From the NCBI GenBank assembly GCA_027490305.1, contig JAIXYI010000036.1:144989-208988 (forward strand): a stretch of 64,000 nt of DNA, given 5' to 3'. Origin of the DNA: Flavobacteriaceae bacterium (GTDB taxonomy: Bacteria > Bacteroidota > Bacteroidia > Flavobacteriales > Flavobacteriaceae). A model generated the notes under the pieces. That model was not told where the DNA came from, made no database searches, and worked only from the letters and a program-made list of their open reading frames with translations. Made by a program: the position numbers and the translations under genes. The first letter of the stretch is position 1. Each line of letters opens with the position of its first letter. Positions 1 through 64,000 of this stretch are shown piece after piece.

Positions 1-2179
1 GGGTGGAGGGGCCAGCTTTTATGGTGTGTTTTGCGTCGTCGGAATACAGGAACAGTTGGTTGTCAATCACTTCGTTCGATCCCGAGACAGGCGCAGGTCC
101 GACGTTGAAGAAAGGTCGGAAGATAGCCAAAGCGCCCAACGGATGCGGATGTTCGAGTTGGTGTACATCGCCCCATTTCCATCCCGACATTTCAGTGCCC
201 AGTTGGGTGGTGAGGCTTGCCATCGCCTCATGGAACGAGCGCGTCAGGATCTCACTTCGGGTTTCCCGCTTTTTCGTCCGGATGTCGTCCCACCACGGTG
301 ATGACGGGTTGGCTAACTGCCTTTCGATCATTTGCTTGACAATGTGCGTGCCGATCAATAACTCGAAATTCTCTTTTCCGAGTTCATCTTCCATGGTGTT
401 TTTTAGGTAGAAGTACAGCCATTTGTTGTACAGTACCGGCGCGGCCTCCGAGGTGGAGTTGGTGCCTTTCCATTGCCGTAGCAGTGTGATGGCTTCTTTG
501 TCGCGGTCGTCGCGTATGCCCGACAACGAGGCCAGCATGTGTCGGACGTTGGGTAGGGCTGATACGGATGTATGGTCGAGGGTCATTCGTTCGACATCGG
601 CTGCGGTCCAGTTGTTTTTGGCTTTGAGGAGTGACTCGATTCGGGTGGCCCGGTCATGCGGAAGGTAATAACCCGGATACAGGTAGCCATCAATGGCCTC
701 ATGTTGGTTGTTGGCTGAGTACACAAATCCGCTTTCGGGATTGACGGCGCCCGGATTTTTTGAAAAATCGAGGTATTCCTTCCAATCGTCATCGCCTTCC
801 CCTTTGAGGATGAAGTTCGGATTTACAGAAGGTTTTTGCCGATAGAGTTTTCCGGCGGCTATCCAGGCAATATTCCCACCCGCGTCGCCGTACATCACGT
901 TGAGCCCGGGTGCATGAATCAACGAAACGCCGGTCGCGAAGTCGTTGTGATTGCGGGCATGCGACATGCGATAGGTCGCTTCCAGCAACTTATTGGGGTG
1001 TTGGGTGTATAGCCACGACAAGGCCACAGGCATTTCTTTTTTCACGCCATCGAGCACGCCGTTTACCAAAGGTCCATGCCGTGAGATTTTCACTTTTAGC
1101 GTCACATCGGCGCTGTCTTTCACCTTGATTTTTTCAATGCGTGTTGTGTAGTTTTTGTACCCTTCCGGCGTCAGGTATTGTCCGTGGGCATTTTCCTTTT
1201 CGTGGAAGAGATCGAGGTCGTCGTTTTCAAACATCGTCAAACCATACGCATAGGAGCGGTTGTGACCCAGCAGCGGAAACGGAGTTCCGGCGAGGTAGAA
1301 TCCGTACATCTCATGACCGGGCGTGTGAATATGTGCCTCGTACCAGGTGGCTGGTTGGGAGAAACCAATGTGCGGGTCATTTTCAAAGATAACCTTCCCG
1401 GATTTTGTTTTCGACCCGCCTATTACCCAGGAATTACTTCCGATAAAGGCTGGAGTGGGAGACGTCTCAAGCAGGGCGGACACCGATCGGGAGATGGCGG
1501 CAAACTCAAGTGTTTTTCCTTTTGCTGTTTTGAGCCGGGTGATGTGGCTGCTTCCGTCGAGGCCAAAATCGTCTAGGTACGACATACCGTAGCGATCGCG
1601 GATATCCGTCAGTAGCGGATCTGTTTTTTGCGCCATGGCGAAGCTGAACGACATAAACCCAAAAACGTTGTATACGTCTTCCAGCGTGAAAGGTTTCTTT
1701 TCGATACCGAGAAGGGTGAATTCGATGGGCGTGTCGCCCTGTTCCATATATTGGTTGATGCCGTCAACATAGGCCATCGCCAAACGGTAGGACTCGGAGT
1801 TCGGGTCAAGTTCAGCCACAGACTTTTTGGAGTATTCCGCAATGCCCGTTGCTGCGAAAAAGCGGTCGGTTTTCAGCAATTTGCTACCAAATAACTCTGA
1901 TAGTCTTCCGGGTGCGATGCGGCGCAGGATTTCCATTTGCCATAAACGATCCTGGGCGTGTACATAGCCCAATACGCGCTGTGCATCGGTTTCGTTTTCG
2001 GCGAAAATGTGAGGGATGCCGTAGTCGTCGAAATAGACATTGGTGGTATGCGACAATCTATTAATTGAAGCATCTCCTTCATAATCAGGTGCCAGCGACT
2101 TGCAATATACATAGAGGAACAGCGCCATGCTGACCAGGACGACCAGCAATGCCCATAGTACTTTCGTTCGACGTTTCAT
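1..2179 (-). CDS. Penicillin acylase (Ntn-hydrolase) family protein, C-terminus truncated by window edge
   Basis: Open frame read manually on the minus strand from ATG at 2179 (MKRRTKVLWALLVVLVSMALFLYVYCKSLAPDYEGDASINRL...) with the ..GSNSWVIGG.. nucleophile motif; no stop before the window edge, so absent from the ORF track. Confidence 0.88.
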   Translation of the reverse strand, partial: MKRRTKVLWALLVVLVSMALFLYVYCKSLAPDYEGDASINRLSHTTNVYFDDYGIPHIFAENETDAQRVLGYVHAQDRLWQMEILRRIAPGRLSELFGSKLLKTDRFFAATGIAEYSKKSVAELDPNSESYRLAMAYVDGINQYMEQGDTPIEFTLLGIEKKPFTLEDVYNVFGFMSFSFAMAQKTDPLLTDIRDRYGMSYLDDFGLDGSSHITRLKTAKGKTLEFAAISRSVSALLETSPTPAFIGSNSWVIGGSKTKSGKVIFENDPHIGFSQPATWYEAHIHTPGHEMYGFYLAGTPFPLLGHNRSYAYGLTMFENDDLDLFHEKENAHGQYLTPEGYKNYTTRIEKIKVKDSADVTLKVKISRHGPLVNGVLDGVKKEMPVALSWLYTQHPNKLLEATYRMSHARNHNDFATGVSLIHAPGLNVMYGDAGGNIAWIAAGKLYRQKPSVNPNFILKGEGDDDWKEYLDFSKNPGAVNPESGFVYSANNQHEAIDGYLYPGYYLPHDRATRIESLLKAKNNWTAADVERMTLDHTSVSALPNVRHMLASLSGIRDDRDKEAITLLRQWKGTNSTSEAAPVLYNKWLYFYLKNTMEDELGKENFELLIGTHIVKQMIERQLANPSSPWWDDIRTKKRETRSEILTRSFHEAMASLTTQLGTEMSGWKWGDVHQLEHPHPLGALAIFRPFFNVGPAPVSGSNEVIDNQLFLYSDDAKHTIKAGPST

Positions 2180-2215
2180 ATCCGGTTAGGTTGCCCGGAC
2201 AAGGTACGAAAGTTT

Positions 2216-3481
2216 CTAACGCGCCGTAATTCCGCTTTTCAGGATTTGTCCGAATCGATACATATCCTCGAATCGGGTATACAACGGAACGGGCGCCAGG
2301 CGGATGACATTCGGTTCGCGCCAGTCGGTGATGACACCATTGGCCATGAGGTACTCAAACAGGCTGCGACCTTCTCCGTGAAGGAAGACGGATAACTGGC
2401 AACCGCGTTCTGCGGGCGTAATCACTTCGAAATTACCATTCGTTTCACGTCCGATTTCGTTCAGGATGAATTCGAGATAGGATGTGATGCGATCGCGTTT
2501 GGCGATAAGTCGTTCCATACCCACCTCTTCGAACATTTCGAGTGATGCCAGGTACGGTGCCAACGATAAAACGGGAAGGTTACTGACTTGCCAGCCATCG
2601 GCGCCATTGACGGGGTCGAACACCGGCTCCATTTTGAAACGACGCTCTTTGTTGTGTCCGTACCATCCGGCAAAGCGGTGAAGAGACGTGTCTTGGTGGT
2701 GTTTTTCGTGGATGAAGCAACCCGAGGCGTTTCCGGGTCCGGAGTTCATATATTTATACGAACACCAGGCGGCGAAGTCGACATCCCATTCGTGCAGGGC
2801 GAGTTCAACGTTTCCGGCGGCGTGGGCGAGATCCCATCCGACGTAGGCGCCTCTTTCATGCCCGGCGCGCGTGATGGTCTGCATGTCGAAAACCTGTCCG
2901 GTATAATAGTTCACACCTCCGATCAGCACTAGTGCCGTCCCTTCGCCCACTGTTCGGATCGTTTCCAACACATCTTCGAGGCGGATATTCTGTTCGCCGG
3001 GGCGGCGTTTAATTTCAATGATGGCATCCGCCGGATCAAAACCATGGAATTTCACCTGACTTTGCAGCATATATTGGTCGGACGGGAACGCTTTTTCCTC
3101 ACAGATAATCTTATAACGGTCGGGGGTAGGCCGGTAAAACGATACCATCAGAAGGTGCAGGTTGACCGTCAGCGTGTTCATGACGGTGACTTCCGCCGGT
3201 TTCGCTCCGACGATTTTCGCCAGTGGTCGTGCAAGTCGTTCGTGGTAATCCCACCAGGGTTTTTCCGCATAAAAGTGCCCCTCGACAGCCATCGAGGCCC
3301 AGTCGTTCATAACTTCGTCGACGTAGGTTTTGGTGCGTTTGGGCTGAAGTCCTAATGAGTTTCCTACAAAATAAATGACGTCCTGGCCATTGTGTTGTGG
3401 GAAAAGGAATTCGTTTCTATAAGAAGCGAGTTCGTCCTGCGCATCGAGTGCGCGCGCGTAGTCGAGCGTATTTTCAAACAT
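2216..3481 (-). CDS. kynU: Kynureninase
   Basis: 421 aa PLP-dependent fold-type I; GNSLGLQPKRT start region, WDLAHAAGN and CSYKYMNSGPG motifs. Confidence 0.93.
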   Translation of the reverse strand: MFENTLDYARALDAQDELASYRNEFLFPQHNGQDVIYFVGNSLGLQPKRTKTYVDEVMNDWASMAVEGHFYAEKPWWDYHERLARPLAKIVGAKPAEVTVMNTLTVNLHLLMVSFYRPTPDRYKIICEEKAFPSDQYMLQSQVKFHGFDPADAIIEIKRRPGEQNIRLEDVLETIRTVGEGTALVLIGGVNYYTGQVFDMQTITRAGHERGAYVGWDLAHAAGNVELALHEWDVDFAAWCSYKYMNSGPGNASGCFIHEKHHQDTSLHRFAGWYGHNKERRFKMEPVFDPVNGADGWQVSNLPVLSLAPYLASLEMFEEVGMERLIAKRDRITSYLEFILNEIGRETNGNFEVITPAERGCQLSVFLHGEGRSLFEYLMANGVITDWREPNVIRLAPVPLYTRFEDMYRFGQILKSGITAR

Positions 3482-3549
3482 GTGGCTGCTTTTGGAAGCG
3501 TAAAGGTAGTGAGAAGTAGGAAACCACGCTATTGAAAAAGGGCCGTTTT

Positions 3550-4431
3550 CTATCCCAGATCGTAGCCAAAACGACGCAATTGTCGTTTATCGGAACGCCA
3601 GTCTTTGTTGACTTTTACAAAAAACTCGATGTGGATTTGTTTCCCGAAAAACTTCTCAAGGTCAGCGCGTGCGGCCACTCCGACTTTTTTGATAGCGGCT
3701 CCTTTATGGCCGATGATGATGCCCTTTTGGGTATCGCGTTCTACCATGATGACGGAGCGGATGCGGATGATGTCGTCGTCTTCCTGGAATTCTTCCGTCT
3801 CTACTTCAACGGCATACGGAATCTCTTTATCGTAGTACAACAAGATTTTTTCGCGGATGGTTTCGTTGACGAAAAACCGCTCCGGCTTGTCGGTCAGGGC
3901 GTCTTTGGGATAGTACGGAGGCGATTCGGGTAGCAGCTCCAAAATGCGTGTGAATACCTCTTGTACGTTGAAGTTCTCAAGTGCCGACAACGGGATGATT
4001 TCGGCATTGGGTACGAGTTCTTTCCAGTGCGCGACCTGCAATTCAAGGTCTTCCTGGTTCGTTTTGTCGATTTTATTGAGTAATAGTAAGACCGGAATCC
4101 GGGCGTTGACGATTTTGCGGAAGAAATCCTCGTCTTTCAGGGCTTTTTCCCCCGTCTCGACCATATACAGTAATACGTCGGCATCTTCAAAAGCCGATTT
4201 CACGAATTTCATCATCGATTCCTGCATCTCGTAGGCCGGTTTGATGATGCCGGGCGTGTCGGAAAACACTACCTGGAACTCGTCGCCGTTGACGATACCG
4301 AGGATGCGGTGTCGGGTGGTTTGTGCTTTCGATGTGATGATGGAAAGGCGTTCCCCGACCAGGGCATTCATCAGGGTCGATTTTCCGACGTTCGGGTTTC
4401 CTATGATATTGACGAATCCGGCTTTGTGCAT
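3550..4431 (-). CDS. era: GTPase Era
   Basis: GNPNVGKSTLMN, DTPGI, NKID motifs and C-terminal KH domain (IIGHKGAAIKKVG). Confidence 0.95.
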   Translation of the reverse strand: MHKAGFVNIIGNPNVGKSTLMNALVGERLSIITSKAQTTRHRILGIVNGDEFQVVFSDTPGIIKPAYEMQESMMKFVKSAFEDADVLLYMVETGEKALKDEDFFRKIVNARIPVLLLLNKIDKTNQEDLELQVAHWKELVPNAEIIPLSALENFNVQEVFTRILELLPESPPYYPKDALTDKPERFFVNETIREKILLYYDKEIPYAVEVETEEFQEDDDIIRIRSVIMVERDTQKGIIIGHKGAAIKKVGVAARADLEKFFGKQIHIEFFVKVNKDWRSDKRQLRRFGYDLG

Positions 4432-4455
4432 TTTAGAAAGGGTGGCGTTACGTAA

Positions 4456-5100
4456 TTAGGGTTGTTTCTTGACCGCTTTGCAGCAGACCATGGTGTCGTT
4501 TTCGAGAAGTATCACTTCTGTTACCTCAAGAGGTGTGTATTTTTGGATCACATTTTTGAGTGTGTACGGACTGAACCAATAGTTGTGGTCTGGGTGCACG
4601 ATTTCAATGAACTCATCGGTCGTTTCGTGATTTCGGCGGAGGTGCTTTTGGGCAAAGCAATTGGGAGCGGTGATGTAAAAGGTGGTCGCATCTACGGAGG
4701 CAATGCCTTCCAGGAACGAGCGAACGTTATCGACGTGTTCAATAGTTTCCGGAACCAGGCAAATGTCGTACGTCCTTCCCTCCAATTCCGAAAATTCGGA
4801 AAAGTAATCCTGATCAACATACGTCCGTAATTCTTCTATGCCTTCCAGGTCGATATCGAAGCCATGAAGCACTTCCGTATGCTTCGAAAGGTGAATGTGA
4901 AGGTTATAGGAAGGGTTAAAGATTGGGTAATCGTTACAGCCAAAATGGATGACCTTTTTATTTCTACAGGCGTTTTCAAAGAAAACAAATCGATCCTGAA
5001 TGCTATGTTTGGCCACATTTTGTACCCAAAAGGGGTCGATGCGCTCATGGAGTGGTCGTTCCGGAACAAACAATTGCCTAAGTTTTGTGCGAATATTCAT
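4456..5100 (-). CDS. Class I SAM-dependent methyltransferase-like protein
   Basis: VIHFGCNDYPIF, GFDIDLEGIEEL, VPETIEHVDN methyltransferase-like motifs. Confidence 0.7.
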   Translation of the reverse strand: MNIRTKLRQLFVPERPLHERIDPFWVQNVAKHSIQDRFVFFENACRNKKVIHFGCNDYPIFNPSYNLHIHLSKHTEVLHGFDIDLEGIEELRTYVDQDYFSEFSELEGRTYDICLVPETIEHVDNVRSFLEGIASVDATTFYITAPNCFAQKHLRRNHETTDEFIEIVHPDHNYWFSPYTLKNVIQKYTPLEVTEVILLENDTMVCCKAVKKQP

Positions 5101-5181
5101 GTTGCAGGGGTTAGGTGTTGCAAGCTACGGTTTTTTTGGGAAGTTCGTCAACAGCTCTTGCGGCTGTCCAGTCGCATGCTT

Positions 5182-5220
5182 GAAAAAAAAACCGGCAACA
5201 CTTATGCAGGTGTTGCCGGT
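5182..5220 (-). terminator. Rho-independent terminator downstream of tRNA-fMet
   Basis: Perfect 10-bp stem CCGGCAACAC/GTGTTGCCGG followed on the minus strand by a run of T. Confidence 0.8.
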
Positions 5221-5227
5221 TTTCTAG

Positions 5228-5300
5228 TAGCGGGAACAGGACTCGAACCTGTGACCTTCGGGTTATGAGCCCGACGAGCTGCCTACTGCTCTATCCCGCG
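5228..5300 (-). tRNA. Initiator tRNA-fMet (CAT)
   Basis: 73-nt cloverleaf folded by hand; loop CUCAUAA, three consecutive G-C pairs in the anticodon stem (GGG/CCC), A11-U24, unpaired 1-72 (C-U); CCA not encoded. Confidence 0.92.
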
Positions 5301-5309
5301 ATATAGGTG

Positions 5310-5339
5310 CAAAGATAGGTTGTTTTTCGCGTCATGCAA
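5310..5339 (-). promoter_or_regulatory. Bacteroidetes-type promoter for tRNA-fMet
   Basis: Minus strand TTG-N19-TATCTTTG, matching TTG/TAnnTTTG consensus, ending 10 nt before the tRNA 5' end. Confidence 0.75.
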
Positions 5340-5473
5340 GGCTTTTAAGAAAAAATTAGAAAAAATAGCTGAAATTCATAATTTTTCATTCATCCTACAT
5401 TAAATAACGCCTAATGGGCGATAATTTGTTTTTTTTCTATATATTTGCGTGAACCCCTTTAAATAATAAGTAC

Positions 5474-6052
5474 ATGTTGCGACTGTATGCTTCAGAGCGC
5501 TTCGTTGAAGTGCCTCTTGACGCGCCGTTGCAGAAACGCTACGCCGTTTCTAACTACGGGCGTATTATCAGTTATACTGATAAGATGGAGAATGGTCAGG
5601 TCATCAAAGGCGGAAGGTCGGAAGGCTATGTAACCTTACGCTACAAGTTCAAGTACAATGACACCTGGCGATCTAAAAGTTTTTTTGTTGCAAAGTTGGT
5701 AGCGGAGTATTTCATTCCGAAAGACCATCCGGATCAGACGTATGTGCTGCACCTGGACTACCAACGAGACAACGATCGTGCGTCTAATCTCAAATGGGCC
5801 ACGAAGGACGAGATGATTGAGCACGCGAAAAAGAGTCCTCACGTCATTTCAGCACGGCAACGTACGATTGCGCATAACATTGCGTCTGATGGTGCGAAGC
5901 TTACGACCACACAGGTAATCCGGTTGAAAAAAGAACTGGCAAACCCCAATCGGAAAACGCGTTTGAAGATGTTGGCGAAACAATTCAACATCAGTGAGAT
6001 GCAATTGTATCGCATCAAACGCGGTGAAAACTGGGGTCACATTAAAGTGTGA
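5474..6052 (+). CDS. NUMOD4/HNH-like protein with C-terminal HTH-like extension
   Basis: YAVSNYGRIISY (NUMOD4-like) and VLHLDYQRDNDRASNLKWAT (HNH_3-like), then KLTTTQVIRLKKEL...MLAKQFNISEMQLYRIKRGENWGHI. Confidence 0.75.
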   Translation: MLRLYASERFVEVPLDAPLQKRYAVSNYGRIISYTDKMENGQVIKGGRSEGYVTLRYKFKYNDTWRSKSFFVAKLVAEYFIPKDHPDQTYVLHLDYQRDNDRASNLKWATKDEMIEHAKKSPHVISARQRTIAHNIASDGAKLTTTQVIRLKKELANPNRKTRLKMLAKQFNISEMQLYRIKRGENWGHIKV

Positions 6053-6074
6053 TTCTTTGCTTATCCTTACCAAG

Positions 6075-6100
6075 ACGTCCGCATTGCGGACGTTTTTTTT
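6075..6100 (+). terminator. Rho-independent terminator
   Basis: ACGTCCGC-ATT-GCGGACGT followed by T8. Confidence 0.85.
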
Positions 6101-6148
6101 ATGTGATTTTCGGTCCAATTCAGTATATTTCCCGCAAAAACCAAAAAT

Positions 6149-6841
6149 ATGGAAGACCATAAATTATTTGTTGTAGAAGCGACGGACGTCGAACGCGCCG
6201 CTTTTTTCAAGAAAACCTACCTGCACGTAGCAGGTGCCGTATTGGCATTTATTCTCGTAGAAACCCTCTTGCTCAACGTAGTTACAGACGAAGCGATGGC
6301 GGGCTTTTTTAGCCTGGGTCGCGGCGCCTGGCTCGGGTTTATCGGCCTTTTTTGGCTCGGAAGTTTCGTTTCAGAACGTATGTCGGTTGCGGCCTCCCGC
6401 CAGACGCAGTATCTCGGATTAGCCCTGTATGTGTTGATTGAAGCAGTGATTTTCCTGCCACTTATCTACATCGCGATGCGCTACGCCGGCCCGCAGGTAA
6501 TTGCCCAGGCCGCCACCGTGACGTTGTTGATGTTCAGTGGACTGACCGCCGTAGTGTTTACGACCAATGCCGATTTTTCGTTTTTGCGTACCGGTATCAT
6601 CATCGGAGGTTTCATTGCCTTGGGATGCATTATAGGAGGCGCGCTCTTCGGATTTAACCTCGGGTTGTGGTTTTCCGTGGGGATGTGCGTGTTGGCTTCA
6701 GCGGCCATCTTATACCAAACCAGTCGCATTAAGGATTACTACACTACCGATATGTTCGTGGGTGCTGCCTTGCAACTCTTCTCTTCTGTGATGCTTCTTT
6801 TCTGGTATGTGTTACGGATCTTCCTTAGTCGAAGAAACTAA
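6149..6841 (+). CDS. Bax inhibitor-1/YccA family membrane protein
   Basis: 230 aa, about seven hydrophobic segments, BI-1-like organisation (AALQLFSSVMLLFWYVLRI C-terminus). Confidence 0.75.
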   Translation: MEDHKLFVVEATDVERAAFFKKTYLHVAGAVLAFILVETLLLNVVTDEAMAGFFSLGRGAWLGFIGLFWLGSFVSERMSVAASRQTQYLGLALYVLIEAVIFLPLIYIAMRYAGPQVIAQAATVTLLMFSGLTAVVFTTNADFSFLRTGIIIGGFIALGCIIGGALFGFNLGLWFSVGMCVLASAAILYQTSRIKDYYTTDMFVGAALQLFSSVMLLFWYVLRIFLSRRN

Positions 6842-6863
6842 TTGAGGCGAGGGCATACAATAC

Positions 6864-6892
6864 AAAAAGCAGGCGTGAGGCCTGCTTTTTTT
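6864..6892. terminator. Bidirectional hairpin terminator between the BI-1 gene and tRNA-Val
   Basis: AAAAAGCAGGC-GTGA-GGCCTGCTTTTTTT. Confidence 0.75.
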
Positions 6893-6893
6893 G

Positions 6894-6968
6894 TGGGCGA
6901 TACTGGGTTCGAACCAGTGACCCCTACCTTGTCGAGGTAGTGCTCTGAACCAGCTGAGCTAATCGCCC
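6894..6968 (-). tRNA. tRNA-Val (GAC)
   Basis: 75-nt cloverleaf folded by hand; acceptor GGGCGAT/ATCGCCC, T-arm ACTGG-TTCGAAC-CCAGT, anticodon arm CTACC-TCGACAA-GGTAG; CCA not encoded. Confidence 0.88.
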
Positions 6969-6979
6969 GATAGGGACTG

Positions 6980-7009
6980 CAAAGTTACATCTTGCTTTCG
7001 CTTTTGCAA
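6980..7009 (-). promoter_or_regulatory. Bacteroidetes-type promoter for tRNA-Val
   Basis: Minus strand TTG-N19-TAACTTTG, 11 nt before the tRNA 5' end. Confidence 0.75.
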
Positions 7010-7051
7010 GTCGAAACGAAAGATTTTTGAAAAAAGGGAAGGCGTGATACC

Positions 7052-8362
7052 TTACTCTTTTGTAAACAATAAAGTTGCCCCGCCCTGCATCAGCGTCATT
7101 TCCCGTTTGTCGAGGTCAAAACGTATCTTTATGTGTGCCGGTTCGAATGTAAAACTGCCATCGGCCTGTGCTTCCAGCGGAAATTCCGATTGACCGGTTG
7201 CCTGGGCGTAGAGGGCGCCCGCTCTTTCCATAATCGTAATTTTCATCGGAAGAGTAGGGGTTGCATAGACGCCGGCGTAGCCTTTTTGGGTCTCCGTAAC
7301 AGGACGTTTTTCAAATGAAGGAATGTCAAAGGGGAGTCCATACGCCGCTGACAATAGTACAACCGAGATATCATTTTCTTCGATGTTGGCTCCGTTTGAA
7401 AGACGTACCATCGTAATATCCCCATCGTCGAAATGCGCCGCGATGGAGGTGAAGGCATCGATACCTCCGGTGTGGCCATAGCCTTTCCGTCCGTTGAAAG
7501 GAAACGTGAACAGACCTTTACCATAGCCGTCCTGTAGGGTCTCCATTTGGGTAAGACTTGTCTCTGACACGACCTTCCCGTCGAAAAGAGCATCATAGAA
7601 ACGGGCCAGTTGTGTGGCATCTGCTACGACGGCCCCTGCACCTGATGGTACAGACAGATCGGTTTCGGCGGCTTTCTCCCATTTGCCAGTGTAGCCGTAA
7701 GAATGTGCGGCCACTTTCCCGTCGATTCGTCCTTCCGCTATTATTCCGTTTAATTGGAGCGGCGTTGTGATGCGATCGGCGAGCAGGCGCACGAAGCTCT
7801 TCCCGTAGATTTTCTCGAGGATGTAGGTCAACAGTACAAAGTTCGAATTGCTGTATTCCGACTTGCTGCCCGGTTCGAAATCACTGCCGCCCTTCCGGAT
7901 GATTTCGGTCATTTCGGCTTCGGTTTTGGCTTGCGTGCACCATTGGGTGAAGTCGTCGTCGTTTGTGAAGTTATGGATGCCGGACCGGTGCGACAATAAG
8001 TCGTCAATTGAAATCTGGTCGGCATGTGTGATAGTCGGAAACCATTTGGACAGCTTGTCGGTCAACTTTAGCTTTTTTTCCTCAATTGCTTTAAAGGTGA
8101 GTGCGGAGGTGAAGGTTTTGGAGATTGATCCGATGCGGTAACGAGTGGAGGAAGTTGCTTTGGTTCCATTTTCGACATCCGAATACCCTATGGCGCGGGT
8201 ATAGACCAGTTGACCGCCTTTGAGGATGGCTACGCTTCCCATCCAGCGGTCGTTCTTTTCAAGGGCATCGAAATAGGCATCGAGTTTTGCGCGATCAACG
8301 TTTTGTGCGTAAGTGGCGCCGATTGCCATCACAAATAACAGAGAGAGTAGCCGTAACTTCAT
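7052..8362 (-). CDS. Serine hydrolase, class C beta-lactamase/penicillin-binding family, secreted
   Basis: Start reassigned to the signal peptide MKLRLLSLLFVMAIGATYAQ; SISK (SxxK), YSNSN (YxN), GHTGG motifs; the ORF-track N-terminal extension is implausible. Confidence 0.88.
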   Translation of the reverse strand: MKLRLLSLLFVMAIGATYAQNVDRAKLDAYFDALEKNDRWMGSVAILKGGQLVYTRAIGYSDVENGTKATSSTRYRIGSISKTFTSALTFKAIEEKKLKLTDKLSKWFPTITHADQISIDDLLSHRSGIHNFTNDDDFTQWCTQAKTEAEMTEIIRKGGSDFEPGSKSEYSNSNFVLLTYILEKIYGKSFVRLLADRITTPLQLNGIIAEGRIDGKVAAHSYGYTGKWEKAAETDLSVPSGAGAVVADATQLARFYDALFDGKVVSETSLTQMETLQDGYGKGLFTFPFNGRKGYGHTGGIDAFTSIAAHFDDGDITMVRLSNGANIEENDISVVLLSAAYGLPFDIPSFEKRPVTETQKGYAGVYATPTLPMKITIMERAGALYAQATGQSEFPLEAQADGSFTFEPAHIKIRFDLDKREMTLMQGGATLLFTKE

Positions 8363-8585
8363 GTCGGTATTGTTTCTTCGAAGGTACGATTTCCGCTCCG
8401 GATGGGAGGAAGAAAGGAGTAGATTTTTGGCAACTGGTTTAATGTCAATAGGGTAGGCGGAAAACGTTTTCGCTGGGTCGAGAATCTGTGGCGACCCTTT
8501 TTCACCGCCAAATTTGAGTAGTTTACCGAATTTTGGCTGCACTTTCGTCTTTTTTCGTAAGTTTGGAGGGTTAAATCCCCATATT

Positions 8586-9821
8586 ATGAATAGATATTTA
8601 CTTTTTGTTGTTGGCCTTGCAGCCAGCATGTCGTTCGGACAGCAGCGCTGTGGTATGCAAGCCGCAATGGATCGCGTTTTGAGTAATCCCGCTTTGGCGC
8701 CCGGTTACATCCAGGCACAGGAGCAAATGGATGCCTCGATGCAGAACACCACGTTCAGCACGCAGAGTCCATCAGTCGTTATTACGATTCCGGTTGTGGT
8801 TCACGTTCTATACAAGTCGGCCGTCCAGAACATTTCAGATGCACAGATTGCCACGCAGATTGCCGTTTTGAATGCTGATTATCGCAAATTGAACGCGGAC
8901 TTTTCTACCGTCGTTCCCGCCGTCTTCCAGTCTTTTGGAGCGGATATGGAGCTTAATTTCGTTTTGGCGGCGCGTACACCTGACGAAGAACCCACCACGG
9001 GTATCGAGCGCAAATCAGTAGCCAGTGGTTTCGATTTTTACAACAACTATTATACGTCAACCGGTCTTCCGGCATGGGATCCGTATAGCTACCTGAATAT
9101 TTGGGTAGGTAAGTTCGACGACGCACTAGGCTTACTGGGTTTCGCGTATTTACCTTCTTCCAACTTGCCTGAGTTCGACGGACTCTGTATCGATTACCGC
9201 TATTTCGGCACAACAGGAACTGCCACGGCTCCGTATAACAAAGGTCGCACGGCTACACACGAAATCGGTCACTATTTCAACCTCAAACACCCATGGGGCA
9301 ACGATGGCAGCGCGTGCGGCTCGGGTAACAATAGCGACGGTGTAGCCGATACCCCTGCCACAAGTGATCCGTATTATGAGTGTCCTACATTCCCAGACAA
9401 CACCTATGCGTGTACGACTACGGCGAATGGCTCTATGTTCATGAACTATATGGATTATGTCAACGATGCCTGTATGGCCTTTTTCACCACGGGTCAAAAG
9501 ACACGTGTGACAGCGGCCCTGAACGGACCACGTGTATTGTTGCAGAGCTCCCTGGGCGCTACACCTCTTAGTTTGAGAGAGATTGAATCTAAGAAATTAT
9601 CCATTGCACCGAATCCGGCGTCTGACTATTTCACGATTACGTCAACGAATCCAGTAGAGCACCTCGAGATTATGAACAGTCTCGGTCAGAAAGTGAAGGA
9701 AGTGTCGCTTAATGGCAACACCAATGTAAGCGTACAGGACCTACAGTCAGGTGTATACTTCATTCGTTTTTATGGGGAAGGACAGAAGTATATGAAAACG
9801 AAACGTCTTATCAAGAAATAA
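8586..9821 (+). CDS. M43-family zinc metalloprotease with T9SS type A C-terminal sorting domain
   Basis: MNRYLLFVVGLAASMSFG signal; ATHEIGHYFNLKHPWG (HExxHxxxxxH); C-terminal IAPNPASDYFTI...GQKVKEV...GVYFIRF...KTKRLIKK. Confidence 0.9.
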   Translation: MNRYLLFVVGLAASMSFGQQRCGMQAAMDRVLSNPALAPGYIQAQEQMDASMQNTTFSTQSPSVVITIPVVVHVLYKSAVQNISDAQIATQIAVLNADYRKLNADFSTVVPAVFQSFGADMELNFVLAARTPDEEPTTGIERKSVASGFDFYNNYYTSTGLPAWDPYSYLNIWVGKFDDALGLLGFAYLPSSNLPEFDGLCIDYRYFGTTGTATAPYNKGRTATHEIGHYFNLKHPWGNDGSACGSGNNSDGVADTPATSDPYYECPTFPDNTYACTTTANGSMFMNYMDYVNDACMAFFTTGQKTRVTAALNGPRVLLQSSLGATPLSLREIESKKLSIAPNPASDYFTITSTNPVEHLEIMNSLGQKVKEVSLNGNTNVSVQDLQSGVYFIRFYGEGQKYMKTKRLIKK

Positions 9822-9840
9822 CGACTCGCTAAACTAGAGA

Positions 9841-9869
9841 AAGTCCCGGATACACCGGGACTTTTTTAT
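9841..9869 (+). terminator. Rho-independent terminator of the M43 protease
   Basis: AGTCCCGG-N5-CCGGGACT followed by T6. Confidence 0.85.
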
Positions 9870-10624
9870 TTCCCGCCATTGGCCTGCAGGTCGGCAATGC
9901 AGTTGGCGTCTAATTGTGGCACGGCTGACGTTTGCATGTTCATGACGCGGTTCTGGCTGGCCCAAAACATAAGGCATTGGTTGTTATCGCAGTGGCGGAT
10001 GTGTTCGGGGTCTTCGTGATCGGTTACCATGTTGGTGCCGAAGTCAACGAGCCCGAGCAGGTGGCATAATTCGTGTTGCAACACGGTGCTTTCCATGATC
10101 GGTCGCGGTGGTTGGTTGACGCCATTGCTGAATGCCCATACGGTGTTTTCATAGATAACACATGAGGTATTGAGATAGGCTGTGCCTAAGACCGCGCCCG
10201 TTGCGGTATCGCTGGCAGAGCGTCCGTCAACGAATAGGATGCATAGTGCCAGTTCGCCGGTGTTGTTGTACGCCGTACGATTGTCGGTTTCCAGCTTACG
10301 TATTTCCGATGTGGTATACGGCGAGGTGCCGGGGCTCTCTATCTGCCGCTGTGTGATGAAAATGCCTCCTGGTTTGTTCAGACGGGCCTCGAGAAAATTC
10401 TGAAGCGACGTCACGGCGGCATCTGATGGTTTATATTGGCCGATATACAAAATCTCGACGTTGAGTCGCTGATAGTCATCCGCCGAAAGGAAATCGTGTG
10501 CACTGCTTCCGGCGGGTTGTTGGTTCGGACGTGGGTTGACGCCGTCTTCCACCATCGATCCGCTGTCGTCAGACGAACAGCTAAAGGCCAGAGCAAGCAG
10601 GCACAGTAATACAAGTTTTTTCAT
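9866..10624 (-). CDS. Zinc-metalloprotease-like lipoprotein
   Basis: MKKLVLLCLLALAFSCSSDD lipobox; VLQHELCHLLGLVDFG (HExxH). Confidence 0.75.
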   Translation of the reverse strand: MKKLVLLCLLALAFSCSSDDSGSMVEDGVNPRPNQQPAGSSAHDFLSADDYQRLNVEILYIGQYKPSDAAVTSLQNFLEARLNKPGGIFITQRQIESPGTSPYTTSEIRKLETDNRTAYNNTGELALCILFVDGRSASDTATGAVLGTAYLNTSCVIYENTVWAFSNGVNQPPRPIMESTVLQHELCHLLGLVDFGTNMVTDHEDPEHIRHCDNNQCLMFWASQNRVMNMQTSAVPQLDANCIADLQANGGK

Positions 10625-10661
10625 ACGCTTTTCTTTCAAAGATAAGAAAAACGACGTAAGA

Positions 10662-11369
10662 CTATAGGTTCGTCAGTCGCGCGAGGTAGTCGTAATGCGA
10701 ACCTTCCGTAATTAGTTCGCACGCCAGTCCGTTGTGATGGGCGGCCGTCTGCAAGGTGTTGAAGTCGAGGTAGAGCCACGGAAACGGCGGGTCGGTTTGC
10801 CCTTTATAAGAAATGGTAAACGTGAGCTCACCGTAGTAGTTGCCTGCCGGAATCCAATGGGCGCCGTCCTCATCTGTGTCGAACATATACAGAATGTCGG
10901 AGCTGTCAATCAATATCTGTCCGTTCGGTAACAGGAGTTTTTTTAACTGTTGTAGGGAAGAAGCCACCCGCGCCATGGTGCCAAAAATACCCGTACCGTT
11001 CATGAGCAGCAATAGCGTGTCGAATTGTTCGTTTTCGAGGCGCATGACGTCCGTAAGCCGCGTCTCGCGAACGCCTCTCAGGCGGCAGGTTTCGATGGCG
11101 CCTTCCGATACATCAATAGCCATTACGTCGATTTGTCGTTTATTTTGGAGGTAAAGGGCGTGGCTGCCGGCACCACATCCGATATCAAGCACACGGCCTT
11201 TAGCCAGACGAAGTGCAGTTTGCTCGATGACCGGCATTTGGTCAAAGTCGCGAAATAGGTAGGCAACAGGCATTTCATCTGGTTCCGAGATATCGGTCTC
11301 TGTGATAAGGTCTTCCGGAGCGTTGCCGGTTTGATAGTCAAGAATGGCTTTACCGAAAAGGTCGTTCAT
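10662..11369 (-). CDS. Class I SAM-dependent methyltransferase
   Basis: VLDIGCGAGSHALYLQ, VMAIDVSEGAIETCRLRGV; start reassigned to MNDLFGKAILDYQTGNA. Confidence 0.85.
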   Translation of the reverse strand: MNDLFGKAILDYQTGNAPEDLITETDISEPDEMPVAYLFRDFDQMPVIEQTALRLAKGRVLDIGCGAGSHALYLQNKRQIDVMAIDVSEGAIETCRLRGVRETRLTDVMRLENEQFDTLLLLMNGTGIFGTMARVASSLQQLKKLLLPNGQILIDSSDILYMFDTDEDGAHWIPAGNYYGELTFTISYKGQTDPPFPWLYLDFNTLQTAAHHNGLACELITEGSHYDYLARLTNL

Positions 11370-11395
11370 GTGGGGAAAGGATATACTTTTGTGGT

Positions 11396-11890
11396 ATGAA
11401 ACCCGATTTACAACAGTTGCCTGGCCTGGCCAAAGATAAGCATAACGAAAACAGGAAGTACTTCGAGAAATTGCGAAAGAAGCCGCCGCGCAACCTGGAT
11501 TATGTGATGCAGGAATTGCACGACGCCGAGTTTCAACGGACGGACTGTCTTTCCTGCGCCAATTGTTGCAAGACAACCGGGCCGCTTTTTACCGAAGCGG
11601 ATATTGAGCGTATTGCGAAACACCTTCGGTTGAAGCCGCAGCAGTTCATCGACACGTATCTGCGCGTCGATGAAGACGGCGACCGGGTGTTGCAGTCGGT
11701 GCCCTGCACCTTTCTGGATGCCGAGAATTATTGCCTGATCTATGAAGTGCGGCCCAAAGCCTGTCGGGAGTATCCGCATACCGACCGGAAGAAATTCCAG
11801 CAAATCACCCACCTTACGTTGAAAAATGTAGAAATGTGCCCAGCGGCGTTCAATATCGTCGAGGAAATGAAACGAAGGATGCCGTTGTAG
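11396..11890 (+). CDS. YkgJ family cysteine cluster protein
   Basis: DCLSCANCCKTTGPLFTEADIERIAKHL...CLIYEVRPKACREYPHT. Confidence 0.88.
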   Translation: MKPDLQQLPGLAKDKHNENRKYFEKLRKKPPRNLDYVMQELHDAEFQRTDCLSCANCCKTTGPLFTEADIERIAKHLRLKPQQFIDTYLRVDEDGDRVLQSVPCTFLDAENYCLIYEVRPKACREYPHTDRKKFQQITHLTLKNVEMCPAAFNIVEEMKRRMPL

Positions 11891-11902
11891 GGGAAGGTGA
11901 GG

Positions 11903-11944
11903 GTTGAGAGTTGAGGGTTGATGGTTGATAGTTGAGGGTTGGGG
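11903..11944. repeat. Intergenic period-7 repeat (GTTGANN)x6
   Basis: GTTGAGA GTTGAGG GTTGATG GTTGATA GTTGAGG GTTGGGG. Confidence 0.85.
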
Positions 11945-12173
11945 AAGAAGCCGCGTGAGGGATCGGCGCATTGTCTGAGCTCTTTTTGCGGAGGAACGAA
12001 GCAAAAAAGCGAGTGCGGAGAGCCCGACCCTTCGGCAGGTTCGGGGTAGGCCGGATCGTATTTTGTTGGTTGCCGAAGGGGCACGCCATAGGGAAGATCG
12101 AAAGTTTTGAAGATCGTAAGTTCGGAGACTAGACGTAGGAATATCTCACGGCACGACGATGAATTTTTCCCAT

Positions 12174-12206
12174 TAAAAAACCCGCTCGTGAAAGCGGGTT
12201 TTTTTA
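12174..12206 (-). terminator. Hairpin terminator downstream of rplT
   Basis: AAACCCGCT-N6-AGCGGGTTT flanked by A and T runs. Confidence 0.8.
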
Positions 12207-12233
12207 GTAAGTCGTTCCGGTTTATAAAAACGT

Positions 12234-12578
12234 TTATTTTACTTTTTTCACGACGGCTTTGAAAGCCTCCGGATGGTTCATCGCGAGGTCAGCGAGTACT
12301 TTACGGTTCAGTTCGATACCGTTTTTCTTCACTGCTCCGATGAATTTTGAGTAGGACATTCCTTCCAGACGGGCTCCTGCGTTGATACGCTGGATCCACA
12401 ATGCACGGAAGTTACGTTTTTTCGCCTTGCGGTCGCGGTATGCATACTGCATCGCTTTTTCAACGGCGTTTTTCGCTACTGTCCAAACGTTTTTACGACG
12501 TCCAAAGAAACCTTTGGCTTGCTTCAATACTTTTTTTCTACGTGCCCTTTTGGCAACTGAGTTTACTGATCTTGGCAT
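12234..12578 (-). CDS. rplT: 50S ribosomal protein L20
   Basis: [30 protein letters not shown]. Confidence 0.98.
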
Positions 12579-12729
12579 ACTTTACTTTTTTTTGCTGCAG
12601 GCGCCTTTCGGTCTTTGAAGCCTGACAACAGGGTTATTAAATGTTAAACCTGTGAGCGTGGTTGTGGGTGTTGGGTGTTTGGTGGCTGGATATAGGTCCA
12701 AAAACCAATCTCCAAAAACAGAAAACCTC

Positions 12730-12927
12730 TTAGATGATTCTAAGTTGCTCTTTTACGCTCTTTACGTCAGACTGGTGAACCAGTGCGGAATGCGTCAACG
12801 CCAGTTTGCGTTTCTTCGATTTCTTGGTGAGGATGTGGCTCTTGAAAGCGTGCTTCCTCTTGATTTTACCAGAGCCCGTCACTTTAAAGCGTTTCTTGGC
12901 GCTGGATTTGGTTTTCATTTTAGGCAT
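12730..12927 (-). CDS. rpmI: 50S ribosomal protein L35
   Basis: [31 protein letters not shown]. Confidence 0.98.
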
Positions 12928-12965
12928 AATTCCTAACTTATTGTGGTTCGACTTACTCTTTTTTT

Positions 12966-13048
12966 AGTTTAAAGTCTGAAGTCGCAAGTCTAAAGTCATC
13001 GTTTGTTTCAACTTCTTCCCACTTTCGACTTTCAACTTTCAACTTCTC
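12966..13048. repeat. Intergenic period-7 repeats between infC and rpmI
   Basis: AGTTTAA AGTCTGA AGTCGCA AGTCTAA AGTC (12966-12997) and ACTTTCG ACTTTCA ACTTTCA ACTTCTC (13021-13048). Confidence 0.85.
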
Positions 13049-13049
13049 C

Positions 13050-13616
13050 TTACTTCACCGGCTTCTTTTTCGGCGCGATGAACATGATCATCCGTTTTCC
13101 TTCCAGGACCGGCATTGACTCGACTTTTCCGAATTCTTCGAGGTCTTGCGCCAGACGAAGGAGGAGGATCTGGCCCTGTTCCTTATAGATGATCGACCGT
13201 CCTTTGAAAAACACGAATGCCTTGAGTTTGGATCCTTCTTTCAGGAACTTCTCGGCATTCTTTTTCTTGAACTCGTAATCGTGCTCGTCGGTCTGTGGGC
13301 CGAAACGAATTTCTTTTATGACTACCTGCGCTGATTTTGCTTTCAGCGCTTTATCGCGTTTCTTTTGTTCGTAAAGAAACTTCTTATAGTCCATTATTTT
13401 ACATACCGGTGGTTCGGCGTTCGGCGAGATCTCGACCAGGTCAAGACCCTGCTCGTCGGCGATAGCCAACGCTTGCGATGTTTTGTAGATACCAGGCTCA
13501 ATGCCCTCACCTACAAGACGTACTTCCGGTACGCGGATGAATTGGTTGATCCGGTGCGGATCTTTTTTTTCTACACGGGCAGGGCCCCTGTTATTGCTTC
13601 TTAATGCTATGGCTAT
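13050..13616 (-). CDS. infC: Translation initiation factor IF-3, non-ATG (ATA) start
   Basis: Frame extends upstream of the ORF-track start: (ATA)A(ATA)[77 protein letters not shown]; in-frame TGA at 13617-13619. Start is ATA at 13616 or 13610. Confidence 0.92.
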
Positions 13617-13629
13617 TCAGTATTTAGCG

Positions 13630-15591
13630 TTAAACTTCGAATGTTTTCAATGTCTTGGCAACTTCCTCTTGTACGAGCGCAGCGAAATCGTCAATTGAGT
13701 AGCTGGCGTTGCCGCGTCCTTCCTGTCCGTGACGACGGACTGAAACCGTACCGTTTTTCTCTTCCTCTTCACCCACAATCAGCATAAACGGGAATTTCTT
13801 CGTTTCAGCCTCCCGGATTTTCTTTCCGATCGTCTCGTTGCGGTTGTCAATTAGGGCGCGAATTTCGTGATTTTCAAGTAAATCTAAAACTTTTTTCGCA
13901 TAATTTTCATACTTCTCACTGAGAGACAAGATGATAGCTTGCTCAGGCATTAGCCACAAAGGGAAGTTGCCTGCGGTGTGTTCGAGCAGGATGGCAATGA
14001 AGCGCTCCATTGACCCGAACGGCGCACGGTGGATCATGACCGGGCGGTGCAGTTCGTTGTCAGACCCTTTGTAGGTCAGTTCGAAGCGCTCCGGCAGGTT
14101 ATAATCTACCTGGATTGTACCCAACTGCCACTGACGCCCAAGAGCATCTTTCACCATGAAGTCGAGTTTCGGGCCGTAGAAAGCGGCTTCGCCGTATTCC
14201 ACCACCGTATTGAGTCCTTTGTCGCGTGCCGCATTGATGATGGCGTTCTCTGCTTTTTCCCAATTTTCGTCAGAGCCAATATACTTTTCGCGGTTTTCCT
14301 GGTCGCGAAGTGAAATCTGTGCGGTGAAGTTTTCGAATCCGAGCGAGCCGAAAACGTAAAGTACGAGGTCGATTACTTTCTTGAATTCCTCATCCAATTG
14401 CTCGGGCGTACAGAAGATATGGGCATCGTCCTGCGTAAAACCACGTACCCGGGTCAGGCCGTGAAGCTCACCGGATTGTTCGTATCGATACACGGTGCCA
14501 AATTCGGCATAGCGTTTCGGAAGATCCTTATACGACCACGGTTTGTTGTTGTATATTTCGCAGTGGTGCGGACAGTTCATCGGCTTGAGGAGGAATTCCT
14601 CTCCTTCCGCCGGAGTATGGATGGGCTGAAAGGAATCCGCGCCGTATTTCGCGTAATGTCCGGACGTCACATACAGTTCTTTCTGCCCGATGTGCGGCGT
14701 CACTACCTGTTCGTAACCGGCTTTTTTCTGTGCTTTTTTCAGGAATTGCTCGAGACGGTCCCGAAGGGCGGCACCTTTTGGCAACCAGAGGGGAAGTCCC
14801 TGTCCGACTTTCTGCGAAAACGCAAAAAGCTCCAGCTCTTTCCCAAGTTTGCGGTGGTCGCGGCGCTTGGCTTCTTCCAGCAATTCCAGGTAATCGGCAA
14901 GGTCTTTTTGTTTCGGGAACGACACGCCGTAGACCCGGGTCAATTGTTTGTTCTTTTCGTCACCGCGCCAGTAGGCACCGGCTACGCTCATGATTTTCAT
15001 CGCTTTGATCAGTCCGGTGTTTGGGATGTGTCCGCCACGGCAAAGATCCGTGAAGGTCGCGTGGTCACAGAAAGTGATTGTTCCGTCTTCCAGGTTCTCG
15101 ATCAGCTCGATTTTATATGGGTTGTTTTCCTTTTTGTAGAAAGCCAGGGCGTCGGCTTTGCTTGCTGACCGCATCCGGAATTCGTGTTTTTCGCGTGCGA
15201 TTTCAAGTACACGGTCTTCTATCTTCTTAAAGTCGGCATCGGAGATTTTGTGTTCGCCAAAGTCGACATCATAGTAAAAGCCTGTTTCGATGGCCGGACC
15301 GATGGTAAGCTTGATCCCAGGATACAGTTCTTGCAGGGCCTGTGCCATCACGTGCGAAGTAGAGTGCCAGAACGCCTTTTTACCTTCCTTGTCGTTCCAG
15401 GTATAGAGAACCAGCGAACCGTCGGTGGTGAGCGGGGTTTCGGTCTCGACGGTCGTGCCGTTGAATGCGGCGGAAATCACGTTCCGCGCCAAACCTTCAC
15501 TGATGCTCTTCGCGACGTCCATGGGTGTGGCGCCGTTTTCGAATTCCCGTACCGATCCGTCGGGCAAGGTAATTTTGATCATTGTCCTCAA
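13630..15591 (-). CDS. thrS: Threonyl-tRNA synthetase
   Basis: TGS domain, class II aaRS motifs ([37 protein letters not shown]); followed by infC-rpmI-rplT. Confidence 0.97.
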
Positions 15592-15653
15592 ATTTGGAAG
15601 CGCAAAGATAGCGGATTAACGCTGTTGAAACAAGCCGGCGCCGGGCTCATTCA

Positions 15654-15890
15654 CTATCGCGATTTCCGAAGTGTATTTTCCAGGTGGTCGATCGCTTCGT
15701 CGGCGATGGCGACGAGCTCCTCGGCCTGTTCCGGTATTTCGTACATCCGACCCGACACGACATCGGCTAACTCCTGGCGAAAGCGAAGAAGGAGTTCGTT
15801 GGCATGGCGCGGACCCAGGACGAGTTGTGCTTCAAAAGCAAGTTCATAGCGTCGGGTAAGTGCCTTGATTTTCTTTTCTACAGTAAGCAT
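15654..15890 (-). CDS. Conserved-looking hypothetical protein
   Basis: 78 aa helical ORF filling the thrS-recR gap. Confidence 0.5.
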   Translation of the reverse strand: MLTVEKKIKALTRRYELAFEAQLVLGPRHANELLLRFRQELADVVSGRMYEIPEQAEELVAIADEAIDHLENTLRKSR

Positions 15891-16022
15891 AAAAAAATCG
15901 TTCTGGTCACGAAAATAGGAAAACGGGTACGTTTGTCAAAGCGAATGGGTGTTTTCTTCAGTCTTTTTTTGTGTACTGTCAAACAATATGAAGGTGCTTG
16001 ACAGGATATCCCAAATACCGTA

Positions 16023-16052
16023 TTGGCCTTCGGCATGTAACGCCTATTTTTG
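16023..16052 (+). promoter_or_regulatory. Bacteroidetes-type promoter of recR
   Basis: TTG-N19-TATTTTTG ending 4 nt before the recR ATG. Confidence 0.65.
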
Positions 16053-16056
16053 CGGT

Positions 16057-16677
16057 ATGGAATTTTCATCTAAACTGCTTGAGAATGCTGTCAATGAAAT
16101 GGCCCAACTGCCAGGGATTGGACGTCGGACGGCGCTACGACTGGTGTTGCACCTGCTCCGCCAGCCTGCCGAGCGTACGGAATTCCTGTCGGTAGCGCTT
16201 TCGCGTATGCGGGACGAGATACGCTATTGCGACAATTGCCATAACATCTCGGATACCGACCAGTGTGATATTTGCGCCAACGAGCGCCGGGACCATTCGC
16301 TGGTGTGCGTGGTGGAAGACATACGGGACGTAATGGCAGTTGAAAATACCCGCCAGTTCAAAGGGATTTACCATGTGTTAGGTGGTCGCATTTCGCCAGT
16401 TGACGGCGTAGGTCCCGGACAGCTTAAGATACAATCATTGGTTGAGAAGGTGCGTTCGGGAAGTGTGAGCGAAGTCATATTTGCACTGAGCCCAACGATG
16501 GAAGGCGACACTACAAATTTTTATATATACCGACAGTTGAATGAGTATCCTGTGGTATTTTCTACCATTGCCCGTGGAATCTCTGTCGGGGATGAGTTGG
16601 AGTTTGCTGATGAAGTTACGTTGGGAAGAAGTATCTTACAACGCGTTCCTTTCGAGCGATCATTTGGGGCCTCATAA
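16057..16677 (+). CDS. recR: Recombination mediator RecR
   Basis: [34 protein letters not shown], zinc finger [16 protein letters not shown], Toprim [13 protein letters not shown]. Confidence 0.96.
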
Positions 16678-16685
16678 TGGTCTTT

Positions 16686-16714
16686 TTGATTTTGGCAGGG
16701 AAAGTCTATATTTG
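16686..16714 (+). promoter_or_regulatory. Promoter of the polysaccharide locus
   Basis: TTG-N18-TATATTTG, 19 nt upstream of the first wza-like ATG. Confidence 0.7.
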
Positions 16715-16733
16715 TTAACTAATTATACCGCTA

Positions 16734-17528
16734 ATGAGGTATCGTACTTTGCTTTTGCTGTTTTTTTTCGCGGGGATGATGACGTCGTGTATTCCCAATG
16801 AGGATTTGATTTACCTGCAGAAAAAAGAAGCGGCTGCGGCTACTTCGGCTGTTAATCAGGTGCCCTCCCAACCCTATCGGCTTCAGGTTAGTGATGTATT
16901 GTATATATCCATAAAGTCTTTGGATCCGCAATTTGTAGCGATGTTTTCCCCCAGTGACGGGGAAAAGGGAGGTGCCGCTACTGCCAATGAACTTTATTTC
17001 ACCGGATTTTCAGTGGATGATCACGGTAATATTCGCATTCCGATTTTAGGAGAAGTTAACGTGCTGGGACGAACAGTAGATGAAGTGAGGCGTAACATTG
17101 AGGCGCAATTGTTATCCGGCTACTTCAATAAGGAAGCCAATATCTTTGTGACGGTAAAGTTAGGCGGTTTCCGTTTCACGGTAAATGGAGAAGTCTTGAT
17201 CCCGGGTACGAAGACGCTCTATCAGGAACAGGTAACCGTTATGGAAGCAATTGCGAATTCAGGTGATATCAGCATAACAGGTGACCGATCTCACGTGGTC
17301 ATTATTCGTCAACGTCCGCAAGGTGCCGACATACAGGAAATTGATTTGACGGACGTATCTGTCATGAATTCGCCCTACTTTTATCTTCAGCCCAATGATT
17401 ACGTCTATGTAAAGCCCCTGAAGCAAAAGTCATGGGGCACCGGACGCACTGGAATCGAATCCATTTCCACCGTTGTGATGTTATTATCACTGGCCACAAC
17501 GGGTATACTACTACTTCGAAATAATTGA
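16734..17528 (+). CDS. Polysaccharide export (Wza-like) lipoprotein, copy 1
   Basis: Lipoprotein signal ..MMTSC; YRLQVSDVLYISIKSLDPQ and ITVNGEV-type SLBB/Poly_export motifs. Confidence 0.92.
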   Translation: MRYRTLLLLFFFAGMMTSCIPNEDLIYLQKKEAAAATSAVNQVPSQPYRLQVSDVLYISIKSLDPQFVAMFSPSDGEKGGAATANELYFTGFSVDDHGNIRIPILGEVNVLGRTVDEVRRNIEAQLLSGYFNKEANIFVTVKLGGFRFTVNGEVLIPGTKTLYQEQVTVMEAIANSGDISITGDRSHVVIIRQRPQGADIQEIDLTDVSVMNSPYFYLQPNDYVYVKPLKQKSWGTGRTGIESISTVVMLLSLATTGILLLRNN

Positions 17529-17531
17529 CGA

Positions 17532-20003
17532 ATGCTCGATACAAAAGATTTCACTTTTTTCGAATCCCAGAACAGTTTTGATTTTAAGAGTTTTCTTATC
17601 AAAACCCTCAGTTATTGGAAGTGGTTCCTGCTTTCGTGGGCAATTGCCTTTACGGTGGCGTACCAGATAAATATCCGAAAAGAGAGAATCTACTCGCTTG
17701 AAACGACGATTTCCGTAACCGAGGAAAGCAACCCGCTTTTTACCTCAAATACAAGTCTGGTTTTCAATTGGGGCGGAACTTCCGACAAAGTACAGAATAT
17801 CGCGTCTACACTCAAGTCGAGGTCACACAATGAGTTAGTGGTAGACACATTGTCGTTTTACATCAGTTACCTTGTAAAAGGCAAGTATAATATGGTCGAT
17901 GCCTACGGAGCTGTGCCCTTTGAAGTCACAATCGATAAGCGTAAACCACAACTTAGTGGCATTCCGATTAGCGTCCATTTCCTAAGTCCGACCGTGTATC
18001 AGCTTCGCGTCGGCTTTGAGTCACAGACCGCTCAGGCAATACGGTATACCGAAAATAAAAGTGTGGATGTTGCGGTGCCCATATCCGGCTTTGTACGCAA
18101 CTACCGGGTGGGGCAACACGTGGTGCTTCCCTTCCTTGACTGGACACTACGTCTCACAGACGACCCGGGGTATTACACGGGCAATACGTATTTCGTAAAG
18201 TTCAGTGAGTTTGATGGGGTCGTAAGCGCATATCAGGGTATCAATGTAGATATTGATCCAAAGGCTCCGGCTATCCTGAAGTTGTCTCTGGCCGGCACCA
18301 ATAAGGCTCGGATGGTCAAGTATCTCAATACGACCGTTAGGGTCTTACGCGACAACCAACTGGCGGCCAAAAACCAGTTTGCGACAAATACCGTAGCGTT
18401 TATAGACGAGCAGTTGCGGGGAATGGAAGATAAGCTTAAGGGGGCTGGTGATGAACTGAAGGCATTTCTTCGGGAAAAGAATGTGGGACAAATAGAGAAT
18501 GGCGGTGACGAACTTAATGGTAAGTTAACGACAATTGAAACGCAACTCGATGAGGTCAAAAGAAAGATCGCTTATTGTGACCAATTAAGAAAATACCTCG
18601 ACGAAAACAACGATTTTTCCAAACTGCCGGCGCCGTCTGTAGCTGGTATTGAAGACCCGAATATCATCCAAAATGTAGGAAAGCTGATTGGTCTTTCCAC
18701 AGAACGATCCCGAATGCGCTATGCGGTAAAGAGCGAAAAGATGTTTAAAGATTTCGACAGTCAGATGGAAGCTGTCAAAAGTGTCTTGCTTCAAAACGTG
18801 GCCGCAACCCGCGCAGGATTAGTCGATGAACGGAACCTGATAGCTGCCCGGATGCGACAGGCAGAAAGTGAGTTTCGGAAACTACCGGAAGACCAGCAGG
18901 ACTATCTCAAGATACAGCGGAAGTACAATCTGAATAATGAAATTTACAGCGGTTTCCTTCAGAAGCGCGCCGAAGCAAATATTGTGAAGGCCGCTAACGT
19001 TTCTGATATAAAGTTCATTGACGCAGCTAAAGATACAGGAGGAGGACTGATCGGTCCTAAGACGAGCGTCAACTATGTAATGGCCCTTTTTTTAGGCTTC
19101 ATTATTCCGCTACTTGTCATTTTCGGCATTTTCTTCGCAAACAACTCGATCCAAAATACCGAAGATCTTGCCAAGCTCACCAGCCTGCCGCTTATCGGTA
19201 TCGTGGGTAAAAAACATACCGAAAGTAACCTTGCTGTTTTTGAACGCCCGAAGTCGGCATTGTCGGAGTCCTTTCGGGCCATACGCTCTTCATTACAATT
19301 CCTGTTTCGTAAACAAGACCATGGCGGCGCCCGCGTGCTGATGGTAACGTCGTCGGTTGGAGGGGAAGGGAAGACCTTCTGCTCGATTAACCTGGCGACC
19401 GTTTTTGCCATGAGCGAAAAGAAAACCATTATCCTTGGTTTCGACCTTAGAAAACCAAAGATCTTCAATGACTTTGATATTACGAACGAAGTGGGGGTGG
19501 TCGACTATTTATCGGGCGAGAAAGAACTTAAGGCCGTCATACAACAAACACACGTGCCGCATCTTGACGTCATCACTTCCGGCGCGGTTCCGCCTAATCC
19601 GGCCGAACTCATCATGAGTGACAGGATGTTTAGGTTAATGGAAGAACTAAAGGCGGACTATGACTACATTATCCTTGATACGCCTCCGGTCGGATTGGTA
19701 TCCGATGCGCTCGAACTCGCTCATTTCGCAGACGTGACGCTCTACATCGTTCGCCAGAACTTTACCAAAAAGGATATGATTACCCTGCTCAACAATCGCT
19801 ATAGCAGGGAAGAACTGCGAAATGTGAGTATCGTACTCAACGGCTTTGAAGTCAAGGCGCGTTACGGTTATGGCTATGGTTATAATTATGGCTATGGATA
19901 CGGCTACGGAACTTACTCGAACGGATATCTTGAAAAGGAGCCCAACACTAGTTGGCTCGGCAGAGTTAAGAAAATGGCAGGCGGTCTGAAAAGAAATCGT
20001 TAA
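17532..20003 (+). CDS. Wzc-like polysaccharide co-polymerase / BY-kinase, copy 1
   Basis: Wzz domain, Walker A-like SSVGGEGKTFCSINLA, LGFDLRKPKI, DYIILDTPPVGLVSDA; Tyr-Gly-rich C-terminus. Confidence 0.94.
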   Translation: MLDTKDFTFFESQNSFDFKSFLIKTLSYWKWFLLSWAIAFTVAYQINIRKERIYSLETTISVTEESNPLFTSNTSLVFNWGGTSDKVQNIASTLKSRSHNELVVDTLSFYISYLVKGKYNMVDAYGAVPFEVTIDKRKPQLSGIPISVHFLSPTVYQLRVGFESQTAQAIRYTENKSVDVAVPISGFVRNYRVGQHVVLPFLDWTLRLTDDPGYYTGNTYFVKFSEFDGVVSAYQGINVDIDPKAPAILKLSLAGTNKARMVKYLNTTVRVLRDNQLAAKNQFATNTVAFIDEQLRGMEDKLKGAGDELKAFLREKNVGQIENGGDELNGKLTTIETQLDEVKRKIAYCDQLRKYLDENNDFSKLPAPSVAGIEDPNIIQNVGKLIGLSTERSRMRYAVKSEKMFKDFDSQMEAVKSVLLQNVAATRAGLVDERNLIAARMRQAESEFRKLPEDQQDYLKIQRKYNLNNEIYSGFLQKRAEANIVKAANVSDIKFIDAAKDTGGGLIGPKTSVNYVMALFLGFIIPLLVIFGIFFANNSIQNTEDLAKLTSLPLIGIVGKKHTESNLAVFERPKSALSESFRAIRSSLQFLFRKQDHGGARVLMVTSSVGGEGKTFCSINLATVFAMSEKKTIILGFDLRKPKIFNDFDITNEVGVVDYLSGEKELKAVIQQTHVPHLDVITSGAVPPNPAELIMSDRMFRLMEELKADYDYIILDTPPVGLVSDALELAHFADVTLYIVRQNFTKKDMITLLNNRYSREELRNVSIVLNGFEVKARYGYGYGYNYGYGYGYGTYSNGYLEKEPNTSWLGRVKKMAGGLKRNR
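19863..19916 (+). repeat. In-frame (Tyr-Gly)n coding repeat, Wzc copy 1
   Basis: TAC GGT TAT GGC TAT GGT TAT AAT TAT GGC TAT GGA TAC GGC TAC GGA ACT TAC; 9 Tyr. Confidence 0.9.
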
Positions 20004-20072
20004 GCAATCTATAAGTCCCTAAGTAGATATACGTATTTTTCGCAACCCGGACTCGGTTTCGGATTATAGTAA

Positions 20073-20080
20073 TATCTTTG
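20073..20080 (+). promoter_or_regulatory. Possible internal promoter -7 element
   Basis: TATCTTTG upstream of the 20097 epimerase in a 93-nt gap; no convincing -33 TTG. Confidence 0.35.
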
Positions 20081-20096
20081 CCGCACAAATAAAAGC

Positions 20097-21068
20097 ATGG
20101 ACTATAACATAACGATTACAGGCGGAGCGGGTTTCATTGGCTCCAATCTCTGCGACTATTTTTTGTCGAAAGGGTGTCGCGTGGTCTGCCTTGATAATTT
20201 TGCGACCGGACATCGAAAGAATATTGAACACCTCCATGACAGTGGGCATTTTACGCTGATTGAGGGCGACATTCGCAATATGGATGATTGCCGCTCCGCC
20301 GTCGATGGTGCTGATTTCGTACTCCATCAGGCTGCATTGGGGTCTGTTCCACGTTCGTTAAAAGATCCAATTACCAGCAACGATGTAAACGTCAGTGGTT
20401 TCCTCAACATGCTTACCGCCGCCCGCGACGCAGGCGTCAAACGGTTTGTGTACGCCGCGAGCTCTTCTACGTATGGTGATTCAACCAACATGCCAAAAGT
20501 CGAGCACATAATCGGGAAGCCCTTATCACCGTATGCGATCACCAAATACGTGAACGAACTATATGCCGAGATTTTCAGCAGGACCTATGGTATTGAAACC
20601 ATCGGTTTGCGCTACTTTAATGTTTTCGGTCGGCGTCAGGATCCCAACGGGGCCTATGCCGCGGTGATCCCGAAATTCGTCATGCAACTGATGAAGCATG
20701 AAAGTCCTGTCATCAATGGCACGGGCGACTATTCCCGTGATTTTACCTATATCGACAACGTCGTCCAAATGAACGAACGCGCCCTGCTGGCGGATCATCC
20801 CGAAGCCGCCAACACCGTATATAATACCGCATTCGGTGAGCGCACGACGCTAAATGATCTTGTCGCCTATCTTAAAGAATTCCTGTCGGCCTATGATCCC
20901 GCAATAGCGAATGTGCCCATTATATATGGACCGGAGCGGGCGGGCGATATTCCACACTCGCTGGCTAGTATTGATAAAGCGCGTCAATTCCTTGGATATG
21001 ACCCGCAGTTTTCTATGAGACAAGGACTTAAAGAAGCTGTCGACTGGTATTGGAAGCACCTTAAATAA
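20097..21068 (+). CDS. NAD-dependent epimerase (TviC/WbpP-like UDP-GlcNAc(A) 4-epimerase)
   Basis: ITGGAGFIGSNLCDYFL, HQAALGSVPRSLKDP, YGDSTNMPKVE, NVFGRRQDPNGAYAAVIP. Confidence 0.85.
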   Translation: MDYNITITGGAGFIGSNLCDYFLSKGCRVVCLDNFATGHRKNIEHLHDSGHFTLIEGDIRNMDDCRSAVDGADFVLHQAALGSVPRSLKDPITSNDVNVSGFLNMLTAARDAGVKRFVYAASSSTYGDSTNMPKVEHIIGKPLSPYAITKYVNELYAEIFSRTYGIETIGLRYFNVFGRRQDPNGAYAAVIPKFVMQLMKHESPVINGTGDYSRDFTYIDNVVQMNERALLADHPEAANTVYNTAFGERTTLNDLVAYLKEFLSAYDPAIANVPIIYGPERAGDIPHSLASIDKARQFLGYDPQFSMRQGLKEAVDWYWKHLK

Positions 21069-21081
21069 ACCCATAACAAAC

Positions 21082-22356
21082 ATGAAAATAGCTGTAATCG
21101 GTCTTGGATATGTCGGGCTTCCGCTGGCCAGACTTTTTGCCACAAAGTATCCTGTAGTAGGTTTTGACATCAATACTGTCCGTGTGGCTGAGGTAAATAC
21201 CGGGGTTGACCACACGTTGGAGGTTGAGGAGTCGCTCCTCAAGGCGGTACTGAAACCGTCAGCATCAGGTGCAGAAGTCGGTCTTCGCTGTTCGACCAAT
21301 ATCGAAGACTTACGTGACTGCAACTATTTTGTAGTGACAGTGCCGACGCCTGTTGACAAGAACAATCGACCCGACCTCACACCACTTTACAAATCGAGTG
21401 AAACGGTTGCCAAAGTGCTCAAGAAAGGAGATATCGTAATATATGAATCTACGGTGTATCCAGGGGTTACAGAGGAAGAATGCGTGCCGGTGCTCGAACG
21501 CGTCAGCGGCCTCCGTTTCAACGAGGATTTTTATGCTGGCTACTCTCCGGAAAGAATCAATCCTGGAGACAAGGAACATACGGTTGAAAAAATCCTTAAG
21601 GTAACCGCTGGTTCGACGCCGGAAATAGGTAAAAAAGTAAACGAACTATACAAGTCGGTCATCACGGCCGGCACCCACCTCGCTCCAAGCATCAAAGTGG
21701 CGGAAGCAGCAAAAGTAATCGAGAATTCACAGCGCGACATCAACATTGCGTTTGTCAACGAATTGGCGAAGATATTCAACATGCTGGGCATTGATACACA
21801 GGCAGTGCTCGAAGCAGCAGGTACTAAATGGAATTTTCTTCCGTTCCGCCCGGGTTTGGTAGGGGGACACTGTATTGGGGTTGACCCTTATTATCTGGCA
21901 CAGAAGGCGCAGGAGGCCGGATACCATCCGGAAATTATCCTTGCCGGTCGTCGACTTAACGACAGTATGGGCGAGTATGTAGCGTCGCAAGTGGTGAAAC
22001 TCATGATACGCAAAAATGTACCTATCAAAGGAGCCCAATTGTTGATGCTCGGTATCACTTTCAAGGAGAATTGCCCGGATGTGCGCAATACTAAAATCGT
22101 AGATGTGGTGCGCCACTTAGCCGATTTCGGTATTGAGGTTACCATCTTCGATCCGTGGGCAGAATCTTCTGAAGTGCGCCATGAATATGGACTCAACACC
22201 GTCCGTACCCTCCCAGACACGAAATTCGACGTCGCCGTGGTGGGTGTTGCGCACAAAGAGTTCCTTGGCTTCGATTATGACCAGTTGCTAAAGGAAAACA
22301 GTGTACTGTACGATATCAAAGGAATTCTCGGCGATAAAGCCGATGGAAAATTATAA
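21082..22356 (+). CDS. Nucleotide sugar dehydrogenase (TviB/WbpO-like)
   Basis: [67 protein letters not shown]. Confidence 0.92.
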
Positions 22357-22358
22357 GT

Positions 22359-23759
22359 ATGACGCCGAAAAAAATAAACTCCATTTGCTGTATCGGCGCG
22401 GGATATGTGGGCGGGCCAACGATGGCAGTCATCGCACAGAAATGTCCGCACATCAACGTTACCGTAGTTGACCTGAACGCACAGCGTATAGCGGCGTGGA
22501 ACGATACTGATTTGCGGAATCTTCCTATATATGAGCCCGGTTTGTCCGAAGTAGTACGCGAAGCACGGGGACGTAACCTGTTTTTTTCGACCGATGTTGA
22601 GCGTGCCATCGACGAGTCGGACATGATTTTCATTTCCGTCAATACACCTACCAAAACCTATGGTCTCGGGAAAGGTATGGCGGCAGATCTTAAATACATT
22701 GAACTTTGCGCCCGACAAATCGCAGCGGTCGCTAAGTCTGATAAGATTGTCGTAGAGAAATCCACCCTTCCGGTTCGCACGGCCGAAGCCATCAAGAATA
22801 TTCTCGACTTCACTGGAAACGGTGTTGCGTTCCAGATACTCTCCAATCCGGAATTCCTGGCTGAGGGTACGGCAATCGCCGATCTTCATGCACCAGACCG
22901 TGTGCTGATTGGAGGGGATGAAACTCCAGAAGGAAAGGCGGCACAGGAAGCACTTGTGGAGGTGTATGCCAATTGGGTGTCCCGCGACAGGATCCTGACC
23001 ACCAACGTTTGGTCGTCGGAACTCTCAAAGCTCACCGCCAACGCCTTCCTCGCCCAGCGTGTTTCTTCCATAAATGCCATATCCGAACTGTGTGAGAAAA
23101 CAGGAGCACACGTTGACGAAGTGGCAAAAGCCATTGGGATGGATAGTCGTATAGGTTCAAAGTTCCTGAAATCTTCAGTTGGTTTCGGCGGTTCCTGCTT
23201 CCAGAAAGACATTCTCAACCTCGTTTACATTGCGAAATCCTACGGCTTACAGGAAGTTGCAGACTACTGGGAACAGGTGATTCTCCTCAATGACCACCAA
23301 AAACGCCGTTTCGCTGCAAATATCGTTCGGACTCTTTATAACACAGTATCCGGAAAGAAAATCGCATTCCTGGGCTGGGCATTCAAGAAAGACACCAACG
23401 ACACCCGTGAGTCGGCAGCAATTTATGTGGCCGACTACCTCCTTAATGAACAGGCTTCTATTTGTGTATATGACCCTCAGGTGGGGCGCTCACAGATGCT
23501 AGGGGACCTCAATTACCTGCAAACGCGCGAAACAGCACATAATGAGGCAGCCGTCGCACACGCCGCCGATGCTTATGAAGCCTGCAAGGGTGCCCATGCC
23601 ATTGCTGTTTTGACCGAATGGGATGAATTCCGCGACTATGACTGGAAACGTATTTACGATAATATGTCCAAGCCTGCATTTGTATTCGATGGGCGAAATA
23701 TTCTCGACAGGGATAAGATGTCGGACATCGGGTTTATGTATTGCGGAGTAGGCAGCTAG
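22359..23759 (+). CDS. UDP-glucose 6-dehydrogenase
   Basis: [63 protein letters not shown] (eukaryote-like UGDH signature). Confidence 0.9.
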
Positions 23760-23764
23760 ATAAC

Positions 23765-24799
23765 ATGGCAAAAAATATTTTGATTACAGGAGGCAGTGGC
23801 TTTATCGGATCCCATGTGGTACGGCGGTTTGTGACGCGCTATCCGGAATACCAGATTTTTAACCTGGATGCGCTTACATACGCAGGTAACCAAGAGAATC
23901 TCGCAGATATTGCAGATGCACCTAACTATCAGTTTTTACACGCAGATATCGTTGACGGCGAAAAGATAACGAGTCTTTTCGAAACCTACGGTTTTGACGC
24001 TGTCATCCATCTCGCGGCCGAATCGCATGTTGACCGTTCGATTTCAGAACCGCTTTCGTTTGTGAAAACGAATGTGATTGGTACGGTAAACCTGTTGAAT
24101 GCCTGTCGTGCCGCGTGGGGTGTATCGTTCGAAGGAAGACGTTTTTATCATATCAGTACAGACGAGGTGTATGGTGCCCTGGGCGCAGACGGATTCTTTA
24201 CGGAACAGACCGCTTACGATCCGAATTCTCCATACTCTGCTTCCAAAGCGTCTTCCGATCACTTTGTAAGGGCTTATGGCGAAACGTATGGATTACCGTA
24301 TGTCATAACCAACTGCTCCAACAACTACGGACCGAATCAGTTCCCTGAGAAGCTGATCCCGCTTTTTATCCAAAACATCATTGACCGAAAGCCACTACCC
24401 GTATACGGGGACGGTAAATATACCCGCGACTGGCTTTTCGTGGAAGACCATGCTGTCGCTATCGATCTTGTTTTTCATAAAGGAGTAGACAAGGAGACCT
24501 ACAACATTGGTGGTTTCAACGAATGGCAAAACATCGATCTTGTCCAGCTTCTCTGCCGGGTGATGGACGATAAGCTTGGGCGCCCACCAGGAGAATCCGC
24601 GCAACTCGTTACGTTCGTAACCGACCGACCGGGGCACGATCTTAGATATGCGATCGATGCTACCAAAATCACCCATGAGTTGGGGTGGAAGCCAAGCGTT
24701 ACATTCGAACAGGGACTTGACTGTACCATAAACTGGTACCTCAACAATCCGGAGTGGCTTTCCCATATTCGCGACGGTTCTTACCGCTCATTATACTAA
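23765..24799 (+). CDS. rfbB: dTDP-glucose 4,6-dehydratase
   Basis: ITGGSGFIGSHVVRRF, HLAAESHVDRSI, YHISTDEVYGALG, YSASKASSDHFVRAY, NCSNNYGPNQFPEKLIP. Confidence 0.95.
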   Translation: MAKNILITGGSGFIGSHVVRRFVTRYPEYQIFNLDALTYAGNQENLADIADAPNYQFLHADIVDGEKITSLFETYGFDAVIHLAAESHVDRSISEPLSFVKTNVIGTVNLLNACRAAWGVSFEGRRFYHISTDEVYGALGADGFFTEQTAYDPNSPYSASKASSDHFVRAYGETYGLPYVITNCSNNYGPNQFPEKLIPLFIQNIIDRKPLPVYGDGKYTRDWLFVEDHAVAIDLVFHKGVDKETYNIGGFNEWQNIDLVQLLCRVMDDKLGRPPGESAQLVTFVTDRPGHDLRYAIDATKITHELGWKPSVTFEQGLDCTINWYLNNPEWLSHIRDGSYRSLY

Positions 24800-24803
24800 A
24801 TAT

Positions 24804-25799
24804 ATGGAAAAAAGGGTTTTCATAACAGGTATCGCTGGTTTCATTGGCTTCCACACCGCGAAACGGTTTCAGGAGGCCGGTTATACCGTCGTAGGGATTG
24901 ACAATCTGAATGCCTATTATGACCCGCAGTTGAAACGCGACCGATTGGCGCAACTCGGAATTTATGTGAGCGAAGGACAGGAACGGTACCAGTCTGGCTC
25001 CCTTACTTTTTATCTGGGAGACCTGCAGGACGCCGCACTTCTCAACAGAATAGCGGAGCAGGATTCTTTTGAAGGTATTGTCAACCTGGCCGCGCAGGCC
25101 GGCGTCCGTTATAGTATCGAGAACCCACAGACCTATATCGATTCTAATATAACAGGTTTTTTAAACATACTCGAACTCGCTAAAAAAAATAAGGTCGAAC
25201 ATGTGGTGTATGCGAGTAGCAGTTCGGTATACGGACTTGACGCGAAGCAGCCGTTTTCAGAAAAAGAAGCCAGCAACAAGCAGATTAGTATGTATGCCGC
25301 GAGTAAAAAAGCCAATGAAAGCATGGCCGAAGTGTATGCCCACCTTTTCGGGATACGTTTGAGCGGACTAAGGTTCTTTACGGTATATGGTCCATGGGGC
25401 CGACCTGATATGGCACCCATGCTGTTCGCGAAAGCTGCGTTTGCCGGAGAACCAATTAAGGTTTTCAATTATGGCAACCAAAGCCGTGATTTTACTTTTG
25501 TGGATGACATTGTGGAGGGCATCTTCCGGGTGTACGAAAAAGATAGGGACACGCATCATGAAGTATACAATATTGGAAACGGAAGTCCGGTAAACCTACT
25601 TCGTTTTATCGAAACCATAGAGGAAGCATCTGGTCGAAAAATTGAGAAGCAAATGACCGAAGCACAACCCGGCGATGTAACGGTTACCTATGCCGATATC
25701 TCCAAATTGGCCTCTCATATCGATTTCCGCCCGCGTATCGATATTGAAGAGGGCATTCGGCAATTCATCACATGGTATGTTTCTTATTTCAAGCCCTAA
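24804..25799 (+). CDS. UDP-glucuronate 4-epimerase-like SDR
   Basis: FITGIAGFIGFHTAKRF, DNLNAYYDPQLKRDRL, LAAQAGVRYSIENPQTYIDSNI, TVYGPWGRPDMA. Confidence 0.88.
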   Translation: MEKRVFITGIAGFIGFHTAKRFQEAGYTVVGIDNLNAYYDPQLKRDRLAQLGIYVSEGQERYQSGSLTFYLGDLQDAALLNRIAEQDSFEGIVNLAAQAGVRYSIENPQTYIDSNITGFLNILELAKKNKVEHVVYASSSSVYGLDAKQPFSEKEASNKQISMYAASKKANESMAEVYAHLFGIRLSGLRFFTVYGPWGRPDMAPMLFAKAAFAGEPIKVFNYGNQSRDFTFVDDIVEGIFRVYEKDRDTHHEVYNIGNGSPVNLLRFIETIEEASGRKIEKQMTEAQPGDVTVTYADISKLASHIDFRPRIDIEEGIRQFITWYVSYFKP

Positions 25800-27602
25800 A
25801 TGAGTAAGATACGCGCAATATTGACCCAAAAGCTTTTAGTACACTTCGCCTACTTCTATCGTTATATCGGACGTAGGGTAATTTTTTCAGTGGTATTGAG
25901 CCTACTTGTAGGGATACTTGACAGCCTCGGGCTTTCGATGTTCCTTCCATTGCTTCAGATGATCGATCCGGAGAGTCCTGTAAACCCTGAAAAATTGGGT
26001 AAACTACGATTTTTGATAGACGGGATGAATGAACTTGGGTTCTCCCTTACCATCGGGTCGGTATTGATGTTCCTTTGTGTTTTCTTCGTTTTCAAAGGCT
26101 TTGCCCAATACTTCCGAAATACGTACCAGGTGGTTTTGCAACAGTATTTCATCAAGAAAATGCGGTTCCAGCTCATCCGATTGTTCGATTCCATCAGCTA
26201 CAAGTATTTCGCGATTGCAGATGCGGGACGCATCCAGAACACGCTCAGTGGTGAAGTGGATCGTGTCTCACGCGCTTACCAGACCTATTTCACCGCACTG
26301 CAAAATATCATCATGGTGATGGTATATGTCGTTTTTGCCTTTTTTCTCGATTTTAAATTTGCCCTCCTCGTTTGTGCGGGAGGTATCGTGACCAACCTAA
26401 TCTTTACCCGACTATATAAAAAGACAAAAGGCGCGTCTCGCGAACTTACGCACGAAAGCCATGTTTTTCAGAACCTGATCATCCAGCGAGTAGCGAATTT
26501 CAAATACCTGAAAGCCACGGGATCCCGTAAAGTTTACTCTAAAAAATTGTCGGATTCGGTCAGCACCATTGAGGAGAATAATCGCCGTATCGGTATATTG
26601 GGCGCCATCCTCAGCGCAAGTCGCGAACCGCTGTTGATCTTTGTGGTATCAGCCGTCATAATTGTGCAGACCCAATGGATGGGCGGTGCACTCGGTCCGA
26701 TACTCGTAGCGCTTATGTTCTTTTACCGCGCCCTTACGTATCTCATGGTAGTCCAGACGCAGTGGAACCTTTTTATCGCCGTATCAGGTTCATTGTCAAA
26801 TATGACCGAGTTTACCAATGAACTGAAACGGAACCGAGAAGAAGATGGATCGGGAGCATTCAACCGTTTCGAAAAGCAGATTGAACTTCAGGATGTGACG
26901 TTTGGCTATTCCGAAGACACACCCGTTTTACGAAGCGTGAATCTTGTTGTAGATCGCAACGAAACTATTGCTTTTGTAGGGGAAAGCGGTAGTGGGAAAA
27001 CAACACTTGTCAATCTCCTTGCAGGCCTTGTTACACCTGACAAAGGGCGCCTTATGATCGATGGTTTCGATATTCTCAGTTTAAAGCGGGACGATTACCA
27101 GTCGCGAATCGGATACATCACACAAGATCCGGCCATTTTCAATGACACCGTGTTCAATAACATCACTTTCTGGGCCGAACCAACCGAAGAAAACGAACGG
27201 CGCTTCCGCGATGCTGTCAAAAAAGCCTCGCTATTCGAGGTTATTGAAGCTATGGAGTCAAAAGAGCAGACCGTACTGGGGACTAATGGTGTCAACCTGA
27301 GCGGCGGACAGAAACAACGGATATCGATTGCCCGAGAGCTATATAAGGACATTGACATCCTGATTCTGGATGAGGCTACCTCTGCCCTTGACTCAGAGAC
27401 GGAGCGCGCTATTCAGGAAAATATAGATAACCTGAAAGGAACCTACACTATCCTGATCGTGGCGCACCGACTGTCGACTGTCAGAAATGCCGACCGAATA
27501 GTATTGATGGAAAAAGGGAGCATACAGCATACAGATACTTTCACAGGACTGATGGAGTCTTCCCCTAATTTCGCAAGAATGGTTAAATTGCAGGAGTTAT
27601 AA
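25800..27602 (+). CDS. ABC transporter ATP-binding/permease (PglK/MsbA-like exporter)
   Basis: TM domain then GESGSGKTTLVNLLAG, LSGGQKQRISIAREL, DILILDEATSALD. Confidence 0.9.
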   Translation: MSKIRAILTQKLLVHFAYFYRYIGRRVIFSVVLSLLVGILDSLGLSMFLPLLQMIDPESPVNPEKLGKLRFLIDGMNELGFSLTIGSVLMFLCVFFVFKGFAQYFRNTYQVVLQQYFIKKMRFQLIRLFDSISYKYFAIADAGRIQNTLSGEVDRVSRAYQTYFTALQNIIMVMVYVVFAFFLDFKFALLVCAGGIVTNLIFTRLYKKTKGASRELTHESHVFQNLIIQRVANFKYLKATGSRKVYSKKLSDSVSTIEENNRRIGILGAILSASREPLLIFVVSAVIIVQTQWMGGALGPILVALMFFYRALTYLMVVQTQWNLFIAVSGSLSNMTEFTNELKRNREEDGSGAFNRFEKQIELQDVTFGYSEDTPVLRSVNLVVDRNETIAFVGESGSGKTTLVNLLAGLVTPDKGRLMIDGFDILSLKRDDYQSRIGYITQDPAIFNDTVFNNITFWAEPTEENERRFRDAVKKASLFEVIEAMESKEQTVLGTNGVNLSGGQKQRISIARELYKDIDILILDEATSALDSETERAIQENIDNLKGTYTILIVAHRLSTVRNADRIVLMEKGSIQHTDTFTGLMESSPNFARMVKLQEL

Positions 27603-27604
27603 GT

Positions 27605-28150
27605 ATGTCGCAACTTCGGAAACATCTTAAATTTACCTGGCGCCACAAATGGCGAGCGTTTGTCCAGCGTCGGCAGTTGGGTCAAATGGGGCGCGACGTG
27701 CATATTGACAAAGGTGTTGAATTTATGCGTTTTCCGTATAATATACAGGTGGGTGACGATGTAGTAGTGAAGGAAGGTGCCCGTATTTGTGCCTGTAATG
27801 AACGTGCCACGATTCGCATTGGAGCGCGCACTACGGTGGGTTACCATAATTTCTTTTTTGCGTCGGAGGCCATAGAGATTGGAGCAGACTGCCTCATTGC
27901 CCCCTTCGTATACATCGTTGATAGTAATCACTCTATTGCGCGTGGCGAGCTGATCAACCGACAACCCAACCAAACCGCACCGATCCGTGTTGGCAATGGG
28001 GTTTGGATTGCGAGTAATGTGACCATCCTGAAGGGCGTGACGATCGGCGACGGTGCTGTCATAGCAGCCAATTCAGTCGTAAATAAAGACATTCCACCAT
28101 TTGAGATATGGGGCGGGAGCCCTGCCAAAAAAATCAGCGAACGTGAATAA
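27605..28150 (+). CDS. Left-handed beta-helix acyltransferase
   Basis: Hexapeptide repeats IRVGNGVWIASNVTILKGVTIGDGAVIAANSVVNKDIPPFEIWGGSPAKKI. Confidence 0.88.
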   Translation: MSQLRKHLKFTWRHKWRAFVQRRQLGQMGRDVHIDKGVEFMRFPYNIQVGDDVVVKEGARICACNERATIRIGARTTVGYHNFFFASEAIEIGADCLIAPFVYIVDSNHSIARGELINRQPNQTAPIRVGNGVWIASNVTILKGVTIGDGAVIAANSVVNKDIPPFEIWGGSPAKKISERE

Positions 28151-28844
28151 ACCAACGGTTGGAGCCGTCATATTATCCCGTTTCTCTTCGAGCAGGTTGC
28201 CAGGAAAGGCCCTAATGGAAATTGATGGCAAACCTGTTTTGCTATATATCATCGAACGATTACAGAAGGTGTTGCCGCTTGACAGGATTGTGATAGCGAC
28301 TTCTGCCGAAACATCAGACGACCCGATTGCGGCCTTCTGCGAGCGTGAGCACATTGCCTGCCACAGGGGGTCGCTTGAACATGTGGCCGAGCGTTTCCTG
28401 GAAGCAGGCGAGGCGAAGGGATGGGACTACACAACCCGTATCAACGGTGATAACATATTCGTAGACACTGATGTGTTGCGAGACATGATAGCTATTGCCG
28501 AAACCGGGCAGTATGCATTTATTAGCAATGTAAAAGACCGTACTTTCCCAAAGGGGATGAGTATCGAGATTGTGCGTACGTCGGTATTCCGAAGCCTCAT
28601 GCCGACATTGTCGGCGTCGCGCGAGTACCAGGAACATGTGACACTTTATCTTTATGACCATGAAGACCAAGTGCAGCACTATTATTTTCGGAATACAACA
28701 TTACCAGAAGCTGCTGGTATCCAATTCGCGCTTGATACAAGTGAGGATTTTGATCGTACGAGCCGTATTATTGCAGCATTCAGACAGCCGCACACTGAAT
28801 ATAACCTGGCCCGGATTTATCCTATTTACCAACAGATAAGATGA
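28143..28844 (+). CDS. SpsF/NeuA-like cytidylyltransferase
   Basis: VGAVILSRFSSSRLPGKALMEIDGKPVLLYIIERLQ, IATSAETSDDPI, HRGSLEHVAERFLEA; GTG start overlapping the upstream stop. Confidence 0.8.
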   Translation: MNKPTVGAVILSRFSSSRLPGKALMEIDGKPVLLYIIERLQKVLPLDRIVIATSAETSDDPIAAFCEREHIACHRGSLEHVAERFLEAGEAKGWDYTTRINGDNIFVDTDVLRDMIAIAETGQYAFISNVKDRTFPKGMSIEIVRTSVFRSLMPTLSASREYQEHVTLYLYDHEDQVQHYYFRNTTLPEAAGIQFALDTSEDFDRTSRIIAAFRQPHTEYNLARIYPIYQQIR

Positions 28845-29890
28845 GTAACGCCAAGACCAGAAACGTCTTTGTATTGTCGACGGAGTACCATTTCCTCCTC
28901 GCGATGTCGATCATCGACTCCCATTTTGCCGATGTGCAATACGACAATGTGCTCGTGTTGAAGGGCCCCCGGCTCGCCAGTATAGATGACACCTCACTTC
29001 CGAACGGCATCAGTGCTATCCGCCTTCTTTTCGAAGATTCGCAGTTTAGGAAAAGACTGAAGGAAGAAGTCTTTGGTTCCCCTATCGGTAATCTTTTCGT
29101 GGTGCACACCTATCGCGCCTACGAAAGCTATGTTCTGTCGCTGGCTTCAGGCAAAACACGGATCCATCTGATGCAGGACGGATCGCTGTTCTACCATACG
29201 ATGGAAGTCAGCCTTTTCCTGAATCGCATACGCGAAACCTACATGATCTATAAAAATCTGTGGGATAAGGGAATATTGCTCAAAACCGTTCTCTATTATC
29301 CAAGACATATGCACAGGAGCCGGTTCATAAATGAACTTTGGATGACCGACCCTGAGCTTTTTGTAGACCCGAAAACCAAACTGAAGATCAACCAGGTGAA
29401 GCTATTCCCTTATCCAGAAAGTATTGAAAGATACGGACGGTGCTTTGATACGGCAAAAGGCGACTTCCGCGGTATCGAGGATTGCATGATTTATCTTGCC
29501 CCGATCATCCGTAACGAAGCCGACTTGCCGATTGAGATCGAACAGATACGGAAACTTAAGGAGAAGATAGGGAAGAAGAACCTTATCATAAAACTCCACC
29601 CGGGCGTGAAAGGTAAAGCACAGTTCAACCATCTGCAGGAAGCTTTTGGTGATGTGGTTCGCCAGGATTATATACCTGCCGAGCTCTATATTGCCAATTC
29701 CGTGCGCTCTTGCGTTGTCGGGTCGGCTTCTACAGCCTTGTTCTATAATAACCCATCTTGCCAGAATTTTGCCCTCAAGCGCTATTACCAGCGACTGGGG
29801 ATTTATGCGGCCTGGAAAAATGTGGCGCTTCCTGCCCATGTCCACCAAATCAATGAACTAGAGGATTTTGATACCATACAAATTCGATGA
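28841..29890 (+). CDS. Putative GT-B sialyltransferase/polysialyltransferase-like protein
   Basis: LIIKLHPGVKGK and SCVVGSASTALFY resemble the KLHP and Ser-rich motifs of bacterial GT-B sialyltransferases; sits between cytidylyltransferase and NeuB-like genes. Confidence 0.55.
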   Translation: MSNAKTRNVFVLSTEYHFLLAMSIIDSHFADVQYDNVLVLKGPRLASIDDTSLPNGISAIRLLFEDSQFRKRLKEEVFGSPIGNLFVVHTYRAYESYVLSLASGKTRIHLMQDGSLFYHTMEVSLFLNRIRETYMIYKNLWDKGILLKTVLYYPRHMHRSRFINELWMTDPELFVDPKTKLKINQVKLFPYPESIERYGRCFDTAKGDFRGIEDCMIYLAPIIRNEADLPIEIEQIRKLKEKIGKKNLIIKLHPGVKGKAQFNHLQEAFGDVVRQDYIPAELYIANSVRSCVVGSASTALFYNNPSCQNFALKRYYQRLGIYAAWKNVALPAHVHQINELEDFDTIQIR

Positions 29891-30912
29891 CCATGTCAAA
29901 CGCATATAAAGGAAAACACGGACCATTGTTGATCTGCGAGATCGGCGGAAACCATGAAGGAGACTTCGAATATGCCAAAAAACTGGCGCGTCTCGCCATC
30001 GAAACGGACGTAGATTACGTCAAGTTCCAGATATACACCGGAGACACGCTGGTTTCCTCAATGGAGAGCCCTGACAGGAATAAGCATTTCAAGAAGTTTG
30101 AGCTCTCACGCGAGCAGCACCTCTATCTTGCGGATATGGTAAAGGAGGCAGGTATACTCTACACCTCTTCCGTTTGGGATATCGATGCGATGCAGTGGCT
30201 GGACCCATACATTAGCTTGTATAAAATAGGCAGCGGCGACCTGAACGCGTATCCGGTGCTCCGAAAGACGGCAGAGAAAGGTAAGCCGATGATTATCTCT
30301 ACCGGTCTTGCCACCGAGCAGGAGGTACTTGACACGGTTGCTTTCCTGCAATCGGTGAATCCGGTATACCAGTCCAAGGATATGTTGGCAGTTTTGCAAT
30401 GTACGAGTATGTACCCAATTCCCGCTGCCGACGCCAATCTGAATGTGATGTCCCGCCTGCGCGAACTGACTTCGCTGACGATTGGCTATTCCGATCATAC
30501 GGAAGGCTCAAAGGCGCTTATGTATGCTGTTGCAATGGGTGCTGAAGTGCTTGAATTTCATTTTACAGATAGCCGCGAAGGTAAAGTCTTCCGTGATCAT
30601 AAAGTGTCGCTTACGCCTTCTGAAATACGGGAATTGATTGCTGAAATTGGACTTATCAGGGAACTCAAGGGAGATGCCATAAAAAAACCCGTACCGATCG
30701 AAATAGACAATGGACACGTTGCCTCTTTCCGGCGAGCTGTTTACCCGCTTCGTGATATTAAGGTCGGCGAAGTTCTCACGGAGGAAAATCTCACCGTCCT
30801 GCGGCCCAACCACGGGATAGATGCCCGCGATTACGATAAATTGATCGGTAAGAAAGTGGCCAGGGAGCTTCTCCGCCACGAAAAACTGGACTGGAGCGAT
30901 ATCTCATCATGA
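29887..30912 (+). CDS. NeuB-like nonulosonate (N-acetylneuraminate family) synthase
   Basis: LLICEIGGNHEGDFEYAKKLA, DYVKFQIY, YKIGSGDLNAYPVLR, IISTGLATEQEV, GYSDHTEG; C-terminal SAF domain. Confidence 0.9.
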   Translation: MTMSNAYKGKHGPLLICEIGGNHEGDFEYAKKLARLAIETDVDYVKFQIYTGDTLVSSMESPDRNKHFKKFELSREQHLYLADMVKEAGILYTSSVWDIDAMQWLDPYISLYKIGSGDLNAYPVLRKTAEKGKPMIISTGLATEQEVLDTVAFLQSVNPVYQSKDMLAVLQCTSMYPIPAADANLNVMSRLRELTSLTIGYSDHTEGSKALMYAVAMGAEVLEFHFTDSREGKVFRDHKVSLTPSEIRELIAEIGLIRELKGDAIKKPVPIEIDNGHVASFRRAVYPLRDIKVGEVLTEENLTVLRPNHGIDARDYDKLIGKKVARELLRHEKLDWSDISS

Positions 30913-32165
30913 CAAAAACGCTGACATTAGGGGATAAAGAAAGAAAACGGAAAAAAGGCCTGCTAGCCGTTTTCTTCGTTTGGCCTCTCTTGTCGGCTAT
31001 AATGGCATTCCGCGATTTCGGTAACCGCACTTCTCGCAAAACCATTATCGCTTTTTTTTCCTTCTTCGGATTTACCATGGGATTTGCCCGCGAAGGGATG
31101 GATGGTTATACGCATGCCCGAAAGTTCGAGGCCTTCATCAAGATGGACGCAGGACAGTTCAAGTTAATCATTATGAACTTCATCCTGCGCCGTAACAATG
31201 CGGAGGAGTTGGATATTTACACGACGATCATCAACTTTCTCGTTTCCAGATTTACACATTCCTATCACTGGGTATTCCTTCTGCATGCGCTTATCTTTTC
31301 CGTTTTTTCTGTGAAGTTTTTCGGGTTCGTGTATGACGAATTTGCAGGAAAGATGAACAAGAATTCCCGTATCTTTTTCATCTTGGCCTTTTTCATCATG
31401 CCCGTCACCATCGTACACGGTATCCGGTTTCCAGTGGCCGCCTGGATTTACGTTTTTGGCGTTTACAGATACCTGTCAACCGAAAAGAAAACCTACATCT
31501 GGTATTGCGCACTTGCCTGTTTCGTACACTTTAGTTTCGCGCTTGCCCTCGGGCTAATTCTCATTTATGTTGCGCTTGGAAACCGGAACTACATTTACCT
31601 TGGACTTATCGCGCTTTCGCTACTGGCGCCCAACCTAATGTATACCTACCTTTCGTCGTTTGATACATCTAATATTGGGGATAACCTCCAAGACAAACTC
31701 GAAGCCTATTCTAATAAAGATTACATCGTAAACCGAAATGAATCGCTGGAATCGCGTAACTGGTACGCCCGTCTGCGGATCCCGATCATGCAATACACAA
31801 TGATTGCAGTGGTGCTATTCATTGGTTTTTTTCGGAAGCATTACTACAATCAGGACAAGATCCAGCAGAACCTTTTCTCATTCATGTTACTGCTTCTCGC
31901 TTTCGTGAATTTCGGTTTTGCTTTCGACTCGCTCGGACGACGATTCCTGCTCATCTGGATTCTTCTCGCAGCGATCTATCTCTACCGTTTTTATCAACAG
32001 AACAATTTTGCTTATTTCAAGTCCTATACCGTGATTCTGGCTTTTCCGACGCTGCTTTGGATATTCGTCCAGACGCGTGTTGCACTTGACGTCGTCACCC
32101 CCATGTGGTTTATTGGAAATCCTGTCACTTCCCTGTTTATAGAAATGGATGTCTTTAGTAAATAA
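30909..32165 (+). CDS. EpsG/Wzy-like polysaccharide polymerase
   Basis: Polytopic, 418 aa, EpsG-like layout (GMDGYTHARKFE; FTHSYHWVFLLHALIFSVF); position between NeuB and GT genes. Confidence 0.75.
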   Translation: MTKTLTLGDKERKRKKGLLAVFFVWPLLSAIMAFRDFGNRTSRKTIIAFFSFFGFTMGFAREGMDGYTHARKFEAFIKMDAGQFKLIIMNFILRRNNAEELDIYTTIINFLVSRFTHSYHWVFLLHALIFSVFSVKFFGFVYDEFAGKMNKNSRIFFILAFFIMPVTIVHGIRFPVAAWIYVFGVYRYLSTEKKTYIWYCALACFVHFSFALALGLILIYVALGNRNYIYLGLIALSLLAPNLMYTYLSSFDTSNIGDNLQDKLEAYSNKDYIVNRNESLESRNWYARLRIPIMQYTMIAVVLFIGFFRKHYYNQDKIQQNLFSFMLLLLAFVNFGFAFDSLGRRFLLIWILLAAIYLYRFYQQNNFAYFKSYTVILAFPTLLWIFVQTRVALDVVTPMWFIGNPVTSLFIEMDVFSK

Positions 32166-32203
32166 CGCCCCCAACCTTTAACACACTTCAATGCCCCTAT
32201 GAT

Positions 32204-33586
32204 ATGAAGTCTACTCCAACCATCAGCGTCTACATTACGAATTATAACTACGCAAAGTATATCGTCCATTCCGTCGAAAGCCTTCTGGCGCAGACCCTGC
32301 AGGATTTTGAGATTTTCATCATCGACGACGGTTCAACTGACAACAGCCGCGAGATCATAGAGCGTTATCGGGCGAACGAAAAGGTGACCATCATCTACCA
32401 GCAGAACAAAGGACTTAACGTCACCAACAATATCGCGATGAGGGCGGCCTCGGGAAAATACCTGATGCGTCTTGATGCAGATGATTTCCTCGAGCCGGAA
32501 GCGCTTGAGGTAATGGCAGGCATACTGGACTCTGATTCGGAACTCGGACTCGTCTTCCCCGATTATTATTATGTGGATGCCGACGGAAACCGTACGGGTG
32601 AGGAAAAGCGTCACGACTTTGACCATGAAGTATCGCTTTACGATCAGCCGGCCCACGGCGCCTGTACGATGATTCGCCTTGAATTTCTAAAAAACCTTGG
32701 TGGCTACAATGAGAGTTTTACTTGTCAGGATGGCTATGACCTGTGGATAAAGTTCATCACCCATCATAAAGTAACGAATGTAAGCCGGCCGCTTTTTTCC
32801 TACCGGCGTCACGGAAATAACCTGACGACAAACGAGCAACGTATCCTGGATACCCGTAAACGGATCAAGGACCTCCATATCGAAACGAGCGCGATGCGCC
32901 TCCCGCATACGTTGGCGGTGATCCCGGTGCGGAACACGTTTATAAAAGGTGTGAATTGGCCCTTGTTTGATAGGGACGGCGAAACGGTGCTCGAAGCCTG
33001 TATCCGCAAAGTGAAAGCTTCCAACCGCATCGCTGAGGTAGTGGTTACCACTTCCGACACCGAAATTCTGGATTTTCTGCGAGGTAAGGATTTATCTGGG
33101 GTAACCGTGATTGAGCGTCCGGAAGCCTTCGCAAAGGTCAACGAAACCCTGAACAGAACGTTCGATCATGTGTTGACGCAATTGGCCGGGCGCGGCGTCT
33201 TTCCAGAGGCCCTGATGTCTGTAGCAATCGAATATCCCTTCCTTACAACAGATATGGTGGATGATGCCGTTAACACCCTTTCGATATTTAAGGCAGATTC
33301 GCTATTGAGCGTACGTCCTGACAACAGGATGTATTACCAACACGTCGGGCATGGTATGGCGCCATTGCTGGATCAGGAAAAGTTTACAAAACTGGAGCGC
33401 GAAGCACTTTACAAAGGAGCCGGTGGTATCATGCTGTCTACCGTCGACAGTTTCCGGAAGCGCGGACGTATGATTGCCGGCAAGGTCGGTCATATCGTCG
33501 TTGACCAGACGCGCAGTTTTGGCATATTTGGAGAGTTCGACCTCGAAGTATATCGTGCCCTGTATCAATCTCATAAAAACGCCTGA
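32204..33586 (+). CDS. Fusion protein: N-terminal GT2 glycosyltransferase, C-terminal NeuA-like cytidylyltransferase domain
   Basis: aa 1-230 GT2 (SVYITNYNYAKYIVHSVESLLAQTLQDFEIFIIDDGSTDNS, RLDADDF); from 32909 TLAVIPVRNTFIKGVNWPLFDRDGETVLEACIRKVKASNRIAEVVVTTSDTEIL... Confidence 0.78.
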   Translation: MKSTPTISVYITNYNYAKYIVHSVESLLAQTLQDFEIFIIDDGSTDNSREIIERYRANEKVTIIYQQNKGLNVTNNIAMRAASGKYLMRLDADDFLEPEALEVMAGILDSDSELGLVFPDYYYVDADGNRTGEEKRHDFDHEVSLYDQPAHGACTMIRLEFLKNLGGYNESFTCQDGYDLWIKFITHHKVTNVSRPLFSYRRHGNNLTTNEQRILDTRKRIKDLHIETSAMRLPHTLAVIPVRNTFIKGVNWPLFDRDGETVLEACIRKVKASNRIAEVVVTTSDTEILDFLRGKDLSGVTVIERPEAFAKVNETLNRTFDHVLTQLAGRGVFPEALMSVAIEYPFLTTDMVDDAVNTLSIFKADSLLSVRPDNRMYYQHVGHGMAPLLDQEKFTKLEREALYKGAGGIMLSTVDSFRKRGRMIAGKVGHIVVDQTRSFGIFGEFDLEVYRALYQSHKNA

Positions 33587-33587
33587 C

Positions 33588-34718
33588 ATGAAATGGGGCG
33601 ACAGGATCAAAACCCATCTTTATAACGCTAAGGGATGGCATACCAGGCGTAAGATCGTTGTCTTCGAAAGTGACGACTGGGGATGTCTTCGTGTGCCACC
33701 AAAAGACGAGTTCGAACGTCTTGCAAAACACATTCCAAGCGTGCGTAAAAATGCCTTCAACCGCGTTGACGGACTTGAGACCCAGGACGACCTCGAACGG
33801 CTTTTCGATTTGCTTGGTTCGTTTCGCGATATACACGGAAACCCGGCGGTACTAACCGCTAACTTCGTAACGTGCAATCCAGATTATAAAGCCATAAAGG
33901 AAAGTGGTTTTGAGCATTTTATAGTGGAGGACTTTCCACTGGCCTACAGTCGTACGTCTGGCGCTGAAGGGAATAAGGAACTCGTGTCTAAAGGAATCGC
34001 CGATGGTTGTTTCTTCCCGCAGTTCCATGGCCGTGAACACGTGCAGGCGGAAGCCTGGCTACGTGACCTGTTCGAAGGGAACGAGCGTACACGTATAGGT
34101 TTCGATCACCATTTTTTTGCGTTCAACCGCAATGAAGCGGCTTCACGCAGTTACCTCTCGGCCTTCGACGCAGCTAACATCGATGAATTGGCGCCTGTGG
34201 CAGAACGTATTCGCGATGGGCTCGATCGTTTCGAACGCCTTTTCGGATTCCGTTCGCGCTCTGTTATAGCGCCACAAAACACCCTGCATTATGATCTTTT
34301 TCCCGTTCTAGCTGCAGCGGGCGTAGACATTATACAAGGCGCGAGGGTAAACAAACAGTCGGCTATTCACGTGGGTGATCCCAGAACCGTCAAACGGTTT
34401 ACGGGAAGGATTACGTCGGAAGGACAACTAGACATTGCGCGGAACGTCACTTTCGAACCTTCGGCTTCCGCGGCTGATTGGGTAGAAAAAGCCCTTGCAG
34501 AAATGGCAATTGCATTTGCCTGGGGCCGTCCTGCCGTAATTTGCACCCACCGCTATAATTTCATGGGCGGAATAGAGGAAGCTAACCGTGATCGAGGGTT
34601 ACGGTCAATGGCAGAGCTGCTAAAAGCCATCCAGAAGAAGTGGCCATCGGTGGAATTCATGACAACGGTCGGACTCGCCGATACCATAAGAAAAAAGCAC
34701 AATGTGCATGAAGGATAA
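33588..34718 (+). CDS. CE4/NodB-like polysaccharide deacetylase family protein, paralog A
   Basis: KIVVFESDDWG, FFPQFHGREHVQ (HxxxH), FEPS..DWVEKALAEMAIAFAWGRPAVICTHRYN; start reassigned to MKWGDRIKTHLYNAKGW. Confidence 0.65.
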   Translation: MKWGDRIKTHLYNAKGWHTRRKIVVFESDDWGCLRVPPKDEFERLAKHIPSVRKNAFNRVDGLETQDDLERLFDLLGSFRDIHGNPAVLTANFVTCNPDYKAIKESGFEHFIVEDFPLAYSRTSGAEGNKELVSKGIADGCFFPQFHGREHVQAEAWLRDLFEGNERTRIGFDHHFFAFNRNEAASRSYLSAFDAANIDELAPVAERIRDGLDRFERLFGFRSRSVIAPQNTLHYDLFPVLAAAGVDIIQGARVNKQSAIHVGDPRTVKRFTGRITSEGQLDIARNVTFEPSASAADWVEKALAEMAIAFAWGRPAVICTHRYNFMGGIEEANRDRGLRSMAELLKAIQKKWPSVEFMTTVGLADTIRKKHNVHEG

Positions 34719-35820
34719 AGTACTCTTCATTCTACCAACCCTGCATGCCGGAGGCGCCGAGAACTATGCACTCCGATTTATCCGCTACTGTGGTAACCGG
34801 GTCGATTTTCATGTACTGGCAGTCAACACCTCCAGAGGTGACCTTCATGAACAGTTTGAAGCGGCCGGTGTTACGCTGCATTACCAATCGATTGGCTATT
34901 TCGATATCCGAAAACTGTGGCGGCTACGAGAACTGCTTAAAAAGCATCAATTTTCGGCAGTAGCGACCTTCAATGGTAATTTCGGAGGACTACCCCTGTT
35001 TGTTGCAAGATCAGCGGGGATAAAGCGTCGTATTTCGCTATACAGGCGTTCTACGAACGCATTTGGCACAAACCGCATGAAATTATGGTATAATGCCTTT
35101 GCTGGCCGTCTGGTGCGTCGTTTTGCTACGGTCGTCCTTTCCAATAGCGAATACGCGTTTCGGAATTTCCATCCCGGATTTTACGGAAAGGATTCGCGCT
35201 TTTCGGTCATCCCTAACGGCATTGATGTAGCCGCTTTCAATGACCTGCCGTCGAAAAGCGCTGCGAGAAAGGCACTGCAACTGCCCGAAGAAGGAATCAT
35301 CATCGGACATATCGGTCGATTCGATCCGGCCAAAAACCATGAAACCATTTTTAAGGTCATCCGTGAAGTGGTATCGCTGCGGCCCGATTTCCGCTTTCTC
35401 TTTTGCGGAAAAAACACAGATAGTGCCGCATTCAGGTCGCAACTACAGGAGCACGGCGTCGAAGGCTGGGTGTATTGCCTGGGCCTGAATGATGATGTGC
35501 CGTTGGTGCTTCGCACGTTGGATGTTTTCTATTTTCCTTCGGTCACGGAAGGTCAGCCAAATGCACTGATCGAGGCGATGGTAAGCGGGCTTCCGGTGCT
35601 GCCGTCGGCCATACCGCCCATCCTCGAAGCATTGCCTTCTTCGATCCATCCAAAGCTGTTTGATCCGCTCGAAGTCGTGAAGGTTGCGGCCAAGTTAGTA
35701 TCTTTGGCCGAGAATCCCGACGAAGCCAATCAGTTCCGTTTTGAGGAATGGGCCCGGAAAAAATTTGAACACACCTCGAATTTCGAATCGTTTTACGCCG
35801 TATTGACACATGGGATATAA
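34702..35820 (+). CDS. Glycosyltransferase family 4
   Basis: LPTLHAGGAENYALRFIRY, IGHIGRFDPAKNHETIFKV, FPSVTEGQPNALIEAMVSGLPV. Confidence 0.92.
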   Translation: MCMKDKVLFILPTLHAGGAENYALRFIRYCGNRVDFHVLAVNTSRGDLHEQFEAAGVTLHYQSIGYFDIRKLWRLRELLKKHQFSAVATFNGNFGGLPLFVARSAGIKRRISLYRRSTNAFGTNRMKLWYNAFAGRLVRRFATVVLSNSEYAFRNFHPGFYGKDSRFSVIPNGIDVAAFNDLPSKSAARKALQLPEEGIIIGHIGRFDPAKNHETIFKVIREVVSLRPDFRFLFCGKNTDSAAFRSQLQEHGVEGWVYCLGLNDDVPLVLRTLDVFYFPSVTEGQPNALIEAMVSGLPVLPSAIPPILEALPSSIHPKLFDPLEVVKVAAKLVSLAENPDEANQFRFEEWARKKFEHTSNFESFYAVLTHGI

Positions 35821-37027
35821 AGTACTTTTTGCGCACGATGGGCCCTTGCAGCACGATGGTGCCGGACGCTTTTATGGCGTGACGTTGGGCAACACGCTAA
35901 AAGACCGTTTCCTCAATCTGGGTAGCGAGGTCACGTTTATGCTTCGCACACGGAAACTACATGCAGGAGAGGAACAGCGTTTCTCGCAGATCGATCCCGA
36001 CCATTTTCATGTCGTAGACGTGCCCGATTTCAAGTCGATGCGAAACTATCTCAAACTGCATAAAAGGGCGAAAGTACTTGTAGAAAAGACCGTCGCAGAG
36101 CACGATATCGTGGTGGCAAGACTACCTAGTGCCATCGGTTCAATGGCAGTGAGGGCGGCTCGCCGCATAGGTAAACCGTATATGGTAGAGTACGTCGCCT
36201 GTACTTTCGACGCTTATTGGAATTACAACTGGAAAGGAAAACTCATCGCGCATTATAAAATGATGCAGCAAAAGGCTTTGGTTAAGGATGTACCTTTCAT
36301 AATTTATGTTACCAGGCAGTTTCTTCAGGGACGTTATCCGTCGTCAGGTAAACAGACCAATTGCTCGAATGTGGAGATAAACGCCGCACCCGAAGCCGAC
36401 CTAACCGAAAGGCTGGCCTATATCGAAACACATAACCCCGATAAACCGATAGTCTTGGGAACCGTTGCTGCCCTGAATGTGGCGTACAAAGGACAGGACG
36501 ATGTGCTGAAAGCCATTGCGAAGCTCCGGCAACAGCGGAAGTCTTTTACCTATCGTCTCGTAGGCCATGGAAGCGCCGAACGGTTGAGGAAGCTGGCCGA
36601 TAACCTAGGCATTTCAGACGCGGTTGAAATCATCGGCCCACTAAAGCACAGTGAGGTATTTGATTTTTATCGCAGCCTTGACCTGTATATCCAACCCAGC
36701 AAGCAGGAGGGATTGCCGCGTTCGGTGATTGAAGCGATGAGCGTTTCGTGTCCGGTGCTTGGGTCGAGTATTGCCGGCATACCGGAACTCCTTAACCCCG
36801 AAATGCTTTTTACGCCGGGAGATGTCGACGGAATCGTCAAACGACTGCTTGCCATCAATTCTGACATACTCGTAAATCAAGCCAAACGCAACCACGACGA
36901 AGCCCTGCTTTACACCAAGACAGCGCTAATGCGTCGCCGTCTTGCATTCTATAAAGAATTCCTCGAGGCGAATAACCTTGACATATCGGACATCCTGCTT
37001 CGTAATCTGCAGGAACTTGACAACTAA
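35810..37027 (+). CDS. Glycosyltransferase family 4
   Basis: VGHGSAERLRKLADNLGISDAVEIIGPLKHSEV, IQPSKQEGLPRSVIEAMSVSCPVLGS. Confidence 0.9.
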   Translation: MGYKVLFAHDGPLQHDGAGRFYGVTLGNTLKDRFLNLGSEVTFMLRTRKLHAGEEQRFSQIDPDHFHVVDVPDFKSMRNYLKLHKRAKVLVEKTVAEHDIVVARLPSAIGSMAVRAARRIGKPYMVEYVACTFDAYWNYNWKGKLIAHYKMMQQKALVKDVPFIIYVTRQFLQGRYPSSGKQTNCSNVEINAAPEADLTERLAYIETHNPDKPIVLGTVAALNVAYKGQDDVLKAIAKLRQQRKSFTYRLVGHGSAERLRKLADNLGISDAVEIIGPLKHSEVFDFYRSLDLYIQPSKQEGLPRSVIEAMSVSCPVLGSSIAGIPELLNPEMLFTPGDVDGIVKRLLAINSDILVNQAKRNHDEALLYTKTALMRRRLAFYKEFLEANNLDISDILLRNLQELDN

Positions 37028-37029
37028 AA

Positions 37030-38379
37030 ATGGAGAAAGAAATCATCATCATACCGGGCTGTACGGACCTGAATCGCGGTGACCAGGCGCTGGTATGGGA
37101 ATCTGCGAACCTTGTAGCCGACCTCGACCCTAAGGCACGATTCTGTGTACTCGAAAGCGGCACGAAGAAAGAAGACATCCACTTGCAGTCGCGCCAGACC
37201 AAAGCACTTGGTTTTGAAATTATCCCCAAAGTGTTGCGGCACCCAAGCCGTATCACGCAGAACAGCGCCAAGCAGAGTGTAGGTTATTCCAAGACCAATT
37301 ATATACTTTGGGGCATGCAGGGCGTGTATGACCTTTTGGCGACTTCGCTCGTTTTGAGTCGGTGGGTACTCTTGAATAAAATTGGAGAGGCCTTTTTGGG
37401 AAAAGAACAAAAGGCAACGGTGGAACGTTTCCGTAAAGCCGATGCCGTTATCGTAAAAGGAGGAGGCTTCATACATGCTTATGGTCGCGTGACGGATTTT
37501 TACACGATGTATTTTTCCCTTTATCACGTACTGCTCGCGTTGCGGTTCCGTAGGAAAGTAATGATTTTCCCGAATTCCATCGGACCGGTAAAGGGTTATT
37601 TCACCCGTAAGCTGGTAAAACGCGTATTAACCGGATGTAAGCTAGTAACCGTGCGGGAACGCGTTTCGGAAAACTATCTGCGAGATTCGTTTGGACTGCA
37701 ACCCGGCCTGTTCCCCGATCTTGGCTTTTACCTGAAGCCGAAGCAGCAGGATTATCGCAATTATCTTTTGTCAAAAGGCGTCCCGTTGGGAAAGAAGAAA
37801 TTGGTGGGCGTTACATTACGACCCTACCGTTTTCCGAATTCGCCCGATCCGGAAGTACGCTACCGAAATTATGTGGATGAAATAGTGAACTTTGTAAAAC
37901 TCGCCACGAATGAGGACTTCCACATCGTATTTTTTGCTCATACGCTCGGCCCGTCCTCACATGAGGATGACCGTCTAGCCATTAAGGATGTACTGGCGAA
38001 ACTGCCATCTGAGCTGAACGGAAGGTATTCTTATCTTGAGGATTTTGACCTTGACTGTAAGGATATCATGGGGCTGTATTCCCACCTCGATTTCATGGTG
38101 GGCACGCGTTTCCATTCCGTCATTTTTGCGCTGAACGTCAATGTTCCGTGCTTGGCTATCGCGTACGGGGGGAATAAGAGCTTTGGCATTATGGCCGATA
38201 TGAAACTGTCCGAATTCGTGTATCCGATAGAGGGCTTCAAGGGAAGCCGCTTCTATGAGTTGTTGTTATCGGCAGTTAACGACAAGCAAACCTATCTGGA
38301 GAAAATCGCGGCCTATCGCGTTTATCTTGACAATGCACGCATTGAACTCCAACGCGAAATAGCCCCTTTTATAAATTGA
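37030..38379 (+). CDS. Polysaccharide pyruvyl transferase family protein
   Basis: IIIPGCTDLNRGDQALVWES, VIVKGGGFIHAYG, FPNSIGPVKG, DFMVGTRFHSVIFALNVNVPCLAIAYGGNKSFG. Confidence 0.9.
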   Translation: MEKEIIIIPGCTDLNRGDQALVWESANLVADLDPKARFCVLESGTKKEDIHLQSRQTKALGFEIIPKVLRHPSRITQNSAKQSVGYSKTNYILWGMQGVYDLLATSLVLSRWVLLNKIGEAFLGKEQKATVERFRKADAVIVKGGGFIHAYGRVTDFYTMYFSLYHVLLALRFRRKVMIFPNSIGPVKGYFTRKLVKRVLTGCKLVTVRERVSENYLRDSFGLQPGLFPDLGFYLKPKQQDYRNYLLSKGVPLGKKKLVGVTLRPYRFPNSPDPEVRYRNYVDEIVNFVKLATNEDFHIVFFAHTLGPSSHEDDRLAIKDVLAKLPSELNGRYSYLEDFDLDCKDIMGLYSHLDFMVGTRFHSVIFALNVNVPCLAIAYGGNKSFGIMADMKLSEFVYPIEGFKGSRFYELLLSAVNDKQTYLEKIAAYRVYLDNARIELQREIAPFIN

Positions 38380-38382
38380 AAA

Positions 38383-39537
38383 ATGGAGCGAAAGAAAATA
38401 CTGTATACCGCTACGACGAACATCCACATCCTGAATTTCCACCTTCCTTACCTTGAGTGGTTCCGTTCACAGGGTTATGAGGTGCATGTGGCCTGTAATG
38501 GTAATCCGGATATTCCGGGTGCGGATAAGGTATTCACCGTGCCTTTCGGAAGGAGTCCGTTTGACAGTACCAACCGTAGGGCCTTCCGACAATTGAAACA
38601 GATTATCCGGGAGCACCACTATGAACTCATCCATGCCCACACGCCAATGGGCGGTATCGTGACACGTATGGCAGCCCGCGGCGCCCGGAAAAGTGGAACT
38701 AAAGTGTTGTATACCGCTCACGGCTTCCACTTCTATAAGGGGGCAGCACTTAAGAACTGGCTGGTTTTCTTTCCAATAGAGTGGTTTTTTGCTAGGTTTA
38801 CGGATGCCATAATAACCATCAATAACGAAGATTTTGCAACGCTTTCCTCCATGAATTTCCCTTCGGCTGGAAAGTTCAAAACAGACGGTATCGGAATCAA
38901 TCCTGACCGCCTTGACATCTCTGGCTACGACCGCGCGACCATACGCCATGAAATGGGAATTGGGGAAGATGAGGTTGTAATTCTTTACATTGCGGAGTTC
39001 ATTCCAAGGAAGAATCATCGCTTCATATTCGAATCCATCCCGGCAATTCTTGAAAAGGCTCCAAACACCCGCTTTGTATTCGCCGGAGGAAAGGCAGCTT
39101 TGGGTGATCAGATGATTGCCTATGCAAAGGCGAACGGATTTGAGGATCGTATTATCGTGCTGGGCTACCACCCGGAAATCGCCCGTTTTATCTCCATCGC
39201 CGACATTGGCATATCTTCAAGCCATGCTGAAGGTCTTCCAATCGGTATTGCCGAAATCATGTCGAAAGGGTTGCCAGTGGTGATATCTGACATCCGCGGG
39301 CACAACGAACTTGTCGCGCATGGAAAAAGCGGATTCCTCTATGAAAGAGCCTCCCGTCAGGCATTTGTAGAGGCCGTTGTAAGGCTGTGTCAGAACGCAG
39401 TGCTCAGGAAACAGATTGGGGATGAAGGTGCGCAATATGTGAAGAAATTCGATCTTCGTAACCCATTGGAACAGACAATTGCCATCTATAACCGATATTT
39501 GGATACGAAACCAAAACCCGATCGCGATGTTCAATAA
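38383..39537 (+). CDS. Glycosyltransferase family 4
   Basis: YELIHAHTPMGGIVTRMAAR, LYTAHGFHFYKGAALKNW, ISSSHAEGLPIGIAEIMSKGLPVV. Confidence 0.92.
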   Translation: MERKKILYTATTNIHILNFHLPYLEWFRSQGYEVHVACNGNPDIPGADKVFTVPFGRSPFDSTNRRAFRQLKQIIREHHYELIHAHTPMGGIVTRMAARGARKSGTKVLYTAHGFHFYKGAALKNWLVFFPIEWFFARFTDAIITINNEDFATLSSMNFPSAGKFKTDGIGINPDRLDISGYDRATIRHEMGIGEDEVVILYIAEFIPRKNHRFIFESIPAILEKAPNTRFVFAGGKAALGDQMIAYAKANGFEDRIIVLGYHPEIARFISIADIGISSSHAEGLPIGIAEIMSKGLPVVISDIRGHNELVAHGKSGFLYERASRQAFVEAVVRLCQNAVLRKQIGDEGAQYVKKFDLRNPLEQTIAIYNRYLDTKPKPDRDVQ

Positions 39538-40042
39538 ATTGCTGGAACGATACCGAAAGTACTGCTGGGATCCGGAGCGCTACGCCCGTCACCAAGGCGT
39601 CAAAATTGGCAAGAAGTGTAAGATATACAGTCGAAATTTCGGCTCAGAACCTTATCTGGTTGAGCTGGGTGACCATGTGCAGATTACGGCGGGCGTTCGA
39701 TTTTTTACCCATGGAGGTAGTTGGGTCTTTCGGGAAAAATACCCCAACTTCGATTTTTTTGGTAAGATAAAGGTTGGAAATAATGTCTACATAGGCACCT
39801 CCGCTTTCATTTTGCCCGGTGTTACCATCGGAAACAACGTTATCGTGGCGGCAGGATCGATAGTAACGAAAAGCATTCCCGACGATGCTATCGTGGGAGG
39901 AAATCCCGCACGTGTCATTGGAAACGTATCGGCCCTTGAAGAGCGAGTGCTTTCCTATAATCTGGACTGCAAAAAGATGAACCGTCAGCAGAAAAAGAAA
40001 TTCCTTTTATCGGTCGATGACTCCCAATTCATAAAAAAATAA
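39527..40042 (+). CDS. Hexapeptide-repeat acyltransferase
   Basis: VGNNVYIGTSAFILPGVTIGNNVIVAAGSIVTKSIPDDAIVGGNPARVIG; start reassigned to MFNKLLERYRKYCW, overlapping the upstream stop. Confidence 0.9.
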   Translation: MFNKLLERYRKYCWDPERYARHQGVKIGKKCKIYSRNFGSEPYLVELGDHVQITAGVRFFTHGGSWVFREKYPNFDFFGKIKVGNNVYIGTSAFILPGVTIGNNVIVAAGSIVTKSIPDDAIVGGNPARVIGNVSALEERVLSYNLDCKKMNRQQKKKFLLSVDDSQFIKK

Positions 40043-40044
40043 GC

Positions 40045-41163
40045 ATGATAGGAAAGATACGCCAGAAAATTTCAAGCAATCTCAAGAACGCCCGGGGATG
40101 GCGCTCCTCTCGCCGTATCGTTGTTTTTTCCGTAGATGATTATGGCAACGTCAAAGTCGACTCAAAGGAAGCCTTGGCCGCTATGGAAGCCGAGGGCGTT
40201 CGTCCACTTTCCCATTTCGACCTTTACGATACACTTGAAACGCCGGATGACCTCCAGGCGCTGTTCGAGATACTTACCAGCGTTACCGATTCAAAAGGGC
40301 GTCATGCTGCCTTTACCGCTTTTTCGCTGCCTGCCAATATCGATTTTGAAAGGATGGCGGCGGAGGATTATGCGGAATACCGATATGAACTTTTGCCGGA
40401 AACTTTTGCCAAACGGAAAGGCTATGAAGGTACTTGGAAACTTTGGCAGGAAGGGATGGACAAACGGATCTTTGTGCCGCAGTTTCACGGTCGGGAACAT
40501 CTAAACGTGAAAATGCTCAATGATGCCTTACAGCGCCGTGACCCCGCTACGCTTACGGCGTTGAAGAACCGTTCTTATACGGGTATTTCTGTCAAAACGT
40601 ATCCGTCTTACACCGCAGCTTTCGACTTTTGGGACTTCTCCGAAAATGAGGCCTTCCATGACATTATCGTAGACGGGCTCAACGCTTTTGAGAAAGTCTT
40701 TGGCCGACGTGCGCTGAACTTCAACCCTCCTGGCGGGCGCGAAAGCAGTGTGCTCCATACGACCCTTAAGGCCAATGGTATCCTGTTCATAGATACACCG
40801 TCAGACAAGCGTGAGCACGAAGGCGACGGAAAGTTCCGTCGAGTGGTGAATTATATGGGCAAGAAGAATGCAGAAGGGCAGACCTACCTCATCCGAAATG
40901 CCGTTTTCGAACCCAACGACAAAAAGCCTTTTGACTGGGTTGATAAAACACTTGGCGAGATAGAGATGGCGTTTCGGTGGAAGAAACCGGCTATTATAAG
41001 CTCCCATCGCGTGAATTACTGTGGCCATATTGACGAGGAACACCGCCGGAACGGACTTGCCTCGCTCAAGCGGCTCCTTGACGAAATCACGCGTCGTTGG
41101 CCTGATGTTGAATTCATGACGGCCGATGAACTGGGCCTCTTAATGTCTGGCAGTAATGTATAA
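40045..41163 (+). CDS. CE4/NodB-like polysaccharide deacetylase family protein, paralog B
   Basis: RIVVFSVDDYGNV, FVPQFHGREHLN (HxxxH), FEPND..DWVDKTLGEIEMAFRWKKPAIISSHRVN; colinear with paralog A at 33588. Confidence 0.65.
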   Translation: MIGKIRQKISSNLKNARGWRSSRRIVVFSVDDYGNVKVDSKEALAAMEAEGVRPLSHFDLYDTLETPDDLQALFEILTSVTDSKGRHAAFTAFSLPANIDFERMAAEDYAEYRYELLPETFAKRKGYEGTWKLWQEGMDKRIFVPQFHGREHLNVKMLNDALQRRDPATLTALKNRSYTGISVKTYPSYTAAFDFWDFSENEAFHDIIVDGLNAFEKVFGRRALNFNPPGGRESSVLHTTLKANGILFIDTPSDKREHEGDGKFRRVVNYMGKKNAEGQTYLIRNAVFEPNDKKPFDWVDKTLGEIEMAFRWKKPAIISSHRVNYCGHIDEEHRRNGLASLKRLLDEITRRWPDVEFMTADELGLLMSGSNV

Positions 41164-41758
41164 GCACTTCAAACGGTTCGGCGATTTTTTCGCTTCCTTC
41201 TGCCTCCTTATGTTGCTGTCACCACTGTTGTTGGTGGTAACGGTTCTACTGACCTTACAGAACAAAGGCAAGCCATTTTTCTACCAGAACCGCCCTGGAA
41301 AAGACGCGAAACCGTTTGATATTATCAAGTTCAAATCGATGACCGATGCCCGTGACGCATCCGGCACCCTGCTACCCGATCGTGACCGGATTACGGCGTT
41401 CGGCGCCTTCCTGCGTAAAACGTCGATTGATGAACTGCCACAGTTGCTTAACGTCCTGAAGGGCGATATGAGCCTCGTAGGGCCAAGACCATTGCTTTTC
41501 AAGTACATTCCCCTATACACCCCCGAGCAGATGCGCCGACATGAAATGCGTCCTGGTATCACGGGATGGGCCCAGGTAAATGGGCGGAATTCGATCAGTT
41601 GGACCGACAAATTCCGGATGGACATCTACTATGTTGACAATGTTTCTTTACTTTTGGATATCAGGATCATGCTACTGACTTTCGGAAAAGTGTTCAGGGG
41701 CAGTGGTGTGAACCAAAGTGATGACCGCCCCATGCAACCATTTAACGGAACGAACTGA
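41156..41758 (+). CDS. Initiating undecaprenyl-phosphate sugar transferase (PglC/WcaJ C-terminal type), copy 1
   Basis: [69 protein letters not shown]. Confidence 0.94.
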
Positions 41759-42780
41759 TGATGAAACGCCTATTGTATCTCGGGTATTATGCCAAAGAGC
41801 TTGATCGCGTCAAGTTCAGGAAATTCATTAACCATGTTTCGACATATGACCGTATCCCGAAATGGAAGCTGTTTGCGGATATGATCACTTCGTCTCTGCG
41901 ATATAATATCTCGTTCAACGAATATTTCCTATTTCACTTTTACAAAAGCGACCATAAACTGCGGTCTACTTACGCTGGAACCGGTTTTATGTATGAATAC
42001 CAGCTCGCGATGAACCCAAAGTCAAAGCGGCACGTACTGGAAGACAAACTGGCTTTCCTCAGAGAGTTCAAAGATTTTGTGATTCACGATTATGCCTCGC
42101 TTGTCGATATGCGGCACGACACGTCGATTGCAGCCCGTTTACTGGCTAATCCGTCCGGGAAAGTGGTGCTGAAAGGATCCGACGGGCAGTGCGGCCGTGG
42201 CATAGAGGTTAGGGAAAGCAAGGATTTTACGCCAGAGTCGCTGATTGAAAGACTTCAGGAAATCGGAAATGACTTTGTAGAGGAATTTGTCATGCAACAC
42301 CATGACCTTAACCGGCTTTCCTCTTCCGGACTCAACACCGTCCGTATCGTGACCCAGCTCAATGACCGCGACGAAGCCGATATCATTGGGGCACGGTTAC
42401 GCATCACCGTTAATTCGCCCGTCGATAATATGGCGGCAGGGAATATTGCGGCCCCCATCGATCCGGAAACGGGTGTGGTTATAGGCGGTGGCGTCTACAG
42501 TGATATCACCAAACCCATAGAGGAAGTGCACCCAGTTACTGGCGTACCTATTGTTGGCTTCCACGTTCCGTTTTGGAAAGAAGCCGCCGAAATGGTGCGC
42601 AGGGCGGCACTCATCGAGAAAGGCAATCGGTCAGTAGGCTGGGATGTCGCCATCACCAGCCGGGGTCCTGAGCTCATAGAGGGCAACCACGACTGGTGCA
42701 AATTGCTCTGGCAACTTCCCGTGCAAAAAGGACTAAAGAACATCTTACAACAATACCAAAAAACAGCACCCAATACATGA
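41758..42780 (+). CDS. Sugar-transfer-associated ATP-grasp family protein
   Basis: VLKGSDGQCGRGI, EEFVMQHHDLNRLSSSGLNTVRIVT, GWDVAITSRGPELIEGNHDW. Confidence 0.85.
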   Translation: MMKRLLYLGYYAKELDRVKFRKFINHVSTYDRIPKWKLFADMITSSLRYNISFNEYFLFHFYKSDHKLRSTYAGTGFMYEYQLAMNPKSKRHVLEDKLAFLREFKDFVIHDYASLVDMRHDTSIAARLLANPSGKVVLKGSDGQCGRGIEVRESKDFTPESLIERLQEIGNDFVEEFVMQHHDLNRLSSSGLNTVRIVTQLNDRDEADIIGARLRITVNSPVDNMAAGNIAAPIDPETGVVIGGGVYSDITKPIEEVHPVTGVPIVGFHVPFWKEAAEMVRRAALIEKGNRSVGWDVAITSRGPELIEGNHDWCKLLWQLPVQKGLKNILQQYQKTAPNT

Positions 42781-43841
42781 GGATACTAATCACCGGGGTC
42801 GGTGGACCTACACCCAGGAGCTTTGCTATTTCATTGAAGAAATACAGTTTTTACAAGAGGTTCGAGCTCTTCGGGACGGATATCAATCCGCTGGCCGTTG
42901 GACTCTACCAAAACGAACTGTTCAACGCCACTTTCGTAGTGCCTTCGGCTTCACATCCTGATTATTGGCCCGCCATGCGAGAACTTATCGCCGAAAACGG
43001 CATTGAACTCGCGGTAATCCTGCCTGAAATGGAGGTCATGGAGTGGAGTCGTGTCAAAGAAGCGGGCGGCCTTCCGTGCAAGGCGCTACTGCCTGATTAC
43101 AGTATGGCAACATTGTTGGTGGATAAGGCAAAGATGACCGATATCCTCGATGACATGAACCTGGTCCCGAAATCGGTGGCATTCCATCGGGACCTCAAGG
43201 ATTTTTCCGAAGTATTTGCGAAGCTTGGTGAAAATTTCTGGGTACGCAGCACTAAAGGCACCAGCGGACTAGGCTCGCTTCGCGTTGAAGACGAGAATGC
43301 GTTACGCAATTGGATCTCCATCAACCCGGGTGTGGAGGAATTTCTGGCGAGCCAGTTCCTTCCTGGTCGGAATCTTGCCTGCAAAATGCTCTATTTCAAT
43401 GGGAAATTATTGCGGACTGCATGTGCCGAACGCGTCAATTATATCATGGCCAAGGTCGCACCTTCCGGGATCACCGGCAACACGTCATTTGGTCGATTGC
43501 TGAACGAACCCGCGCTTGTGGATACAGCCATTAGTGCGATGGATCGTCTTTTCGAACACACCGGGGCTGCCCGCCACGGTTTTTTTACAGTTGACTTCAA
43601 GGAGGATGCAGCCGGGAAACCGTACATCACCGAAATCAATGTAAGGCATGTTGCATTTACACAGTGCTTTTCAGCCGGTGGCGCCAATTTCGCAGAAGAT
43701 ACGGTACGACTGCTCGACAATGACCCGGATTTCGATCTCGACTATCGCATGTATGAGTTCGAGAAAGGACTGATTTTCCTGCGCGACGTCGACTCGTTGC
43801 CGATACTGATGAAGGAATCGGAATTAATTGCCAAAAGATAA
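42777..43841 (+). CDS. ATP-grasp (CarB-like) ligase
   Basis: ILITGVGGPTPRSFAISLK, FWVRSTKGTSGLGSLRVED, FFTVDFKEDAAGKPYITEINVRH; ATGA overlap with upstream gene. Confidence 0.85.
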   Translation: MRILITGVGGPTPRSFAISLKKYSFYKRFELFGTDINPLAVGLYQNELFNATFVVPSASHPDYWPAMRELIAENGIELAVILPEMEVMEWSRVKEAGGLPCKALLPDYSMATLLVDKAKMTDILDDMNLVPKSVAFHRDLKDFSEVFAKLGENFWVRSTKGTSGLGSLRVEDENALRNWISINPGVEEFLASQFLPGRNLACKMLYFNGKLLRTACAERVNYIMAKVAPSGITGNTSFGRLLNEPALVDTAISAMDRLFEHTGAARHGFFTVDFKEDAAGKPYITEINVRHVAFTQCFSAGGANFAEDTVRLLDNDPDFDLDYRMYEFEKGLIFLRDVDSLPILMKESELIAKR

Positions 43842-43903
43842 TCAAGACATCATGACCTAAAGGACCCTCGAAGGTCTTATGCCTCTAACCAAAAACACAA
43901 CGA

Positions 43904-45340
43904 ATGCTGTTTAATTCGCTACAATACGCCCTTTTCTTTCCAGTCGTCTTCGTGCTGTACTGGTTCGTGACCCAGAAGAACCTGAAATGGCAGAACATCA
44001 TGCTTTTGGCTGCCAGTTATTTCTTTTATGGTTGTTGGGATTGGCGCTTCGTTTTCCTGCTGGCTTTTTCCACAGCGCTGGATTTCTACTCAGGACTGGC
44101 TATCCACCACAACGAGACCAAAGCGAGAAGGAAGATGTGGTTGGTCATTAGTGTTTGTATCAACCTTGGTTTCCTTGGCTTTTTTAAGTATTATAACTTC
44201 TTTATTGAGTCTTTTGCCGAATTGATACAGCATTTTGGCATGCGTCCTCATTACAGCACGTTGAGGATCATCCTGCCTGTGGGGATTTCGTTCTACACTT
44301 TTCATGGACTATCCTACGTTTTTGATATCTACAACCGACGCATTGAACCAACGCGAAACCTTGTCAATTATACCCTCTTTGTGAGCTTTTTCCCATTGCT
44401 CGTAGCCGGTCCGATTGAGCGTGCCACGCACCTCCTTCCGCAGATTGAAAAGCCCCGGCGATTCAGTGCTTCCGGCGCAGTGGACGGGCTTCGACAGGTG
44501 TTGTGGGGACTTTTCAAGAAGATTGTGATTGCCGACAACTGTGCGCAGTTTGCCAATATGCTTTTCGACCATCCGGAATCGTATTCATGGTCGACGCTCA
44601 TTCTCGGGCCTCTTTTCTTCGCCTTCCAGATTTATGGGGATTTTTCGGGCTATTCTGACATTGCGCTGGGGTCTGCCCGGATCCTGGGCTTCGAATTGCT
44701 TAAGAACTTCAGTTTCCCTTATTTCTCGCGCGACATGGCCGAGTTCTGGCGCCGCTGGCATATCTCGCTGTCCTCGTGGTTCAAGGACTACCTTTATATT
44801 CCGCTGGGCGGCAGTAAGGTGGGGATGTGGACTAAGATACGGAACACGTTTATTATCTTCATCGTTAGTGGCTTTTGGCATGGTGCGGCCTGGACATACC
44901 TTCTTTGGGGATTCATTAACGCCGTTTTCGTATTGCCTTCCGTCATTTTCAAGGGGAATAAAAACATTGACATTATCGGCAAGGGTCGTTTCTTTCCGCC
45001 GCTTGGGGATTTTCTTAAGATGATGTTCACGTTTTTTGTGTCTCAACAGATACTCTGGGTGTTTTTCCGTGCCCGGACGGTTCATGATGCGTTCTCGTAC
45101 CTGGCATCTATTTTTACCGGCCAGATAGGAGAGAAGGCCTTTGAAGTGCCTATTTACATCATCCTTTTAGTGGTGGGCTTTATGTTCATCGAATGGATAG
45201 GGCGTGAAGACAATTTCGCCATTGAAAAACTGGGGCTTCGATGGCCAAAGCCAGTCAGGTGGGCATTCTATTACCTGTTGGGCTTCCTCGTGTTCCTTTA
45301 TTTCGGAAAAGAAGAACAATTCATTTACTTTCAATTCTGA
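43904..45340 (+). CDS. MBOAT family O-acyltransferase (AlgI-like)
   Basis: LFNSLQYALFFPVVFVLYW, NIMLLAASYFFYGCWDWRF, YGDFSGYSDIALGSARILGF, FWRRWHISLSSWFKDYLYIPLGGSK, SGFWHGAAWTYLLWG. Confidence 0.96.
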   Translation: MLFNSLQYALFFPVVFVLYWFVTQKNLKWQNIMLLAASYFFYGCWDWRFVFLLAFSTALDFYSGLAIHHNETKARRKMWLVISVCINLGFLGFFKYYNFFIESFAELIQHFGMRPHYSTLRIILPVGISFYTFHGLSYVFDIYNRRIEPTRNLVNYTLFVSFFPLLVAGPIERATHLLPQIEKPRRFSASGAVDGLRQVLWGLFKKIVIADNCAQFANMLFDHPESYSWSTLILGPLFFAFQIYGDFSGYSDIALGSARILGFELLKNFSFPYFSRDMAEFWRRWHISLSSWFKDYLYIPLGGSKVGMWTKIRNTFIIFIVSGFWHGAAWTYLLWGFINAVFVLPSVIFKGNKNIDIIGKGRFFPPLGDFLKMMFTFFVSQQILWVFFRARTVHDAFSYLASIFTGQIGEKAFEVPIYIILLVVGFMFIEWIGREDNFAIEKLGLRWPKPVRWAFYYLLGFLVFLYFGKEEQFIYFQF

Positions 45341-45342
45341 TC

Positions 45343-46248
45343 ATGCGTCGATTCCTAAAACAAATTTTCGTATTCCTTGGCCTGTCAGCAGTATTTTATG
45401 TGCTTTTTGGGCTGTTCCTGCTACCCTCATTACTAGAGTGGCGCATGGGAATCAATATCGAACAGCAGTTGGAAAAGTCTTTTTCCTATGCCAAAACCCG
45501 AAAGTACGACATGGTCGTGATGGGTAATTCGCGCATGTTCTGTGGCGTTAATCCAGATAAGATTTCGATACCCGCCTATAACTTTTCCCACAACAACGAT
45601 TCCTATAACCAATTGTACTGGAAGCTTGAATGGTTGAAGGAACACGGTAAGAAAATCGATTATCTCGTGTTAGGTGTGGACTACTTCCAGTTTGGAATTT
45701 TTTCAGATTCACGCAATTACGCCTACTTTAAGTACTTGGGCGAAGGTTATCAGGCTGATTATCCAAAGAAAGATTATCGCTTGCTTTACTATAAAGAACT
45801 GTTACGTCCGGTCAAAGTGAGGAGCCTTTTCAAAAAGGAAGTGGAAGACCTTCACGATGTAAAACCAAATGGACAGTATCTGCGTTTCGGCGTGCCCAAA
45901 GAAGGCGCATTTATTCGCCGTGAGAAGAAAACCGTACCACTGCAATTCGAATACTTCAAACGTATATTGCTCGAGTGTCAAGCGAATGGTATCAGAGTTT
46001 TTCTCGTGATGCCGCCCCTCAGGGAAGCTGAAATGCGAAATTACACGCCAGAAGAGGTCGCGAACTTTGAGCGCTTAATGAAAGGGTTTCTTAAAAAAGG
46101 CAAAGTGGACTACTTCAACTTTTCGTGTGACCCACATTTTAAATGGAACGATTTTATCGACTTTACACACCTAAGCCAGACGGCTGCAGATCGTTTCAGT
46201 ACCCAGCTTAATGATTCGATTTCAAAGTCGCTGAAAGATGGACTTTGA
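45343..46248 (+). CDS. SGNH/AlgJ-DltD-like protein paired with MBOAT
   Basis: N-terminal TM; VVMGNSRMFCGVNPDKI; C-terminal DFTHLSQTAADRFS; start reassigned to MRRFLKQIFVFLGLSAVFYVLFG. Confidence 0.7.
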   Translation: MRRFLKQIFVFLGLSAVFYVLFGLFLLPSLLEWRMGINIEQQLEKSFSYAKTRKYDMVVMGNSRMFCGVNPDKISIPAYNFSHNNDSYNQLYWKLEWLKEHGKKIDYLVLGVDYFQFGIFSDSRNYAYFKYLGEGYQADYPKKDYRLLYYKELLRPVKVRSLFKKEVEDLHDVKPNGQYLRFGVPKEGAFIRREKKTVPLQFEYFKRILLECQANGIRVFLVMPPLREAEMRNYTPEEVANFERLMKGFLKKGKVDYFNFSCDPHFKWNDFIDFTHLSQTAADRFSTQLNDSISKSLKDGL

Positions 46249-46930
46249 GGTTGTTCTTGAGAATGTGGCAGAGGCTTCACTGGCGGCTCGCTACGGCGCC
46301 AAGCGCATCGAACTTTGTGGCGCCCTCGAAGTAGGAGGTATCACGCCTTCAGTTGCGGTTATCGAAGCCTGTTCCAATATCGCCTGTGAACTTCACGTTA
46401 TGATTCGGCCCCGACCGGGAGATTTCGTATATACAGAGTGGGAGATTGCCGTAATGAAACGCGACATAGAACTTGCAGCGTCATTCGGCGCGACAGGTGT
46501 TGTTTTTGGACTGCTTAACGCGTTCGGAGATGTCGATGCTGAATCCACAAGGTCGCTCGCCCAAAAGGCAAAACAGCTAGGGCTTCAAGTGACGTTTCAT
46601 AGGGCTATCGATTTTGTTCCTGACATGGTGGCCGGTATAGAAACGCTGATTGGGTTGGGCATTGATCGCATCCTTACCTCAGGAGGCAAGGCGAATGTAG
46701 ATCAAGGTTGGCAGGATGTCGCCACACTTCACGACCATTTCCGGGGCAGGATACAGGTAATGGCGGGTGGCGGTGTGAATCTCGAAAACGCTACAAGGTT
46801 GAAAGGCCGCATAGACGCGTTACATTTCAATGTACGGAAGCCGCGAAGCACATCTGGTCTTTCCATGGGTGTAAGCTATGACTTGGATGAAGACAAAATA
46901 GCAGCCATTTCAAAACTGCTACAAACCTGA
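46238..46930 (+). CDS. cutC: Copper homeostasis protein CutC family
   Basis: FEVVLENVAEASLAARYGAKRIELCGALEVGGITPS, HVMIRPRPGDFVYTEWE, VTFHRAIDFVPD, RILTSGGKANVDQG. Confidence 0.93.
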   Translation: MDFEVVLENVAEASLAARYGAKRIELCGALEVGGITPSVAVIEACSNIACELHVMIRPRPGDFVYTEWEIAVMKRDIELAASFGATGVVFGLLNAFGDVDAESTRSLAQKAKQLGLQVTFHRAIDFVPDMVAGIETLIGLGIDRILTSGGKANVDQGWQDVATLHDHFRGRIQVMAGGGVNLENATRLKGRIDALHFNVRKPRSTSGLSMGVSYDLDEDKIAAISKLLQT

Positions 46931-46931
46931 T

Positions 46932-47672
46932 ATGGAATTTTTTTTCGATCCCCTATGCACTTTCGTCGCATGCAGCTTGCTGGCAGCGGCTATCTGGAAA
47001 TGGTGGCGTAAGCGGGTTGGGGTCATCGTATTTTGTTTTGGGGTGCTATGGTTTGTACTTTTCGTGATAACGCCACTGCCCATCTGGCTATGCGCATGCT
47101 ATGAACGGTCAGTCACAGCGTATCCAATGACCGATCCCCGTATGAAGGATGCCCAGATTCCGGTGCTTTCGCTCGGTGGTGGAATATCAGATGATCCGCA
47201 CCTGGTTGATTCCGATCGTCTCACACCGGCCTCCCGCGCGCGTCTCATTCGTAGCGTTTCTATCTACAGACTGGCGCCGGGACGTAAGATTATTTTTTCC
47301 GGAAGTTCAACGTTTGCTGCCCTTGACAATGCAGATGTAACGGCGCAGGCGGCATTGGATGTGGGCGTTGATCCTGCAGATACCCTTAAATTAAAGCATT
47401 GTTACACTACCCGCGAGGAAGCACGTGAGTTTGCCAAGAGGTTCGGCAAAAGACCATTTTTTCTGGTGACGGACGCCATTCATATGCCGCGGGCCCTACA
47501 GTCGTTTCGGGCCCTGGGTTTGAAGCCGATGCCTGTTCCGTGCAATTACCTGGTCCAGTTTGGGCAGAAATCCAATCCTTATCACTGGAAACCCGATTTC
47601 GCCAAGGCCATGGTCACGAAACGGCTATTCCACGAGTATGCGGGCACACTTTACTATAAATGGCGACAATAA
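46932..47672 (+). CDS. YdcF/ElyC-type (DUF218) membrane protein
   Basis: N-terminal TMs; IPVLSLGGGISDDPHL, KIIFSGSSTFA, CYTTREEAREFAKRF, LVTDAIHMPRALQSFRALGLKPMPVPC. Confidence 0.85.
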   Translation: MEFFFDPLCTFVACSLLAAAIWKWWRKRVGVIVFCFGVLWFVLFVITPLPIWLCACYERSVTAYPMTDPRMKDAQIPVLSLGGGISDDPHLVDSDRLTPASRARLIRSVSIYRLAPGRKIIFSGSSTFAALDNADVTAQAALDVGVDPADTLKLKHCYTTREEAREFAKRFGKRPFFLVTDAIHMPRALQSFRALGLKPMPVPCNYLVQFGQKSNPYHWKPDFAKAMVTKRLFHEYAGTLYYKWRQ

Positions 47673-48307
47673 CACAACGCGTGCTTATCAGGTTTACTGA
47701 CGTGGTCTTGTCGGTTTTCGCTATCGTGATAGGGTTGCCATTTTTCCTGCTGCTGATTGTTGTAATGGTATTGGTGCAGGGATTACCGGTGCTGTTTTGG
47801 CAGAAACGGGGCGGTCGTAACTGCGAACCCTTTAACATGTGCAAATTAAGGACGATGCGGAACAACACAGAGGACGAGTTGGGAATCACGCGCGGACTAC
47901 ATGACGACCGCATAACGCCACTGGGTGCATTGCTGAGGAAATATAAGATCGACGAGTTGCCACAGTTCCTCAACGTCCTTAAAGGCGATATGTCGGTGGT
48001 CGGTTCCAGGCCCCAGGTGATGTTTTATGTGGAAAAGGATCACGGTCTCTATTCGCAGATACTGAAAGAACGACCCGGGCTGCTCAGTCCGGCGGCCATA
48101 GAGTTTCGAGATGAGGAAGAGCTTCTGGGAATGGTGCCAAATCCCCGGCAAGTATATGAGGAACAACTTCTGCCCTTGAAATCGCAAATGGACATTGATT
48201 TGGCCACAAACCTCACCTACCGAAAATATCTCAGTGTAATTATTGTCTACCTGGTGTCCGTACTGTTCAATAAAGGACGATATTCCGGGAAGTCCTTGCG
48301 GCTTTAA
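47660..48307 (+). CDS. Initiating sugar transferase (PglC-like), copy 2
   Basis: [69 protein letters not shown]. Confidence 0.92.
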   Translation: MATITQRVLIRFTDVVLSVFAIVIGLPFFLLLIVVMVLVQGLPVLFWQKRGGRNCEPFNMCKLRTMRNNTEDELGITRGLHDDRITPLGALLRKYKIDELPQFLNVLKGDMSVVGSRPQVMFYVEKDHGLYSQILKERPGLLSPAAIEFRDEEELLGMVPNPRQVYEEQLLPLKSQMDIDLATNLTYRKYLSVIIVYLVSVLFNKGRYSGKSLRL

Positions 48308-48332
48308 CGTTTTTTTTATACTTTCACAGAAT

Positions 48333-49487
48333 ATGAATATCGCAGTTCAAGAAAGAATCTGGTTGTCTTCACCGCACATGGGCGGTTCGGAGGAGAAGTA
48401 TGTCAAACAGGCATTCGATTCAAACTGGGTCGCGCCTTTAGGGCCAAATGTCAATGCGTTTGAGCAGTCACTTGAAAGCTATCTGGCTGAAGGCGTATTT
48501 GTGGGTGCCCTTAGCTCAGGAACGGCGGCCATACACCTCGGCCTGGTATTGTTGGGAGTGGGAAAAGGGGATGAGGTTATCTGCCAGAGTATGACGTTTT
48601 CGGCCTCCGCGAACCCTATCCTTTATCAGGGGTCAACACCTATTTTTGTAGATAGCGAACCCGGCACATGGAACATGTGTCCTGAAGCACTCGAAACGGC
48701 CTTGAAAGACCGCATAGCGAAAGGTCGTAGGCCGAAAGCTGTTATTGCAGTTCATTTATATGGGGTTCCGTTTCTTTATGATGAGATACGTGAGGTGTGC
48801 GACCGTTATGAAGTGCCATTGCTTGAAGACGCCGCAGAGGCGCTGGGCAGTACCTATCGTGGTCGCAAGTGTGGTACGTTGGGAGACATCGGCGTGCTCT
48901 CCTTCAATGGGAACAAAATCATTACGACTTCGGGCGGTGGGGCCATCGTATGCCACACCAAAGATCAAAAAGAACGGGCGGTATTTTTTTCCACTCAGTC
49001 AAGGGATGCTGCGCCCCATTACCAGCACAGCGAGATAGGTTATAACTATCGCATGAGTAACATTTGCGCGGGTATCGGATGCGGACAGATGGAGGTTTTG
49101 GATTCCCATGTCCTGGCGCGTCGGAAGATGCACGATTTTTACGCGCAACTCCTAGCTGACGTTGGAGGAGCAACGGTCTTTTCAGTGCCAAACGATTACA
49201 GTTTTGCTAATTACTGGCTGACTGCGATTACTTTGGATGCGTCCGCTACCAGAGAGGGTAGAACCAGAGAGGATCTTCGATTATTTTTGGAAAACCTTAC
49301 CATTGAGTCGCGTCCGCTTTGGAAGCCGATGCACCTGCAGCCTATTTTTCACGATGCGCCTTATTATGGCGGCACGGTGTCGGAGGACCTCTTCCGGGAC
49401 GGGCTCTGCCTGCCGTCAGGTTCTAACCTGACAGATGCAGACCGTATGCGTCTGTCTGAGGCGTTCAACGTATTTTTTGGAGAATGA
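48333..49487 (+). CDS. DegT/DnrJ/EryC1/StrS (PglE-like) aminotransferase
   Basis: IWLSSPHMGGSEEKYVKQAFDSNWVAPLGPNV, LSSGTAAIHLGL, EDAAEALGSTYRGRKCGTLGDIGVLSFNGNKIITTSGGGAIV; start reassigned. Confidence 0.94.
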   Translation: MNIAVQERIWLSSPHMGGSEEKYVKQAFDSNWVAPLGPNVNAFEQSLESYLAEGVFVGALSSGTAAIHLGLVLLGVGKGDEVICQSMTFSASANPILYQGSTPIFVDSEPGTWNMCPEALETALKDRIAKGRRPKAVIAVHLYGVPFLYDEIREVCDRYEVPLLEDAAEALGSTYRGRKCGTLGDIGVLSFNGNKIITTSGGGAIVCHTKDQKERAVFFSTQSRDAAPHYQHSEIGYNYRMSNICAGIGCGQMEVLDSHVLARRKMHDFYAQLLADVGGATVFSVPNDYSFANYWLTAITLDASATREGRTREDLRLFLENLTIESRPLWKPMHLQPIFHDAPYYGGTVSEDLFRDGLCLPSGSNLTDADRMRLSEAFNVFFGE

Positions 49488-49510
49488 TAGTTTTGTAGGA
49501 ATATAGTCAA

Positions 49511-51466
49511 ATGATAAACAGCATTAGGGAACGGGCAACAGCTTTATTGTCGCAACTATGGGACGGCAGTCTCAAGGATGTACGGTATCTGCCGCGTTGG
49601 ATCATCCTCTCACTCGATATGACGATCGTGTCGCTTTGCGCGTACGGAACGTTCAAACTACTGCGCGAGATGCACCTCTATTACGTAAGCAGTGGTTATC
49701 TCTTGATGACGATAGCGGTGTATTTGGTACTCAACCTTTTTTTCTTTTGGGTGTTCCGTACCTATTCTGGCATCATCAGGCACTCATCCTTCATTGACGC
49801 GGTGAAGATATTCGTGGCGTTGTTTATGACGTTGCTCGGACTGGTAATTATTAATTTTTCCTTCCTCTTTTTAACCGGTGTCAAACTTTACCTCAATGTA
49901 GGTTTGTTCATCAACTTTATCTTGTCTTTCTTCTGCCTGTTCCTGTATCGGGTTATCGTGAAGCAGTCTTTCGAGGTCTACTTTTCTGATCAAAGTTCCG
50001 ATGATCTCATGCAGGCCCTTGTATATGGTGCCGATGCCAATGCGATGGCGGTAGCCAATGCCCTGCGATTTGAGAGGCCGATGCGTTTCCGTATAGTTGG
50101 ATTCGTCGAAAAGAACAGCCAGAACACCTCAAAAAGAATCCTTAATCTACCTATTTTCAGCCTTACCCGTCGTATCCCCGTAATCATGCGTTCTATTGAG
50201 GCGGATGCACTCATTATTGCAGATAAGAGTCTTTCCAAGGATGAGAAACTGGCTATAGTCGAAGAGTGTATTGAATATAACTATAAAGTCTACACGGTTC
50301 CGCTGATTAGTGACTGGGAAGACCGAAAGGAAATCTCGAGTAAGGTTACCAATTTCAAGATACAGGATTTGTTAGAGCGCAAACCGATTGTGCTCGACAA
50401 CCAGTCGATTTCTGCTGAATTACAGAATAAAACCGTCTTGATAACGGGTGCGGCGGGGTCCATCGGCAGCGAGATTACGCGACAGGTAATGTTGTTCCGT
50501 CCGGCGACTGTTGTGATGCTGGACCAGGCTGAAACACCCTTGCACAACCTGAGTATCGAAATTGCGCAGAACTTTTCTGGAATCGAAACGCGATGTGTAA
50601 TTGCGGATATCCGTAACAAGGCAAGTATAGAGACTACGTTTGCGAAGTACAAACCGGATGTCGTTTTCCATGCAGCAGCCTACAAACACGTGCCGTTGAT
50701 GGAGGAGAACCCTTCGCAAGCCGTTTTTGTAAATGTAATGGGTACGAAGAATCTTGCTGACCTGTCCTGCTTCCATGGTGTGTCCAAGTTTGTAATGGTC
50801 TCTACCGACAAAGCGGTGAATCCGAGTAACGTAATGGGAGCAAGTAAGCGCATTGCTGAAATGTATGTGCAAGCGATGCATTATCTTGGTCGCGAACGTG
50901 GCGATTGCCAGACACGTTTTGTCACAACCCGTTTTGGTAATGTTTTGGGGTCAAACGGATCTGTTGTTCCGCTGTTTACAGAGCAGATCGCGAAAGGCGG
51001 CCCGGTAACAATCACCCACCCTGAAATCATCCGTTATTTCATGACCATTCCCGAGGCCTGCCAGCTCGTGTTGGAGGCTGGCGCGATGGGGCGTGGTGGC
51101 GATATTTATATCTTTGATATGGGCAAACCGGTCAAGATCATTGATCTGGCTACCAAAATGATCCGTCTGGCGGGCTACGTCCCGGAAAAGGATATCAAGA
51201 TCAAGATTGTGGGACTGCGTCCCGGGGAGAAACTTTATGAAGAGCTACTTAACGATAGTGCGCAAACACTGCCCACGCACCACGAGAAAATCATGATTTC
51301 TAAGGAAATCACCAGCGATTACGTTACGATACAGGACGCGGTCGCCGACCTGATTGACCTCGCCGAAAGGGGGACAGCGATCGATATTGTTGCAAAGATG
51401 AAAGCGATTGTTCCTGAGTACCTGAGCCTTAATTCGGAGTACCAATTTTTGGACGCCAGTCGATGA
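49511..51466 (+). CDS. CapD/WbpM/PglF-like UDP-sugar 4,6-dehydratase
   Basis: N-terminal TMs; VLITGAAGSIGSEITRQVMLFRP, FHAAAYKHVPLMEENPSQAV, VSTDKAVNPSNVMGASKRIAE, VTTRFGNVLGSNGSVVPLF. Confidence 0.95.
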   Translation: MINSIRERATALLSQLWDGSLKDVRYLPRWIILSLDMTIVSLCAYGTFKLLREMHLYYVSSGYLLMTIAVYLVLNLFFFWVFRTYSGIIRHSSFIDAVKIFVALFMTLLGLVIINFSFLFLTGVKLYLNVGLFINFILSFFCLFLYRVIVKQSFEVYFSDQSSDDLMQALVYGADANAMAVANALRFERPMRFRIVGFVEKNSQNTSKRILNLPIFSLTRRIPVIMRSIEADALIIADKSLSKDEKLAIVEECIEYNYKVYTVPLISDWEDRKEISSKVTNFKIQDLLERKPIVLDNQSISAELQNKTVLITGAAGSIGSEITRQVMLFRPATVVMLDQAETPLHNLSIEIAQNFSGIETRCVIADIRNKASIETTFAKYKPDVVFHAAAYKHVPLMEENPSQAVFVNVMGTKNLADLSCFHGVSKFVMVSTDKAVNPSNVMGASKRIAEMYVQAMHYLGRERGDCQTRFVTTRFGNVLGSNGSVVPLFTEQIAKGGPVTITHPEIIRYFMTIPEACQLVLEAGAMGRGGDIYIFDMGKPVKIIDLATKMIRLAGYVPEKDIKIKIVGLRPGEKLYEELLNDSAQTLPTHHEKIMISKEITSDYVTIQDAVADLIDLAERGTAIDIVAKMKAIVPEYLSLNSEYQFLDASR

Positions 51467-51508
51467 CACCCGGTTAAAATGGTTATATTTGCCACAAATT
51501 ACAACATA

Positions 51509-52282
51509 GTGCGTACCACCATCCGTTTCTTTTCCTTCGTTACGCTAATCCTTCTCCTGGCATCCTGCGCTTCGCCGAAAAAAATCGAATATTTCCAGGA
51601 TATTGAACGGCTCCCTTCTTCTTTAAGTGAAAAATATGAGCCGGTATTACAACCAGACGACCTTCTCCTTATAATAGTATCGTCCTCGGAACCGGAGGCT
51701 GCAATGCCTTATAATCTTGGTTCCTATGTAAGTAATCTCGATGATTCAGAGACTATTTCGGGAGGAAACCGTTACCAGACTTACCTTATTGACAATGATG
51801 GAAACATCACATTTCCTGTAATCGGAAAACTGAAGATTGGTGGGATGACGAAGTCAGAGGCAGTCGGTTTGCTACGCAGCGAATTGCTGAAGTATATTAA
51901 AGACCCGATTATCATGCTCCGCATCGTAAACTACAAGTATTCGGTGATGGGAGAGGTCGCGCGACCAGGTAGCTTTGTTTCAGAGACCGAGCGCACAACC
52001 CTTCCGGAAGCCATCAGCCGGGCGGGTGACCTTACGATTTTTGGAAACCGTAAAGAGATACTCGTCATCCGGGAAAGCAACGGAGTCAGGACCCATAATT
52101 TTGTTGACCTGACGTCAGCAGACTTTATCAATTCACCGTTCTATTATGTAGACCAGAATGACGTTATTTACGTCAAGCCTAACCGCACCCGGGTGAATGC
52201 GTCTGCAGTAGGGCCAAACATCGGAATCGGTATTTCCATTGTTTCGCTTGCTGTAACTTTAATTGCCGTATTAACGAGATAG
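51509..52282 (+). CDS. Polysaccharide export (Wza-like) lipoprotein, copy 2
   Basis: MRTTIRFFSFVTLILLLASCAS lipobox from GTG; LQPDDLLLIIVSS Poly_export motif; alternative ATG at 51479 overlaps a TATATTTG (51484-51491) promoter-like element. Confidence 0.88.
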   Translation: MRTTIRFFSFVTLILLLASCASPKKIEYFQDIERLPSSLSEKYEPVLQPDDLLLIIVSSSEPEAAMPYNLGSYVSNLDDSETISGGNRYQTYLIDNDGNITFPVIGKLKIGGMTKSEAVGLLRSELLKYIKDPIIMLRIVNYKYSVMGEVARPGSFVSETERTTLPEAISRAGDLTIFGNRKEILVIRESNGVRTHNFVDLTSADFINSPFYYVDQNDVIYVKPNRTRVNASAVGPNIGIGISIVSLAVTLIAVLTR

Positions 52283-52283
52283 T

Positions 52284-54698
52284 ATGAAGCAGAACGAAAC
52301 AGGAGACGGTCCGTTCGGTCTTGACAACGGACTGAAAGAGCAACTTGAAAAGTATCTGTTCTATTGGAGATGGTTTCTTATATCTACCGTTATCGCCATT
52401 GGCGCAGCCTACTTTTATCTCCAGTACAGCACCGCGATTTACAAGTCCGAAGCCATCCTCATGATCAAGGACGACAAAAGGGGAGGGATCGCCAGCGAAC
52501 TAAGTAGCTTTACAGATCTCGGACTTTTTGGTGGTGTGAAAATGAGTGTTGACAATGAAATCGAGATATTAAAGTCGAGGTCATTGGTCAGCGCCGCGCT
52601 TTATGATCTTGACTTCTACCTCTCGATGTATTCAGAAGGTCGCCTCAAGACGACTCGTATCTACAAAGACTATCCAATCCATATCAACTTCATCGAGAAG
52701 AAGCCGGACTTTCATAATAAAGATGTAACGCTCGTAGTCGAGACATTATCACCCACGCGTTTCCGTCTTTCTGATGAGGCGATGAACGAACTGGGCGAAT
52801 ACAAATTTGGCCAAACGGTTGCTTTTCGGTATGGGAAAATGGTTGTCACCAACATTTCCGCAACACCGGAACTGCATGGTAAAATCATCGTGAAATTGTC
52901 TGCTTTGGATCGCCTTGTTGATTCCTACAGAGGACGCTTAAAAGTTGAGCCTTCTAATGATGGAATGAGCAGTGTGTTGACATTGTCGATTACGGATCCC
53001 GTAAAACAGGTAGGCATCGACTTCTTGAATGAACTTATCGCAAAGTATAACGAGGACGCGGTACGTGATAAGAATATGGTTTCAACGAAGACGCGGAACT
53101 TCATCAATGAACGCCTTCGTAGTATCAGCCTCGAACTGGATACCGTTGAAACTGGATTAGAGGATTTCAAAAGAAGAAACAACATCACCGATATTCCGAC
53201 ACAGGCAGCCCTTTTTCTACAGACGTCATCAGAGTTCCAGAAGGAGGTGATGGAGAACGAGACGCAATTGAATATCGTCAATTACATGATTGCGTTCATA
53301 AACAAAAGCAAAACATTCGAGGTAGTCCCACCTAACCTCATTACGCAGGCCGACGCATCGTCTCTGATTATCACGTATAACGATATCCTTACGCGCAGGA
53401 ACCGGATCGCAAAAGGTGCTACGGAAGAAAACCAGTTTGTGATCAACCTTAACAACCAGCTTGCCGACCTTAGGCTGAGTATCGTCAAAACCCTTAATAA
53501 CCTGAGGGAGACGTTGCTTATTAAGCAGAAAGACCTCGCGCAACAAGAGAATTTTATTACAGGCAAGATACAGCGCGTACCGGCACAAGAAAAAGAGTCA
53601 CGCAGTATTTCGCGTACGCAACAGATTAAAGAGACACTTTATCTCTACCTACTGCAAAAACGTGAGGAGAATGCCATTTCCCTCGCTGTAACATCATCGA
53701 ACTCCAAGACAATCGATTCGGCCTACTCATACCCGATACCGGTATCACCCAACCGGCAAGTGGTTTATCTTATAGCGGTCTTCGCAGGACTTTTCATTCC
53801 ATTTGGAATTATCTACGTTCGGGATCTTCTTGACAATCGTATCAAAAGCCGTAAGGATATCGAAGAGTATATCGATATACCTTTCCTGGGGGATGTGCCA
53901 CGCTCCGAAACTGCTGGTGAACTTATCCAGGAAAATAGCCGTTCAAGTTCGGCGGAGGCAATGCGTATTGTTAGAACAAACCTCGACTTCGTCCTCTCTT
54001 CTGTTACCGAACAGCGGGCGAAGGTCGTGTTCCTTACCTCGACAGTACCAAAGGAAGGTAAGACATTTGTTTCTGTAAACCTGGCCGGTACCTTCGCATT
54101 ATCTAAGAAACGGGTACTTCTTGTGGGTCTTGACATACGGAATCCCAAGCTTGATGAATATATGACAGTCCCGGCCAAAGGGGTTACCAATTATTTGTCT
54201 ACACCGAATGCTAATCTCGATGATTTTATATTCAAATTAGAAGGGTACGAAAACTTCTATGTACTCCCTTCAGGAATCATTCCGCCGAACCCTGCCGAAT
54301 TACTGATGAGTGCGAAGGTCGACACGATGTTCGATGACCTGAAACAGCGGTTTGATTATATCGTTGTTGATACGGCGCCAGTCAGTCTCGTTACCGATAC
54401 GTTCTTGGTGGCCAAACATGCAGATGCAGTTATTTACGTCGTGAGGTTCGACTACCTTGACAAGCGTATGTTGGCACTTCCTAGAAAACTCCATGAGGAG
54501 AAGAAGCTTCCGTCGATGTCCATCGTCATGAACGATACCCATGTGAAGAAGGGTTACGGCTATGGCTATGGTTACGGCTACGGATACGGCTACGGATACG
54601 GCTATGGCTATGGTTACGGCTATGGCTACGGAGTAGAGAAACCAAAAGCACCGTTGTACCGTAGGGTGATTAACTTTATCCTTGGAAACAGGGAATAA
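52284..54698 (+). CDS. Wzc-like polysaccharide co-polymerase / BY-kinase, copy 2
   Basis: Wzz domain; LTSTVPKEGKTFVSVNLAGTFA, LLVGLDIRNPKL, FDYIVVDTAPVSLVTDTFLVAKHAD; Tyr-Gly C-terminal tail. Confidence 0.94.
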   Translation: MKQNETGDGPFGLDNGLKEQLEKYLFYWRWFLISTVIAIGAAYFYLQYSTAIYKSEAILMIKDDKRGGIASELSSFTDLGLFGGVKMSVDNEIEILKSRSLVSAALYDLDFYLSMYSEGRLKTTRIYKDYPIHINFIEKKPDFHNKDVTLVVETLSPTRFRLSDEAMNELGEYKFGQTVAFRYGKMVVTNISATPELHGKIIVKLSALDRLVDSYRGRLKVEPSNDGMSSVLTLSITDPVKQVGIDFLNELIAKYNEDAVRDKNMVSTKTRNFINERLRSISLELDTVETGLEDFKRRNNITDIPTQAALFLQTSSEFQKEVMENETQLNIVNYMIAFINKSKTFEVVPPNLITQADASSLIITYNDILTRRNRIAKGATEENQFVINLNNQLADLRLSIVKTLNNLRETLLIKQKDLAQQENFITGKIQRVPAQEKESRSISRTQQIKETLYLYLLQKREENAISLAVTSSNSKTIDSAYSYPIPVSPNRQVVYLIAVFAGLFIPFGIIYVRDLLDNRIKSRKDIEEYIDIPFLGDVPRSETAGELIQENSRSSSAEAMRIVRTNLDFVLSSVTEQRAKVVFLTSTVPKEGKTFVSVNLAGTFALSKKRVLLVGLDIRNPKLDEYMTVPAKGVTNYLSTPNANLDDFIFKLEGYENFYVLPSGIIPPNPAELLMSAKVDTMFDDLKQRFDYIVVDTAPVSLVTDTFLVAKHADAVIYVVRFDYLDKRMLALPRKLHEEKKLPSMSIVMNDTHVKKGYGYGYGYGYGYGYGYGYGYGYGYGYGVEKPKAPLYRRVINFILGNRE
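54552..54632 (+). repeat. In-frame hexanucleotide (GGN TAY)13 encoding (Gly-Tyr)13, Wzc copy 2
   Basis: GGTTAC GGCTAT GGCTAT GGTTAC GGCTAC GGATAC GGCTAC GGATAC GGCTAT GGCTAT GGTTAC GGCTAT GGCTAC GGA. Confidence 0.97.
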
Positions 54699-54743
54699 GC
54701 CTTTAATTATTTGGGCATAGCATCCTATAAAGGAAAAACCCTT

Positions 54744-55487
54744 TTATTTCGCGAAATACTGGTTGGCCTTTATGGCCGCCTGTAGGTTTGGAATAGCCTC
54801 CTTTTTGATCTGCAGGGGTAGCTGGAACGATTTGAGGTGGTTTTCATGGTGTACATCCGATCCAACGTAGTCTATAAGACCCGCGGTCAGTAGCTCGGAT
54901 GCACAATTGAGGACGCCTGTTCCATAATATCCAGTCGTCGACAAAAGATTTAGCTGGAAAAGGCAGCCTACCTTTTTCAGGCGACGGTATTCCGCCAATT
55001 GGCCATGATAGAAAAGGTACCGTTCCGGATGGGCCAACAGCGGCTTATATCCCGCGTTCTGTATGTCGAACAGTAATTCGTAGAGGAAAACGGGGGCGCT
55101 TAAATAAGACATCTCGATAAGGACGATTTTATCCTTTAAAGTCATAAGTTCATTTCCGCTTTTGACGTTGTCAGACAGTTGGGTGTTCATCATATATTCC
55201 GTCGCAACGTCAAATCGCAACTGCGGGAAGCTTTTAAGCGCATCCTGTGTTTTGATATGCGCCGACTTTATGCCTTCCGTAGTGTTATCCCAAACGCCCT
55301 CCAGTGTGTGAGGTGTAGCGATAAACCCCTCAAAACCAATTGATATCAGGCCAGAAACCAGCGAAAAAGAGTCTTCCGGTGTCTTGGCGCCATCGTCAAT
55401 GCCATAGATCAGGTGGGAGTGTATGTCTGTATAGTGGCCGTCAAACAAGTCACGTAACGGCAGTTTGGATTTTTTAAAGAACAGCAT
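54744..55487 (-). CDS. CpsB/YwqE-type PHP tyrosine-protein phosphatase
   Basis: YTDIHSHLIYGIDDGAKTPEDSFSLV, GFIATPH, PLLAHPERYLF, DYVGSDVHH; start reassigned to MLFFKKSKLP because the longer ORF reads through a terminator hairpin. Confidence 0.9.
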   Translation of the reverse strand: MLFFKKSKLPLRDLFDGHYTDIHSHLIYGIDDGAKTPEDSFSLVSGLISIGFEGFIATPHTLEGVWDNTTEGIKSAHIKTQDALKSFPQLRFDVATEYMMNTQLSDNVKSGNELMTLKDKIVLIEMSYLSAPVFLYELLFDIQNAGYKPLLAHPERYLFYHGQLAEYRRLKKVGCLFQLNLLSTTGYYGTGVLNCASELLTAGLIDYVGSDVHHENHLKSFQLPLQIKKEAIPNLQAAIKANQYFAK

Positions 55488-55493
55488 ATCGTA

Positions 55494-55519
55494 CAATAAA
55501 AAATGCACCGGATGGTGCA
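55494..55519 (-). terminator. Rho-independent terminator of the small membrane protein gene
   Basis: Minus strand TGCACC-ATCC-GGTGCA then TTTTTTATTG. Confidence 0.75.
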
Positions 55520-55544
55520 TTAGATGGTAGAGTGGATTACTAGA

Positions 55545-55757
55545 CTACTTGGCGCTTCGTGACATTTGTGAGCGAATCTGGAAAAAAGCAAACAAAACAG
55601 CCGCAATTCCCAAATAGATAATGTATGTATTCACAGGAGCCGGTGGGTCATCACCCCCGGTGTCGCCGTCATTTGGATCCGGAAGCTGAGCAGATACGGC
55701 AAAATTCATTGCCAGTAGTGCTACAGTCAGAAAGAATTTCGCGTAATTAAATTTCAT
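55545..55757 (-). CDS. Small secreted/membrane protein: signal peptide, Asp/Pro/Gly spacer, C-terminal TM and basic tail (PID-CTERM-like layout)
   Basis: MKFNYAKFFLTVALLAMNFAVSAQ-LPDPNDGDTGGDDPPAPVNTY-IIYLGIAAVLFAFFQI-RSQMSRSAK. Confidence 0.6.
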   Translation of the reverse strand: MKFNYAKFFLTVALLAMNFAVSAQLPDPNDGDTGGDDPPAPVNTYIIYLGIAAVLFAFFQIRSQMSRSAK

Positions 55758-55921
55758 GGCACTATAGGATTTTAAGATTTCAAACTTTTGGTAAAAGTAG
55801 CATTTTATTTCAAATTGCCAATGGTTTCTTAATTTTTTTTTGCGAAAAAAAGCTCGTTATGTTAAAACTATGGGGGTTAAATCAAGATTTTGATATGATT
55901 TCTTCGCTAAATGGAAGGAAT

Positions 55922-57511
55922 TTATATTTCTTCCGACGTAAATCGCAATTTTACGGATGGGTATTTATCCTGTGTCATTTGTACGCTGAAGGCAGAATCC
56001 GCCAAAAATACGAGCTGGCCGAATTTATCGGTAGCCAAAAACTTCTGCTTTATGCGTGAGAACTCTTTAAACTCTTCGTTTTTAGGGTCATCCGCCTTTA
56101 CCCAACAGGCTTTGTAAGCAGCGAAATTCTCGTACGTACATTTGGCGCCGTATTCGTTTTCTAGTCGGTACTGTATTACTTCATACTGTAATGCGCCGAC
56201 AGTCCCGATCACTTTCCGTCCGTTCAATTCTAGTGTGAACAACTGCGCAACGCCTTCATCCATCAATTGGTCGATTCCTTTCTCAAGCTGTTTGGCTTTC
56301 AGTGGGTCCGCATTGTTAATGTATCGGAAATGTTCTGGCGAAAAGCTCGGTATACCCCGGAAGTTGAGCGGCTCGCCTTCTGTAAGCGTGTCTCCGATTT
56401 TAAAATTGCCGGTGTCGTGAAGCCCAACAATGTCGCCGGCATAAGAGACGTCCACTACTTCTTTCTTTTCGGCAAAGAAGGCATTCGGACTTGAGAATTT
56501 CAGCGATTTCTGCTGTCGTACGTGTACATAAGGGCGGTTGCGCTCGAAAGTTCCTGATACGATCTTAACGAAGGCCAGCCGGTCGCGGTGTTTCGGGTCC
56601 ATGTTGGCGTGGATCTTGAAAACGAAGCCCGTCATTTTTCCTTCCTGTGGATCGACCACACGAGTGTCGGATTCTTTCGGTCGGGGAGACGGGGCGATGT
56701 CGATGAAGCAGTCGAGTAATTCCCGTACGCCAAAATTGTTGAGAGCAGATCCGAAGAATACGGGTTGAAGGCGTCCTTGTAAATAGGCGTCGCGATCGAA
56801 GGGTGGATAGACTTCCTGGATGAGGTCGAGTTCCTCACGTAGTCGCGTGGCCGGTGCCCCACCGATCAGTTGGTCAAGGTCGGGGTGATGGAGGTCGGAA
56901 ATAGCGATGGTTTCTTCAATGTTCTTTCGGCTGTCGCCGCTGAAGAGGTTGATGTTCTTCTCCCAAATATTATAGATGCCCTGGAAATCGTATCCCATTC
57001 CGATCGGGAAGGAGAGAGGGGTTACAGACAGACCAAGTTTCTTTTCAACCTCGTCCATCAGGTCAAATGCATCTTTACCCTCGCGGTCAAGTTTGTTGAT
57101 GAATACAATAATGGGGATATGTCGCATCCGGCACACCGAAACGAGCTTCTCGGTTTGTTCCTCTACGCCCTTGGCCACGTCAATCACCACGATGACGCTG
57201 TCGACCGCAGTCAGGGTGCGGAAGGTGTCTTCGGCAAAATCCTTGTGGCCCGGTGTATCCAGGATATTGATTTTCTTGTCCTTATAATGAAAGGCCAGTA
57301 CGGAGGTGGAGACCGATATGCCCCGTTGGCGCTCAATCTCCATAAAGTCAGAGGTCGCGCCTTTTTTGATTTTGTTGCTTTTTACGGCGCCTGCTTCCTG
57401 TATCGCGCCTCCAAAAAGAAGAAGTTTCTCGGTGAGCGTGGTTTTTCCGGCATCCGGATGCGAAATGATGCCAAAGGTCCGACGGCGTTCTATTTCTTTT
57501 TTGAAATCCAT
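55922..57511 (-). CDS. prfC: Peptide chain release factor 3
   Basis: MDFKKEIERRRTFGIISHPDAGKTTLTEKLLLFGGAIQEAGAVK, DTPGHKDF, NKLDREGKDAFDLMDEVEK. Confidence 0.96.
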   Translation of the reverse strand: MDFKKEIERRRTFGIISHPDAGKTTLTEKLLLFGGAIQEAGAVKSNKIKKGATSDFMEIERQRGISVSTSVLAFHYKDKKINILDTPGHKDFAEDTFRTLTAVDSVIVVIDVAKGVEEQTEKLVSVCRMRHIPIIVFINKLDREGKDAFDLMDEVEKKLGLSVTPLSFPIGMGYDFQGIYNIWEKNINLFSGDSRKNIEETIAISDLHHPDLDQLIGGAPATRLREELDLIQEVYPPFDRDAYLQGRLQPVFFGSALNNFGVRELLDCFIDIAPSPRPKESDTRVVDPQEGKMTGFVFKIHANMDPKHRDRLAFVKIVSGTFERNRPYVHVRQQKSLKFSSPNAFFAEKKEVVDVSYAGDIVGLHDTGNFKIGDTLTEGEPLNFRGIPSFSPEHFRYINNADPLKAKQLEKGIDQLMDEGVAQLFTLELNGRKVIGTVGALQYEVIQYRLENEYGAKCTYENFAAYKACWVKADDPKNEEFKEFSRIKQKFLATDKFGQLVFLADSAFSVQMTQDKYPSVKLRFTSEEI

Positions 57512-57872
57512 TGCAAAAGATAAGTTGGGTGCAAAAGTACGCATTTATTGTGTCGTGGGTTTATCCTCATTCGGATGCTCGTCCGACGTTTTTTATTCCT
57601 GTTGAAAAAAAATAGTATAACTTTTTGACTCCCCCTTGTTACGAATTCTTTAAGAAATGGTTTGTAAGAAAATACTAACTTAAGCAAAATCGAGTATTTT
57701 GTTGTGTAATAATGCATTTCGTCGATGATTTGTTGTGAACATCGAAAAAGACAATATGTTACGACGCGCATTCATTTTTTGGATTAATTTTGCCGATAGG
57801 CGTTTTTAACAGCCTATTGTTAATACTGTGAAAACCGTTTTCGCATATTAAGAAGACCTATACAACGAGATC

Positions 57873-60800
57873 ATGCAAAAAAAACTACACTCCAAGAGCG
57901 TTCTTTTCTCCCTTCTCCTAGTTTCCTTCCTTTTGTACTCAAAGTCGGCCGTCGCGCAGGTTGTGGCCAACAATGACAGTGGAAGCACGGTACAGGGCAA
58001 GCCGTTGGCGATTGCCGTATTGGCGAATGATACAGGGAACATCAATAACGCTTCGGTTACCATTACCAGTTTTCCGGTAGGCGGAACGCTGCAGGTGGGG
58101 CCGACCGGTATCGTTACCTATCTGCCAAATGGTAACTATACGGGTAATGATAGTTTCACGTATAGTGTGTGTGACTTCACTACGCCGATTCCTCTTTGTG
58201 ATACCGCCGATGTAACGGTTGTGGTGAGTGATGCATTCGTTGATCCGTGTTTTGAGGCGAACCGGGCCAAGACATTCTATATGCCCTTCCCGGAATCGGA
58301 TTTGTACAGCGCCCTTCGCCGTGCGGCAAATGATACGGGTGATAACACCTTGACTAGTACTGCCCGAAATGTAACAAGTATCAAAACGCCTTACCCAAAT
58401 GTTATTATAACTTATGACCACTGGGAGGACGGATATGAGCCTAATATTTCCTCGCCTGTTCAAAGTTCAACCTTGGTTTGGGGTGATGGTGATTTGACAA
58501 ACGGTGTGGCGCCTGGTTACCCTACGGATATTCTCCCAGGGGGCGCAAGTATCGTAATCGATGACTTTTTTATATATGACGCGACAAGGGGAGCGGTCGC
58601 GCCGATTGCCGATATTCATTTTGACGGTCGTGATAAAATTTACAGTTCGAGTGACATTGCGGTTTCAAAAGTAACGGGCGACCAAAACCAGTTCGCGGTG
58701 CAATGTGCCAAGACCGATGTTTACGATACCTCTCGTTTTGGTAACCTTTTCGTTGTCGGTTTCGGTGAAGACCAATTTGCCACCACGCCTGCTTTTAGTT
58801 ACACGGCATTATTCGTTCGTGCTTCTCAAAACAATACCACGGTTAGTCTCGATTATGATGGAAACGGCTCTGTTGATGTCACCAGGGTGCTGAATGAGGG
58901 AGAGACTTGGTTTTATGATGGAACCGGTGGAAACAATGCCGGGGATACGGATGCAGTGAAACAGGCAAATCGGAACCAGGCAAACGATATCAAGGCAGGT
59001 GCCACAATTACGTCGGATAAGCCCGTCGGGGTCGATGTATTGTTCGGTGGCTTGGATAATTACGGTACCCGGAACATCAACATCTTCCAGTCTACGTATT
59101 ATGGAGATGAGTATTTCACTCCGGTGTCTGACCAGAACTTTGCAGCGGCGCCCACCAGAGCCTATTTCTATAACCCGCTGGCCGCGCCTATCACGATCAA
59201 CTGGTCCAATTCTACGACAAGCGGGACACTGAACGTGCCCGCAAGTTCATCCGCCTCGTTGTCACTGACTGGCACAACGGGATACAGATTCGCGAGCGCA
59301 GGAGGAGAAGCGTTTACCGCTATCCAGGTTATGGACGATGATGCCGCTGGTTTGAATTTTGACTGGGCGATCACCCTTATTTCGTCCGAGCGGCTTACGA
59401 ATTTTACCAGTATCGCGTGGGCACCCGGCTCAACCACAAATGCGGTGGGCGTCAACGCCAACCCAATTTGGGTTACGAATGCAGGGGCAGCTTCCGCTCC
59501 TGTCTATGTAAAATACGACGGTAACCTGAGTGGAACGGGAACGGCGGGCACTGCTCCTTGCGGACTTCCGTACGACTTTACCGTTACATTGGCTCCGTTG
59601 GGGCAGGCCAGGATCTTCGATACAACGGACGGCGACCAAAGTGGTATCGCCGTTTTCACGTGTAATACGCCCATCGCCGCGGTTTATGGGGAAGATGGTA
59701 ACCTGGCCAACACATTAAATGGAGGCGGAGCTGCGCCTGGTCTTGACGTGGGTACGGTGATGCAACCAAAGTGTCTCACCTATCTGGTATTGGCCAATGA
59801 CGATGAAGAAGTAACCGAACCAAATACACCTATTATAGTAGGGGTTCTGAATAACGATTCGGGCTTCCTCTGTACGCTCAATAAATCATCCGTTCAGGTT
59901 GTATCGCAGCCGAGTCATGGTTCGGTTGTGGTTAATGCCAACGGAACAATAACCTATACACCGAATGTGGGCTACCTTGGCACGGATACTTTCCTGTACC
60001 AGGTGTGTGCGACCGAGTACCCTTCGACCTGCGATGTGGCAACGGCTACTATTATTATTACGAGTTGTAACGCTACAGCAAGCCAGGCGAACATTTCGGG
60101 TAAGGTCTTTGTCGAGCAGCTTCCCGATGATACGGCTTATACTGTCGGCGAGAAGTTAATGAACGGAGTGACGGTCAATCTCTACAATGACCTTAACTGT
60201 AACAGTGTTATTGACGGATTAGATGCGGTAGTACAGACGACTACGAGCGACCTGTCTGGTAATTACGACTTTACTGTAGTGCCGGGCTTTTTTGCACGTG
60301 ATGATTTTGAACCGGTCGGTTCTGCCGGTAATGACGGAACCCAGAACTTCGTTTCCGCGTGGGTAGAATCGGGTGGTACAAACGATTTTAATACGGCACC
60401 AACCACCATTGGCGCGGATCCATTGGGAGGCGGTAACAACTGTATGATTTTGAATGGCGCCAACCGTTCGGTCGCACGATCGGTAAGCTTTTCAAGTGCC
60501 ATTTCAGCAACGCTTTCGTTTAGGTATCGAAGGGCAGCGTGGGACAATGTCGCTGACTTTGTTACTGTATCGGTCACGAACCTCGCAACTACTACGACCA
60601 CTACACTCCAAACCATTGGATATGCCACAAACGTTGCGGATTCTGGATATGCTACGGTAACCCTGAGCGTACCATTGTCGTCCATCAATGTCAACGGGCA
60701 AAACACCTTTACATGGACTACCAGCGGGGGTATCGACAACGCTGACTCTTTGTTTATCGATAATGTAACGGTCACATATGGTGTCAATAGCTCATGTTAC

Positions 60801-63800
60801 ATTGTTCGACAAGACGTAAGTGGGACTTCCGGCCGTTTCACAGTTTCCAACCTGAACCAACGGAATGTTGGCCAGACACCACCCGGTCCGACGCTGACTC
60901 TTGGAGGATGTAGTACGGGCAATTTCCTCGGTGTACTTGCAAATTATACTGCTGTGGCAGATGCGGTCAATGTCATAGTGGATGTGCCTAGAACGATCAG
61001 TATTTTGGCGAATGATACGCCGGGACTCCCTGATCCTGCTTCCGTTACAATCTTAACGTCCCCAACCAATGGTACCGTTGTAGTAAATGCAGACGGTACC
61101 GTGACGTATACGCCCAATGCGGGTTACTCAGGGACAGACAGTTTTGTTTACAGGGCTTGTAGTGCCGACGACCCAACCGTTTGTTCGAACGCTACCGTGT
61201 CTATCACCGTGGCATGTACCAGTATTCCAACCCAGAATGCTATTACGGGGGTTGTCTACAATGATACCAATAATAGTGGTACGCAGAATATTGGAGAGTC
61301 AGGTGTTGCAAACGTCCCGGTTCAACTCTATAACGACGTAAATACAAACGGTATTTTCGACAGCGGAACGGATACGCTTATTTCCACTACAAATAGTACT
61401 GCGACGGATTTCCAAATTGCCGTTACACCGCCAACCAATAATAATACGCTCATTGATCAATTCAACACGGCGGCAAGTGCGACAGGTTCTAATGGTACGG
61501 TGACCTGGACAAACCCTTGGGTCGAAGTGGGAGAGGCGAACGGATTTAATACCGCAAACGTTACGATTGCGGGCGGGGTGCTATCCATGGAGAATACCAG
61601 TCGAGGTGCACGTCGCTCCTTCAACCTGACGGGCGCGGGTGCCGTCACGGCGACGTTGAGTTTTACGTACGTCAAAACCGGACTTGACACGGCTACCGAT
61701 GGGGTTATCGTCGCAGCGGCTACTGCGAATGGGGGAACTTATACGACGCTACAAACCTTGACCTTCCCGAATGCGGCAAGTCAAAGCTCAGGTAATATTG
61801 ACATTACCAGTTTCATTTCAACCGACACGACAGTCCGATTCCTCACTACTGCGACCAATGCCGTTGGCGACGTAGTGACAATCGATAACGTCACGATAAC
61901 ATATACCACTTATGCTGGGGCACGCTATATCGTGCGATTGGGCACATTACCGACCGGATTCGTTCAGACCGCACCCACTGCACCTACTACCTATGCCGTG
62001 ACATTCCCCGCCAGCGCGGGCAATGCGTCCTGTTCAAATAAATTTGGTATTGTAACGCAAACCGATCTTGGTATCACAAAAGGCGTAAGTAACGCCACGC
62101 CGAATGTCGGAACCAACATAGTCTTCACACTGACAGCTTCAAATGCGGGCCCTGGTGCAGCAACTGGGGTTACAGTAACAGATGTATTGCCATCCGGTTA
62201 CACGTTTGTCAGTGCAACGCCTTCTGCGGGGACGTTCAATTCGGGCACAGGTGTGTGGTCGATTGGTAATCTCGCAAACGGCGGAAGCGCTACTTTGACT
62301 ATCACAGTGACCGTAAGGGGAACGGGTACTTATGCTAATACCGCTACAATTAATGGAAATGAAGTAGACCCAACACCGGGGAACAATACCGCTATTAATA
62401 CGCCGGTTCCGGTTACGCAGTCGGAAATCAGTGTAATTAAAGGCGTCGATATTGCCAACCCTAATGTAGGTACTAACGTTACGTTTACAGTAACAGCCGC
62501 CAACAGTGCGGCGTATAGCAATGCGACAGGCGTTCAGATCACCGACCTGCTACCTGCAGGGTATACATTTGTCAGCTCAACACCATCTGTCGGGACTTAT
62601 AATAGTCTTACAGGTGTATGGAATATCGGCAACCTGAATGCAGGAAGCAGTGCAACGCTTCAGATTGTGGCTACAGTCAGAGGAAATGGCTCGTACTTGA
62701 ACAGTGCGTCGCTATCCGCTGTTACACCGCCGGATGCAAATAATGGAAATAATACCGGTACCAGCACAACAACCCCTACTTCACGTTCTGAGATTTCAAT
62801 CAATAAGGTAGCATCCAATAATACTCCTAACGTCGGTACCAACGTGACGTTTACAATTACGGCTACAAACAATGTCAACTATAGCAATGCGACAGGTGTA
62901 ACCGTGACAGATCTGCTTCCATCGGGCTATACGTTTGTGAGTTCTACACCGTCCGTAGGTACTTATAATAATGGTACGGGAATTTGGAATATCGGGAACT
63001 TAAATGCCGGTTCAAGCGCGACACTTCAGGTCGTAGCGACGGTATTGGCAACCGGTACCTATGCGAATACCGCTTCACTGACAACAACAACGCCACAGGA
63101 CGATGTTCCTGGTAACAACACGTCAACAAATACGCCGACTCCATCTCCTCGCAGTGAGATCGCGATCACTAAAGTTGTAAATAATTCAACACCTGCAGTT
63201 GGTACCAATGTAACGTTTACGATTACAGCGGCCAACGCAGCCGGTTATACGAATGCAACGGGTGTATCGGTCACGGATCTTCTTCCATCCGGTTATGCAT
63301 TTGTAAGTTCAACGCCATCGGTAGGCAGCTACAACAGCGGCACCGGACTCTGGACCATCGGCAACCTGAACGCCGGAACGAATGCAACGCTACAAATTGT
63401 TGCGACGGTACTTGGCTCTGGCACGTATGCGAACACCGCTTCACTGACAACAACAACACCACAGGACGACGTTCCAGGTAACAATACATCAACAAATACG
63501 CCGACTCCATCTCCACGAAGTGAGATCGCGGTCACTAAAAACGTTAATAATTCTACGCCGGCTGTTGGTACGAACGTAACATTCACCATCACAGCTACCA
63601 ATGCTTCTGGTTACAGCAATGCGACAGGTGTAACAGTTACAGATCTTCTTCCATCCGGTTATGCCTTTGTAAGCTCGACACCATCGGTAGGTAGCTACAA
63701 CAGCGGCACCGGACTCTGGACCATCGGTAACCTGAACGCAGGTGCAAGTGCTACACTTGATATCGTAGCGACAGTACTCGGCTCAGGAACATATGCCAAC

Positions 63801-64000
63801 ACGGCTTCACTTACGACTACGACACCACCGGATGATGTTCCGGGTAATAATACAGAAGGCAGTACGCCGACTCCTTCGCCTCGCAGTGAGATCGCGGTCA
63901 CTAAAAACGTTAACAATTCTACGCCGGCTGTTGGTACGAACGTAACATTCACCATCACAGCTGCCAATGCTTCTGGTTACAGTAATGCGACAGGTGTAAC
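57873..64000 (+). CDS. Very large secreted multidomain protein (cadherin/Ig-like, SdrD-B-like, lectin/MAM-like inserts, DUF11-like repeats), C-terminus beyond window
   Basis: Open frame read manually from ATG 57873: [45 protein letters not shown]...; no stop found to 64000; absent from the ORF track because edge-open. Confidence 0.9.
62061..64000 (+). repeat. Tandem DUF11-like repeat array, 366-bp (122-aa) units
   Basis: Equivalent (S/T)(E/D)(I/L) positions start at 62061, 62421, 62787, 63153, 63519 and 63885; spacing 360 then 366 four times. Confidence 0.95.

Follow-up and report, generated by a model that had tools for sequence, protein, structure and literature searches.

The window analysed here, i.e., the whole stretch of 64,000 nucleotides from a Flavobacteriaceae contig, contains a gene cassette for a nonulosonate (nonulosonic acid, a sialic-acid-like sugar; hereafter NulO), in which a fusion protein of 460 amino acids, named GT2X, is encoded on the forward strand (Table 1). 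In accordance with the original prediction, a single ORF joins a full GT2 glycosyltransferase domain to a second domain. The N-terminal half of GT2X matches PF00535 (E 1e-30 over aa 8-139; 107.3 bits versus a cut-off of 23.3), and its PDB relatives include chondroitin synthase (2.6e-41) and 6p61 (5.7e-32), a stand-alone Leptospira GT2 to which the alignment reaches aa 225. Invariant positions in this domain amount to 106 of 222 in ten sequences, and the DXD (RLDADD) and catalytic-base QDG motifs are invariant in seven divergent members of the family, including the protein of locus L076. The GT2 half of GT2X thus appears to be a complete, active-looking glycosyltransferase domain. An assembly or frameshift artefact as the origin of the fusion is ruled out by its recurrence across 12 distinct genomes.

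Table 1. Genes of the cassette, and domains and segments of GT2X, with positions in the window.
Feature	Position	Strand	Remarks
Hexapeptide-repeat acetyltransferase	27605..28150	+	First gene of the cassette; PF00132, 6e-16; upstream in every locus
SpsF-type cytidylyltransferase	28101..28844	+	PF02348, 7e-22; true start probably near 28150
Alpha-2,8-polysialyltransferase-like protein	28841..29890	+	Candidate separate NulO transferase; PF07388, 2.3e-5, above cut-off
NeuB-family NulO synthase with SAF domain	29887..30912	+	PF03102, 2.8e-61
EpsG-like polysaccharide polymerase	30909..32165	+	PF14897, 2e-12
GT2X, fusion of GT2 and pseudo-CMP-NulO-synthetase	32204..33586	+	ATG start; 460 aa
GT2 catalytic domain, aa 5-226	32216..32881	+	PF00535; invariant IIDDGS, RLDADD and C-QDGY motifs
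CMP-NulO-synthetase-fold domain, aa 233-460	32900..33583	+	hhalign, AF2, Foldseek
Degenerate P-loop IPVRNTFIKGVNWP, aa 240-253	32921..32962	+	Arg retained; Gly, Ser, both Lys and Asn lost
Dimerisation-arm-equivalent segment, aa 371-405 (RPDNRMYYQH to EREALYKG)	33314..33418	+	Highest conservation within the domain
Position of the Mg-binding Asp-x-Asp, aa 440-442	33521..33529	+	GIF; both Asp absent

Genuine as it is, the GT2X fusion is rare. A scan of 85,462 species genomes retrieved ten full-length relatives with 53-71% identity, nine from Bacteroidota and one (L011) from a Clostridia MAG; two of these loci (L005 and L006) belong to near-identical MAGs and are counted once. Genome searches added two divergent relatives, in G594 (L060/L073) and G186 (L076), giving a total of 12 distinct genomes including that of the window, 11 of Bacteroidota and one Clostridia MAG. 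Among 396 Bacteroidota genomes, GT2X occurs in the window genome and G186 only, and among 250 genomes of the window's family it occurs in two. Beyond the seeds, searches for GT2X in the order of L008 (241 genomes), the class of G186 (199 genomes), and the order (199 genomes) and phylum (249 genomes) of the Clostridia MAG found no further copy, and a plasmid search gave no match. Stand-alone copies of the C-terminal domain were not seen among the 396 Bacteroidota, in which the remaining matches that were examined belong to ordinary NeuA proteins or NeuA-HAD fusions, scoring 58 bits or less. A description of the GT2X architecture was not found in the open-access literature searched. The view that this is not a standard architecture agrees with its rarity, although a glycosyltransferase and a NeuA in one ORF are known from Campylobacter jejuni.

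The kinship of the C-terminal domain of GT2X becomes evident only beyond single-sequence searches, which see a weak signal: the domain scores 13.9 bits against CTP_transf_3 (PF02348; cut-off 22.6) and 21.8 bits against the NCBIfam PseF family (cut-off 205.7). A search of PDB sequences with the single domain, or with a profile of ten copies of it (alignment A1), returned nothing useful. Profile-profile comparison and structure prediction settle the matter. Aligned by hhalign to 11 CMP-NulO synthetases from related genomes (alignment A3), A1 gives a probability of 99.4% (E 5e-22, 219 columns), and genome searches with the C-terminal domain alignment match stand-alone NeuA proteins with E-values down to 1.7e-15. 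In the full-length AF2 model, the GT2 part is of poor quality owing to the shallow alignment, and the structural conclusion rests on a model of the separate C-terminal domain (pLDDT 81.6; single-chain pTM 0.81). With this model, the best 17 Foldseek matches in the PDB are all CMP-NulO synthetases (TMq up to 0.78), headed by the V. cholerae CMP-NeuAc synthetase (E 1.8e-15, TMq 0.78) after which come the Neisseria enzyme, a CMP-Kdn synthetase, the CMP-Pse synthetase of Aeromonas and murine CMAS. On these profile and model comparisons, the homology of aa 233-460 to CMP-NulO synthetases (NeuA/PseF) can be regarded as settled. The layout resembling that of CMP-sialate synthetases, which the original prediction had read from the sequence, is thereby confirmed, and the cytidylyltransferase kinship stands after the structure prediction that had been suggested as a check.

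Homology does not imply retention of the activity. In true synthetases, the Gly, both Lys and the Asn of the P-loop hold the phosphates and ribose of CTP. In the 11 aligned GT2X sequences, P-loop residues Lys16, Lys21 and Asn22, as well as Gln104 and the Mg-binding Asp211 (Neisseria/Vibrio numbering), are lost without exception. The first Arg of the P-loop pattern R-x-G-S-K-x4-K-N is kept, while the Gly, both Lys and the Asn are lost in 11/11 and the Ser is retained in one sequence. In the numbering of L045, NeuA residues G12, K14 and K19 are replaced by T/N, I/M/gap and W/L/I, and N20, Q106 and D215 by P/L/V/A, A/S and F/Q/W/N/E, respectively, so that the Mg-binding Asp position is variable among the 11, with no other conserved residue substituted for it. 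Other synthetase features are kept, namely the equivalent of Arg12, the IP-x-R, Arg-Pro and Asp-x3-Ser-Val motifs, D365, Y403 and G407. The importance of the lost residues is known from mutants of true synthetases: D209A abolishes activity, D211A costs 15,000-fold, changes of Gln104 strongly lower activity (PMC2901514), and K21A abolishes it (PMC6580227). Because residues of the CTP/Mg2+ site that are essential in true enzymes are missing in 11/11 sequences, it is almost certain that the C-terminal domain does not function as a CMP-NulO synthetase. The alteration of the activation loop that had been pointed out in the window protein is therefore correct and family-wide, and the alternative offered with it, a non-catalytic domain, is supported by this pattern of losses. 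The domain might still be a working nucleotidyltransferase of changed chemistry or substrate, which would make GT2X a bifunctional, channelling enzyme. Conservation of the domain in 12 genomes, retention of the Arg12 equivalent and the existence in C. jejuni of a glycosyltransferase and NeuA in one ORF (PMC7248181) are in line with this, but the absence of the Mg-binding Asp and P-loop Lys in 11/11, the variability of the Asp position and the constant presence of a separate intact SpsF make it highly improbable. The initial proposal that activating and transferring enzymes on one chain would channel a CMP-sugar is not sustained, since the CTP/Mg2+ residues are gone and an intact SpsF is nearby everywhere.

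The fate of the dimerisation arm is the opposite of that of the nucleotide site. In true synthetases, this arm reaches into the active site of the partner subunit and carries the catalytic Arg that contacts the sialate carboxylate. Conservation of the segment is inverted in GT2X: 18 of its 35 positions are invariant (mean 0.87), versus 2 of 41 (mean 0.48) in the 11 true synthetases of A3, and the arm has been described as the least conserved region of such enzymes (PMC6580227). The catalytic Arg (165/169) aligns to K396, which is Lys in ten sequences and Arg in one. In L076, the most divergent member, K396 is not evident, but His380, Leu397-Glu398-Arg399-Glu400, Tyr403 and Gly407 are still found. 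Over the complete C-terminal domain, 36 positions are invariant in ten sequences, one of them from another phylum, and all ten share an identical ten-residue run, FTKLEREALY (aa 394-403). Between distinct species, synonymous sites of the domain are saturated whereas pN is 0.19-0.38 (some pS values exceed 1, a counting artefact at saturation, and just the contrast between pS and pN is used). These invariant positions and this contrast indicate that the domain is not decaying. A functionless, decaying leftover of an old fusion would account for the loss of catalytic residues, but against this degree of constraint such an origin is extremely unlikely. Rather, the domain seems to have lost the nucleotide site while retaining and re-specialising the sugar/dimer side. 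The geometry of the arm is unproven, because the AF2 model is ill-defined precisely there (aa 147-171 of the domain, pLDDT < 50), and the molecule bound by the arm may not be a NulO, since the equivalent of the sialate-contacting Gln104 is also lost.

In every locus examined, genes for a hexapeptide acetyltransferase, an SpsF-type cytidylyltransferase and NeuB precede GT2X, and the gene or genes just before it vary, encoding a second hexapeptide protein, a methyltransferase-like protein or EpsG. The SpsF motifs R-x-x-S-x-R-L-P-G-K, RINGDN and DT are intact and invariant in 11 sequences, and the PDB relatives of the protein are 6oew (an SpsF-type structure, 2.7e-44) and otherwise all KdsB. The window genome (G000, 99.85% complete) has KdsB and SpsF as its only PF02348 members and the NeuB of the cassette as its single NeuB, which makes SpsF the natural CMP-NulO synthetase; it is more probably SpsF, and not GT2X, that makes CMP-NulO. 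That SpsF replaces a missing NeuA has been proposed earlier for the NulO cluster of Vibrio B9-25K2 (PMC7371886). In G186, SpsF (aa 1-214) and NeuB (aa 234-561) are fused in a 571-aa ORF (L076:10268-11983, reverse strand) before the divergent GT2X, which ties both proteins to one pathway. The usual supply of Neu5Ac and legionaminate seems to be absent from the window genome, as neither Epimerase_2 (PF02350, the UDP-GlcNAc 2-epimerase family) nor a PseB above cut-off is found in it. A second cassette just downstream in L004 (L004:7823-10689) encodes a 513-aa aldolase-like protein, an intact-looking NeuA-type cytidylyltransferase and a HAD phosphatase-like protein.

The fixed gene order and the SpsF-NeuB fusion of L076, together with the fact that the arm equivalent shows the strongest conservation within the domain, could also mean that the C-terminal domain is a regulatory or assembly partner. 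It would then dimerise either with SpsF, to which it is distantly related, or with another copy of itself, and would keep NeuB, SpsF and the glycosyltransferase in one complex. This is unlikely: SpsF belongs to a different branch (KdsB relatives), so that a domain-swapped heterodimer with it is not expected, and conservation of the polar residues His380, Glu398, Arg399 and Glu400 suggests a role in ligand binding besides assembly.

A related question is which protein transfers the NulO. Candidate separate NulO/Kdo-type transferases are present near most cassettes: a polysialyltransferase-like protein in the window, L005, L006 and L073, Capsule_synth (PF05159) in L004, L007 and L076, and Maf or MptE-like proteins in L011 and L009, the nearby PF05159 and MptE-like proteins being no more than candidates for NulO transfer. 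In other loci (e.g., L003 and L008), no Pfam-recognised NulO transferase lies within 5 kb. The main alternative to the reading preferred below is GT2X itself as the NulO transferase, a sialyltransferase-like enzyme of GT2 type whose pseudo-synthetase domain would receive the donor, capturing the CMP-NulO made by SpsF and handing it to the GT2 site. Loci such as these two, the strict association of GT2X with SpsF and NeuB across all loci, and the descent of the domain from a protein whose product is CMP-NulO speak for this. However, the loss of the Lys16, Lys21 and Asn22 contacts to the CTP phosphates and ribose renders CMP binding doubtful, most loci have separate candidate transferases, and no GT2 enzyme is known as an established user of CMP-NulO, so that this role is possible but doubtful. 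Two other features of these neighbourhoods can be recorded. The window contains two paralogous ORFs (33583-34718 and 40045-41163) with the motif RKIVVF-S-DD-G and no Pfam match, the first of them also without NCBIfam match, and homologues of these ORFs occur downstream of GT2X in L005, L006 and L010. In the Clostridia MAG (L011:246-10723), the GT2X cassette is flanked by a Maf-family flagellin glycosyltransferase on one side and a FliD-like gene on the other, a setting that points to flagellin glycosylation in that organism.

In the reading preferred here, for which the chances seem evenly balanced, GT2X is a GT2 enzyme carrying a pseudo-CMP-NulO-synthetase domain that binds a NulO or positions it for the GT2 domain, with SpsF as the activating enzyme. 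For the reaction catalysed, including the donor and acceptor of the GT2 domain, we infer the following course. NeuB would make the NulO, which SpsF would activate with CTP. GT2X would dimerise, probably via the arms of its pseudo-synthetase domains, and its C-terminal domain would bind a NulO residue, thereby placing the GT2 domain. The latter would attach a sugar to an acceptor that contains NulO or, with lower probability, take up CMP-NulO. A CMP-sialate-synthetase fold would in this way have turned into a sugar-binding receptor that steers a GT2. In its strongest form, which must be considered tentative and rather doubtful, the GT2 domain would use captured CMP-NulO and be the first GT2 NulO transferase; the cassette would then be a minimal one that obtains its NulO precursor by a way other than the usual 2-epimerase route.

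If the preferred reading is correct, GT2X would exemplify how, in nature, an activating enzyme has become a binding domain that no longer catalyses and is attached to a glycosyltransferase. It would also mark an uncharacterised NulO cassette (acetyltransferase-SpsF-NeuB-X-GT2X) distributed over Bacteroidota and present in a flagellar locus of Clostridia. GT2X-like proteins could be misannotated as CMP-NulO synthetases, a job for which the residue pattern favours SpsF. As a defined system, the GT2X cassette would also lend itself to studies of the extension of NulO-containing surface glycans.

Among known systems, the CMP-NulO synthetases (NeuA/CMAS/PseF; PDB 6ifd, 1eyr, 9t4z and 9ftc) share with the C-terminal domain of GT2X the fold across the domain and the order of elements, including the arm. 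Unlike in these enzymes, the P-loop Lys, Ser and Asn, Gln104 and the Mg-binding Asp are lost in the GT2X domain, its arm is frozen instead of variable, and it sits behind a GT2 domain and scores below the Pfam and NCBIfam cut-offs. By profile and predicted structure, GT2X has the CMP-NulO synthetase fold, yet it fails the tests that define this enzyme (P-loop, Mg-binding Asp and profile cut-offs). With the GT2 family (PF00535), including the GT2 domains of the K4CP chondroitin polymerase and Leptospira 6p61, GT2X has in common a complete GT2 domain with DXD and QD motifs, and it differs from K4CP and 6p61 in its additional C-terminal synthetase-fold domain. The NulO cluster of Vibrio B9-25K2 is alike in containing an SpsF domain, which is there fused to an aldo-keto reductase, and no GT2X has been described in it. 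A parallel in architecture is a C. jejuni fusion whose NeuA serves its pathway as the working CMP-Neu5Ac synthetase. In this protein, CgtA/NeuA1 (cgtA/neuA1, orf5/10), a glycosyltransferase and NeuA are encoded in one ORF within a NeuB-bearing sialic-acid locus; the glycosyltransferase half transfers GalNAc, and the sialyltransferase is a protein of its own, Cst (PMC7248181, PMC3397941). This precedent indicates that a fusion alone does not show that the glycosyltransferase uses the CMP-sugar. GT2X differs from CgtA/NeuA1 in that its synthetase half, judged by sequence, is devoid of the catalytic residues and a separate protein, SpsF, is present.
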